This document shows positions 1 to 24,509 of a stretch of 24,509 nt of DNA, piece after piece. Below the pieces are notes generated by a model. The model was given only the letters and a program-made list of their open reading frames with translations. It searched no databases and was not told where the DNA came from. How positions within the stretch are numbered: position 1 is the first letter of the stretch; every line of letters starts with the position of its first letter. A program made the translations under genes and the position numbers. Source of the DNA: a virus; IMG/VR virus record IMGVR_UViG_3300044613_001962, positions 1 to 24,509 of that record; one strand, written 5' to 3'.

Positions 1-124
1 TATGGGGGAGGACGGGCGAGGGTAACGCCGCGGGGGTAGGTCTCGCCACCTTTTACCCACCCCAAGTCACGCCACCACAGACTGCCGCCGCATAATTCAT
101 CAGCACGTTTTGCGAGCACAAACA

Positions 125-628
125 ATGGGCAGACGCGGACCAAAACCGCAGCCGACGCAACTCAAGATTCTCCGCGGCAACCCTGGCAAGCAGGCGTTGA
201 ACGCTAACGAGCCGCAGCCGCCAGCGGATGGCGTGACGATGCCGTCGCACCTCGGCGAGGTTGCCGCCCGACGCTGGGGAGAGCTCCTACCGATGCTCCA
301 GGCGACCCGCGTGATGACGCGGGCGGATGTCGAGGCGCTCGCCCGCTACTGCGACACGTACGAATGGTGGCTGGCGGTGCGTGCGAAACTCAAGGCCGAG
401 GGCGACACGTACCCGATCCTCAACGACGGCGGCGAGGTGAAGTACATCGCGCAGCGTCCTGAGGTGGCGATCGCTCACAAGCTCGCCCAGCAGTTGCGGC
501 AACTCGAGTCGGATTTCGGTCTGAGCCCGGCGGCTCGCGTGTCGCTGAAGGTCGAGAGTGATGACAAGCCGCAAAGCGCGCTCGAAAAGTTCCGTGCTCT
601 CCGCGCTGCCCGACAGGCGAAGACCTGA
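125..628 (+). CDS. terS: phage terminase small subunit (P27-like family)
   Basis: This is the DNA-recognition subunit of the packaging motor; it binds phage DNA and hands it to the large subunit. The N-terminus MGRRGPKPQPTQLKILRGNP matches the typical opening of P27-type small terminases (Gly-Arg-Arg-Gly-Pro-Lys-Pro, then a Leu-rich Gly-Asn-Pro stretch). The middle is alpha-helical with the family-like pattern of a tyrosine/tryptophan-rich helix (RYCDTYEWWLAV), and the C-terminus has the L(R)QLESDFGLSPAARVSL segment common in the family. Length is about 167 residues, normal for the family. I chose the ATG at 125 over an in-frame TTG at 110 because the family starts at this motif; neither has a clear ribosome binding site. 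The large subunit overlaps its 3' end, as usual. Confidence in the family is high. Confidence 0.92.
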   Translation: MGRRGPKPQPTQLKILRGNPGKQALNANEPQPPADGVTMPSHLGEVAARRWGELLPMLQATRVMTRADVEALARYCDTYEWWLAVRAKLKAEGDTYPILNDGGEVKYIAQRPEVAIAHKLAQQLRQLESDFGLSPAARVSLKVESDDKPQSALEKFRALRAARQAKT

Positions 629-2198
629 GAAGGTCGCGGGATGCCGGTTCGACCAAGACGCCGCCGATACGGTAGCGGACTTCATCGAGTCGATGTGCTG
701 TCACACGAAGGACTCGCCGACCGCGAAGGCTGGCGATCCGATGCGCGTGCTCGACTGGCACCGGCACCACGTCATCGAGCCGCTGTATGGATGGAAGACC
801 GAGGAAGGCGACGTTCGCCGCTACCGTCTCGCGTACATCGAGGTGCCGAAGAAAAACGCGAAGTCCACCCTGCTCTCCTGCCTCTCGATTTGGCACCTGC
901 TGATGGAGGGCGACGGCGAGCTCGGGTGCATCGCCGCGAAGGACCGCAACCAAGCGGCGATCATCTTCGACGAGACGGCGGCGATGGTGAAGCGGTCGCC
1001 GGAACTGCGCGATGCCCTGGAGGTGGTGGACTCGCGGAAGACGATCGTTTGTCACGCGACCGGCTCGAGCATGCGTGTCATCTCGCGTGACGCTGGTGCC
1101 GCAGAGGGTCCGTCCTACTCGTTCGTGTTTTGCGACGAGCTCCATGCGTGGCCCGACAGGAGGCTATTCGAGGCGCTCCGCTACTCGGGTCGCTCGCGTC
1201 CGCAGCCGTTGCTCGTGACGATCACGACCGCGGGGGACCGCCGCGACACGATCTGCTGGGAGCAGCACGAGTACGCGGAGCAGGTCATCGCGGACCCGAA
1301 CTACGACCCCCGCTTCTACGGCAAGATTTTCGCCGCGAAAACGGACGGCAGCGACGACTACTTCGACCCGTCGGTCTGGCGTCGCGTGAACCCCGGCATG
1401 GGGATCACGATGACGGAGGAGTCATTCGCCGCGGATGCCCAGGAGGCGAGGAACAAGGCGAGCAAGCTCAACGGGTGGCTGCGGTACTCGCTCGGGGTGT
1501 GGACCGAGAGCAGCACGCGGTGGCTGGACCCGGAGAAGTGGGCCGCGTGCTCGGCGGGCCCGACGACGCCTTTCGCAGGGCGGAAGTGCATCCTCGGACT
1601 CGACCTGTCGAAGACGACCGACCTGTCGGCGATGGTCGCCCTGTACCCGTGCGAGGGCGACGAGTTCGAGGTGGACGCGATGTTCTGGAGCCCTCGCGAC
1701 CTCATCATGGAACGGGAGCGAACCGACCGCCAACCGTTCCAGCACTGGGTAAATAGTGGGTTCATCACGGCGACCGACGGGAACATCATCGACCACTCGG
1801 CGATCCGCGAGTTTGTCCTGGAGTACGCGAAGACCCACAACGTCGAGCGGGTCTACATGGACTTGAACGGGGCGGTTCAGTTGGCCGTGGAACTGCAAGG
1901 GGCTGGGTTGGCCGTGGAAGGATGGTCGCAGGGCTTTCGCGGCATGAGCAGCCCGAGCAAGCGGCTCGAGTCGCTGGTCATGCAGCAGAAGATCCGCCAC
2001 GGCGGCAACCCGGTCCTGTCGTGGATGGCTGGCTGCGTGACGATCGAAACGAACGCGTATGAGGACATCCGCCCTGTGAAGAAGAAATCCACGGGCCGCA
2101 TCGACGGCATCGTGGCGCTCATCTTCGCCCTCGGCGGATGGGAGCAGCACCAGTTCAAGAACCAGCCCGGCGCGGAACCCTCCATCCTCTTCCTATGA
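558..2198 (+). CDS. terL: phage terminase large subunit
   Basis: This is the ATPase-nuclease motor that cuts phage DNA and pumps it into the prohead. Counting from the GTG at 558 (546 residues), a Walker A-like VPKKNAKST lies at about 96-104 and a Walker B with catalytic Glu (FVFCDELHAW) at about 189-198. The C-terminal RNase H-like nuclease shows acidic motifs at GLDLSKTTDL (about 347-356) and VYMDLNGA (about 432-439), and ends in RIDGIVALIFALG (about 514-526), a hallmark of this family. Length is typical. The start is uncertain: GTG 558, ATG 561 and GTG 594 are in frame, all overlapping the small subunit; homology-like sequence begins around residue 29. The last codons overlap the portal start as ATGA. 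Confidence 0.96.
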   Translation: MMTSRKARSKSSVLSALPDRRRPEKVAGCRFDQDAADTVADFIESMCCHTKDSPTAKAGDPMRVLDWHRHHVIEPLYGWKTEEGDVRRYRLAYIEVPKKNAKSTLLSCLSIWHLLMEGDGELGCIAAKDRNQAAIIFDETAAMVKRSPELRDALEVVDSRKTIVCHATGSSMRVISRDAGAAEGPSYSFVFCDELHAWPDRRLFEALRYSGRSRPQPLLVTITTAGDRRDTICWEQHEYAEQVIADPNYDPRFYGKIFAAKTDGSDDYFDPSVWRRVNPGMGITMTEESFAADAQEARNKASKLNGWLRYSLGVWTESSTRWLDPEKWAACSAGPTTPFAGRKCILGLDLSKTTDLSAMVALYPCEGDEFEVDAMFWSPRDLIMERERTDRQPFQHWVNSGFITATDGNIIDHSAIREFVLEYAKTHNVERVYMDLNGAVQLAVELQGAGLAVEGWSQGFRGMSSPSKRLESLVMQQKIRHGGNPVLSWMAGCVTIETNAYEDIRPVKKKSTGRIDGIVALIFALGGWEQHQFKNQPGAEPSILFL

Positions 2199-4018
2199 TC
2201 GCAGAAAACCGCATCCTGTGGCTCCCGACCTCCGAGTACGAGGGCCGTGACTGGGATTATGAGTCGGGCGGGTACGGTGCGAACCGGAACCCGTCCGGCG
2301 TGCGGGTGGATGCCGACACCGCGCTCCGCTCCACGGTAGTGCTCGCGTGCGTGCGAGTCTTGGCATCGAGCGTCGCCGGGCTTCCGCTGCACCTGTATCG
2401 GCGGCTTGATGACGGCGGCAAGGCTCGTGCGAGCGAGGTGCCGCTCTATCGCACGATTCACGAGCGGCCGAACAGCTGGCAGACTTCGTACGAGTGGCGG
2501 GAGCAGATCATGCTGCACCTGCTGCTCCACGGGAATGCGTTCGTTCAGATCACGGGCGCGGGCCCGACGCGGCAACTCATCGCGTTGCACCCGTCGCGGA
2601 TGAAGGTGGAGCGGGTCGAGAGCGGCAGTCTCCGCTACGTCTACCGCGAGGCGGACGGTTCGCAGACGACCTACACGCAGTCGCAGATCATGCACCTGCG
2701 ATGGCTGTCCGATGACGGCGTCAACGGCATGGTGCCGGTGGAGCTCGCCCGTGACGCGATCGGCCTGGCACGTGCGTGCGAGATCCACGGGGCGGCGTAC
2801 TTCGGCAACGGTGCTCGGCCCGGCATAGTGCTCGCCACAGATAGCACGCTCTCGGCGGATGCCGCTGAGAACCTGCGGAACCAGTGGGAGAGGATGCACC
2901 GCGGTGCTGACCGCTCGCACCGCACGGCGGTGCTCCAAGGCGGCATCAAGCCGCATGAGGTGGGCGGCTCCAATATGCAGGAGTCGCAGTTCCTCGAGAC
3001 GCGGCGGTTCAGCGTCGAGGAAATCTGCCGCATCTACGGCGTGCCGCCGCACCTCGTCGGCGACCTGACGCGGTCGTCGTTCTCGAATATCGAACAGCAG
3101 AGCCTCGACTTCCTGACCAACGGTCTCGTGCCGTGGCTGCGTCGAATCGAGTCGGCGATCGGTCGCGACCTCATCACGGATGACACGCTCTTTGCGGAGT
3201 TCGACACCCGCGGCATCCTGCGGGCCGACGCTGCCGGTCGGGCCAGCTACTACAACACGCTCTGGAACCTGGGCGTCGCGAGCGTCAACGAGATTCGCTC
3301 GTGGGAGAACATGAACCCGGTCGATGGCGGCGACACGCGGTTCGTTCAACTCAACATGACGACGCTCGGCAAGGCTGCTGCCGAGCCTGAGCCGGTGCCG
3401 GCGGTTGCGGAACCCATGCCCGAAAACATTTCGGCAGACGTTTCGGCACAGGCGGGCGAGCCAGCCGAAGAGCCGCAGGTCGCCGAGGTGTCGCTCAATG
3501 GAGCGCAGATCACGGGTGCCATCGCGATCGTCTCGCAGGTGACGGCGGGCGTGCTGACCAAGGACGGTGCTGCCGCGATGCTGGCGGCGGCGTTCCCGTC
3601 GTTCTCTCGCCCGCAGATCGACGCGATCCTCGCCGGGGTGGTCGAGGCGTCGCCGCCGCAGGCAGCGGACCCAGCGCAGCCGCCGCAGGCGTCGGTGGGC
3701 GATCCTGCCCCGGCGGGGTCGCCTGACGAGGAGCGTGCCGCACCCGGCACCATCGTCGAGGGCAACTGGGTCACGTTCGGCGATGGCGAGATCGGCAAGG
3801 TCGATCACGTGATGACCGAGGGCGTGCTGAATCTCGGCGACATCGAGGTGCCCGCGTCGCCCGACGATCCCGTGATGCTCGTGAGCGTGTGGCTCGGCGG
3901 CGACTTCACCGGGCAGCAGCCGGTGCTGATGGCGGACGCCGAGCTCGTCGATGAGCCCGAGGACGCTCGCGGGTGGAAGCCGAAGCGGAAGCCGGGGAGG
4001 CGGAAGCGTGGCGGCTAG
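2195..4018 (+). CDS. phage portal protein, HK97-like, with long C-terminal extension
   Basis: It forms the dodecameric ring at the capsid vertex through which DNA is packaged and to which the tail joins. The first 400 residues fit the HK97-type portal: repeated short motifs such as STVVLACVRVLASSVAGLPL, YEWREQIMLHLLLHGNAF, and VEEICRIYGVPPHLVGD with the following FSNIEQQ and FLTNGLVPWLRRIE. The ATG at 2195 shares ATGA with the terminase stop. At about 607 residues it is longer than usual (around 400-450). The extra part is an acidic, Pro/Ala-rich linker, a helical LNGAQITGAIAIVSQV segment of the kind seen at the C-terminus of other portals, and a beta-rich domain around WVTFGDGEIGKVDHVMTEG followed by ASPDDPVMLVSVW, which resembles modules often attached to phage head proteins. 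The tail is very basic (KRKPGRRKRGG). Confidence 0.95.
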   Translation: MIAENRILWLPTSEYEGRDWDYESGGYGANRNPSGVRVDADTALRSTVVLACVRVLASSVAGLPLHLYRRLDDGGKARASEVPLYRTIHERPNSWQTSYEWREQIMLHLLLHGNAFVQITGAGPTRQLIALHPSRMKVERVESGSLRYVYREADGSQTTYTQSQIMHLRWLSDDGVNGMVPVELARDAIGLARACEIHGAAYFGNGARPGIVLATDSTLSADAAENLRNQWERMHRGADRSHRTAVLQGGIKPHEVGGSNMQESQFLETRRFSVEEICRIYGVPPHLVGDLTRSSFSNIEQQSLDFLTNGLVPWLRRIESAIGRDLITDDTLFAEFDTRGILRADAAGRASYYNTLWNLGVASVNEIRSWENMNPVDGGDTRFVQLNMTTLGKAAAEPEPVPAVAEPMPENISADVSAQAGEPAEEPQVAEVSLNGAQITGAIAIVSQVTAGVLTKDGAAAMLAAAFPSFSRPQIDAILAGVVEASPPQAADPAQPPQASVGDPAPAGSPDEERAAPGTIVEGNWVTFGDGEIGKVDHVMTEGVLNLGDIEVPASPDDPVMLVSVWLGGDFTGQQPVLMADAELVDEPEDARGWKPKRKPGRRKRGG

Positions 4019-4286
4019 ATACGACCATATTGATTTCACGCCGCCGGCTGGCGTGCGTGAAGAGGCAGCGAGAGGACTGGCGTGGCGAGAAGAACACGGC
4101 CGCGGAGGCACGGCAGTAGGCGTCGCCCGCGCACGCGACCTGAGCAACGGGGTGAACATCTCACCAGAGACGGCGAAGCGGATGGCGAGCTACTTCGCCA
4201 GGCACGAGGTGGACAAGCAAGGAAAGGGCTTTAGCCCAGGCGAGGACGGCTTTCCAAGCGCCGGCCGCATCGCCTGGGCGCTTTAG
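4008..4286 (+). CDS. small phage head-module protein ending at an unusual in-frame amber codon
   Basis: This 92-residue protein carries a motif I recognise from phage head regions: FTPPAGVREEAARGLAWR, then GRGGTAVGVARARDLSNG, SPETAKRMASYFARHEVDKQ and PSAGRIAWAL. Its function is unknown to me. The GTG at 4008 is supported by a strong Shine-Dalgarno (GGGGAGG, 3994-4000, spacing 7) and overlaps the portal stop. In relatives as I recall them, the motif runs on as IAWALWGGDPG followed by a helix ending RQMDAAD. Here that same continuation is present in frame, but after a TAG at 4284-4286. The reading frame then stays open through the prohead protease to 5036. So the gene is either truncated by a small insertion or read through to give a fusion. 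Confidence 0.82.
   Translation: MAARYDHIDFTPPAGVREEAARGLAWREEHGRGGTAVGVARARDLSNGVNISPETAKRMASYFARHEVDKQGKGFSPGEDGFPSAGRIAWAL
4284..4286 (+). other. in-frame amber codon inside a conserved motif
   Basis: The TAG lies between codons for IAWAL and LWGGDPG, in the frame shared by the upstream small protein and the downstream prohead protease. Removing the six bases CTTTAG restores the expected Ala-Leu-Trp junction. The sequence directly shows the open frame on both sides; whether the stop is leaky, a recent mutation or fixed is inference. Confidence 0.75.
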
Positions 4287-4370
4287 CTCTGGGGCGGCGA
4301 CCCCGGTCAGGCATGGGCGAGCAAGTTGACGCGGCAGATGGATGCCGCTGACGAAGACAGGAGCACAATC

Positions 4371-5036
4371 ATGGCGAACATCGAGCGACGCGCCCTGGCG
4401 ATCGACGAGGTGGAGTCGGCGGTGCCGCTCCTGGCGGTCGAGAGCCGCAGCGAAGGCGACGCCGAGCGCGAGTACATCGTCGGCTACGCGGCGAAGTTCG
4501 GCGTCAACTCGCTCGAGCTCGAAGGGTCGTTCATCGAGCGGATCGACCCTGGCGCGTTCGGCATCGTGTCCGAGCGTCGTGGCCGGCGTCGTCCGCTGGA
4601 GACGCGGGCGTTGTGGAATCACGACGCGAACTACCCGCTCGCCCGCTATCCCGGCACGCTCTCGATGAGCGTTGACGAGATCGGGCTGCGGTATGAGTTC
4701 CCGGTGCCCGACACCAGCTACGGTCGGGACATCGCGGCGAACATCCGGGCCGGGATCGTGCGTGGCTCATCGTTCTCGTTCACCGTCCCCGCCGACGGCG
4801 ATTCGTGGGCCGTCGAGGAGGGGCGATCTGTGCGGACCATCACCCGCATCGACTCGCTGCTGGATGTCGGGCCGGTGACGTTCCCTGCGTACCCGGATGC
4901 CGACGTGAAGGTTGCCCAGCGGTCCTACGATGCGTTCCGTCGGCAGCGTGACGCCGCCGCGATTCGCCGTGCAGCGGCGTCGGCGAAGGCCCGCGAGATC
5001 CGCGAGTATCTGAGGCAGCATGGCCGCCAGCGGTGA
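4371..5036 (+). CDS. HK97-family prohead protease
   Basis: This serine protease cleaves the major capsid protein's N-terminal delta domain and itself during head maturation. The family pattern is clear: an N-terminal beta region (IVGYAAKFGVNS then FIERIDPGAF), the catalytic histidine in RALWNHD (His84), and the catalytic serine in the GSSFSF motif (Ser134 is the likely nucleophile by analogy to G-x-S-F-G-F). The LLDVGPVTFPAYPDADV stretch is also typical. The ATG at 4371 has AGGAG eight bases upstream. Length is 221 residues, normal. The C-terminal 40 residues are very basic and helical, which may be a scaffold-like or autocleaved tail. The frame is open upstream to an amber codon at 4284. It sits directly before the capsid gene, as expected. 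Confidence 0.95.
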   Translation: MANIERRALAIDEVESAVPLLAVESRSEGDAEREYIVGYAAKFGVNSLELEGSFIERIDPGAFGIVSERRGRRRPLETRALWNHDANYPLARYPGTLSMSVDEIGLRYEFPVPDTSYGRDIAANIRAGIVRGSSFSFTVPADGDSWAVEEGRSVRTITRIDSLLDVGPVTFPAYPDADVKVAQRSYDAFRRQRDAAAIRRAAASAKAREIREYLRQHGRQR

Positions 5037-5205
5037 GCAGTGCCCGCGGTGTCGCCAGGGTCGCCTGGGCGTCGCGTCGAGCCAGCGGTCGGGCGAGTAC
5101 CAGATCCGGTACCTGCGGTGCTCGCGGTGCGGCGCGACCGACAAGCAGACCGTGCCGGCAGAAGGCGTGAGGCGGCGAAAGTTCTTTACTAACGCCGAGC
5201 CTTGA
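5020..5205 (+). CDS. small zinc-ribbon protein
   Basis: This 61-residue basic protein has two Cys-x-x-Cys knuckles (CPRC at residues 8-11 and CSRC at about 34-37) about 22 residues apart, which is the layout of a zinc ribbon. The space between is predicted beta by eye (IRYLRCSRC). Such ribbons bind nucleic acid or protein; no partner can be named. It starts within the protease gene (17-base overlap) and ends 83 bases before the capsid start, so it is probably translationally coupled to the protease. Its place between protease and capsid makes a role in head assembly or early transcription control possible, but that is only inference from position. It is rich in Arg and ends with a basic RRRK stretch. 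Confidence 0.8.
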   Translation: MAASGEQCPRCRQGRLGVASSQRSGEYQIRYLRCSRCGATDKQTVPAEGVRRRKFFTNAEP

Positions 5206-5288
5206 ACTGCAAGGGTGGCAGTGTCGCTCCATAGGTTCGGGGTAGGTGACGCGTCCGTCGCCGCATCCCGATCACAGGAGCGCACGCC

Positions 5289-6656
5289 GTGGACAAGATC
5301 AAGGCACTGCTCGACGAGCTCGCCGCCGTTGTCGCCGAGATGGAGGCGATGCAGGAGGCTCCCGCCGAGGGCGACGCTGAGCCCATGAGCGAGGAGCAGG
5401 AGGCGTCGCTCCGCTCGCTGTCCGAGCGTGCCGACAAGCTCCGCAGCCGCATCGAGCTACTCCGCAGCATCGAGGCGAAGAGCCTGGAGATGCGGGCGGT
5501 GATCGAGCGTGGTGCACCGGCCAAGGCGATCGAGCAGAAGTCCACCGAGGAGTCCGCCGTGGAGAAGCGAACCGTTCCCGCGGTGCCCGTGTCGCACGGA
5601 CCGCTGAAGGCGTTCCGGTCGGCCGAGTCCGCCTATCGTGCCGGCATGCACGTCAAGGGCTTTGTGTTCGGCGATGCCGAGGCTCGCCGGTGGTGCTATG
5701 ACCACGGCGTCGAGAGCCGCGCTCAGGCCGGCGGAGTCAACTCGCTCGGCGGTGTGCTGACCAGCCCCGAGATGTCCACCGAGATCGTCCGGCTTGTCGA
5801 GGAATACGGCCAGTATCCGCAGTATGCCCGCCGGGTGCCTATGTCGAGCGACACGCTCGTCTACGCCCGCCGGACCAGCGGCCTCGCGGCTCGGGCTGTT
5901 GGCGAGAACGCCGAGATCACGCAGAGTGACGTGACGTTCGATAACATCGAGCTCACGGCCAAAATTTACGGCATCCTCAACAGGGTTCCCAACTCCCTGC
6001 TCGAAGACTCGATCATCGACCTCGCCGATGCGATGGCGGTCGAGACGGCTCAGGCGTTCGCGGAAGTCTTCGACGAGGCTGGCTTCATCGGTGCCGGCGA
6101 GGACAAGTACCACAAGACGCATGGCATCTGCACGAAGATTCTCCTCGCGGCTCACTCGGCGTCGGTGGTCAGTTCGACCGCCAGCACCGAGGACACGTTC
6201 GCCACGCTGACGATGAAGAACTTTACCGACTGTGTGGCGAAGCTGCCGATGTACGCCCGTCGTCAGGCGGCGTGGTACATCTCGCCGGCCGGCTGGGGCT
6301 CGGCGATGCTGCGGCTCGCGATGCTGCCCGGCGGTGCCAGCGGCCCCGGAGGCAACAGCACGAGCGACGTGGCGGCCGGTTTCGGCGAGCGCTTTTTGGG
6401 ATATCCAGTGAGGCTCGTGCATGCCATGCACTCGGACCTCACCGACTCCAGCGGCAAGGTGGCGTGCTTGTTCGGCGACCTGTCGCAGGCGGCCTACTTC
6501 GGCGAGCGTCGGGTCATCACGGTCCGCACGCTGTCCGAGCGGTACGCCGAGTTCGACCAGACCGCGACGTGGGCGACGACCCGCAACGCGATCGCCGTGG
6601 CAAACCTCGGCTCGACCAGCAAGGCCGGTCCGGTCATCGCCCTGAAGTTCGGCTGA
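5289..6656 (+). CDS. phage major capsid protein, HK97 fold
   Basis: This is the main shell protein. Residues 1 to about 75 form a charged coiled coil rich in Glu, Leu and Arg, the expected scaffolding delta domain removed by the prohead protease. A linker follows to about 105. The HK97 fold then shows as GGVNSLGGVLTSPEMSTEIVR (about 148-168), the P-domain-like VYARRTSGLAARAVGENAEI and the long helix around NSLLEDSIIDLADAMAVETAQAFAEVFDEAGFIGAGE. The GICTKI motif (about 279-284) and the C-terminal AAYFGERRVITVRTLSE stretch also fit. Start is GTG at 5289, supported by AGGAG eight bases upstream. Length of 455 residues is typical for an uncleaved precursor. The 83-base gap upstream shows no convincing promoter. 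Confidence 0.96.
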   Translation: MDKIKALLDELAAVVAEMEAMQEAPAEGDAEPMSEEQEASLRSLSERADKLRSRIELLRSIEAKSLEMRAVIERGAPAKAIEQKSTEESAVEKRTVPAVPVSHGPLKAFRSAESAYRAGMHVKGFVFGDAEARRWCYDHGVESRAQAGGVNSLGGVLTSPEMSTEIVRLVEEYGQYPQYARRVPMSSDTLVYARRTSGLAARAVGENAEITQSDVTFDNIELTAKIYGILNRVPNSLLEDSIIDLADAMAVETAQAFAEVFDEAGFIGAGEDKYHKTHGICTKILLAAHSASVVSSTASTEDTFATLTMKNFTDCVAKLPMYARRQAAWYISPAGWGSAMLRLAMLPGGASGPGGNSTSDVAAGFGERFLGYPVRLVHAMHSDLTDSSGKVACLFGDLSQAAYFGERRVITVRTLSERYAEFDQTATWATTRNAIAVANLGSTSKAGPVIALKFG

Positions 6657-6696
6657 GCCTTCGACTGACTCTCAACCCTCCCCGGAGACCTGATCC

Positions 6697-7134
6697 GTGA
6701 ATCATCTTGCAGCCACGAAGAGCGTCGTCGGCCACACAGAGAACGTGACGGCGGCTCAGACCCACACGCTGACGATCGACACGCTCGGCTACGAGTACGT
6801 GTCGCTGGATGTGTGCCAGGAGGTGTGGGCCAACGCTGGTGCCACCTCGCAGGCGTCCTACGCCGTGCTGAAGCTCGAAGAGTCGGACAACAACTCGTCT
6901 TACTCCGCTGTCGCGACTGGCGGCACGGACTTCGACCTGCCGACGCCAGCGAACACGACGAGCGACGTGGTCGTGCGGATGGACATGGACCTCCGCGGGA
7001 AGAAGCGTTACCTCAAGGTGTCAGCGACCCCGTACACGACCGGCACCGTCTACACGGTTGCCCGGCTCGGCAAGGGCGTCGAGGGCCCGGTGAGCGCCTC
7101 CGCGAAGGGCGTCAACGTCACTATCAGCAAGTGA
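6697..7134 (+). CDS. probable capsid decoration or head structural protein
   Basis: This 145-residue protein follows the capsid gene by 40 bases, the normal place for a head decoration or stabilising protein. It is beta-rich with Thr, Val and Gly, no charged helices, and has motifs such as VSLDVCQEVWANAGATSQASYAVLKLEESDNN and VVVRMDMDLRGKKRYLKVSATPYTTG that read like the strands of a beta-sandwich; similar strand patterns occur in small phage head and tail proteins. I do not recognise a named family. Start is GTG at 6697 with a GGAGA about eight bases upstream. A strong intrinsic terminator sits just after the stop, so this is probably the last gene of the head transcript. Alternative: a minor head protein. 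Confidence 0.72.
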   Translation: MNHLAATKSVVGHTENVTAAQTHTLTIDTLGYEYVSLDVCQEVWANAGATSQASYAVLKLEESDNNSSYSAVATGGTDFDLPTPANTTSDVVVRMDMDLRGKKRYLKVSATPYTTGTVYTVARLGKGVEGPVSASAKGVNVTISK

Positions 7135-7166
7135 CACCTGCGGCTTGACAACGAGAGCACAGTGGA

Positions 7167-7204
7167 CGGCGGGTGGCGAAGAGCCGCCCGCCGTTTCACT
7201 TTTG
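7167..7204 (+). terminator. intrinsic terminator closing the head module
   Basis: An 11-base stem (7167-7177 with 7183-7193, one T-G wobble) with the five-base loop GAAGA is followed by TTTCACTTTT. It lies 33 bases after the decoration gene stop and ends just before the ribosome binding site of the next gene. This fits a Rho-independent terminator, possibly leaky, that lowers expression of the connector and tail genes relative to capsid. Confidence 0.75.
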
Positions 7205-7215
7205 AGGGCTCACCA

Positions 7216-7950
7216 GTGATCGTCCAAGTCGGCGGAACGCAGGTCGAGGTGCGGTGCGAGGCGGTGTTGTCGGCTCCGCGGTTCGGGCCGCTCACCAACG
7301 TGTTCTCGTTCATCGAGAGCCTCATGCCGATTCACATCCGGCCGACGCTCGGCCAAGGTGCGTTCTGGTCGCAGGTGCTCACGCGGATGCTGGAGCAGTT
7401 CGCTCCGACGACCGAGTACATCCTGACGCTCGACTACGACACGTTCTGCACGCGCGACAACGTCGAAGCTCTGTTTGCCTTGGCGATGACCATGCAGTGC
7501 GACGCGCTCGCGCCGATGCAGTGCAAGCGGGAGGACGGGCGACCGATGCTCACGCTGCTCGACACGCTGGACAACCCGCCAGAGGGCGGCAAGAGCGAAC
7601 TGCCGATGTCGTGGTTCGCCGAGCCGGTGCAGCAGGTGGATTCGGCCCACTTCGGCTGCACGCTCATCAGCACGCGGGCTCTGCGGCGGACGCTGAAGCC
7701 GTGGTTTTGGAGCAAGCCCGACGCGGATGGCGGCTGGGGCGACGGGCGGATCGACGACGATCTGTGGTTCTGGCGTCAGTTCAAGGCGAGCGGCAACCGC
7801 CTGTTCATCACGCCGCGGGTCGTCATCGGCCACGGCGAGTACGTCATCTCGTGGCCGTCGAAGGGTCTCAACGGCCCGGTGTTTCAGCACACGTCTGCAT
7901 GGCAGCAGACGAAACGCCCGCCCGAAACTGCATGGAGCGTACCTCAGTGA
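7216..7950 (+). CDS. glycosyltransferase-like protein (GT-A fold) in the head-tail module
   Basis: This 244-residue protein looks like a nucleotide-sugar glycosyltransferase of GT-A fold. A DxD metal site sits in YILTLDYDTFCTRDN (residues about 68-82), followed by a helix and strand, then an acceptor-side motif VDSAHFGCTLISTRALRR (about 141-158) and GGWGDGRIDDDLWFWRQFKASG (about 172-193), where paired acidic residues could act as catalytic base. The GTG at 7216 is preferred because of an upstream AGGG and because an earlier in-frame GTG at 7162 lies in the terminator hairpin. It would transfer sugar to an unknown acceptor. Its location among virion genes suggests a structural protein, or the host surface, as substrate. 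Family assignment is fairly firm; substrate is unknown. Confidence 0.75.
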   Translation: MIVQVGGTQVEVRCEAVLSAPRFGPLTNVFSFIESLMPIHIRPTLGQGAFWSQVLTRMLEQFAPTTEYILTLDYDTFCTRDNVEALFALAMTMQCDALAPMQCKREDGRPMLTLLDTLDNPPEGGKSELPMSWFAEPVQQVDSAHFGCTLISTRALRRTLKPWFWSKPDADGGWGDGRIDDDLWFWRQFKASGNRLFITPRVVIGHGEYVISWPSKGLNGPVFQHTSAWQQTKRPPETAWSVPQ

Positions 7951-8159
7951 CGACAATACGAGTGCGGATGAAGCGGGCCTACGGGGCGTACAAGGCCAAC
8001 GAGCTGGTCGATGTCGATGAGGGCCTCGCGGCTCGGCTGTTCGCGTGGGACTACGCCACGCGCGAGACGCAGCGGACGCTGATCGAGACGGCGTCGCTCG
8101 AGCCCGATGCGGAGCAGGCGGACGTGACGCCACGACGACGAGGGCGGCGGCATGAATGA
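7947..8159 (+). CDS. small phage protein of unknown function
   Basis: This 70-residue protein begins with GTG at 7947, overlapping the previous stop as GTGA, with GGAG about 11 bases upstream (an alternative ATG at 7932 is in frame). The first half (RVRMKRAYGAYKANELVDVDEGLAARLFAWDYA) follows a pattern common in short phage proteins near connector genes: a strand with YGxYKxxxLV, then a helix of Ala/Leu. The C-terminus is basic (RRRGRRHE). I do not know a function. It overlaps the next gene by eight bases, so it is part of the same translationally coupled set and may be structural or an assembly factor. Confidence 0.68.
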   Translation: MTTIRVRMKRAYGAYKANELVDVDEGLAARLFAWDYATRETQRTLIETASLEPDAEQADVTPRRRGRRHE

Positions 8160-8763
8160 CGGCAAGCGGTTCCGCAGCCTCAAGGCGCTGACGCAGCCGG
8201 TCGTCGAGCCTGTGTCGCTCGCCGAGGCGAAGGCTCAGTGTCGCATCGACACGACCGCCGACGATGCCTACGTGGTGGCGTTGATCGCTGCCGCCCGCGA
8301 GTACGTCGAGGCGTACATGGACGAGTCGCTGATCGACCGGCAGTACGTCATGCGGCTCGATGCGTTTCCGGCCGTCATCGAGCTACCCCGGCCGCCGATG
8401 AGCCAGACCGCTGAGCGGACTGCTGTGTCGATCACCTACGTGACGGGCGAGTCGGGCGCGACGGCGACGCTGGCTGCGACCGAGTACCGCGTGGATCGCG
8501 ACAGCGTGCCGGGCAGGATTCGCACGCTCTACGCCGGCTCCTGGCCGTCGCACCTACTCGACTACGGCAGCGTCACGGTGACGTGGTGGGCCGGGCGAGG
8601 CATCGACGGCACTGCCGTCTCGCAGCGGGTGAAGGCCGCGATGTTGATGCTGGTCGCCCAGTGGTATGAGCGTCGCATGGCGGCGGATGCTGCGAACCTT
8701 AGCGAGATGCCGTTCGGCGTCAGGGCGTTGCTCGACTCCGCGAAGTGGGGGTCATATACGTGA
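8152..8763 (+). CDS. head-tail connector protein (gp6-like)
   Basis: This is the connector (adaptor) ring protein that sits below the portal. The N-terminal part has the characteristic PVSLAEAKAQCRIDTTADDAYVVALIAAAREYVEAYMDESLIDRQYVMRLDAFP pattern of the gp6-like family: VSLAEAK, then DDAYV with long helices, then a beta strand with a pair of prolines (ELPRPPM). The middle has YVTGESG and VDRDSVPGRI strands, and the C-terminal helices (VKAAMLMLVAQWYERR) are typical. Length of 203 residues is normal. ATG at 8152 overlaps the previous gene; the stop overlaps the next start as GTGA. Position next to head closure and gp10-like genes supports the call. Confidence 0.9.
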   Translation: MNDGKRFRSLKALTQPVVEPVSLAEAKAQCRIDTTADDAYVVALIAAAREYVEAYMDESLIDRQYVMRLDAFPAVIELPRPPMSQTAERTAVSITYVTGESGATATLAATEYRVDRDSVPGRIRTLYAGSWPSHLLDYGSVTVTWWAGRGIDGTAVSQRVKAAMLMLVAQWYERRMAADAANLSEMPFGVRALLDSAKWGSYT

Positions 8764-9179
8764 GCCTACGCGGACAGATCATCGTTGACGTGACGTTCGC
8801 CGACACGGCGAGCGCGACAGGCGTGGACACGACCAAGGCGCTGTCGCTCATCACGCGAGACGAGTACGACTCAGGCAAGGTGGCGATCATCTCGGGCACG
8901 GTCGGCACCGGCACGGTGACGATCTCGTTCGCCAGCCCGGGCTACACGGCGGCGTCCGGCTCGGCGGTGTCGTTCGCCAACGTCTCGCGGCTAGCGTTCT
9001 CAGCCGGCTCGACAACGCTCGTGCGATGCACCGGCGTCACCACGGGTAAGCCAGCCGTGCTGTCTCGTGCCGACCAGGGCTCGGTGTCGGAGGTGGGATC
9101 GACCGAGACGGCGGTCCAGATCGCGGTGGACGCAGCGTCCGGCACGTCGTCCTACACGCTGGTGCTCTATGGCTCTTGA
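8760..9179 (+). CDS. beta-rich virion protein of unknown function
   Basis: This 139-residue protein starts with GTG at 8760, overlapping the connector stop. It is nearly all small and beta-forming residues: alternating Thr, Val, Ser, Gly and Ala in stretches such as IIVDVTFADTASATGVDTTKALSLITRD and TVGTGTVTISFASPGYTAASGSAVSFANVSR. This reads as a beta-sandwich or fibre-like structural domain with no helices. No enzyme motif is present. It lies between the connector and the head-closure gene, a place where most phages have nothing, so it may be an extra neck or decoration protein. The last four codons overlap the start of the next gene. Confidence 0.7.
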   Translation: MSLRGQIIVDVTFADTASATGVDTTKALSLITRDEYDSGKVAIISGTVGTGTVTISFASPGYTAASGSAVSFANVSRLAFSAGSTTLVRCTGVTTGKPAVLSRADQGSVSEVGSTETAVQIAVDAASGTSSYTLVLYGS

Positions 9180-9489
9180 CCCGGGCCGGCTCCGTGAGCG
9201 GGTGACGGTGCAGCGGGCGACGGTCTCGCGGAACAGCATCGGCGAGAGCGTGCAGACGTGGTCCGACCTTGTTGAGCGGTGGGCCAGCGTCGAGGGACTG
9301 TCGGGCCGCGAGGTGCTTCAGTCGGGCCAGCAGCAGACCGAGGTGACGCATCGTGTGAGGATGCGGTACGTGGACGGCATGACGCACACCGACCGGCTGC
9401 TCTGGCGTGGCCGAGTGCTGGAGATTTCGTCGCTGCTGGAGCACGCCAACCGGACCGAGCACGAAATCCTCTGCGTGGAGGAGGTGTGA
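9169..9489 (+). CDS. phage head closure protein (head-tail adaptor, SPP1 gp16-like)
   Basis: It closes the filled head below the connector and offers the docking surface for the tail. The sequence is a clear match to the head-tail joining family: LDPGRLRERVTVQR, then GESVQTWSDLVERWASVEGLSGRE, then EVTHRVRMRYVDGMTHTDRLLWRGRVLEISSLLE. Length of 106 residues is typical. The ATG at 9169 overlaps the preceding stop by 11 bases, and the TGA shares TGATG with the next gene. It sits between the connector and gp10-like genes as in most siphoviruses. Confidence 0.92.
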   Translation: MALDPGRLRERVTVQRATVSRNSIGESVQTWSDLVERWASVEGLSGREVLQSGQQQTEVTHRVRMRYVDGMTHTDRLLWRGRVLEISSLLEHANRTEHEILCVEEV

Positions 9490-10271
9490 TGGCTGCGGTC
9501 GGGATCAAACTTGAGTTGGCGACGAGCAATCTCGAAGAGCTCGGGAAGATTGCTCGCAACCTATTCGACAGGCCGGGCAATGCGGCGATGCTTGCGAAGG
9601 CGTTGGAGAAGTCGCTCACGCCGGCGTTGGAGCGTCTGAAGCGCAATACGCCGGTCGGACCTACTGGCAACCTACGGTCGGCCGCTGCAGTCAAGGTCAA
9701 GGCATACGACAAGAGCGGCAACGCCGTTGGTCTGCTGGGCTACCGCCGAGCCGGCCGCGGTGCGTCCGCCAGTGCAGCCGGCGGCAAGGTACGCAAGGGA
9801 CCGGATCGGGCGTTCCATCAGTTCTGGCTCGAGCTCGGCACGAAGGACTACACGCTCACGACGATCGCGAACAAGCCGTATGCCCGCAAAAGCCACACGC
9901 GCAAGACCAAGAGCGGGACGGTCACGACGGTACAAGCGCATCAGGTCGCCCGCGGTCAGGGTGCCGTGATCGCATCGAGCTACGTCAAGCTCGGGCGGTT
10001 CGCCATGGCACAGACGCCGCGGCAGGAAGATGGGCAGCGGGTCGTGACGAACCCGCCCTACCCCGGCGCGTTCTTTCGCAAGGCGAAAAAAGGACAGGCT
10101 ATCCGCATCGACGGCATGCGCCCTGGCGGCACGACCGGCAAGCCGCCGCTCGCCACGACGTGGGAGCAGTCGCAGGCCGAGGTGGCCGAGATCCTCTCTC
10201 GAGAACTGCGGCTGTCCATCGAGGCGGCCCTCCAGACGCTGATCCAGAGTGCCGACCTGGGAGTGGACTGA
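9489..10271 (+). CDS. HK97 gp10-like head-tail joining or tail completion protein
   Basis: This 260-residue protein has the core of the HK97 gp10-like family: an N-terminal helix (ALEKSLTPALERLKRNTPV) followed by the signature GPTGNLRSAAAVKVKAY and GNAVGLLGYRR. It also has FHQFWLELGTKDY, matching the family's Tyr/Phe-rich region, and basic loops. It is longer than usual (about 120-150 residues), with an inserted basic stretch (ARKSHTRKTKSG) and a C-terminal helix. The ATG at 9489 overlaps the previous stop and is preceded by GGAGGAGG. It probably sits at the head-tail junction or acts in tail completion. Position and motif support the family call. Confidence 0.85.
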   Translation: MAAVGIKLELATSNLEELGKIARNLFDRPGNAAMLAKALEKSLTPALERLKRNTPVGPTGNLRSAAAVKVKAYDKSGNAVGLLGYRRAGRGASASAAGGKVRKGPDRAFHQFWLELGTKDYTLTTIANKPYARKSHTRKTKSGTVTTVQAHQVARGQGAVIASSYVKLGRFAMAQTPRQEDGQRVVTNPPYPGAFFRKAKKGQAIRIDGMRPGGTTGKPPLATTWEQSQAEVAEILSRELRLSIEAALQTLIQSADLGVD

Positions 10272-10687
10272 TGCTGCAGGTGCCAGAGAAAGCCGTCGCG
10301 GACGCCCTCGTGGCCGACGTGTCGGTGAACGAGCTGCTCGGCGGGCGGATCGCCCCGGTGATTCAGGACGCCGCGACGCCGCTGCCGTTCATCAACTGGA
10401 TTCGCCGCGGCGTCCAGCGGGAGGACACGCTCGCCGGCAAGACGGGTCTGGCGACGGTCACGCTCGACCTCGACATCTACGCCGCCACCTACCTCGGGGC
10501 GCGAGATTTGGCGGACCGCTGCCGCCGGAAACTGGATGGGTGGGGCACGCCGGTGCAATCATCAATAAGCATCCGGCGCGTGGCGTTGCAGAACGAATCC
10601 GACGGGCTGGTGCAACTGTCCGGCGGCGACCTCCCGCCGGTCTACGTCGTCACACAGACATACACAGTCCTCTGGCAGGAGCCCTGA
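10271..10687 (+). CDS. tail terminator protein (DUF3168-like)
   Basis: This 138-residue protein fits the tail terminator or tail completion position and the pattern of DUF3168: an N-terminal helix with ADALVADVSVNELLGGRIAP, then a proline-containing QDAATPLPFINWIRR, a beta strand region TVTLDLDIYAAT, and a helix ARDLADRCRRKLDG, ending in strands (PVYVVTQTYTVLW). The ATG at 10271 shares TGATG with the upstream stop. Such proteins form the ring that caps the tail tube and connects it to the head. Length and order fit. The next gene begins four bases later, so translation is coupled. Confidence 0.85.
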   Translation: MLQVPEKAVADALVADVSVNELLGGRIAPVIQDAATPLPFINWIRRGVQREDTLAGKTGLATVTLDLDIYAATYLGARDLADRCRRKLDGWGTPVQSSISIRRVALQNESDGLVQLSGGDLPPVYVVTQTYTVLWQEP

Positions 10688-10690
10688 CGC

Positions 10691-11086
10691 ATGTCCGCTA
10701 CGCCGCATGATGGTGTGGGAACGGTCCTCAATCTGTTCGGCACTGTGTACACGGTGACGAACATCGTCATCAGCAACACCAATCCCGGCGAGGGCGAGGA
10801 GGCGACGATCCAGGTTGGGCACCTCGGCCAGACGACCGGCGAGGCGCTGGCGACGATCAGCCGCCCGCTGACGGTGCCGGCGGCTGACGGCGGCACGGGG
10901 CGTCAGGTGACGTTTGACTACCTCGGCAAGACCGTGATTCTCGACGGTGCCACTGGCACGGTGACGATCACGACCGGCGGCACGACGCTCATCAACGGCA
11001 AGGCCGCCACGGTGTCGAGCTCGACGCTGACGCTGGCGACGAACGACGCCATCCGCGGTCAGGCAACGGTCGCCGTCGCTCGGTGA
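10691..11086 (+). CDS. candidate tail tube protein 1
   Basis: This 131-residue, beta-rich protein follows the terminator gene, the normal site for the tail tube. AGGAG lies about eight bases before the ATG at 10691. Strand-like segments such as GTVYTVTNIVISNTNPGEGEEATIQVGHLGQTTGEALATISRPL end in a proline-rich break, then VTFDYLGKTVILDGATGTVTI. The IGHLG/TTGEA region resembles tail tube strand-loop patterns. No tube family is recognised with certainty. A second protein of similar size follows directly, so one could be the tube and the other a paralogue or spike partner. Confidence 0.62.
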   Translation: MSATPHDGVGTVLNLFGTVYTVTNIVISNTNPGEGEEATIQVGHLGQTTGEALATISRPLTVPAADGGTGRQVTFDYLGKTVILDGATGTVTITTGGTTLINGKAATVSSSTLTLATNDAIRGQATVAVAR

Positions 11087-11107
11087 GCGTAGCGGAGGGC
11101 ATCCGCT

Positions 11108-11485
11108 ATGGCGATCCGGGTATCGGGCGTATCTGTAACGTGGGGCGGCACCGCGCTCTCCAAGGTGTTTGACGCCACGCTGTCGCTCCAGCGTGGCGCG
11201 CCTGCGGCACGCACTGCGAAGTGGACGCTCGACCTCGGCGAGGTGACGCTCTCGGCGTACACGCGCGTTGCCCTGCCAGACAGTGACTATGGGCAGCGTC
11301 GTCGCCTGACCATCACGGCGCAGAACGACCAGGGCACGGCGACAACGAGCACGTTCACCGTCTTCGACGCCGACTGTGTCTACCTCGGTGCCGAGATCCG
11401 AGGCGAGGTGAATAACGTCTGGCGATTTGACCACTCTTTCAAAGTGATGGACACGGTCGGTAGTGCGACCGCGTATCCATCGTGA
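11108..11485 (+). CDS. candidate tail tube protein 2
   Basis: This 125-residue protein begins ATG 11108 after CGGAGGG. It opens with MAIRVSGVSVTWGGTALSKVFDATLSLQRG, the pattern (W-G-G then a strand with V and L) used by several tail tube proteins. It continues with a beta-sheet rich body (WTLDLGEVTLSAYTRVALP and LTITAQNDQGTATTSTFTVFDADCVYL) and a helix-free C-terminus. The tail chaperone gene follows it, as in tube-chaperone-tape measure order, so this is the better tube candidate of the two. Evidence is order and general pattern only. Confidence 0.62.
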   Translation: MAIRVSGVSVTWGGTALSKVFDATLSLQRGAPAARTAKWTLDLGEVTLSAYTRVALPDSDYGQRRRLTITAQNDQGTATTSTFTVFDADCVYLGAEIRGEVNNVWRFDHSFKVMDTVGSATAYPS

Positions 11486-11496
11486 GGTAGTAAGAC

Positions 11497-11847
11497 ATGG
11501 CGACACTGACTCTCGAGCAGATTCTCGCGGCGAATGACATGGGGCTGCACGGCCCGATTGCGGTCCCCGAGTGGGGCGGCGAAGTGTTCATTCGCGTGAT
11601 GAGCGTCGGCGAGCGCGACAGCTACGAGCGGAAGTGGATCGGCAAGAGGGAGACTGGCATCGAGAACTTCCGGGCCGAGTATCTGTCGCGGTGTCTGTGC
11701 GACGAGAGCGGCAAGCTCCTGTTCACACGCGACAAGGTCGACCTGCTCGCTGGCAAGAGCGGCGCGGTCGTTTCGCGGCTGTTCGACTTGGCCCTCAAGC
11801 ACAACAACATGACGGAGGCGGATGTCGAGCAGTTGGCAAAAAACTGA
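11497..11847 (+). CDS. tail assembly chaperone, short form (gpG-like)
   Basis: This 116-residue protein has the pattern of phage tail assembly chaperones: an N-terminal helix, then PIAVPEWGGEVFIRVMSVGERDSYE (the PEWGG.V..R.M...ERD motif), and a C-terminal region ending EQLAKN. GAGGT precedes the ATG at 11497. In lambda-like phages it binds the tape measure while the tube is assembled. A canonical slippery site sits at its 3' end, one codon before the stop, so a fraction of ribosomes makes a long form. It lies directly before the tape measure gene, as expected. Confidence 0.9.
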   Translation: MATLTLEQILAANDMGLHGPIAVPEWGGEVFIRVMSVGERDSYERKWIGKRETGIENFRAEYLSRCLCDESGKLLFTRDKVDLLAGKSGAVVSRLFDLALKHNNMTEADVEQLAKN

Positions 11848-12164
11848 ATGCCTCGCCATCGCGGCGGTATCTGTTCGCGCTGGCGGGGCATCTGCACATG
11901 ACGGTACGTGAGCTCTGCGAGCGGATGGACTCTCGCGAGCTCTCGGAGTGGATGGCGTATACGAGGTACTTCGTGGCGCTGCCCGACCCGTGGCTGCAGA
12001 CGGGGCTACTGGCTGCGATCGCAACGGCACCGCACACCGACCCGAAAAAGGGCCCGCCGCCGACAGCATCCGACTACGTGCCGACGCTGACGCCGCCGCA
12101 GCATGAGGAGCAGGACCGGGCGGCAATCATGAAGCTCCGGGCAGAACTGGGGATTGTGGACTGA
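11497..12164 (+). CDS. tail assembly chaperone, frameshifted long form (gpGT-like)
   Basis: Slippage at 11838-11844 joins the short chaperone to the -1 frame, which reads LNASPSRRYLFALAGHLHMTVRELCERMDSRELSEWMAYTRYF from 11844 on and ends at TGA 12162-12164. The added part is about 106 residues, giving about 222 in all. The EL...ELSEW motif with flanking helices (HLHMTVRELCERMDSRELSEWMAY) is typical of the T portion of G-T chaperones, and a proline-rich stretch and an acidic C-terminal helix follow. The long form is known in the family to bind the tape measure and recruit tube protein. The stop overlaps the tape measure ATG (TGATG). Confidence 0.88.
11838..11889 (+). promoter_or_regulatory. 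programmed -1 ribosomal frameshift site
   Basis: The heptamer A AAA AAC (11838-11844) has the X XXY YYZ form and sits just before the zero-frame stop TGA (11845-11847). After a five-base spacer, a stem-loop begins: GCCTCGCCA (11850-11858) pairs with TGGCGGGGC (11881-11889), one wobble; an inner CGCG pair (11860-11863 with 11876-11879) extends it after a one-base mismatch on each side. Slippery site, spacing and stimulator together are the standard design. The -1 frame is open to 12164. Confidence 0.92.
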
Positions 12165-15100
12165 TGGCGAACGTGCTCGGACTCGCGCTGAAGATTTCTG
12201 CGGATGCGTCGCAGCTCAAGCTGACGCCGGCCGAGCGTGCCATTCAGGCAATCGAGCGAGAGGCAAAGAAAGCAACTGCCGCATTCGACGCCTTCGCATC
12301 TTCAAGCGAGGCGGCTGCGGTTGCCCAGCGAGATGCTGTGCAGTCGTTCTCAGACCTGTCGAAGCAGCTGCAGAGCAATCAGATATCAGCGGCGCAGTTT
12401 TCGCAAGAGTTCAGCAACTTAGGAGCTGCCGTAGAAGCCCAGGCAGACGCGTTTGCGCGTGCGGCTGAGATCACAGAGTCCGTAGTCACTCCAGCCGAGA
12501 AGTTTGCGAGAAGAGTGGCCGAGCTCGACGAGCAATTACAGGCAGGGAGAATCACCACCGAAACATACGGTCGCGCCGTCGCAGAGGTTCGCCGCGAGTA
12601 CGGCGGGTTGGATGCAAATCTCTCAAGGGTCGAGGAGCGTGCCGGGAAGATTGCCAACATCTTCGGCAGAGTAGGTGATACGTTTCGGTCTGTATCTGGC
12701 GCTGCCGAGGGCGTCGGAAACGCTGTGCGTGCCATCTCTGAAGCCGGATCCGCTGTCGTTCAGTTTGGCTTTGATGTCGCGAAGGCGACCGCTGCATTCA
12801 AGGCATTTCAGTTCGCGACCCAGAACTACAGCGTTCCGCAAGGGCTGCTTGGGATAGTCCTAAACCTCGGAAAGTTCTTGACGATATTGAAGGTCGCAGA
12901 GGTTGCTGCTTCGCAGCTTGGCGTCGATATCAGCGGCGTTGCGGACGCGGCTACAAAAGCAAGCCTCGTCTTTGCCGGGTTCAAGGTCGGCGGATTGCTC
13001 GGGCTCGACAAAGCGCTCGCTCCAACGATAGCTACTCTTGGTACCGCGCTTCCTGCGGCTCTAGCAAGGGTTGGGGTTCCACTGGCTGCGAGTAACGCAG
13101 CAGGCGCAGCGCTCTCTGCAACATTTGTTCGTCTGCTCGGCTTTTCGATCCCGGGCTTCGGGCAACTTGCTGCGGCCGTCTACACGGGCGTGAAGGCGTT
13201 TTCGTCAGCCAGAGATCGCGCGTTTGATCTCGCAGAACAGTTGCGCGAAGGAACAGTTACAGCGGATCAACTCAATGAGCAGTTTGGCCCACGCATCACG
13301 GCAAACGTGGAATCGCTTGCTAGTGCTATCACGCGAGTTGAAGAGGCGCAGTCAGGACTGAGCGGTGCCGCTCAATCGCTCTCAGATACGTTTGTCACGC
13401 CATTCCTTGGCGCATTCGCACGGCTGCAGGACGGATACGCATCTCTCATCGACGGCATATCGCCGGTAGTCTCTGGCATCGCTGACGTGATTCGTCCATT
13501 CGCGGCGGCGTTCGAGCCAGTGTTTACTGCCGTAGGCAGCATTGTTGAATTCTTTGGGCGATTGGTTTCCTCAATCGGCAGTGTCGTGGGATCGCTACTG
13601 AGCTTTACGGGTGCGCTGGTTGGATTGCCGCTCAAGACTACTGCAGCGTCGCTTTCTGTGGTATCGGATGCGTTCAGTGTGCTTCTTGATGGCATCAATC
13701 TAGCAATCGACATAGCGTTGACGCCGCTACGCAGCGCGATGGGCGCACTTACTGATCTGGTGAATGCCGCCGGCGACTCTTATGCAGCATTTGTCGCGCC
13801 AGTGAATTTGGTCCAAGGCGCTCTTGCGTCTGTCGGAGCGCTTGTCGCAGATCAGCTGCTGCCTGCGTTCCGGTTCTTTTCGGAATCCGCCGATAGGGCA
13901 TCCAGAATCGTAGTTGCAGCCTTTGAGAAGGTGCGTGAATTCTTCAAGGTCTTCACTGAAGTTTTCGTCGTCCTGATCGGCGAAAATGTGTCTGCGTTTC
14001 TTGAGTTCACCGGCATCGGAGACGTGGTTGTTGCTGTTGCGGACAGGATAGGACAGGCATTCAACTCCGCATGGGAACTCGTGCAAGGTGTCGCAGGCAC
14101 TGTCGGAGGACTCATTGAGCGAGTTCTCGCATTCGCGGAGGACTGGCTTGGAATCTCTAGGACGATTCAAGAGCCGGTCGTCGCCACGTTTGAGGTTGAC
14201 ACGGGCGACGCCATTGCGGAGCTCATCGCCGAGAACAAGGATCTCGGCAAGGTCATCGACGGCATCACGAAGAGCGTCAGCGATGCCATCAACAAGTCGG
14301 CTCAATTTGGTCAGGCCGGCTTCGATGCCGCGCTGCGGTATCAGCAGGGCATTGACGACCTCAAGGACAAACTCGCCCGCGGGTTCTTCAATGAGGAGCA
14401 GTTCCGCATTGAGGCAGAGAAGGCTCGTGTTGCCTTCCAGGGCGAGCTCGACCGCATCAGTCAAGACGCTCAACTGGACATTCAGATCAACGAGAACGCT
14501 GCACGTACGCTCGAAGGACTTCGGTCCCAGATCAACGATGTCGTCGGCGACTCTGCCCGGCTAGGGCAAGCTGGATTTGATGCCGCTCTCCAATACCAGA
14601 GCGCCATCGAGCGACTCCAGAAGCAGTTCGAGCAAGGCGTCTTCAACGAGACGACGCTCGCCGCAGAGGCGAAGAAGGCTCGCGAGGAATACGACCTGCA
14701 GGTGAAGTCGATCGAGGCTGCTGTGGCTGCACAACAGCAGCAGATCGACAACGACCGCAAGCGGATTGAGTCGCTGCTCCAGGTCAACGACGCCGCCTCG
14801 CGCATCACGGACGACATTGCCGCGGTCGATCGCGAGATTTCGCGCGTGCAGGAAGAGTTGGCGCGTGCCGAGGGCGAGTTGAATGTTGCGTCGGCAGAGG
14901 CCGCACGACGACGCATCGACGAACTTGAGCAACTACAGTCCCGTCTAGCCGACGATCTCCAGGCAGCATCCCAAGGCTTTGAGCAGGGCTTCGACAAGGC
15001 ATTCGCCGCGACCGGCGCGAACTTCGCCCGCCTCGCCGAGCAGGCTGCCCAGTTTGGCGAGGCGGGAAATGCCGCAGCGGCTCGCCTACAGGAAGGCATC

Positions 15101-15838
15101 GCCGCCGCCCAGGAGCAGGCTCGGGACGGCATCCTCAACCGCGAGGCGTTCGAGGCCGAGGTTGCCCGCCGGCAGCAGCTGTTCGAGCAGGAGATCGAGC
15201 AGGTCAAGGCCGTCGCCGACGAGCGGAAGCGCGTCAACGACTTCGTCGATCAGCAGGGTCTGCTCGCCCGGTTCGGTGGCGACCAGCAGCGGCTGGCCGC
15301 GGCTCAGCGTGTCGCGGAGATCGAGCGAGAGATCATCCGCGTGCAGGGCGAAGTGCAGGCCGCACGGGCCGCCGGCAACCAAGAGGCTGTCAACGCGGGC
15401 ATCCAGCGGCTCGGGCTGCTCGATCAGGTTGGTGCCCGCGAGCGAGACATCGCGTCTGGCCGGCAGCAACTGGAGCAGCAGATCGCCCAGCAGCGTGACC
15501 AGTACCTCCAGCAGCTATCGCAGCAGCAGGAGCAGGCCCGGCAGCAGCAGGCCGCTTTCATTGCTGAGCAGCAGAAGGTCATCGAAGCCGAGCAGCAGCG
15601 GCAGGTCGCGCGTGTCCGCGAGCTCAACACGCTTGGCGCTGGCGTCATCGGCGGTGCCGACCTCCGCACGAGCGAGGGCGCGGCCCAGTTCCTCCAGCTT
15701 GCGGCCAGCCGTCAAGACCCCGCGCTCATCGAGGCCCGGCTACAGACTCGCCGCCTGCTGGAGATTCGCAACGGCGTACTTGAGCTCATTCGCTCGTTCG
15801 GTCTGCCGATCGTCCAGATCGGCGCAGGAGTCGGCTAA
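12164..15838 (+). CDS. tail length tape measure protein
   Basis: This 1224-residue protein is the tape measure, which sets tail length and travels with the DNA during infection. It is the longest gene in the window and lies right after the chaperone. The N-terminal part is helical and Ala-rich (LALKISADASQLKL at the start, a common opening), and the middle (residues about 250-640) contains hydrophobic Ala/Gly/Val stretches that could be membrane-active. From about 700 to the end are charged coiled-coil segments with three long repeats and Gln-rich helices. The first two thirds (to about 14170) have visibly lower GC than the rest: my count in 13621-13680 is 32 of 60, against 43 of 60 in 15241-15300. 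ATG at 12164 overlaps the previous stop; the stop overlaps the next start. Confidence 0.95.
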   Translation: MANVLGLALKISADASQLKLTPAERAIQAIEREAKKATAAFDAFASSSEAAAVAQRDAVQSFSDLSKQLQSNQISAAQFSQEFSNLGAAVEAQADAFARAAEITESVVTPAEKFARRVAELDEQLQAGRITTETYGRAVAEVRREYGGLDANLSRVEERAGKIANIFGRVGDTFRSVSGAAEGVGNAVRAISEAGSAVVQFGFDVAKATAAFKAFQFATQNYSVPQGLLGIVLNLGKFLTILKVAEVAASQLGVDISGVADAATKASLVFAGFKVGGLLGLDKALAPTIATLGTALPAALARVGVPLAASNAAGAALSATFVRLLGFSIPGFGQLAAAVYTGVKAFSSARDRAFDLAEQLREGTVTADQLNEQFGPRITANVESLASAITRVEEAQSGLSGAAQSLSDTFVTPFLGAFARLQDGYASLIDGISPVVSGIADVIRPFAAAFEPVFTAVGSIVEFFGRLVSSIGSVVGSLLSFTGALVGLPLKTTAASLSVVSDAFSVLLDGINLAIDIALTPLRSAMGALTDLVNAAGDSYAAFVAPVNLVQGALASVGALVADQLLPAFRFFSESADRASRIVVAAFEKVREFFKVFTEVFVVLIGENVSAFLEFTGIGDVVVAVADRIGQAFNSAWELVQGVAGTVGGLIERVLAFAEDWLGISRTIQEPVVATFEVDTGDAIAELIAENKDLGKVIDGITKSVSDAINKSAQFGQAGFDAALRYQQGIDDLKDKLARGFFNEEQFRIEAEKARVAFQGELDRISQDAQLDIQINENAARTLEGLRSQINDVVGDSARLGQAGFDAALQYQSAIERLQKQFEQGVFNETTLAAEAKKAREEYDLQVKSIEAAVAAQQQQIDNDRKRIESLLQVNDAASRITDDIAAVDREISRVQEELARAEGELNVASAEAARRRIDELEQLQSRLADDLQAASQGFEQGFDKAFAATGANFARLAEQAAQFGEAGNAAAARLQEGIAAAQEQARDGILNREAFEAEVARRQQLFEQEIEQVKAVADERKRVNDFVDQQGLLARFGGDQQRLAAAQRVAEIEREIIRVQGEVQAARAAGNQEAVNAGIQRLGLLDQVGARERDIASGRQQLEQQIAQQRDQYLQQLSQQQEQARQQQAAFIAEQQKVIEAEQQRQVARVRELNTLGAGVIGGADLRTSEGAAQFLQLAASRQDPALIEARLQTRRLLEIRNGVLELIRSFGLPIVQIGAGVG
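14297..15220 (+). repeat. three-copy repeat inside the tape measure
   Basis: Three related protein segments start at residues about 712, 797 and 961 (bases about 14297, 14552 and 15044). Each opens with Ala-(Gln/Arg)-(Phe/Leu)-Gly-(Gln/Glu)-Ala-Gly, then Ala-rich helix with Gln and Ile (AALRYQQGI, AALQYQSAI, AAARLQEGI), a Gly-x-x-Asn turn (GFFNEE, GVFNET, GILNRE) and a charged helix of about 30 residues. The first two are 85 residues apart. Confidence 0.75.
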
Positions 15839-16704
15839 TGGCTATCGTCTCATCGCGTGAGTTGTTTCGCGAGAACAAGTTTCGCTTCGGCGAGTCGCGC
15901 GACCTCACTCGACGCTTCGTAATCACGCACGACGGGACGCAGCCGACCGGCAACGACCTTGTCGCCGAGCTCAACATCGACCTCGGCCACATTCACCCCG
16001 AGTACACGAACAACTACTGCATCGAGGTCGAGTACCGCGAGGGCTACGAGGACTCGCAGTATCACGGCGAGTTCATCGCGCGATACGGCACGACAGACCC
16101 GGACAATCTCAACCAGCCGACGCTACGTGCGCCGAAGTGGACGTTCACGACGCAGGGCAGCACGATCCCGGCGTTTCGCTACTTCGCAGGCGATGGCAAC
16201 GCGACGCTGCTGCCGCTGACAAACAGCGCTTTTGATTTCTTCGAGGGGCTGACCGGCGATGAGGCACAGTGCAAAGTCACGATCCAGCAGAACGTCGCGA
16301 CCTTCCCGAGTGCTCTGGCGATCGCGCTGACGAACTGCATCAACTCGACGGCGTGGATTGGTGGAGCCAAACACTGCTGGAAGTGCCAGGGCATCAGCGC
16401 AGAACTTAAGTTCGAAAACTGGGGCAACGCGCTGTACCGATTTTGGGACACGTCTGTCGAGTTGCTGTTTCGTCAGACAGGCTGGCCGCTGCAAATACCA
16501 GACGTGGGGTTCAACTTCATCTTGAATAGCCAGAAGCGTCGCGCGATGGTCTTCGATTTTGAAAACGCGGAATGGGTCGCGTCGCCCGGTCCTGTCGGGC
16601 TTGACGGAAACGGCGGACTGACGCTCGGTGCTCCGGCGATCCTCACGCGTCGCGTGCATCCCGAGGTGGATTTCAATTCTTACTTCGGGTCGCCTCCGGC
16701 GTGA
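15838..16704 (+). CDS. tail protein downstream of tape measure, possible distal tail
   Basis: This 288-residue protein starts at ATG 15838, overlapping the tape measure stop. Its place right after the tape measure is that of the distal tail protein or tail-tip adaptor. It is rich in aromatic residues (Trp, Phe, Tyr) and has mixed alpha/beta patterns with segments such as NYCIEVEYREGYEDSQYHGEFIARYGT and PALRAPKW-like stretches, and a Cys pair in KHCWKCQG (Cys-x-x-Cys with a nearby His). I do not recognise a named family, so the function is from position only. Four bases separate its stop from the next start. Confidence 0.68.
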   Translation: MAIVSSRELFRENKFRFGESRDLTRRFVITHDGTQPTGNDLVAELNIDLGHIHPEYTNNYCIEVEYREGYEDSQYHGEFIARYGTTDPDNLNQPTLRAPKWTFTTQGSTIPAFRYFAGDGNATLLPLTNSAFDFFEGLTGDEAQCKVTIQQNVATFPSALAIALTNCINSTAWIGGAKHCWKCQGISAELKFENWGNALYRFWDTSVELLFRQTGWPLQIPDVGFNFILNSQKRRAMVFDFENAEWVASPGPVGLDGNGGLTLGAPAILTRRVHPEVDFNSYFGSPPA

Positions 16705-16707
16705 CGC

Positions 16708-17160
16708 ATGGCTAATCCAGTCCTGTTTGACATTGCGTCAGCGACGCGTATTGCCAACGCGGTGCGGAAGGTCGAGATCGGCGACCGCAGCGAGAGGCCG
16801 CTGACGTTTGACCAGATCGTGCCGCAGCAGCAGCGGAAGACGTTTCGCATCGCCACGTTCACCGGCGCGTGGGCGATCAACGCCACGAAGACGGTCACGT
16901 TCAAGTATCAGACGAACACGCCGAATACGGCGGTCGTGACGAATCTGTTTTTCCCGGTGCCCGCGCCGGCCGGTGCGACTGACTGTGCCATCGCGAAGGA
17001 CGGCACGGCTTGGTTCCTCATTGATGTGCCGCTTCAGACCGTCAGCGTCATAACAGGAGTCAGCCTGACCACGGCAGGCCTCCAGTTCACTCGGTCGAGC
17101 ATCTCTGTACAGGCGTCTGCCACGCTTACGATCACGACCATCGGAACTACGGCGTGCTGA
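16708..17160 (+). CDS. tail-tip or minor tail protein of unknown function
   Basis: This 150-residue protein is beta-rich, with an N-terminal helix (DIASATRIANAVRKVE) followed by strands: FTGAWAINATKTVTFKYQTNTPNTAVVTNLFFPVPAP and LTTAGLQFTRSSISVQASATLTITT. The pattern resembles a small jelly-roll-like or Ig-like domain such as those on tail tips, but no family is recognised. It starts at ATG 16708 after an intergenic of three bases, and the next start is two bases after its stop. It is probably cotranscribed with the tail genes. Confidence 0.66.
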   Translation: MANPVLFDIASATRIANAVRKVEIGDRSERPLTFDQIVPQQQRKTFRIATFTGAWAINATKTVTFKYQTNTPNTAVVTNLFFPVPAPAGATDCAIAKDGTAWFLIDVPLQTVSVITGVSLTTAGLQFTRSSISVQASATLTITTIGTTAC

Positions 17161-17161
17161 T

Positions 17162-17785
17162 ATGACGTTAGTGACGAAGGCTGGGACGTTATTGGTCAAG
17201 GACGGGGCTCTGCAGCAAGGCTGCGAGTGCTGTGCGCCGACGTTCACCTGTGGGGCATGCACCGCAATACCGTCGTCGCTTACAGCTACTATATCAAGTG
17301 CGGGCGGATACATATCAGACATGGGCTGCGTGTTTGGCAGCTCAACTCTTCTTTTGAGCCGCCCTAATTTTTTCCAAAAAGCAGCACCGAGCGGCTGTTG
17401 GAATTCCCAGACTGGGGCATTCTGCGACGAATCAATACGAACAGACCTGTGGACGAGCGGCGTCGATACAAGCGTAGGAGGTATTCTGTATAAGTCTTTC
17501 GGGCAGTGCATCGATGGCTTAGGCGCTAGAGTCAACCCCCAGATGTTCGTAGGGTGCGGAGTCGTTGCGGGACTCTTCATAAGATTTTCTTGCGGAAGGA
17601 ACCCGTCGCAGCAGACTGGGTGTCCAACGGCATACGATCAAATAGGGTCTAACTTCGGAGGGTCCTTTGATACACTTCAGATAAACCTAACAATCACGTC
17701 TTGTAGTCCTTTTCTGGCGACCGGCTCGCGGGTCACTAACGGCGTGACGCTTACGGCAAGCGTCTCTGGCAACCCTCTCCCATGA
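17162..17785 (+). CDS. cysteine-rich protein, probable tail-tip or host-contact protein, foreign composition
   Basis: This 207-residue protein has 13 cysteines, including a dense N-terminal cluster (GCECC, then CGAC), and Gly/Ser-rich strands to the end. It begins with TKAGTLLVKDG, a short repetitive lead. Its base composition differs from neighbours: codons such as ATA, AGA/AGG and TTA/CTT are frequent, and in 17281-17340 I count 30 G+C of 60. The Cys pairs could form disulfides or bind metal. As the last gene of the tail block it may contact the host surface or be a recent acquisition. Function is unknown. The ATG at 17162 follows the previous TGA by one base. Confidence 0.62.
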   Translation: MTLVTKAGTLLVKDGALQQGCECCAPTFTCGACTAIPSSLTATISSAGGYISDMGCVFGSSTLLLSRPNFFQKAAPSGCWNSQTGAFCDESIRTDLWTSGVDTSVGGILYKSFGQCIDGLGARVNPQMFVGCGVVAGLFIRFSCGRNPSQQTGCPTAYDQIGSNFGGSFDTLQINLTITSCSPFLATGSRVTNGVTLTASVSGNPLP

Positions 17786-18234
17786 CCCCCTGCAACCGCT
17801 TGCACTTGGAGGCCCGCTGTCGCGAGCGTGGCTACACGCTCGACGAGGTGATGCCGTGCGTCGTCGCGCAGGACGGCGATGAGTGGACGATTGACGTTGA
17901 CCACCCGGCATACCCGCGGCATCCGAAGCCGGGCTTCGCGACATCGCAGCCGGCTGCATCGCCTACGCAGCCGACCTCCGGCCCTGGCACAGAGCTCTCC
18001 CGCCTCCTCAAGCGATTCGGCATCGAGCCGACGCCAACCTGCCAGTGCCGCGCAAAAGCCGCCGAGATGGACGCCTGGGGACCGGACGAGTGCGAGCGGC
18101 CCGAACGCATCGACGAGGTGGTTGCCGTGATGCGAGCGGAGGCCGAGGCTCGTGGCCTCCCGTTCCTCGACGCCGCCGGCCGTCTGCTCGTGCGACGTGC
18201 TATCGCCAACGCCCGGCGTGCCGCCGCGAGTTGA
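17782..18234 (+). CDS. phage accessory protein with Cys motif, function unknown
   Basis: This 150-residue protein has two conserved-looking parts joined by a Pro/Ser linker. The N-terminal part, CNRLHLEARCRERGYTLDEV with a DVDHPAYP motif (residues about 4-44), resembles a short phage domain I have seen near tail genes. The C-terminal part, GPGTELSRLLKRFGIEPTPTCQCR (about 67-90), with Cys87, Cys89 and Cys104, ends in a helix LPFLDAAGRLLVRRAI (about 126-141). I recall the GPGTELxxLLxRFGI...C.C...A..MD..G..C pattern from other phages without a known function. ATG at 17782 overlaps the previous stop. Confidence 0.75.
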   Translation: MTPCNRLHLEARCRERGYTLDEVMPCVVAQDGDEWTIDVDHPAYPRHPKPGFATSQPAASPTQPTSGPGTELSRLLKRFGIEPTPTCQCRAKAAEMDAWGPDECERPERIDEVVAVMRAEAEARGLPFLDAAGRLLVRRAIANARRAAAS

Positions 18235-18267
18235 CACGTTATCCACCATGTCGGCGAGAGGGACGCC

Positions 18268-18555
18268 ATGCCGCCGACCGACCACCACGTCACGATTGAC
18301 GGCAAGCGCTGGCTGTTGCGGTTCACCCGCCTCCAGGGCGGTGCCGACGGCTGGACGATCTACGACGAGGCCCAGCCGCGGATGCTCATCGACGACCGCC
18401 TAGCTGACGGGCAGCGACTCGAGACGGTGCTCCACGAGCTCGCCCATGCCGTGCTCGGCTCGTCGATCAGCGAGCAGGCCGTGACGGAGCTCGCCCGCGT
18501 CCAGCGTCGTGTGCTCTGGCAGGTGCTGAGGTACAGGGAGGTGCCACGTGGGTAA
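18268..18555 (+). CDS. small metallopeptidase-like protein (HELAH motif)
   Basis: This 95-residue protein has HELAH at residues 56-60 in VLHELAHAVLG, the zinc-binding HExxH signature of metallopeptidases; a downstream Glu (EQAVTELA, about 69-74) could be the third ligand. The N-terminal half is beta-strand like. It is short compared with proper peptidases, so it may be a minimal SprT- or ImmA-like domain. An AGAGGGA ribosome binding site precedes ATG 18268. If active it might process a phage or host protein; no substrate can be seen. It overlaps the next gene by eight bases. The motif is clear; the function is inferred. Confidence 0.72.
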   Translation: MPPTDHHVTIDGKRWLLRFTRLQGGADGWTIYDEAQPRMLIDDRLADGQRLETVLHELAHAVLGSSISEQAVTELARVQRRVLWQVLRYREVPRG

Positions 18556-18811
18556 GTCCTCAAGGCCATCGCTCACAGATGACGTGTTGGGCCGCATCGT
18601 AGTGCGCAAGCCCAGCCTGTCGTGGTTCGACCGCCTGCCGCCTGATGTGCAGGCCGAAACACTTGAGATTCGCAAACAGTTCGCGAGCGGGGCTCTGTCG
18701 GTGTCTGGGGTCGTGCTCGCCCGTGCGATGGTCGATGCGTACACGTCTCGTGGTTACTCGATGTCCAGCCCACGACAGGTGCGAGAGTGGCTCAGCGGAA
18801 AAACACTCTGA
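18548..18811 (+). CDS. small protein of unknown function
   Basis: This 87-residue protein starts with GTG at 18548 after GGGAGG. It is mostly helical, with SWFDRLPPDVQAETLEIRKQF (about 25-45), then a Ser/Val-rich turn and a helix GVVLARAMVDAYTSRGY (about 54-70), ending in PRQVREWLSGKTL. The layout of short helices with a turn is compatible with a helix-turn-helix-like DNA-binding protein, but no family is recognised. Stop TGA at 18809 lies 22 bases inside the next gene, so the two are coupled in translation. Confidence 0.66.
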   Translation: MGKSSRPSLTDDVLGRIVVRKPSLSWFDRLPPDVQAETLEIRKQFASGALSVSGVVLARAMVDAYTSRGYSMSSPRQVREWLSGKTL

Positions 18812-19863
18812 CCGACGCGGTCGTTGCCGCTGCGGCGACTGCCGAGCAACTGGCGACCGATGCCGAGCTCGCGCGGCTGCGTGCCGAGGTGGCGACGCTC
18901 CGCGGTCGATACACGGCGGCACTCGGCCAGATCGACCGCGAGCGTGAACGTGCCGACGCCCTCGCCGGGCTCAAGGGCATCGAGGGTAAGCGGCCGGCGA
19001 TCAAGGCGAGCAAGGGCAAGAGGCACCCGGCGACGATGGTCGTGCTGCTCTCCGACATTCACTGCGAGGAGACGGTGCGGCCCGAGACCGTCAACGGGCT
19101 CAACGCCTTCGACCTCGACGTATGCGATGCTCGCATCAACGAGTTATCTGAGCGGTTCTTCACGCTGCTCGACCACGAGCGGCAACTGTGCCGCATCGAC
19201 CGCGTGTGCGTCTGGCTCGGCGGCGATCTCATCAGTGGCATGATCCACCCGGAGCTCGCCGAGGAGAACAGCCTGCATCCGCTGGCGGCACTGCGGTGGA
19301 TCGGCGAGCGGCTGCGCGGATTCCTCGACGCCGTCGCGGACAACGCGAAAGAGGTGCTCGTCGTCACGTCGTGCGGCAACCACGGGCGGACGACCGAGAA
19401 ACTCCGCACGAACGAGGCCGACACGTCCTACGAGCATCATCTCTACGTGACGATGGCGGCGGCTGAGCAACGGAAAAACGTCGCGTGGCAAATTGGCGAG
19501 GGGCACCTGAACTACGTCGATCTCGACGGGTTCGCGATCCGCTTCATGCACGGGCACGCCGTGCGATTCCAGGGCGGCATCGGCGGCATCCACGTGCCGC
19601 TCAACAAGGCGATCGCCGCGTGGGACTCGACGCGTCGTGCGGACCTCACGTGCCTCGGGCACTGGCACCAGTTCTCGTGGTCGCGATCTGGCCGCTACGT
19701 GACCAACGGGAGCGTGATTGGACCGTCCGCCTACAGTGTGCGAATCAAAGCCAGCTACGAGCCACCTTGTCAGGCGGCGTTCGTCGTCGATCACCATCGG
19801 CGCGAGGTGACGCGGGCGTATCCGGTGTTTTGTGATCGAGACTTGAGGAGCAAGCATCAGTGA
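18787..19863 (+). CDS. calcineurin-like metallophosphoesterase
   Basis: This 358-residue protein has all five motifs of a dimetal phosphoesterase: DIH in LLSDIHCEE (Asp90, His92), GGD in WLGGDLI (residues 145-147), GNHG (197-200), HGH in MHGH (255-257) and GHWHQF (291-296). It therefore should bind two metal ions and hydrolyse phosphoesters; DNA ends or nucleotides are possible substrates, not visible in sequence. The first 60 residues form a charged coiled coil before the catalytic domain, which is unusual. GTG at 18787 lies inside the preceding gene (overlap 25 bases). The next gene begins at its stop as GTGA. Confidence 0.9.
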   Translation: MAQRKNTLTDAVVAAAATAEQLATDAELARLRAEVATLRGRYTAALGQIDRERERADALAGLKGIEGKRPAIKASKGKRHPATMVVLLSDIHCEETVRPETVNGLNAFDLDVCDARINELSERFFTLLDHERQLCRIDRVCVWLGGDLISGMIHPELAEENSLHPLAALRWIGERLRGFLDAVADNAKEVLVVTSCGNHGRTTEKLRTNEADTSYEHHLYVTMAAAEQRKNVAWQIGEGHLNYVDLDGFAIRFMHGHAVRFQGGIGGIHVPLNKAIAAWDSTRRADLTCLGHWHQFSWSRSGRYVTNGSVIGPSAYSVRIKASYEPPCQAAFVVDHHRREVTRAYPVFCDRDLRSKHQ

Positions 19864-20483
19864 CGACTACAGCGACGCTCGAGGAATCCAACGCCGCGCT
19901 ACGATCTGCAGTAGAGACGCGGCTCTCCGGCAAGACGACGGTCGAGATGAGCCCGATGGTGGCGAGCCTGCACGGGTGCAAGCCGGCGCTCGAAGCGGCG
20001 ACGGCGGCGCTCAGTGGCGGATGCTGCGAGGGTGCGAAGCCTCGTTGCCACGAGGAATCGTCAACGTACTCAGAGTGGACGCCGCCCGACTACTCGCGAC
20101 GAGAGGAGGCGGTTGCCGGGTTCAAGCGGCTTGTGGAGGACGCACGGCCCGCACGCGAGGCGAGGGCGGCACGGGCCAGCGTCCACCCGTCGAGCCAGGC
20201 GTTCTACGACGCGTGCGATTCGCTCAAGGCGATGCACCGGGCGAAGAGTGCCGACTACGGCTCGGCTCACGATCCGCTGGCGAACATCCGCAACGGTGCC
20301 GAGTTTGTCGGCGTCGAGCCGTGGCGTGCCGCGATGGTGCGACTCAGTGACAAGGTCACGAGGCTCGCCACATACAACCGCACGGGCACGCTGCTACATG
20401 AGGGCGTTGACGACACGCTGCTCGACCTCGCCAGCTATGCCCTGCTGTGCCTCGTGCTGCACCGGGAGTCGCGGCGTGACTGA
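19860..20483 (+). CDS. NTP-pyrophosphatase-like protein (DUF1599-type, nucleotide modification associated)
   Basis: This 207-residue protein carries, from about residue 113 on, the pattern of the DUF1599 nucleotide-modification associated domain: a helix with AFYDACDSLKAMHRAKSADYG (Lys129, Asp132), then DPLANIRNGAEFVGVEPWRAAMVRLSDKVTRL (about 138-169), and EGVDDTLLDLASYALLCLVLH (about 181-201) with the acidic cluster expected of all-alpha NTP-PPases. The family is found in phages that make or control modified nucleotides. The first 110 residues are unrelated, with Cys pairs (GGCCEGAKPRC) of unknown meaning. GTG at 19860 overlaps the phosphoesterase stop. It follows that phosphoesterase, consistent with nucleotide metabolism. 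Confidence 0.82.
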   Translation: MTTTATLEESNAALRSAVETRLSGKTTVEMSPMVASLHGCKPALEAATAALSGGCCEGAKPRCHEESSTYSEWTPPDYSRREEAVAGFKRLVEDARPAREARAARASVHPSSQAFYDACDSLKAMHRAKSADYGSAHDPLANIRNGAEFVGVEPWRAAMVRLSDKVTRLATYNRTGTLLHEGVDDTLLDLASYALLCLVLHRESRRD

Positions 20484-20652
20484 CCGAGTCGAGCTCACCG
20501 AGGACGACGTGGCGAGGATCATGGACCGCATGATGCGGGCCCGCGAGGCTCGCTCGCGACAGGCGGCGTCGCTCGCTGAAGATGTTGAGCGGCTGCTCGA
20601 TGACCGGCTGCGGCTGCTCACCGTGATCGCGAGACTCCGCGAGCTGCAGTAA
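20476..20652 (+). CDS. small helical protein of unknown function
   Basis: This 58-residue protein starts with GTG at 20476, just before the preceding stop (overlap eight bases), with GGGAG eight bases upstream. It is a highly charged helix with heptad-like Leu spacing (VARIMDRMMRAREARSRQAASLAEDVERLLDDRLRLLTVIARLREL), likely a short coiled coil. No family is recognised. It is the last gene before a 150-base intergenic region with a repeated promoter module, so it closes the accessory operon. Confidence 0.6.
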   Translation: MTDRVELTEDDVARIMDRMMRAREARSRQAASLAEDVERLLDDRLRLLTVIARLRELQ

Positions 20653-20706
20653 TCCGGGCGGGGCGCGGCGGCGCGGGTGTCCCTCTCCCACTCGCGCTGC
20701 CCCCTG

Positions 20707-20795
20707 CCCCGGAATCCCCTGTTTTCGTGGGCAAAACCGCCCTCGAAAAAAATCTTTGCAGGGGGCTTGTCCACTTGTCCGATACCGGCTATAGT
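20707..20795 (+). repeat. regulatory repeat copy A (upstream of the 20838 gene)
   Basis: This stretch aligns without gaps over its first 70 bases to 23760-23847. Shared blocks are CCCCGGA, GTTTTC, AAAAC, AAAATCTTT with CAG, CTTG and the operator CCGATA(C/T)CGG. An inverted repeat GTTTT-7 bases-AAAAC lies at 20721-20737. Copies A and B are direct repeats 3 kb apart, on either side of the integrase. The preceding 20653-20706 shows no gene. Confidence 0.75.
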
Positions 20796-20802
20796 TTGGG
20801 CG
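20767..20802 (+). promoter_or_regulatory. promoter 1 with operator in the spacer
   Basis: A -35 TTGTCC (20767-20772) and -10 TATAGT (20790-20795) are 17 bases apart. The spacer contains CCGATACCGG (20779-20788), an imperfect palindrome. A GTG lies six bases after the -10, at the expected transcription start (20802), in frame with the gene at 20838 that has its own ribosome binding site. A protein bound at the operator would block RNA polymerase. Confidence 0.78.
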
Positions 20803-20837
20803 TGACGGGACGAGACACCAACAAGAAAGGGACAACG

Positions 20838-21113
20838 ATGACGGCGACTAAGACCAACTGGAGCAAGGGTGACCGGGTTCAGATCACGACGACGACCGCT
20901 GGTCCCGAGCTGCTGGAGATCGTCGGGTTCCGCCGTCGCCCGAGCGGCACGCAGTACGTCGTACTGGCGGACGCTGCGACCGCGACACGTATTCGGGCCG
21001 GCGAGTGCAATCCGCGGGTGGTCGTGCTGACCGGCATCGGCGGTCGGGTGCGCGAGGTCGAGACCCAGTGGTTCCACCGCCTTGCGGCGCGCGGCCTTGT
21101 GGTCGCCGCCTGA
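20838..21113 (+). CDS. small protein under promoter 1, unknown function
   Basis: This 91-residue protein starts at ATG 20838 after GAAAGGGAC. The first part (TNWSKGDRVQITTTTAGPELLEIVGFRRRPSGTQYVVLAD) reads as small beta-barrel strands with a Gly-Asp turn, like an SH3- or KOW-type fold; the second half has IRAGECNPRVVVLTGIGGRVREVE, then an Ala-rich helix. No family is recognised. An in-frame GTG at 20802 could add 12 residues if the mRNA is read without leader; the ribosome binding site favours 20838. A GC hairpin follows the stop. Confidence 0.68.
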   Translation: MTATKTNWSKGDRVQITTTTAGPELLEIVGFRRRPSGTQYVVLADAATATRIRAGECNPRVVVLTGIGGRVREVETQWFHRLAARGLVVAA

Positions 21114-21124
21114 CCGACACCAAC

Positions 21125-21150
21125 GCCCGGCGGCAACTTCGCCGCCGGGC
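21125..21150 (+). repeat. intergenic hairpin, copy 1
   Basis: GCCCGGCGGC (21125-21134) and its exact complement (21141-21150) form a perfect ten-base stem with loop AACTTC, 12 bases after a TGA. No T-tract follows, so a simple terminator is unlikely; mRNA stabilisation, processing or attenuation are options. Copies 2 and 3 are at 21530 and 24213. Confidence 0.8.
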
Positions 21151-21178
21151 TCACCACGAGAGAGAAAGGGACCGAGCG

Positions 21179-21517
21179 ATGACGACGACGAACACGACCG
21201 ACGCCTACTGGATCGACGGCTCCGCATACTGCCGCGGCTGCGTGGAGTGCCGCACGCCTGCGATCGACGCAGCTGATGCTACTCGCGGGCCAGCTGGCGA
21301 CGCACGCTGCCCATGCTGCGGAGGGCGCGCCGATGCTGGAGAGCCCGAGTACCGCATCGCGTTCGTCCGCGAGAGCGGCAACTGGGACATCGTCGAGACG
21401 TTTCACGCGGCGGACCACGACGCGGCCAACGCCTACGCTGAAGAGCGGTACGCGGACCACGATTGGTACGTGATCGACCACACAGGCCGCAACATCAACG
21501 GCGGCGTGGACGGCTGA
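21179..21517 (+). CDS. small Cys-rich protein with zinc-ribbon-like N-terminus
   Basis: This 112-residue protein begins at ATG 21179 after GAAAGGGACC. It has a Cys-rich first half: CRGCVEC (about residues 19-25) and CPCCGG (about 48-53), giving four or five Cys for a zinc knuckle. The second half has strand and helix patterns (YRIAFVRESGNWDIVETFHAADHDAANAYAEERY) and ends WYVIDHTGRNINGG. No family is recognised; nucleic-acid or protein binding is a guess from the Cys pattern. It lies between two copies of the hairpin and belongs to the same transcript as the gene at 20838. Confidence 0.7.
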   Translation: MTTTNTTDAYWIDGSAYCRGCVECRTPAIDAADATRGPAGDARCPCCGGRADAGEPEYRIAFVRESGNWDIVETFHAADHDAANAYAEERYADHDWYVIDHTGRNINGGVDG

Positions 21518-21529
21518 CCGACACCAACC

Positions 21530-21553
21530 CCCGGCGGCAATCCCGCCGCCGGG
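21530..21553 (+). repeat. intergenic hairpin, copy 2
   Basis: CCCGGCGGC (21530-21538) pairs with GCCGCCGGG (21545-21553), nine bases with loop AATCCC, placed 12 bases after a TGA. The stop and lead TGACCGACACCAAC is shared with copy 1. A strong ribosome binding site (GGAGG) for the next gene follows. Confidence 0.8.
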
Positions 21554-21575
21554 TCACGCACTGGAGGGACGAACG

Positions 21576-21992
21576 ATGGCAACGCGATCCGAGAAACAGA
21601 GGGCCGAAAGAGTCTCGCGGCTGCGGGCCAAACTGCATGGCGTCGAGGCGGCTCTTGCCGCCGTTCGCAAGCAGGTGGCAGCAGAACTTGAGCGTATCGA
21701 AAGGCTTGTCGCTAGCGTGAGTACGGCGGCGGTTCAAGAAGAGAGAACGACGATGCAGCACCTTGCGATGTCTGTGCCTTTCGATGAGTTCGTTGGAAGC
21801 CTGACTCTTCGAGCCAGGAAAACGCTAGAAAAGTGCGGAGTCACAGACTCGGGCGGCTTAGCAACGCTGTCGATGTGCAGGCTCTTGGAGGTTCCAAACT
21901 GCGGTCGCGGCACCGCCCTGCGAATCGCGAACCTGCTCGAGGAGCAGTACGGGGTGACGCTGCCAGAACTAGAGTGGGAGTCGCTCCCATGA
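21576..21992 (+). CDS. RNA polymerase alpha-CTD-like protein with coiled-coil N-terminus
   Basis: Residues about 1-60 form a charged coiled coil (RVSRLRAKLHGVEAALAAV). Residues about 66-128 resemble the C-terminal domain of RNA polymerase alpha, the helix-hairpin-helix unit that binds UP elements and activators: SLTLRARKTLEKCGVTDSGG (compare the family's L-x-x-R-x-x-x-x-L-x-x-x-G-I), LATLSMCRLLEVPNCGRGTALRIANLLEE. The family's usual Asn-Phe-Gly in the hairpin is Asn-Cys-Gly here. It could alter promoter choice by host polymerase, or just bind DNA. ATG 21576 follows GGAGGG; an internal ATG at 21753 also has a purine-rich lead. It overlaps the next gene as ATGA. Confidence 0.68.
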   Translation: MATRSEKQRAERVSRLRAKLHGVEAALAAVRKQVAAELERIERLVASVSTAAVQEERTTMQHLAMSVPFDEFVGSLTLRARKTLEKCGVTDSGGLATLSMCRLLEVPNCGRGTALRIANLLEEQYGVTLPELEWESLP

Positions 21993-22198
21993 AGAAACGC
22001 CCCTCCACCCACGCCGCCATCCTCTCCGTCACCGACGCCGCCCGGCTCGCTGGCGTCACCGACCGCCACATGCGTCGCCTCATCGCCGACGGTGTGATCG
22101 CGGCGACACGCGTGGGCCGGGCGTGGCTCGTCGATCGGGCCAGCGTCGCGGCGTGGCAGCGGCATCCGACGATGGGCAGGCCGGCGGGCACGCCTTGA
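21989..22198 (+). CDS. excisionase-like helix-turn-helix protein
   Basis: This 69-residue protein has the MerR/excisionase-type winged HTH: LSVTDAARLAGVTDRHMRRLIADGVIAATRVGRAWLVDRASVAAWQR. The helix (TDAARLAGVTDRHMRRLI), turn and wing strand (ATRVGRAWLV) match the family used in excisionases and small regulators. It overlaps the alpha-CTD-like gene (ATGA) and ends nine bases before the convergent integrase stop, which suits an Xis (recombination directionality factor) role, but a transcription regulator is also possible. Confidence 0.82.
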   Translation: MKKRPSTHAAILSVTDAARLAGVTDRHMRRLIADGVIAATRVGRAWLVDRASVAAWQRHPTMGRPAGTP

Positions 22199-22207
22199 CC
22201 AGCAGCG

Positions 22208-23329
22208 TCAGGGCACCTGCCCTGCCATCCAGCCCTCGATGATCGCCGCCGAGAACGCAGGCACGTCCTCCTCGCCGATGCCGGCAGCCGCCGCCAGGGC
22301 CTCGTGCTGGGCCCGTGGCGGGCATCCAAGCCCACGGGTGGCGAGCGACGCACCGACGCGGCGGCCGGCTTCTGCGGGGCTGGTGGGGGCCGTGGTGGCG
22401 GTCGGCTTCGGCTTCTGCTTCCTCCGCTCGCTGGGCAGTGCCGGGAGCAGGTCGAGCGGGTCATCGCCGCCCACGATCGCGGCGTCGAGGTAGTGCTGCC
22501 GCGTAGTGCTCGGGTCACTGTGCGACAGGAACTCGGTCGCGTCTCCGCCAGCCGCCGCGACGAAACTGCCGCTCGCCTTGCGGATGGCATGAAACCCGTG
22601 GGCGGACACGCCCGCACATCGCCCGAGGACGCGAAGCGATTGCCACAGCGAGCCTTTCGCGCGGTGCTCGTCCCACGGCCACACCAAGTCGTCATCCTGC
22701 CTGCGGTGCTGAGCCAACATCGCGGCGAGCTCGGGCGTGATCGACCGCGAGATGGTTTTCGTGCCGCCTTTTCGCGTGGAGCCATCGAACGTCACACGGC
22801 GGGCGTCGAGATCCACATCGCGCCACCGGAGGGCGAGCAACCCGCCAATCCGCTCGGCTGTCTGCCACGCCGCCTGGAGTAGAGTCTCCCACAGCCACCA
22901 CGCCGGGACCGGGCCGACGTTGCCCTTCCTGCCTCTGGCCGCTTTGACGAGGGCGTCGATCTCCTCGAGCCGGTAGCCCTTGGGTGGTCGCAGCGACACC
23001 TTGACCAGCCCACGCGGCAGGTCGGGGTGCTCGATCAGCACGCCATCGCTGCGGTTCATCCGCTTCTTCGCGGCGTGTGTCCACAACGCCGACAGGTGCG
23101 CCAAGTCTTTTTTGACGGTGGCCGGCCGCGGCAGCTTGTCACGCCAGTGCCGGTCGGTGGCCCGCCACTGGCTGAACCTCGCGAGCGTCAGGTCGTCAAA
23201 ATCGTCAATCGTCGCCGGCCGCTGGAGGAACGTTTCGAAGCGGTCGATGGTCGTGGAGAACAGCCCGATGGTCCGTGCCTTCAAGGCATGGCGGGCGGCA
23301 TACACCGACAGGAGATCACGAAGAGTCAT
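22208..23329 (-). CDS. int: tyrosine site-specific integrase
   Basis: This 373-residue enzyme integrates and excises the phage. N-terminal SAM-like DNA-binding helices (about 1-110) precede the catalytic domain with Arg160 in AERIGG, a Lys in the beta hairpin KGGTK (187 or 191), His247 and Arg250 in HAIR, His270 in LSHSDP and the nucleophile Tyr280 in RQHYLDA. These form the R-K-H-R-H-Y set, so it should be active. About 85 residues follow Tyr280, with a Pro/Lys linker and an Ala-rich C-terminal domain, longer than in most integrases. It is the only clear minus-strand gene, convergent with the HTH gene. GAGGTGA precedes its ATG. An attachment site should lie nearby but was not identified. Confidence 0.93.
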   Translation of the reverse strand: MTLRDLLSVYAARHALKARTIGLFSTTIDRFETFLQRPATIDDFDDLTLARFSQWRATDRHWRDKLPRPATVKKDLAHLSALWTHAAKKRMNRSDGVLIEHPDLPRGLVKVSLRPPKGYRLEEIDALVKAARGRKGNVGPVPAWWLWETLLQAAWQTAERIGGLLALRWRDVDLDARRVTFDGSTRKGGTKTISRSITPELAAMLAQHRRQDDDLVWPWDEHRAKGSLWQSLRVLGRCAGVSAHGFHAIRKASGSFVAAAGGDATEFLSHSDPSTTRQHYLDAAIVGGDDPLDLLPALPSERRKQKPKPTATTAPTSPAEAGRRVGASLATRGLGCPPRAQHEALAAAAGIGEEDVPAFSAAIIEGWMAGQVP

Positions 23330-23355
23330 CGCTCACCTCGCAACTGGTAGGGACT

Positions 23356-23361
23356 AGTATA
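23356..23361 (-). promoter_or_regulatory. possible -10 box of the integrase promoter
   Basis: On the minus strand, TATACT reads from 23361 to 23356, giving a start point near 23349 and a leader of about 20 bases to the ATG at 23329. The -35 region is poor (ACAAAG at 17-base spacing), so an activator may be needed. None of the CCGATA operator copies is found here. Confidence 0.4.
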
Positions 23362-23412
23362 CAGGCTTCCACCTAAACCTTTGTCCCCCATGCCCTCCGC
23401 TGATACTTAGGC

Positions 23413-23438
23413 CCGTAGGACTGGAAACAACCCTACGG
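23413..23438. repeat. inverted repeat between integrase and HTH gene
   Basis: CCGTAGG (23413-23419) and CCTACGG (23432-23438) are exact complements separated by 12 bases. In the divergent integrase intergenic region this could be an integrase core site, a regulator site or a weak hairpin; the sequence does not decide. Confidence 0.45.
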
Positions 23439-23469
23439 CGAGTTGGGCTTGACAGGCAAGCGGCTCGGT

Positions 23470-23503
23470 TTGACGCCATTTCCCATATCGGTAGTATGGG
23501 GGC
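23470..23503 (+). promoter_or_regulatory. promoter 3, likely giving a leaderless mRNA
   Basis: A -35 TTGACG (23470-23475) and -10 TAGTAT (23492-23497) are separated by 16 bases that hold CCCATATCGGT, a degenerate operator. Six bases follow to ATG 23504, so transcription would start at the start codon. GGGCATGGCG matches the corresponding stretch of promoters 1 and 2 (GGGC, purine-TG, then a purine and CG). Confidence 0.7.
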
Positions 23504-23773
23504 ATGGCGATGGCGTTGAAGGAACCGGGGCGGACGTTGTGCTCCTGTCGTGAGGCGGCACGGGTGCTCGGCTGCACGATGGGCCGCGTGCGGCAGATGT
23601 GCCGCGAGCCAGAGGGCGGTGGCGCGCCGACGCTCTGGTCGGCCAAAATCAACGAGCGATCCCTCGTGCTCGACCTGGATCAGGTGAAGCGGCTTGCTGC
23701 CGCTCGCCAAAAGGCCCGCGACGCCGGCACTCAGCCCGGCCCCCCGCCCGGCGGATTCTCCCCGGATTCCTAG
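23504..23773 (+). CDS. HTH DNA-binding protein, candidate autoregulated phage regulator
   Basis: This 89-residue protein has an excisionase/MerR-like HTH: SCREAARVLGCTMGRVRQMCREPEGG, then strands around SAKINERSLVLDLDQVKRLAA, and a disordered, Pro/Gly-rich C-terminus. Its ATG (23504; a second ATG at 23510 is in frame) lies six bases after a -10 box with no ribosome binding site, as expected of a leaderless mRNA, which in lambda is how cI is made from PRM. The operator-like sequence in its promoter suggests self-control. It ends inside the regulatory repeat copy B. A cI-like or Xis-like role is inference. Confidence 0.75.
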   Translation: MAMALKEPGRTLCSCREAARVLGCTMGRVRQMCREPEGGGAPTLWSAKINERSLVLDLDQVKRLAAARQKARDAGTQPGPPPGGFSPDS

Positions 23774-23847
23774 GTTTTCCCCGCGAAAACACGGGTCCAA
23801 GAAAATCTTTTCAGACCCCTTGAACAACCTACCGATATCGGTACACT
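23760..23847 (+). repeat. regulatory repeat copy B (upstream of the 23903 gene)
   Basis: Paralogue of 20707-20795. It includes the inverted repeat GTTTTC-CCCGC-GAAAAC (23774-23790), GAAAATCTTTTC, and promoter 2 with its operator. It overlaps the last codons of the HTH gene. The two copies diverge mostly between the shared blocks, suggesting selection on the blocks. Confidence 0.75.
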
Positions 23848-23853
23848 ACGGGC
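23820..23853 (+). promoter_or_regulatory. promoter 2 with perfect palindromic operator
   Basis: A -35 TTGAAC (23820-23825) and -10 TACACT (23842-23847) are 16 bases apart. TACCGATATCGGTA (23830-23843) is a perfect 14-base palindrome within the spacer and touching the -10. ATG at 23854 lies six bases after the -10; it opens an unrelated frame, so here the sequence is probably conserved as initially transcribed DNA. A GCGGC-5 bases-GCCGC hairpin (23859-23873) follows in the leader. Confidence 0.82.
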
Positions 23854-23902
23854 ATGACGCGGCACGGGGCCGCGAGACACCACGAACGAAAGGGACGAAA
23901 CG

Positions 23903-24202
23903 ATGAAGACCTCGACCAAGACCGCCGCCGCCAACTTCGCCGCCGCCGCTCGCAACTCTGGCTGGACGATCAGCACTCGCGACAACGTGGTCACGATCAC
24001 CAAGAACTTCACACCCAACAGCCGCGAGGAGTTCGTGCAGCTGGATGGCGAGTACTACGGCATCCTGTCGCTCGTCAAGGCTCGCGGCGGGAGCATGTGG
24101 GGCACCGACGGCTCTGGTGTCGGCGGCTACTCGGCAATGCTTCACGGCGTGTTCACGATGAACGTCAGCGGCGTCAGCCCGGCTTTCATCGCCGCCCTCT
24201 GA
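23903..24202 (+). CDS. small protein under promoter 2, unknown function
   Basis: This 99-residue protein starts at ATG 23903 after GAAAGGGAC, the same ribosome binding block as the genes at 20838 and 21179. The N-terminus is a helix (STKTAAANFAAAARNSGWTI), followed by strands (NVVTITKNF), then a Gly-rich middle YYGILSLVKARGGSMWGTDGSGVGGYSAMLHG and a C-terminus VFTMNVSGVSPAFIAAL. The Trp-Gly-Thr-Asp-Gly and the MN(V/K)SG ending remind me of small proteins in actinobacteriophages, but I cannot name a family. A hairpin follows the stop. Confidence 0.72.
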   Translation: MKTSTKTAAANFAAAARNSGWTISTRDNVVTITKNFTPNSREEFVQLDGEYYGILSLVKARGGSMWGTDGSGVGGYSAMLHGVFTMNVSGVSPAFIAAL

Positions 24203-24212
24203 CCATCACCCC

Positions 24213-24238
24213 GCCCGGCGGCACCTTCGCCGCCGGGC
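24213..24238 (+). repeat. intergenic hairpin, copy 3
   Basis: GCCCGGCGGC (24213-24222) pairs exactly with 24229-24238, loop ACCTTC, 11 bases after a TGA. Lead TGACCATCACC is close to that of copies 1 and 2. No T-tract follows; an AAGGAGG ribosome binding site for a tiny gene does. Confidence 0.8.
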
Positions 24239-24267
24239 TCATCACCACGGGCAAGGAGGCCCACGCC

Positions 24268-24339
24268 ATGAGCGCCACGCAAATCCTCGAGCTAGTCGTC
24301 GTCGTGCTGCGGATCGTGTCCGCATTCCTCGACCGTTGA
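24268..24339 (+). CDS. 23-residue hydrophobic peptide
   Basis: ATG 24268 follows a strong AAGGAGG (24253-24259) with eight-base spacing, directly after hairpin copy 3. The 23 residues contain a run of Ile, Leu and four Val (ILELVVVVLRIV) with a single Arg near the centre, ending AFLDR. It could be a small membrane-associated or amphipathic peptide. Because the ribosome binding site is excellent and the frame is closed by TGA at 24337-24339, I list it. Function is unknown. Confidence 0.55.
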   Translation: MSATQILELVVVVLRIVSAFLDR

Positions 24340-24364
24340 CCGAATCTACCGATACCGCTAGCAG
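24336..24364 (+). promoter_or_regulatory. promoter 4 candidate with operator, weaker
   Basis: TTGACC (24336-24341) and TAGCAG (24359-24364) are 17 bases apart; TACCGATACCGCTA (24347-24360) differs from the perfect operator at two positions. No GGGC-RTG element follows. It may be a weak promoter or an extra operator before promoter 5. Confidence 0.55.
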
Positions 24365-24394
24365 AGCGAGTCAAAAAATCCCCAACGCCACCGC

Positions 24395-24422
24395 TTGACC
24401 TGGAACTGGACAGACGTACATT
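24395..24422 (+). promoter_or_regulatory. promoter 5 of the right-edge gene
   Basis: TTGACC (24395-24400) and TACATT (24417-24422) are 16 bases apart, with a start expected near 24429 and a leader of about 24 bases that contains AAGGAG before ATG 24453. No operator palindrome lies inside this one. Confidence 0.65.
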
Positions 24423-24452
24423 ACCCGCCCCCCAACCCAAGGAGCCTACCCC

Positions 24453-24509
24453 ATGACCACGATCGACACCACTCGCCACCCCGGCGACGCCGAATACGCC
24501 GCCGCCGCT
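24453..24509 (+). CDS. partial gene at right edge
   Basis: ATG 24453 follows AAGGAG (24439-24444) at eight-base spacing and promoter 5. Only 19 codons are present (MTTIDTTRHPGDAEYAAAA) before the window ends, too few to name a function. The strong promoter and ribosome binding site support a real, well expressed gene continuing to the right. Confidence 0.65.
   Translation, partial: MTTIDTTRHPGDAEYAAAA

Follow-up and report, generated by a model that had tools for sequence, protein, structure and literature searches.

Repressors of the lambda CI type carry an HTH_3 (XRE) DNA-binding domain, often together with an S24 domain, and MerR activators act on promoters with 19–20 bp spacers. Among smaller regulators, Apl of phage 186 binds cooperatively, both at att and in the pR–pL interval, to direct repeats spaced by one helix turn (PMC7498355), and Rep of the cluster A mycobacteriophages binds as a monomer to 13–14 bp sites without dyad symmetry, 20 to 30 of which are dispersed over each genome (PMC6550527). 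RdfS of ICEMlSym, a wHTH excisionase, also represses its own promoter (PMC11963761), and BldC binds direct repeats, according to the title of a reference cited in that paper (PMC11963761).

The stretch of DNA analyzed here in its entirety (24,509 bases; hereafter, the window) is a viral contig that encodes a terminase, a portal, and an HK97-type capsid; in it, a wHTH gene at 23504 is accompanied by copies of a short palindrome. Apl and Cox of P2 offer a close likeness, being small excisionase-like wHTH proteins that are encoded beside int or the switch and repress phage promoters, but the sites here, as read from the sequence, are single 14-bp units, palindromic in many classes, and located inside promoter spacers. 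As with lambda CI, the putative repressor and its matching operators appear exchangeable, an operator overlaps the early promoter, and autoregulation is predicted; unlike in lambda, the protein is a wHTH of 74–105 aa instead of an HTH_3/S24 protein, and its own and the early promoter point in the same direction. Cluster A Rep resembles the present system in that specificity and sites diverge together and extra sites lie away from the main promoter, and no Cro analogue is known in either case; however, cluster A stoperators are numerous and dispersed, whereas here the sites are few (3–5), often palindromic, and clustered at promoters. MerR and BldC share the wHTH fold, and MerR sites also lie in a promoter spacer, but the spacers here are of normal length and the proteins have no coiled-coil or effector domain. 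RdfS differs in acting on excision and conjugation, and no short palindromic operator is described for it in that paper (PMC11963761).

Putative operator copies in the promoter spacers of the window

The first-pass annotation had placed versions of one palindrome at four promoters, and rereading the sequence located all four copies where it had put them (Table 1). At up to 2 mismatches, TACCGATATCGGTA occurs three times in the window compared with 0.017 expected from dinucleotide shuffles, and at up to 3 mismatches four times compared with 0.25 expected, with one in-gene copy, at 16435. Because no copy at up to 2 mismatches falls within a gene, the suspicion that the motif might be as frequent inside genes as upstream of them was not borne out. 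Three copies lie in the 16–17 bp spacers of the promoters at 20767, 23470, and 23820. The consensus scan that lists the first two also lists a promoter at 24395, which carries no operator copy, and misses the one at 23820 (hexamers 8/12). The int-wHTH intergenic region and the int promoter region are operator-free at up to 3 mismatches.

The copies are not of equal standing. The spacer of the 20767 promoter does hold a version of the palindrome, as annotated, but this site alone is not significant, since its core CCGATATCGG at up to 1 mismatch has 3 matches against 0.83 expected; it gains weight because the spacers of the L006 and L011 cassette promoters also hold a copy (TTCCGATGACGGTA). The relaxed pattern TACCGAYRTCGGTA, with 5 occurrences at 3 mismatches against 1.75 expected, is too noisy to be used alone. 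The promoter proposed at 24336 is weak at best: in this TTGACC-17-TAGCAG element the −10 hexamer (at 24359) is poor, the −35 shares bases with the TGA stop codon of a 23-codon ORF, and the scan does not list it. As it comes after a stop codon and is paired with a poor −10, the copy at 24347 is probably an auxiliary operator (O3) and not a promoter operator.

Table 1. Coordinates of promoters, operators, and genes discussed in the text.
Feature	Position	Strand	Remarks
Cassette promoter, TTGTCC-17-TATAGT	20767..20795	+	Listed by consensus promoter scan
Operator core CCGATACCGG in cassette promoter spacer	20779..20788		Equivalents in L006 and L011 cassettes
Cassette operon (genes 20838, 21179, 21576, 21989)	20838..22198	+	Under the 20767 promoter
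Second wHTH, candidate excisionase	21989..22198	+	Last cassette gene; PHROG excisionase / recombination directionality factor, E about 2e-6
Tyrosine integrase (int)	22208..23329	-	Divergent from wHTH gene; Pfam Phage_integrase 1.3e-8; PHROG integrase 4e-27
wHTH gene promoter, TTGACG-16-TAGTAT	23470..23497	+	23470 listed by consensus scan; homologous promoters of relatives keep 16–17 bp spacers
Own operator TTCCCATATCGGTA	23480..23493		2 mismatches; one half-site strong, the other weak
wHTH gene, proposed autorepressor	23504..23773	+	89 aa; divergent from int; HTH_17/excisionase-like family; predicted wHTH fold
Early promoter, TTGAAC-16-TACACT	23820..23847	+	Relatives at the equivalent place: TTGCAC-16-TACAAT, TTGACG-17-TAATAT, and similar
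Early operator TACCGATATCGGTA	23830..23843		Perfect 14-bp palindrome; conserved in L009, L010, L011, L030, L037, L038
First gene of early unit	23903..24202	+	99 aa; without family match; homologue in L009 (75%)
Hydrophobic ORF	24268..24339	+	23 codons; read from sequence; stop overlaps TTGACC at 24336
O3 TACCGATACCGCTA, probable auxiliary operator	24347..24360		Class-specific operators at the equivalent place in relatives

The wHTH ORF is followed by small early genes. The cassette operon, located between the packaging-side genes and int, is found in the window, L006, and L011 but is missing from L004, L007, L008, L009, L010, and L022; inspected by eye, the cassettes at this position in L006 and L011 contain methyltransferase-like genes, and each also ends with a similar wHTH and has a promoter that bears an operator. 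Given the operator in its promoter, the cassette may be expressed on derepression only.

A small wHTH protein encoded beside the integrase gene

Alone, the window protein gives weak family matches (Rv2175c wHTH, 0.013; PHROG 66, 0.043). In a wHTH family of 30 proteins, 19 match HTH_17 and 19 match PHROG 66 (“excisionase and transcriptional regulator”), and MerR-like families match some members. Profile comparison with solved structures returned Xis of Pukovnik (4e-5), the “putative DNA-binding protein” 6ama (0.03), which we take to be BldC, and Cox (0.07). The predicted model of the 23504 protein (pLDDT 80) consists of a wHTH and a C-terminal helix, and its best structural match is again Pukovnik Xis, with a nonsignificant E-value. 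By sequence and fold, the family belongs to the excisionase/HTH_17-like superfamily.

The window integrase identified 19 related viral loci and an integrase alignment 80, and a search with the window wHTH alone added one. Where 500 bases or more were available beside int, a profile built from seven members detected a divergent wHTH ORF in every locus except L028, in which inspection by eye found a longer ORF of the L076 kind; the products of these genes measure 74–105 aa and have an excisionase/MerR-like fold. All genomes compared are uncultured contigs, and the records are fragments. Among cultured viruses, the integrase is at most 28% identical to those of Pseudomonas phages, and the wHTH has no real match. 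The integrase alignment retrieved only distant integrases from 84,980 genomes (26% at best) and none at 1e-20 from 392 Planctomycetota genomes, and an early guess of a planctomycete host is unsupported after these searches.

Conservation and class-by-class matching among relatives

Comparison across phages establishes the conservation of the sites and positions described above and a class-by-class match between wHTH and operator. The homologous promoters of L009, L010, and L011 hold a perfect or near-perfect palindrome, so that the conservation that was to be looked for in relatives is present. For 50 non-redundant wHTHs, own and early promoters were then chosen by −35/−10 score alone, blind to the operator, a rule that yielded no own promoter in 5 of the 50. 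Their hexamers are recognizable, their spacers are mostly 16–17 bp (18 in a few early promoters), and in own and early promoters alike the first TA of the −10 typically forms the end of the operator. The early or own site of the window class follows TACCGAYRTCGGTA, and other classes have sites of their own: TACCGATACCGGTA and TACCGATAGCGGTA in L054 and L077, TAACGCCGACGCTA in L041 and L096, TAACGCAAGCGTTA at the own promoter of L074, TAACGATAACGCTA in L062, GTACGATACCGTAC and GTACGCTACCGTAC in L072 and L092, GTAGTTTCGATA in L024, and, by eye, TCGACAGACCTGTCGA in L028, the own promoter of which differs by one base. Sites of the L024 and L027 classes are poorly palindromic.

Covariation was assessed by comparing own with early promoter spacers, leaving out the hexamers and allowing both strands. 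Spacers were more similar in same-phage pairs (5.9) than between wHTH clusters (4.3), with p = 5e-5, which is the permutation floor, and the 30 bases upstream of the promoters, used as a control, gave p = 0.5–0.8 (both with 13–15 clusters). With only 4 clusters, at a 40% identity cut, the values were 0.04 and 0.9, respectively; the clusters L066, L073, and L078 add nothing to the test. Between clusters, operator similarity is correlated with similarity in the recognition helix (r 0.19, p 0.017) but not with that in the remainder of the protein (r 0.02), a modest effect. Early and own operators change together with the wHTH, as those of phage immunity repressors do with their repressor.

Operator type goes with the wHTH rather than with the integrase backbone. 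The integrases of L027 and L030 are 95% identical and their wHTHs 28% identical, L030 and L034 have identical wHTHs and integrases that are 74% identical, and the window integrase is nearest to that of L024 (80%), whereas its wHTH is nearest to those of L030, L034, L036, L037, and L038 (75%). Since wHTH versions differ along with matching sites, entire lock-and-key sets seem to be exchanged among viruses.

Extra operators are also common downstream. Past the early promoter, 26 loci contain 15 further copies of the respective phage’s own operator (up to 2 mismatches), compared with 0.63 expected from other-class operators; several of these sites, like O3, come right after the stop codon of a short ORF, and in L054 and L077 a pair of such sites is spaced 30 bp apart. 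Seven whole records of relatives, scanned at the same threshold, contain 1–5 operator places each. Of 45 loci, which are not independent of one another, 31 have an early operator that is more palindromic than the own operator and 7 have one that is less so. Among early operators, 31% have 6 or more of their 7 pairs matched, as do 7% of own operators and 0.7% of shuffled spacers. The 31-to-7 imbalance lends indirect support to the idea, put forward in the first-pass annotation, that graded matches to the palindrome set graded affinities, and it fits a scheme in which the repressor would shut the early promoter first and limit itself later.

Proposed regulation and alternative explanations

One phage regulator acting on several units and on its own gene, as originally suggested, is the best reading of these data. 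The proteins encoded at 23504 and 21989 had both been named as candidates; the relatives single out the former, whereas the latter looks like a target. We consider it likely that the 23504 wHTH is an autorepressor acting on these sites. The protein would bind the palindromes, probably as a pair with one subunit per half-site, and because the operator spans the spacer and the first −10 bases, RNA polymerase would be kept off, for which spacers of 16–17 bp are suitable. The early promoter, with its perfect site, and the cassette promoter would be held off, and the weaker site in its own promoter would let the wHTH limit its own synthesis; O3, which lies some 0.5 kb further downstream than the early operator, may make repression stronger or serve as a roadblock. 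In a prophage, the wHTH would take the place of CI as the maintenance (immunity) repressor, and on balance we favor its being a lysogeny/immunity repressor within a mosaic heteroimmunity module. Binding, pairing, repression, and the lysogenic role are what we infer for this protein from the comparisons above.

The main rival, which overlaps with the autorepressor reading, is a dual excisionase and lytic-side regulator of the kind of Apl of 186 or Cox of P2, which would damp its own and the early promoter in lytic growth and direct excision, with lysogeny kept by other means. We regard this as rather unlikely, although the fold and families are excisionase-like, the gene adjoins int, and both Apl and RdfS combine excision with regulation (PMC7498355, PMC11963761). 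The nearest characterized relatives are moreover excisionases acting on direct repeats and not on single palindromes (PMC7498355), whereas the sites here are often palindromes and not direct repeats one helix turn apart, and the int-wHTH intergenic region holds no operator copy at up to 3 mismatches. The window also has, at 21989, a separate gene for an excisionase-like protein. Nor did a CI-type second repressor turn up: neither HTH_3 nor Peptidase_S24 occurs in 17 related records (27–49 kb), in 13 of which the positive control HTH_17 was detected, but as the records are fragments, another repressor could be missed and the absence is no proof.

That the sites belong to another regulator, either a LexA-like one of the host or one that the phage encodes at another place, with the wHTH a mere target, is quite improbable; the pairing of wHTH and operator does come from sequence comparison of incomplete records, but the motif changes among phages with near-identical integrases and tracks the wHTH, and no further conserved regulator emerged from the related records within the scope of HTH_3, S24, and HTH_17. 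A host LexA-like regulator in particular is rejected because the motif varies between closely related phages. Little weight goes to a MerR-type activator that bends the spacer and turns the early promoter on: the site does lie between −35 and −10 and some family members have MerR-like matches, but 74–105 aa leave no effector-binding domain, and with recognizable hexamers and spacers of mostly 16–17 bp no realignment is needed, so that activation was rejected on spacer length. Chance repetition of common promoter sequence without regulatory meaning, to which the insignificance of the 20779 site alone would be congenial, is extremely unlikely in view of the enrichment, conservation, and class matching and of the missing copies at the 24395 promoter and the int promoter region.

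Implications for uncultured phages

The wHTH-operator module is best read as a variant of known repressor/heteroimmunity systems. A literature search restricted to open-licence papers returned no description of this module, and we tentatively raise the possibility that the bare excisionase-fold wHTH of 74–105 aa represents an undescribed immunity type, lacking a separate dimerisation or SOS-cleavage domain, with operators in 16-bp spacers and about a dozen classes swapped as cassettes between backbones; it may double as the excisionase, tying immunity to excision. The approximately 50 non-redundant wHTHs and their promoters form a natural library of protein/DNA-site pairs, through which a recognition code for this fold becomes testable and which could supply small orthogonal repressors. 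If the proposed role is true, an excisionase/MerR-like wHTH fold would be the main lysogeny switch in a large group of uncultured phages, operating through a very small repressor and no CI, and the evolution of heteroimmunity would become visible in phages that have never been grown.

Variation in the cassette and hairpins after small genes

Versions of the cassette, the operon that runs from the 20767 promoter to a second wHTH gene, in the related viral loci L006 and L011 are alike in the operator-bearing promoter, the first small gene and the terminal wHTH gene and differ in the methyltransferase-like genes between them, which indicates that its central part has been exchanged. In the window, one cassette protein, which has a weak RNA polymerase match (see the table below), may be a DNA-binding protein of the helix-hairpin-helix type. 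GC-rich hairpins of nearly identical sequence (CCCGGCGGC-loop-GCCGCCGGG) lie 3' of the stops of three small genes; all three copies lack T tails, and CCCGYCGGC versions are found in relatives.

Features of the window discussed in this section
Feature	Position	Remarks
GC-rich hairpin copies	21121-21152, 21527-21553, 24208-24240	
Cassette protein	21576-21992	Weak match, RNA polymerase alpha subunit C-terminal domain (E 0.011)
-10 to ATG of wHTH gene	23492-23506	
Early-leader hairpin	23848-23905	Predicted; also in early leaders of relatives
Very short hydrophobic ORF	24268-24339	Upstream of O3-like site; equivalents in relatives

Transcript starts and short ORFs around the wHTH gene

Because only approximately 6-7 bases separate the -10 from the ATG of the wHTH gene, the proposed autorepressor, as also in most relatives' own promoters, its mRNA is probably leaderless. 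The early transcript begins with a short predicted hairpin, the stem of which differs on both sides among phages (GCGAG/CTCGC, GCGGG/CCCGC, GTCAGG/CCTGAC) around a loop that often reads like AATGAGA; compensatory changes affect 4 of the 6 predicted pairs, although the covariation energy is small. Very short hydrophobic ORFs of approximately 23 codons (e.g., MSATQILELVVVVLRIVSAFLDR) recur upstream of sites resembling O3, the probable auxiliary operator. In locus L044, a perfect 16-bp palindrome, CTACCCATATGGGTAG, is located 3' of the wHTH gene and directly upstream of a short ORF that has no recognisable -35 there; related half-sites, TACCCAT, follow further downstream.

Candidate attachment site

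In L012, L013 and related loci, the interval that separates the tyrosine integrase gene (int) from the wHTH gene contains a sequence resembling the 3' end of a tRNA or tmRNA, GGTTCGACTCCCCTCGCCTCCACT. This sequence is a candidate attP core and, as such, could point to the host.
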